Shown here: piece after piece, positions 1-9,458 of the stretch
Layout: each line of letters opens with the position of its first letter
How positions within the stretch are numbered: the stretch's first letter is position 1
Assembly (NCBI GenBank): GCA_948543905.1
Contig: CAOVIS010000031.1
Span: 495 to 9,952 of the forward strand
Length of the DNA: 9,458 bases
Direction: 5' to 3'
DNA from: an uncultured Bacilli bacterium
GTDB lineage: Bacteria; Bacillota_I; Bacilli_A; RF39; UBA660
Translations under genes and position numbers: made by a program
Notes under the pieces: model-generated
Told to the model about the DNA's origin: nothing
Database searches by the model: none
Seen by the model: the letters and a program-made list of their open reading frames with translations, nothing else

Positions 1-47
1 TGTCCATCATAAATTACTCTAAAAAATTATATGTTCCTCCAAATATT

Positions 48-1004
48 TTAATTAACCTGATGCATAAAATAACAAGTAGATATTCTAACACCCGAATAAC
101 TCTTATAAAATGACCAAGTTATCTCTTTATCTAAAAGAATCTCTTCCCCATCTTCATCTATTTTCCTATCCATCACAATAGTTACTTTTTTAAGAGGTTT
201 ATCAGTATCCTCTACTTCATATCTTCCCTTTAAATTATCTTTAGCTATAACTCGATTTTTAATTGAAAATACGTTATAAGTAACAGATCCTTCACTACTA
301 AAATTTAGCTCCGCGACTATATCTGACATCATATTATACTCATTAGATTTCTCTATATATCTTCCATCTAATTTATTATTAATAAAATCAAAATTAGAAT
401 ATAAAGATACAAATATATCAGTTTTACTATCATCACTTTCTTTAATCTTAATATCAATTACTTTATCTTTATAAAAAATAACATCAAACTCTTTTTTAAT
501 ATCATTTATATTCATTTCTAAATTAACTTTAAAAATATCTTCTCGAAGTTTCTCTACCTTTATATCTCTAGCCTCATTTAACTCCACTTTATAATATAAT
601 TTCCTTAAAGCTTCATAAGTTTTAACACTAGTATCTTCTATCATCCGTGTTTTATTATTCCAATTAGTCATATCTATATCATGAAATTTTTTATAAACAC
701 CATCAAAAGATTTATAATTACTCTCTAAATTATCATATTCATCATCAAACTTATTTATATCTCCTCTAACATTTTGCCATGCATAAACCCCTTGAGAATC
801 TACATATTTATCAAAAAAATCTTTATCATAATATCTAAAGTCAATAAATATTCTTTTATATAAAGCAGCTTTTGTTTCAAGTTCTAATTCAGCATCTATA
901 ACATTACTACCATCTTCATCCTTAATATCACTGAGATTATCTTTAGAATTTCCACATCCCACTACTAACAAAACTAAAGATATAACTATAATTTTTTTTA
1001 ACAT
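48..1004 (-). CDS. Putative lipoprotein, function unknown (318 aa)
   Basis: No family is recognised. The N-terminus is a classic lipoprotein signal: MLKK, a hydrophobic run to residue 15, then a VVGC lipobox with the acylated cysteine at 17. It is therefore probably tethered to the outer face of the membrane after Lgt/LspA processing. The mature part is charged and rich in Asp, Lys, Asn and Tyr, with no second membrane segment. From about residue 210 it looks beta-rich, with a 'DGRY...SSEGSVTYN...LKGRYEVED' pattern like small lipocalin-type or other antiparallel-sheet domains (inference only). The frame is open to a GTG at 1019 and an ATG at 1016, but these lie within a few bases of the expected transcription start and lack room for a ribosome site. 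ATG 1004 is preceded by AAGAAGTGAT and puts the basic residues directly before the hydrophobic core. It is monocistronic behind its own strong promoter. No terminator is evident downstream. Confidence 0.8.
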   Translation of the reverse strand: MLKKIIVISLVLLVVGCGNSKDNLSDIKDEDGSNVIDAELELETKAALYKRIFIDFRYYDKDFFDKYVDSQGVYAWQNVRGDINKFDDEYDNLESNYKSFDGVYKKFHDIDMTNWNNKTRMIEDTSVKTYEALRKLYYKVELNEARDIKVEKLREDIFKVNLEMNINDIKKEFDVIFYKDKVIDIKIKESDDSKTDIFVSLYSNFDFINNKLDGRYIEKSNEYNMMSDIVAELNFSSEGSVTYNVFSIKNRVIAKDNLKGRYEVEDTDKPLKKVTIVMDRKIDEDGEEILLDKEITWSFYKSYSGVRISTCYFMHQVN

Positions 1005-1030
1005 ATCTCTAATCATCACTTCTTAAATAA

Positions 1031-1059
1031 ATTATAGCAAGACTTTGCATGTCTGTCAA
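1031..1059 (-). promoter_or_regulatory. Consensus sigma-A promoter for the lipoprotein gene
   Basis: On the minus strand TTGACA (1059-1054), a 17-base spacer and TATAAT (1036-1031) match the consensus at all 12 positions. Transcription should begin near 1024, leaving a very short leader before the ATG at 1004. No operator-like repeat was seen here. Confidence 0.85.
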
Positions 1060-1073
1060 ACATATTACCAAAA

Positions 1074-1094
1074 GAAAAAAGCACTTTCATGCTT
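1074..1094 (-). terminator. Short intrinsic terminator after hsp20
   Basis: Minus strand AAGCA, six-base loop, TGCTT, followed by six T. The stem is only 5 bp and begins within the hsp20 stop codon, so it may be inefficient and allow some read-through toward the lipoprotein gene. Confidence 0.45.
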
Positions 1095-1476
1095 AATCTA
1101 TATTGATAACTTTTTTAGTTGATTCTTCAACTCTCTTAGGAGCAATAACTTTTAAAGTACCATCCTTAAATTCTGCTTTTATAGCTTCTTCTTCAATATC
1201 TCCTAAATAAAATGAACGAGATAATTTTCCATAAAATCTTTCTCTTCTAATATATTTTTTATTGTCTTTTTCTTCATGCTCATCTTTCTTCTCAGCAGTT
1301 ATCACTAAATTTCCTTTATTATACTCTATATTAATATCATTTTTATTAAATCCTGGCATATCAAGCTCTAAATTATAAGATCCCTCAGCCTCGTAGATAT
1401 CGCACTTCATTTTTGAAGTCTCACTTTCTAAAAAATTATCAAACATATCATCTAAAAACATTTTTCTTGGTAACAT
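1093..1476 (-). CDS. hsp20: Small heat-shock protein, Hsp20/alpha-crystallin family
   Basis: ATP-independent holdase chaperone of the cytoplasm that binds unfolding proteins and keeps them refoldable by the DnaK and ClpB systems (family knowledge). At 127 aa it is of normal but compact length. Visible features are a short N-terminal arm (MLPRKMFLDDMFDNF), the alpha-crystallin domain at about 23-112 with DMPGF (39-43), the conserved KYIRRERFYGKLSRSFYL stretch (74-91) and the A-x-x-x-DGTLKV-x-x-PK signature (101-114), and a C-terminal I-x-I motif (I124-N-I126) used in oligomer assembly. Cys25 sits where homologues usually have a Thr or Val in 'MKxDIxE'. An AAAGGA ribosome site lies 11 bases before ATG 1476. 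The promoter carries a CIRCE operator, so expression is likely held down by HrcA and released on heat or protein-folding stress. It stands alone between a membrane-protein gene and a lipoprotein gene, each with its own promoter. Confidence 0.96.
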   Translation of the reverse strand: MLPRKMFLDDMFDNFLESETSKMKCDIYEAEGSYNLELDMPGFNKNDINIEYNKGNLVITAEKKDEHEEKDNKKYIRRERFYGKLSRSFYLGDIEEEAIKAEFKDGTLKVIAPKRVEESTKKVINID

Positions 1477-1502
1477 TATTCACCATTTCCTTTCATGATT
1501 TA

Positions 1503-1531
1503 ATTATAGCACTCTAATTAGCACTTGTCAA
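1503..1531 (-). promoter_or_regulatory. Consensus sigma-A promoter of hsp20
   Basis: Minus strand TTGACA (1531-1526), 17-base spacer, TATAAT (1508-1503), a full consensus match. The -35 box lies inside the CIRCE palindrome, so bound HrcA would cover it. A further GAGTGCTA half-site-like stretch lies in the spacer. Confidence 0.88.
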
Positions 1532-1547
1532 TATTAAGTGCTAATTA
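1515..1547. promoter_or_regulatory. CIRCE operator (HrcA binding site)
   Basis: TTAGCACTT (1518-1526), nine bases, AAGTGCTAA (1536-1544). The known CIRCE consensus is TTAGCACTC-N9-GAGTGCTAA. Here the last base of each arm is changed in a compensating way, so the dyad remains perfect, and flanking bases extend the arms to 12 bp (1515-1526 and 1536-1547). Overlap with the -35 box is the usual arrangement for HrcA repression of chaperone genes. HrcA itself is not in this window. Confidence 0.9.
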
Positions 1548-1559
1548 TCATAAAATTTT

Positions 1560-1579
1560 AAAACTAGTCTCCTAGTCTT
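1560..1579 (-). terminator. Weak hairpin at the end of the DUF308 gene
   Basis: Minus strand AAGACTAG, loop GAGA, CTAGTTTT: an 8-bp stem with one G-T wobble that includes the TAG stop codon. The T-run is part of the stem and is followed by AAAATTTT rather than a free T-tract, so termination is plausible but not strong. Confidence 0.35.
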
Positions 1580-2162
1580 TAAATAATTTCTTCAATTCCT
1601 TATATTTTCCAAACATCATCAAATGATAAGTAACTTCTAATATACTAGTTAAAATTACAAAAATACTAACTATCTCTACCATATCAACAGACGCTGCTAA
1701 AGGATTAATAACATTAAATACTCCGAATATCAACAGTATAACACTAATAACTAATACTATGAGCCATCCATCATATTTATGCTTTTTAAGACATAAAGCA
1801 TCAAAGAATATAAAAACTGCTCCACTAATTAAATAAATCCCTAATAATATCGTTAACATTTTAACAATTTTCAAAGGACAAAAGAAAGCAAATATACCTA
1901 TACCTATGTCTAATAATCCCAACACTAGTCTTCCTTTAAACAAGTTAAAATTATTCCGCATAACAAATTCATAAACATTAAACAAACCAAATAACAAAAA
2001 ATATATCCCCAATACTATAGCAACACTCTTTTGCGTCATCACTGGATTAATATAAGCAAATATTCCAAATATTAAAAATAAAATATCAATTACAATATTA
2101 GCTATAAAAATGTTTTTTAACTCCCAATTTAATATATTTAAAAATCCCTTCCAACTTTTCAT
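1572..2162 (-). CDS. DUF308/HdeD-like integral membrane protein (196 aa)
   Basis: Polytopic membrane protein with six predicted helices arranged as three related helix pairs. Each pair carries the family pattern of a hydrophobic helix with a G-I-F/V-x-x-x-x-P turn and then a second helix ending in G. The three copies begin near 'IDILFLIFGIFAYINP', 'LLDIGIGIFAFFCP' and 'VISVILLIFGVFNVINP'. This matches the DUF308 family that includes HdeD, which in enterobacteria is linked to acid resistance. The biochemical role is unknown and I do not infer acid resistance here. The C-terminus is short, basic and probably cytoplasmic (FGKYKELKKLFKD). An ATG at 2168 directly abuts the GGAGG (2173-2169), so it cannot be the start. 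ATG 2162, six bases after GGAGG, gives MKSWKGFLNIL. The gene is divergent from femX and has its own promoter. Confidence 0.88.
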   Translation of the reverse strand: MKSWKGFLNILNWELKNIFIANIVIDILFLIFGIFAYINPVMTQKSVAIVLGIYFLLFGLFNVYEFVMRNNFNLFKGRLVLGLLDIGIGIFAFFCPLKIVKMLTILLGIYLISGAVFIFFDALCLKKHKYDGWLIVLVISVILLIFGVFNVINPLAASVDMVEIVSIFVILTSILEVTYHLMMFGKYKELKKLFKD

Positions 2163-2180
2163 ATACATCCTCCTATTATT

Positions 2181-2208
2181 ATTATACTAAATTTTTCAAC
2201 GTAGTCAA
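2181..2208 (-). promoter_or_regulatory. Sigma-A promoter for the DUF308 gene
   Basis: Minus strand TTGACT (2208-2203), 16-base spacer, TATAAT (2186-2181), followed by AGGAGG and ATG 2162. The -35 box overlaps one arm of the 2201-2224 dyad. Confidence 0.75.
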
Positions 2209-2224
2209 GCATAGTTAAGACTAC
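2201..2224. repeat. Inverted repeat between divergent promoters, possible operator
   Basis: GTAGTC (2201-2206) and GACTAC (2219-2224) form 6-bp arms 12 bases apart, between the divergent DUF308 and femX promoters and overlapping the DUF308 -35 box. No T-tract follows, so it is not a terminator. Operator function is inference. Such a dyad could also arise by chance in AT-rich DNA. Confidence 0.35.
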
Positions 2225-2227
2225 TTA

Positions 2228-2256
2228 TAGACTTTTTTTTCTTAATATGTTATAAT
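2228..2256 (+). promoter_or_regulatory. Extended -10 promoter for femX
   Basis: TATAAT (2251-2256) is preceded by TG one base upstream (2248-2249), an extended -10. The -35 candidate TAGACT (2228-2233) is weak at 17-base spacing. AAAGGGGG (2267-2273) follows as ribosome site before ATG 2283. Confidence 0.7.
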
Positions 2257-2282
2257 AGCAAACATAAAGGGGGAAAAATGTT

Positions 2283-3515
2283 ATGATTATAAAAGAACTA
2301 ACAATTAATGAATTTGATAATTTTAGTAAAAATCATCAACTTACAAGTTTTAGGCAAACCTCAAAATATGCCTTATTTATGGCCGAAAATGGTTATGATT
2401 ATGACTTATTAGGACTTATCGATAATACAGGTAATATTATAGCCGCTGCTTTAATTTTAATCAAAAAAATAAGTATATCATTAAAATATGGCTATTCTCC
2501 TAGTGGCTTCTTACTAGACTATTTTAATTACGATATTTTAAAAATATTCACAGAAAAAATAAAAGATTTCTACGCTAAAAAATTAGTCTTTATAAAAATA
2601 AATCCCCCAATCTTTACTGGCGAAATAAACAATAACACTAAAGAAACAAATTATAATAAAAACCTAATAATTCGCGACTACTTAAAAGAATTAGGATACA
2701 ACAAGTTAAAAGATAATTTATATTTTGAATCTATAATTCCCAGATTTTCAGCAATTTTAGACATTAAGGATTATAATATTAAAAACATTACTAAAAATCA
2801 TCGTAATAAAATAGTAAGAGCTACTAATAAAGGACTAGTACTCTTAAAAAAAGATCGTTCTGGTCTAGAGATACTATATGACTTTGTTAAAAAGAAAAAA
2901 CCTATAAACGAATTCTATTATAAAAATTATTATAACATTTTTTCCAAAGACTTTTCTTGCGATTTATTTTTAGTAAAAATTGACTATAAATTATATCTTT
3001 CAAATAGTAAAAAATTATACGATAAAGAATTAGAAATAAACAATAAATTATCAGAAGAAATTATAAAAAATTCTCAAAATTCCAATATTAATAAAAAAAT
3101 GGAATCAGATAAAAAACTTCTAGCTTATAAAAATGATATTGAAATAGCATCCCTAGGACTGCGAGAAGGCAAAGAAACTTACTTAGCTGGAGCTTTTATT
3201 ATAAAATACCTTGACACAGCAAGTATTGTTGCAAGTGGTATAAATATGCATTATCGAAAATTTAATGCCAATTACTTTCTACATCAAGAATTAATTAATT
3301 ATTATAAACCTAACTATAAATTTTTAGACTTAAATGGTATAACAGGTGATTTTGCAACTCAAAATCATTATAAAGGATTAAACGAATTTAAATTAGGATT
3401 TAAACCAAAACTATATGAATCAATTGGGGAATTTGATTTACTTATAAATTCGAAAGCCTACCATAAACTTCTTCAAAATGGTACTCTAGCTAAAATTTTT
3501 AACAAAAAAAACTAG
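2283..3515 (+). CDS. femX: FemAB/MurM-family peptidoglycan bridge aminoacyltransferase
   Basis: Members of this family transfer amino acids from aminoacyl-tRNA to the stem-peptide side chain of lipid II, building the interpeptide bridge at the cytoplasmic membrane face. The 410-aa length is typical. Visible features: SFRQTSKYALFMAENGYDYDLLG near residues 22-44 and YGYSPSGFLLD (69-79) of the first GNAT-like half, then a Lys/Glu/Asn-rich helical stretch at about 241-285 in the place of the coiled-coil arm that binds tRNA in FemA. The second half ends with FLDLNGITGDF (347-357), GLNEFKLGF (365-373) and GEFDLL (382-387), the most diagnostic FemAB motifs. There is no membrane segment. The amino acid added and the position in the bridge cannot be told from sequence. 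Its presence argues for a cross-linked cell wall. It is the only plus-strand gene, with its own promoter, and shares a bidirectional terminator with sipW. The symbol is a family label. Confidence 0.9.
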   Translation: MIIKELTINEFDNFSKNHQLTSFRQTSKYALFMAENGYDYDLLGLIDNTGNIIAAALILIKKISISLKYGYSPSGFLLDYFNYDILKIFTEKIKDFYAKKLVFIKINPPIFTGEINNNTKETNYNKNLIIRDYLKELGYNKLKDNLYFESIIPRFSAILDIKDYNIKNITKNHRNKIVRATNKGLVLLKKDRSGLEILYDFVKKKKPINEFYYKNYYNIFSKDFSCDLFLVKIDYKLYLSNSKKLYDKELEINNKLSEEIIKNSQNSNINKKMESDKKLLAYKNDIEIASLGLREGKETYLAGAFIIKYLDTASIVASGINMHYRKFNANYFLHQELINYYKPNYKFLDLNGITGDFATQNHYKGLNEFKLGFKPKLYESIGEFDLLINSKAYHKLLQNGTLAKIFNKKN

Positions 3516-3530
3516 TTAATTAGTTTTTTT
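3504..3530. terminator. Bidirectional terminator between convergent femX and sipW
   Basis: AAAAAAACTA (3505-3514), six-base loop, TAGTTTTTTT (3521-3530). The stem reads the same way on both strands, giving a T-tract for either direction. It overlaps the femX TAG and the sipW TAA, so the two genes are packed tail to tail with 13 bases between them. The G+C-poor stem relies on the A/T flanks. Confidence 0.75.
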
Positions 3531-4284
3531 ATTTTCGCTCATTATTCCTTTTTTTCTCAATTATTCGAATTTGAGGCTCTTCATAATACCTAGTTTTATT
3601 ATCTTTCAATAATAACTTTCTTTTAAGTTCTTGTTTTCTTTCATTTTCCAACTTAATTTTCTTTGAATCTTTTTTATTTCTATCTTCAAGTTTGCTTACA
3701 GTATTCTTAATTCCAGATAGCTTCATAATTCTTAGAATATCACGACATATTATAACTAAAGCTGGAACTAATATACAAACTAACCATCCTGCTTTAGAAG
3801 CCAAAAAGAATTGAATGCGACCAAGTTGAGGTATCCTAAATACAACCTTGCCAATAACATTACTAAATTTAGCACAGGATTGATCGGCAACTGAATTATA
3901 ATCTCCTTTAGTTTGATAACAAACATTACCATCACTATCCTCCGTAATACCCACTACTCTATGTGTTATGGTAGTTCCAGGAGTTAACAAGCTAGTAGAA
4001 ATAAAAGTTATAACATCACCCTTTTTTATATCTTCCGGCTTATCTATTCTTACATTTATAATCGCATCATATACTTTAATTGTTGGTGTCATAGAAGGAC
4101 TTACAATCGTATAAATCGATAACTTTGGCTCATAGCCTTTACCTTTAGCTGCATATATTTTAGTTGCAACAAAATAATATAACAAAAAAATTGCTGCAAT
4201 CATTAGAATTACAAAAAGGGACCAAGAAAAAATCTTACCAACAACTTTAAAAATATTATTCAATGAAAAATCTCTTTTTTTCAA
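3529..4284 (-). CDS. sipW: SipW-type signal peptidase I (ER-type, Ser-His-Asp)
   Basis: Membrane peptidase that cleaves signal peptides of a small dedicated set of exported proteins, as SipW does for TasA in Bacillus. From a TTG at 4284 it has 251 aa: TM1 at about 17-41, catalytic Ser64 in VSPSMTPTI, His108 in THRVVGI, Asp128 in TKGDYN, and TM2 at about 165-186. His in place of the bacterial Lys marks the ER/SipW class. Cys122 and Cys137 bracket Asp128 and could form a disulfide. A 60-odd residue Lys/Arg/Glu-rich tail follows TM2 and is longer than in B. subtilis SipW (about 190 aa in total). The frame is open to 4338, but AGGAGGGG (4297-4290) sits seven bases before TTG 4284 and the promoter lies inside the extension, so 4284 is the start. 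Its likely substrates are the three upstream genes, whose leaders share G-x-x-F-A-Y. Confidence 0.93.
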   Translation of the reverse strand: MKKRDFSLNNIFKVVGKIFSWSLFVILMIAAIFLLYYFVATKIYAAKGKGYEPKLSIYTIVSPSMTPTIKVYDAIINVRIDKPEDIKKGDVITFISTSLLTPGTTITHRVVGITEDSDGNVCYQTKGDYNSVADQSCAKFSNVIGKVVFRIPQLGRIQFFLASKAGWLVCILVPALVIICRDILRIMKLSGIKNTVSKLEDRNKKDSKKIKLENERKQELKRKLLLKDNKTRYYEEPQIRIIEKKRNNERK

Positions 4285-4309
4285 AAAAGCCCCTCCTATT
4301 CTATAAAAT

Positions 4310-4338
4310 ATTATATCTAATAACTTTAAAAAATACAA
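4310..4338 (-). promoter_or_regulatory. Promoter of sipW
   Basis: Minus strand TTGTAT (4338-4333), 17-base spacer, TATAAT (4315-4310). Transcription would begin near 4303, just before the AGGAGGGG ribosome site. This places any start codon at 4338 outside the transcript. Confidence 0.7.
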
Positions 4339-4361
4339 GTCATATTACCATTTTTTAAAAG

Positions 4362-4388
4362 AAAAAAAGTGACCAATTTCTGGTCACT
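4362..4388 (-). terminator. Strong intrinsic terminator after the Cys-rich repeat gene
   Basis: Minus strand AGTGACCA (4388-4381), loop GAAAT, TGGTCACT (4375-4368), then seven T. The 8-bp stem is perfect. It lies eight bases past the stop and separates the repeat gene from the sipW promoter. Confidence 0.92.
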
Positions 4389-4396
4389 ATTGATAT

Positions 4397-6022
4397 CTAG
4401 TTTACAGATTGTATTTCAATAGAAGTTTTAGAACTGTAAGTCTTACCCATATCATCTTCTTGTGTAACAGGTAAATTAACTAATCTATATCTTAATTCAA
4501 AATTCGCAGTTTCTCCAGGAGCTATGGTCACATTTTTCATTATAGTACCATTACTTTTTAATACTGGACTATAATTAGTTATTGTTCTACCATCCTTTAC
4601 TAAAGAATATTGCATATTATCAGTTGTAAATGTATTAACAACATCAACTAAATTAATATTATAAACAATTGTTGACTTAGAATTATTTTTAAGAGTAAAA
4701 CTTTGAGTACCTTCCCAATCTTTATTATCTTGATTTAAGAAAATATTATTAACTTTTAGATCACTTACATAACTAACTAATAAAGATCCACCATCACCTG
4801 AAGTATTAATCTCAAAACTGCCTTCCCCATTAGTAATAGTTGAAGAACTAGCTTTTTTATTAATGGTTACATTATAAGTTTTTGTACTACCATCTTGAGC
4901 AACTACTACAATTGATACTCTTGTTGTTCCTGTACCAACCTGAATCGTACCAGGCCCAGTAACTTTTGCATTTTCATCCTCCGCAACAGCCTTAATATTA
5001 ACACTATTTATATTATTTCCTATTGTAATTGAATAATCAGTCACATTTGGATTAAAGTTTGGACTTAAAATATAATTTTCAATAATAAGAGATTTTAAAT
5101 TTGCATTAGTAGCTAAAACATTACAATTTTTAATACAAGTATTATCATTATCATAACAATTTACATCACAAATACCATCGCCGTTAGTGTCACAATTCTT
5201 ATCACAAATGTTATCATCATTAGTGTCACAGTTTTTATCACAAACGCCATCACCATTGGTATCACAGTTTTTATCACAAACGCCATCACCATTGGTATCA
5301 CAGTTTTTATCACACTTACCATCATTATTAGTATCGCAATTAAATTTACATGTGTTATCATCAACATCGCAGTTTCTATCACAAACACCATCATTGTTAT
5401 CATCACAGTTTTTATCACATTTACCATCATTATTGGTATCACAATTTACATCACAAATACCATTACCAGTAGTATCACAATTTATATCACATTTGCCATC
5501 ACCGTCAGTATCGCAATTTAAATCACATTTACCATCACCATTAGTATCACAATTTAAACTACATGTATTAGTATTATCAAAATCTAAATTTGTATCAGGT
5601 CTACCATCACCATCAGTATCACAGTTAAAATCACATTTACCATCACCATTAATATCCTTATTAATTAAATTTGTATCAGGAATACCATCACCATCAGTAT
5701 CTAAATTAAAATGTGCTTTTTTATCTCCATTATAATCAGCATTAATTAAATAATCTTTTCCATCTTGACCCTTAACTTTACAATTAATATCGCATTTACC
5801 ATCACCGTCAATATCAATATTAGTATCAATTTTACCATCACCATCAGTATCACAGTTCAAAGTACAGACTTTATCATTATTAGAATAAGCAAAAAATAAT
5901 CCCAATAATGTTACGAAAATAATTAAAATACACAAAATAATAATTATAATTGTTTTCTTTTTATCTTCGTTTCTTTCCTTTTCTAATAAAGCATATTGTT
6001 CTTGCAAATTGTTCTCTTCCAT
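4397..6022 (-). CDS. Secreted or anchored Cys-rich Asp-loop repeat protein with cadherin-like domain (541 aa)
   Basis: Large surface protein, probably a structural or Ca-binding partner of the neighbouring secreted proteins. Order of parts: charged cytoplasmic N-terminus (1-23), hydrophobic segment 24-46 ending in GLFFAYS (SipW-like signature, cleavage possible after Ala45), repeat region 53-300, cadherin-like beta-sandwich (301-390, 'NANLKSLIIENYILSPNFNP...DYSITI...AQDGSTKTYNVTI'), and an unassigned beta-rich C-terminal domain (401-541) with NNSKSTIVYNI and PGETANFELRY. The repeats have the form CDTNGDGKCDxN: D-x-N/D-x-D-G-x-x-D resembles EF-hand or thrombospondin type 3 Ca loops without helices. 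All 32 cysteines of the repeats fall in 16 CxxNC motifs. The frame is open to 6058, but CTCCTT (6033-6038, AAGGAG on the coding strand) and the promoter place the start at ATG 6022. If the leader is not cut, it stays as a type II membrane anchor. No exact family match is recognised for the whole protein. Confidence 0.88.
   Translation of the reverse strand: MEENNLQEQYALLEKERNEDKKKTIIIIILCILIIFVTLLGLFFAYSNNDKVCTLNCDTDGDGKIDTNIDIDGDGKCDINCKVKGQDGKDYLINADYNGDKKAHFNLDTDGDGIPDTNLINKDINGDGKCDFNCDTDGDGRPDTNLDFDNTNTCSLNCDTNGDGKCDLNCDTDGDGKCDINCDTTGNGICDVNCDTNNDGKCDKNCDDNNDGVCDRNCDVDDNTCKFNCDTNNDGKCDKNCDTNGDGVCDKNCDTNGDGVCDKNCDTNDDNICDKNCDTNGDGICDVNCYDNDNTCIKNCNVLATNANLKSLIIENYILSPNFNPNVTDYSITIGNNINSVNIKAVAEDENAKVTGPGTIQVGTGTTRVSIVVVAQDGSTKTYNVTINKKASSSTITNGEGSFEINTSGDGGSLLVSYVSDLKVNNIFLNQDNKDWEGTQSFTLKNNSKSTIVYNINLVDVVNTFTTDNMQYSLVKDGRTITNYSPVLKSNGTIMKNVTIAPGETANFELRYRLVNLPVTQEDDMGKTYSSKTSIEIQSVN
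5123..5866 (-). repeat. Coding repeat region: 12-residue Cys/Asp units with 71-residue super-units
   Basis: The basic unit is 12 residues (36 bp), C-D-T-N-G-D-G-x-C-D-x-N. At 5551-5126 there are two adjacent super-units of exactly 71 residues (213 bp each, 5551-5339 and 5338-5126). Each has five 12-residue units and one 11-residue unit ending DNTCxxN. By hand alignment about 50 of 71 residues are identical. The upstream part (5866-5552) is less regular and alternates DTDGDGxxDTN loops lacking cysteine with GDGKCDxNC loops. Confidence 0.93.
5227..5314 (-). repeat. Exact 36-bp tandem duplication inside the repeat gene
   Basis: Bases 5227-5262 and 5263-5298 are identical, and the first 16 bases of the unit recur at 5299-5314. 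Other units of the gene differ by several synonymous and non-synonymous changes, so this duplication looks recent. It keeps the frame and encodes two identical CDTNGDGVCDKN units. Confidence 0.95.
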
Positions 6023-6048
6023 AGTATCCAAACTCCTTACTATAAAAA

Positions 6049-6077
6049 AGTATATCATAATCTCTAAATACTTTCAA
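6049..6077 (-). promoter_or_regulatory. Promoter of the Cys-rich repeat gene
   Basis: Minus strand TTGAAA (6077-6072), 17-base spacer, TATACT (6054-6049) with an upstream TG giving an extended -10. It is followed by AAGGAG (6038-6033) and ATG 6022. The rest of the gap (6078-6130) holds nothing recognisable. Confidence 0.7.
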
Positions 6078-6130
6078 TAACAAAACATTAAAATCTAATA
6101 ATTTTCACAAAAATTAAATAAATTCCAAAC

Positions 6131-6155
6131 AAAAAAAGTGTTTAACCTAACACTT
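6131..6155 (-). terminator. Intrinsic terminator after the 209-aa secreted protein gene
   Basis: Minus strand AAGTGTT (6155-6149), six-base loop, AACACTT (6142-6136), continuing into T. Together with the arm the T-run is seven long. It lies three bases after the TGA stop. The AGTG/CACT core resembles those of the other terminators in this cluster. Confidence 0.8.
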
Positions 6156-6157
6156 AA

Positions 6158-6787
6158 TCACTCAGCAAATTCTACTACAATATTGCCATTAAATTCAACA
6201 ACTTTACCACTTGCTTCAACACTCATATTATGGTTTTGATCATGAAGTGTATCATTAAAAGTTATTTCTAAAGTATAATTAAAATCTGTTTCACTAGTAA
6301 TAGTTTTTGTTTCTTTTGCAATAACAACATCACCAGTAACTCCAGTTAAATCGCCTGTTCCATTAGCAATAACACTACCACTACCATCTTTTAATTTATA
6401 AGTTAACTCTTGAGCATTCTTTTCACAATCATTAGCTAAAGCATCATAATTAGCATCACTACACTTTACAAAATCGTTTTTAGTTATATTAAATTTAATT
6501 GCATAGGTCACTTCTGTACTTATAACATCTCCATTTGCGTTAGTAGCAGTTACCTTAAAACCTTTCGAACTACTGTCACTAGGAAAAGCATTTTCCATGA
6601 CAAGTGCACTCTCACCAGCATCATAAACAACATGGCTCATACTAACAGTTTTTAAATTAGTTGTTGCTCCATCCCCTTTAACTCCAACTGAATTAAGAAA
6701 ATAAGCAAAAGAAAATCCTAATCCAACTGTAAGTGTACAAGCAATAACACCAATAATTAATAATTTTTCTTTGGCATGAATATTCAT
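6158..6787 (-). CDS. Small secreted protein with SipW-type signal peptide (209 aa)
   Basis: Likely exported and cut by the neighbouring SipW, and a candidate minor fibre or matrix subunit. The leader MNIHAKEK is followed by a hydrophobic run to GFSFAYF, so SipW-type cleavage would fall after Ala28. The mature part is about 180 residues, beta-rich, with Thr/Asn/Asp/Val alternation (for example 'EVTYAIKFNITKND', 'FNYTLEITFND'), and two cysteines (109 and 121) that could pair. It has no cell-wall anchor motif and no second membrane helix. A VIAC sequence at 14-17 weakly resembles a lipobox, leaving lipoprotein processing as an alternative. The frame is open to 6853, but a GGAGG (6799-6795) lies seven bases before ATG 6787 and the promoter overlaps the extension. 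It has its own promoter and terminator. Broadly TasA/camelysin-like in leader and fold type, but I could not assign it to a named family. Confidence 0.85.
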   Translation of the reverse strand: MNIHAKEKLLIIGVIACTLTVGLGFSFAYFLNSVGVKGDGATTNLKTVSMSHVVYDAGESALVMENAFPSDSSSKGFKVTATNANGDVISTEVTYAIKFNITKNDFVKCSDANYDALANDCEKNAQELTYKLKDGSGSVIANGTGDLTGVTGDVVIAKETKTITSETDFNYTLEITFNDTLHDQNHNMSVEASGKVVEFNGNIVVEFAE

Positions 6788-6812
6788 AATAACGCCTCCA
6801 TATACTACTATA

Positions 6813-6841
6813 ATAGTATCAAAAAAATTAGCATATTTCAA
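6813..6841 (-). promoter_or_regulatory. Promoter of the 209-aa secreted protein gene
   Basis: Minus strand TTGAAA (6841-6836), 17-base spacer, TACTAT (6818-6813), with the start of transcription expected near 6806, directly before the GGAGG ribosome site. The -10 is imperfect. A TACTA-TTA-TAGTA dyad overlaps it. Confidence 0.55.
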
Positions 6842-6862
6842 GGCCATTTCCAAAATTATTTC

Positions 6863-6895
6863 AAAAAAAAAGTGTTATTTTTAAACACACTTTTT
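6863..6895 (-). terminator. Intrinsic terminator after the TasA-like gene
   Basis: Minus strand AAAAAGTGT (6895-6887), 11-base loop, ACACTTTTT (6875-6867), with the T-run continuing to 6863. It starts two bases after the TAA stop. The 9-bp stem shares the AGTG/CACT core with the next terminator in the cluster. Confidence 0.8.
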
Positions 6896-6896
6896 A

Positions 6897-7628
6897 TTAA
6901 CTTGCAACAGCTGAACCAGTTTGTTCAATTTTATCAATTGCTATAGTAATAGTTTTACCGGTTGCATCAGCACTTTGATCAGCACCAGTTTCTGGAAGTT
7001 CAACAACTAAATAGTAATATTTCTTAGAACCATCAGCTGCACCATTAGTAGTAACAGTTCCACTATGGCTTATGTTAGCAGTTAAAGTACCACCAGCAAT
7101 TGTTCCTGATTTAACTTTTTTACTAGCATTTGCATCACCAGTTAAAGAAGCAGCTAAACTACAACTTTGAGTTTTAGAACCTTCAACTGCAGTTCCACCT
7201 TCTGGTGTATATTGTGTAATTGCTCCACAAGTGATTAAACCAGAACTTAAATCATCAGTAGTTTCATATAAAGCCCACTCAACATTTGATTCAAACGCTT
7301 CAGCTAATGTAACTGTACCAGTTAAAGTATAAGAAATAGTATAATTCTTACCGTCTGCTGGCGCATTATTATCTTTAAAAGATGCATAAGCAGTTGCTCC
7401 TACAAAGTTCTTTGTTCCAGGATAGAAAATATTATTTGATCCAGTAACTTTATTAACATTTAACAATAAACTTGCACCCTCAGTAGCAGTATTTACATTT
7501 ACATTACCAGCAGCATTACCATTAGTACCATTAGCAGCCGTAAAATATGCAAAAGTAGCTCCTACAACTGCAACTAATAAAGTTGCTACAGCAATAACAG
7601 TTAACAATACAGTATTTTTCTTTTCCAT
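6897..7628 (-). CDS. TasA/camelysin-like secreted protein with SipW-type signal peptide (243 aa)
   Basis: Probably the main secreted subunit of this locus. It has a textbook SipW-dependent leader: MEKKN, a hydrophobic core, then GATFAYFTA. By analogy with TasA, cleavage after Ala27 would leave a mature N-terminus of YFTAANG. The mature part is rich in Ala, Thr, Gly and Ser with alternating polar and hydrophobic beta-strands, a YPGTKNFVGATAYASFKDN segment resembling the PGD/E turn of TasA-type domains, and KKYYYLVVELPETGADQS near residues 202-219. Two cysteines (134 and 156) could form a disulfide. AAAGGAGG lies nine bases before ATG 7628. The gene is visibly less A/T-biased than its neighbours, with many GCA, GCT and ACA codons, which would suit a highly expressed product. 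TasA-type fibre formation is inference: identity to TasA is not obvious by eye. Confidence 0.88.
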   Translation of the reverse strand: MEKKNTVLLTVIAVATLLVAVVGATFAYFTAANGTNGNAAGNVNVNTATEGASLLLNVNKVTGSNNIFYPGTKNFVGATAYASFKDNNAPADGKNYTISYTLTGTVTLAEAFESNVEWALYETTDDLSSGLITCGAITQYTPEGGTAVEGSKTQSCSLAASLTGDANASKKVKSGTIAGGTLTANISHSGTVTTNGAADGSKKYYYLVVELPETGADQSADATGKTITIAIDKIEQTGSAVAS

Positions 7629-7654
7629 GTCTCATATCCTCCTTTACTATAAAT

Positions 7655-7683
7655 ATCCTATCAAAATTTTTAATTTAATGCAA
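7655..7683 (-). promoter_or_regulatory. Putative promoter of the TasA-like gene
   Basis: Minus strand TTGCAT (7683-7678), 17-base spacer, TAGGAT (7660-7655) with an upstream TG (extended -10). Both hexamers are imperfect. The tex-tasA gap (7629-7738) otherwise holds only A/T runs and no clear tex terminator, so read-through from tex is possible. Confidence 0.45.
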
Positions 7684-7738
7684 GACTTTTTTATACTTTT
7701 ATTATTTAATTTACTCTTTTATTTTTTTTAAACCAAAA

Positions 7739-9458
7739 CTATTTCTTTTTTAAAGTAAGAGCAACCTTATTTTTTTCTTTATTAATATCTAATACATAAC
7801 ACGTAATAATATCTCCTACACTAAGAATATCACTTGGATGTTTAATATAATTATCACTCATCTCCGAAATGTGTATCAAGCCATCATTTTTAAGGCCAAT
7901 ATCGACAAATGCTCCAAAATCAATAACATTACGAACTACACCTTCTAACGCCATACCAATTTTTAAATCTTCTATTGTCAAAATATCACTTTTAAGCCTT
8001 GGTGATTCTATATCATCTCTAGGATCTCTACTTGGAGTTATAAGTGACTTAATAATATCTTCTACCGTATAAATATCACTATTAACTTCTTTAGCTAAAC
8101 TATTTGTATTAACATTTTGTAAAATATTCTCCACTTTCTTAGTCCCAATATCTTCTTCTAAAATATTAAACTTTGCCATAATCTTTTTAGCAACTTCATA
8201 ACTCTCAGGATGAATTGCTGTTTTATCAAGTATTTCCTTAGCATCAGGTATGCGCATAAATCCAATCGCTTGCTCATAAACTTTGGGACTTAATACTTTA
8301 AGAAGTTCACTCCTTGATAATATTTTACCTACTTTTACTTTGTAATCAAATAACTTATCAATCATTTTTTTATTCATACCAGATATATAACTAAGAAGCT
8401 CTCTAGAAACAGTATTTACATTTACCCCTACACTATTAACTGCAGTTGATACAACAAAATTAAGCTCTTCATCAAGTTTTTTACCTTGAATATCATGCTG
8501 ATACATTCCTACACCTATACTCCTAGGTTCTATTTTTACAAGCTCACTTAATGGATCAATGAGCCTTCTTCCAATTGACACAGCACTTCTTTGTTCTACA
8601 TGTAAATCAGGAAATTCTTTTTGTGCTAATGAACTTGCTGAATAAACACTGGCACCTGCCTCATTAACAATTATATAAGAAACCTTTCTTTTCGCCTCTT
8701 TAATAGTATTTGCAATAAACTCTTCACTTTCTCTTGATGCCGTCCCATTGCCAATAGCAATTACATCTATATTATATTTAGCAATTAAATCTAATATTTT
8801 CTTTTTAGCTTCCTCATACTTATTAATTGGAGCATGCGGATAAACAACATCAATATGTTCCACTTCTAAAGAAGGTGAAATTACAGCAAGTTTACAACCA
8901 GTTCTAAATGCCGGATCAAACCCCATTACAGTTTTACTCTTCATCGGTGGTTGCATTAATAAATTATATAAATTATCACTAAAAATCTTAATTGCCGAAT
9001 CACTAGCAGAATCAGTTAAATAAGCTCTTATTTCTCTCTCTACACTAGGAAGTATGAGCCTTTTTAAAGCATCCTTAATACTTAATTCCAAATATTTTGA
9101 AGCTTCATTATTTTTATGAATTAATTTTCTTCTTAAATACTCTTCTATATAACTATCGTCAATCTCGATACTAACACTTAAAATTCCTTCTTTTTCCCCT
9201 CTGTTGATTGCCAATATTCTATGTGATTTAATATATTTTATGGGTTCATTATAATCATAATACATCTCATAAGTTTTAGCCGAATCTTCACATTTTTTCT
9301 TTTTTACACTTTTTAAAATTCCAAATTTTCCCATATTATTTCTAATATATTTTCGAAAATTTGCATTATCACTAATATTTTCTGCAACTATATATGATGC
9401 TTGTTCCAAAGCAAACTCTATACTTTCTACTCCTTCTTTTAAATATTTTTTAGCTACA
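7739..9458 (-). CDS. tex: Tex transcription accessory protein, 5' end outside the window
   Basis: RNA-binding transcription accessory protein of the Tex/YhgF family (Spt6-like core), cytoplasmic. Its role is in transcription and RNA metabolism. The window holds the C-terminal 572 codons. Full-length members are usually 700-800 aa, so roughly 150-200 N-terminal residues lie beyond 9458. Visible domains: helical core with AEx-ISD, YqgF/RNase H-like domain starting at MGFDPAFRTGCKLAVI (window residues about 178-193) with NGTASRESE and VNEAGASVYSAS, the helix-hairpin-helix part after LNFVVSTAVNSVGVNVNT, and a C-terminal S1 domain (about 500-572) with GVVRNVIDFGAFVDIGLKNDGLIHISE. The frame is open to the edge with typical Tex residues (KEGVESIEFALEQASYIVAE), so the in-frame TTG at 9409 is not a start. 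It lies upstream of the secreted-protein genes but is a housekeeping gene and probably functionally unrelated. Confidence 0.96.
   Translation of the reverse strand, partial: VAKKYLKEGVESIEFALEQASYIVAENISDNANFRKYIRNNMGKFGILKSVKKKKCEDSAKTYEMYYDYNEPIKYIKSHRILAINRGEKEGILSVSIEIDDSYIEEYLRRKLIHKNNEASKYLELSIKDALKRLILPSVEREIRAYLTDSASDSAIKIFSDNLYNLLMQPPMKSKTVMGFDPAFRTGCKLAVISPSLEVEHIDVVYPHAPINKYEEAKKKILDLIAKYNIDVIAIGNGTASRESEEFIANTIKEAKRKVSYIIVNEAGASVYSASSLAQKEFPDLHVEQRSAVSIGRRLIDPLSELVKIEPRSIGVGMYQHDIQGKKLDEELNFVVSTAVNSVGVNVNTVSRELLSYISGMNKKMIDKLFDYKVKVGKILSRSELLKVLSPKVYEQAIGFMRIPDAKEILDKTAIHPESYEVAKKIMAKFNILEEDIGTKKVENILQNVNTNSLAKEVNSDIYTVEDIIKSLITPSRDPRDDIESPRLKSDILTIEDLKIGMALEGVVRNVIDFGAFVDIGLKNDGLIHISEMSDNYIKHPSDILSVGDIITCYVLDINKEKNKVALTLKKK

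Follow-up and report, generated by a model that had tools for sequence, protein, structure and literature searches.

A repeat rod of calcium-type loops and all-or-none cysteine pairs beside a SipW-like peptidase and pilin genes: a probable variant of SipW-type fibre systems in uncultured gut Bacilli

The window, i.e., the whole stretch of 9,458 nucleotides analysed here, comes from an uncultured Bacilli bacterium of the RF39 lineage (assembly GCA_948543905.1, contig CAOVIS010000031.1, positions 495 to 9,952). Its genes follow the order Tex, two pilins, rod, SipW-like peptidase and FemAB, and the features are as follows:

1093-1476, minus strand: HSP20 small heat-shock protein (profile match)
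1572-2168, minus strand: DUF308 membrane protein (profile match)
2283-3515, plus strand: FemAB-family gene that runs towards the operon; the related loci L001 and L004 have one as well
3529..4338, minus strand: SipW-like signal peptidase I (TIGR02228 match, conserved neighbour)
4397..6022, minus strand: rod (stalk) protein gene, 541 amino acids, ATG at 6022, stop codon at 4397-4399
4400..4792, minus strand: C-terminal pilin-like beta domain of the rod protein (residues ~411-541, about 130 residues)
4856..5080, minus strand: cadherin-like beta sandwich, PF12733 (profile match)
5123..5866, minus strand: rod of 12-residue DxDxDGx[C/P]DxN[C/I] units with 16 CxxNC pairs (motif counts, unit alignment, AlphaFold2 model)
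5885..5953, minus strand: hydrophobic membrane or signal-anchor segment (alignment and AlphaFold2 model; predicted topology)
5954..6022, minus strand: conserved N-terminal segment of the NLQEQYALLE type ahead of the membrane helix (family alignments)
6158..6853, minus strand: second pilin with SipW-type signal (ORF, motif, alignment)
6897..7628, minus strand: first pilin with SipW-type signal (ORF, motif, alignment)
7739-9457, minus strand: Tex gene, located upstream of both pilins; it recurs in L001 and, by eye, in L004

The start of the rod gene at ATG 6022 is preceded by AAGGAG at 6038-6033, 10 nt upstream, and agrees in the alignment with the conserved N-terminus of the family, whereas the longer open reading frame (to 6058) does not. 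For the second pilin, an ATG near 6787 is the more likely start than the listed TTG. The N-terminal part of the rod protein, which is probably membrane-anchored, is modelled by AlphaFold2 as one helix (residues 4-47), and its N-terminal segment is conserved, which speaks for retention. An LPxTG motif was not found in the protein. The sequence F-[AS]-Y looks, by eye, like the pilin signals, and SipW-type cleavage may occur after the membrane segment. The cadherin-like domain named in the preliminary description is indeed present (PF12733, 34.8 bits against a cut-off of 24.2) and the second beta domain, which that description had overlooked along with the fibre-gene neighbourhood, lies C-terminal to it. 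The AlphaFold2 model, built with 28 sequences, reaches a mean pLDDT of 78.8 at a pTM of 0.34; block means over the rod range from 66 to 90 except for residues 211-230 (49 and 54), the stretch 201-240 lying at 49-68. Within the rod model, strand residues occupy unit position 10 in 14/14 matched units and position 12 in 12/14.

A protein search returned 908 relatives, 120 of them listed. Scanning species genomes yielded twelve loci, ten of them (L001-L010) with long rods on metagenome-assembled genomes of 0.8-1.3 Mb that are labelled Mycoplasma sp., Mycoplasmatota or Bacilli. When the family alignment was searched across the whole order, 122/146 genomes matched at E <= 1e-10, partly through single-domain matches. 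The number of CxxxC pairs per rod varies from 0 to 41 among 49 rod ORFs from the loci. The upper end is seen in L058 (4595-9082), a rod of 1,495 amino acids with 87 cysteines and 41 CxxxC pairs in which the C-terminal domain profile finds no match; L066 (4919-6973) carries 30 units and zero cysteine pairs, and its genome, G064, has one thioredoxin match with no membrane segment. An odd conserved module of the DYxGxRxPxFN type lies within the rod (residues ~96-107 in the window) and recurs in 129/168 rod-family proteins.

The neighbouring peptidase scores 93 bits against TIGR02228 (signal peptidase I, archaeal/ER type; cut-off 51.85) and 86 bits against the Bacillus SipW equivalog NF046067, under its cut-off of 190. 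The arrangement is kept among relatives: L001 has Tex, a pilin with SipW-type signal, rod, SipW-like peptidase and a convergent FemAB gene, and L004 shows the same order but adds, ahead of the rod, one short ORF plus another pilin. By motif test, a SipW-like ORF lies within 4 kb of the rod in 23/49 rods overall and in 11/13 of the close family, where the two exceptions lie 25 and 499 bp away from a contig end, and therefore the operon link between the rod and the SipW/pilin genes is firm for the close family only and not for all rods. The C-terminal domain of the rod is profile-related to the adjoining pilins (hhalign, with control). As to the pilins, PF12389 (Camelysin/TasA) at E <= 0.1 matches 4/12 sequences aligned for pilin-2 (best 1.3e-4) and TIGR04088 (SipW-dependent signal) matches 5/13 aligned for pilin-1 (best 1.3e-5), the window's own protein being without match in both cases; the BsaA model TIGR04090 matches 1/13 pilin-1 relatives (E 4.5e-4). 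The structure model of pilin-2 lists no distinctive fold.

Our main reading, to which we assign a probability of about 0.55, is that the rod protein is a membrane-anchored stalk and most likely serves as the subunit that binds a TasA/BsaA-like fibre to the cell, working with the neighbouring pilins and SipW-like peptidase. The rod could alternatively be a stand-alone adhesin stalk that presents its two beta domains to a ligand while the SipW/pilin fibre system is merely co-located. This would suit the 26/49 rods with no SipW-motif ORF inside 4 kb and a cadherin-like domain that is limited to the close family (13 among the 120 matches listed), but the gene order kept in the close family and the profile relation between the C-terminal domain and the adjoining pilins count against it, and we consider it unlikely.

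The window's rod protein contains 33 cysteines. As the preliminary description had stated, 32 of them form 16 CxxNC motifs, the 33rd being located in the membrane segment, and Ca-type Asp loops are indeed interspersed, the strict motif D-x-[DN]-x-D-G-x-x-D occurring 13 times. The period of 12 residues claimed there holds for 10 of the 15 steps between consecutive CxxNC motifs and fails for the remaining five (two of 11, two of 24 and one of 53). The pairing of the cysteines was analysed over a coupling set consisting of 120 of the 908 matches, the 49 rod ORFs from the loci and the window protein, together 170 or, without identical ones, 168 proteins; locus ORFs with <4 units were left out, L070 and L079 contributed none, and the gathering by likeness to a cysteine-rich query over-counts cysteine-rich members. 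Among 2,864 units, a count that retains overlapping unit matches, 821 have cysteine at both positions 8 and 12, 2,030 at neither and 13 are discordant, all 13 being overlapping matches out of register, while shuffling position 12 within each protein 500 times gives an expectation of 968 +/- 21 discordant units, and thus the CxxNC pattern exceeds chance. Mutual information over distinct units is 1.07 bits for the pair 8-12 and 0.35 bits for the next pair. Position 12 is independent of position 8 in the following unit (142/415/325/949, odds ratio 1.0), and the 659 units with Cys-free neighbours comprise 149 with both cysteines, 510 with none at either position and no half-filled unit. This strict pairing with uncoupled neighbours implies that the two residues act as a single element within a unit. 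Non-cysteine units mostly carry Pro or Ala at position 8 and Ile, Leu or Val at position 12; one protein, P0073, has a lone cysteine at another unit position.

One orthologous unit shows, on a strict look at 45 proteins, 36 cysteine pairs, eight units with Pro/Ala and Ile/Leu and one out-of-register match, and on a looser look 3/106 discordant cases, each holding two cysteines at longer spacing. On a quick tree of the 45 proteins this unit underwent at least six changes at position 8 and at least seven at position 12, and the six independent pairs, only one of them on supported branches, put significance out of reach of this test, which is without power. Under the genetic code the replacement of Pro, Ala or Ile by Cys needs two or more base changes each, so a unit does not switch by one mutation. 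A disulfide inside the unit is the simplest reading of the 8/12 pairing, a covariation that is silent on redox state.

The pairs are not evenly distributed along the rod. In rods with the C-terminal domain the terminal unit carries a cysteine pair in 131/145 cases as compared to 544/2,046 interior units, and the 14 rods that deviate include at least two out-of-register matches (L002, P0046). All 145 carriers of the C-terminal domain have CxxNC-like pairs and all 13 pair-free proteins are without that domain; ten proteins have pairs and no detected C-terminal domain, at least two of which (L050, L055) are fragments. The frequency of the terminal pair and this co-occurrence together suggest a near-constant staple at the junction of rod and C-terminal domain, with optional staples elsewhere in the rod.

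Spaced dithiols are able to bind metals, and the CxxNC pairs might instead be reduced thiols that serve soft-metal binding or redox sensing rather than structural disulfides. The preliminary description had allowed for thiol-metal binding; metal sites shared between units are less likely, since adjacent units are uncoupled and 149 pairs are flanked by Cys-free units. The thiol-oxidoreductase check proposed there gave a divided answer in relatives: VKOR is found in 0/12 genomes and DsbA-like PF13462 in 0/12 and, order-wide, in 0/146 over the cut-off with three below it, whereas 7/14 rod genomes encode CxxC proteins of the thioredoxin fold that carry a membrane or signal segment, with CPHC in three. 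In the other seven of these incomplete metagenome-assembled genomes, including G103 with 41 pairs, no such protein was seen, and two weak thioredoxin-fold matches (L089, L098) have no CxxC frame. Candidates for cysteine oxidation thus exist, yet there is no universal oxidase among the genomes searched. CcdA occurs in 6/12 genomes (over cut-off in 15/146), and in 5/12 it adjoins an anchored CPPC thioredoxin, four cases being read directly and the fifth from coordinates and the thioredoxin sequence; such a combination is often a reducing pair. G103, G034, G062, G069, G047, G133 and G139, each with many cysteine pairs, are absent from the CcdA matches among the 146 genomes. In L025, L026, L023 and L028 we observed a three-gene set of CcdA, a membrane-anchored CPPC thioredoxin and a small exported-looking protein. 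The thioredoxin-fold proteins with membrane or signal segments, some of them CPHC, make an extracytoplasmic thiol system in rod-bearing relatives possible as judged from sequence. The CcdA/thioredoxin neighbours in five relatives and the lack of a universal oxidase would fit reduced thiols, but the 149 isolated pairs with uncoupled neighbours, the replacement of cysteine by Pro/Ala with Ile/Leu/Val and the CPHC proteins argue against them, and we hold this reading to be improbable. That the pairing is a mere by-product of copying whole 36-base units, leaving the two cysteines unconstrained, would fit the 36-base and 72-base tandem repeats of the window DNA but is very improbable given 533 distinct 12-mers with both cysteines and at most 0.35 bits for any other position pair, i.e., the unit drifts and the pair stays.

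Thrombospondin type 3 repeats (PF02412, PF18884) share tandem DxDxDG Ca-type loops with the window rod, which differs in its 12-residue unit and in the i,i+4 cysteine pair within one unit. Eukaryotic thrombospondin type 3 repeats also hold cysteines. The profile comparison that had been proposed left both families far under their cut-offs: in the genomes of seven relatives none exceeded 25 bits, the best values being 11.4 bits for PF02412, in the rod, and 14.4 bits for the bacterial PF18884, 10 of whose 22 positions were covered. An EF-hand or dockerin flanking helix is absent from the predicted rod model, and neither family gave a Pfam match for the rod at E <= 10, a search in which HMMER filters drop weak short matches. 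The SD-repeat adhesins ClfA/ClfB/SdrC/SdrD reach 28-45 bits against cut-offs of 999-2500 through Asp-rich low complexity. Among PDB sequences, the best E was 0.084 over searches by the whole protein, the rod, the cadherin-plus-C-terminal profile and both pilin profiles, and Foldseek with the model of the whole rod protein returned mixed beta sandwiches at low TM-scores, with the TasA fibre at rank 40. Cys-free DxDxDGxPDxNI arrays, e.g., in P0113, a MucBP protein of Eubacterium sp., have the same 12-residue unit with P8/I12 but, unlike the window rod, no cysteine pairs and no detected pilin-like domain. The repeat is undescribed in the titles and abstract starts of the literature searched, and no Pfam or NCBIfam family credibly covers the unit, in line with the earlier suggestion of a new repeat class. 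The rod repeat is real, well conserved and unusual, and it probably represents a class absent from the libraries searched.

The earlier picture of a stalk of Ca-type loops and paired cysteines displaying beta-sandwich domains is supported, with Ca2+ binding and disulfides as its predicted chemistry, and we propose the following arrangement. The protein would be rooted in the cell by its short tail and a single membrane helix, and about 20 short loops in series, 13 of them with the strict Ca-type motif, would make the rod. Many of the loops, and almost invariably the last one, would be closed by a disulfide between Cys 8 and Cys 12, a covalent staple in place of the Pro/Ala-Ile/Leu/Val contact of Cys-free units. 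The rod would bear the cadherin-like domain and then the terminal domain, which is akin to the neighbouring pilins with SipW-type signals. In partnership with those pilins and the peptidase, the membrane-rooted stalk would hold the fibre. Being last in a probably anchored stalk and without a free N-terminus, the pilin-like domain could accept but not give a donor strand; if it takes part in a fibre, the fibre would face the cell with its donor-strand end.

TasA subunits polymerise by donor-strand exchange (PMC9674648), and TapA is thought to start fibres as strand giver (PMC10151520). Bacillus subtilis TasA/TapA/SipW and B. cereus TasA-CalY-CapP likewise place a SipW-like peptidase beside proteins with SipW-type signals and a pilin-like domain on a partner protein (PMC9674648, PMC10151520, PMC13082335). 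Unlike these systems, the window has a Cys-rich, membrane-anchored repeat stalk ending in a pilin-like domain; neither TapA nor CapP was recognised among the window's ORFs, in searches that did not use these names, and TasA homology is not firm. The sipW-bsaABCRSD cluster of Clostridium perfringens likewise concerns a SipW-dependent fibre protein in an anaerobe, BsaA, whose export and polymerisation require SipW, but no Ca-type-loop stalk is described for it in the text available (PMC7395162). For RF39 a thin wall is predicted (PMC10868615), and SipW is unmentioned in the RF39 text searched, which includes passages of that paper. The FemAB gene is in keeping with a peptidoglycan wall.

Among SipW-type fibre systems, the rod system is probably a new variant. 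It combines a Ca-type loop repeat outside the thrombospondin type 3 profiles, an all-or-none cysteine pair per 12-residue unit and a pilin-like tip with a SipW-like peptidase as its neighbour, three features not found together in the literature searched. More tentatively, gut Bacilli with thin walls might possess a new kind of membrane-rooted anchor made of Ca2+ loops with optional i,i+4 disulfides, almost always capped by one and ending in an acceptor-only pilin-like tip. Such an anchor would hold TasA-like fibres exported by SipW at their donor-strand end, opposite to what TapA does. Firmicutes are generally held to avoid cysteine in exported proteins, as the preliminary description also states, and the present reading, if true, runs counter to this view. 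The pairing rule makes the chemistry of the unit testable on one purified protein. A membrane-rooted stalk beside fibre-export-like genes suggests an unusual way of holding surface fibres to the cell and, if true, suggests how uncultured gut Bacilli root their fibres in the cell.
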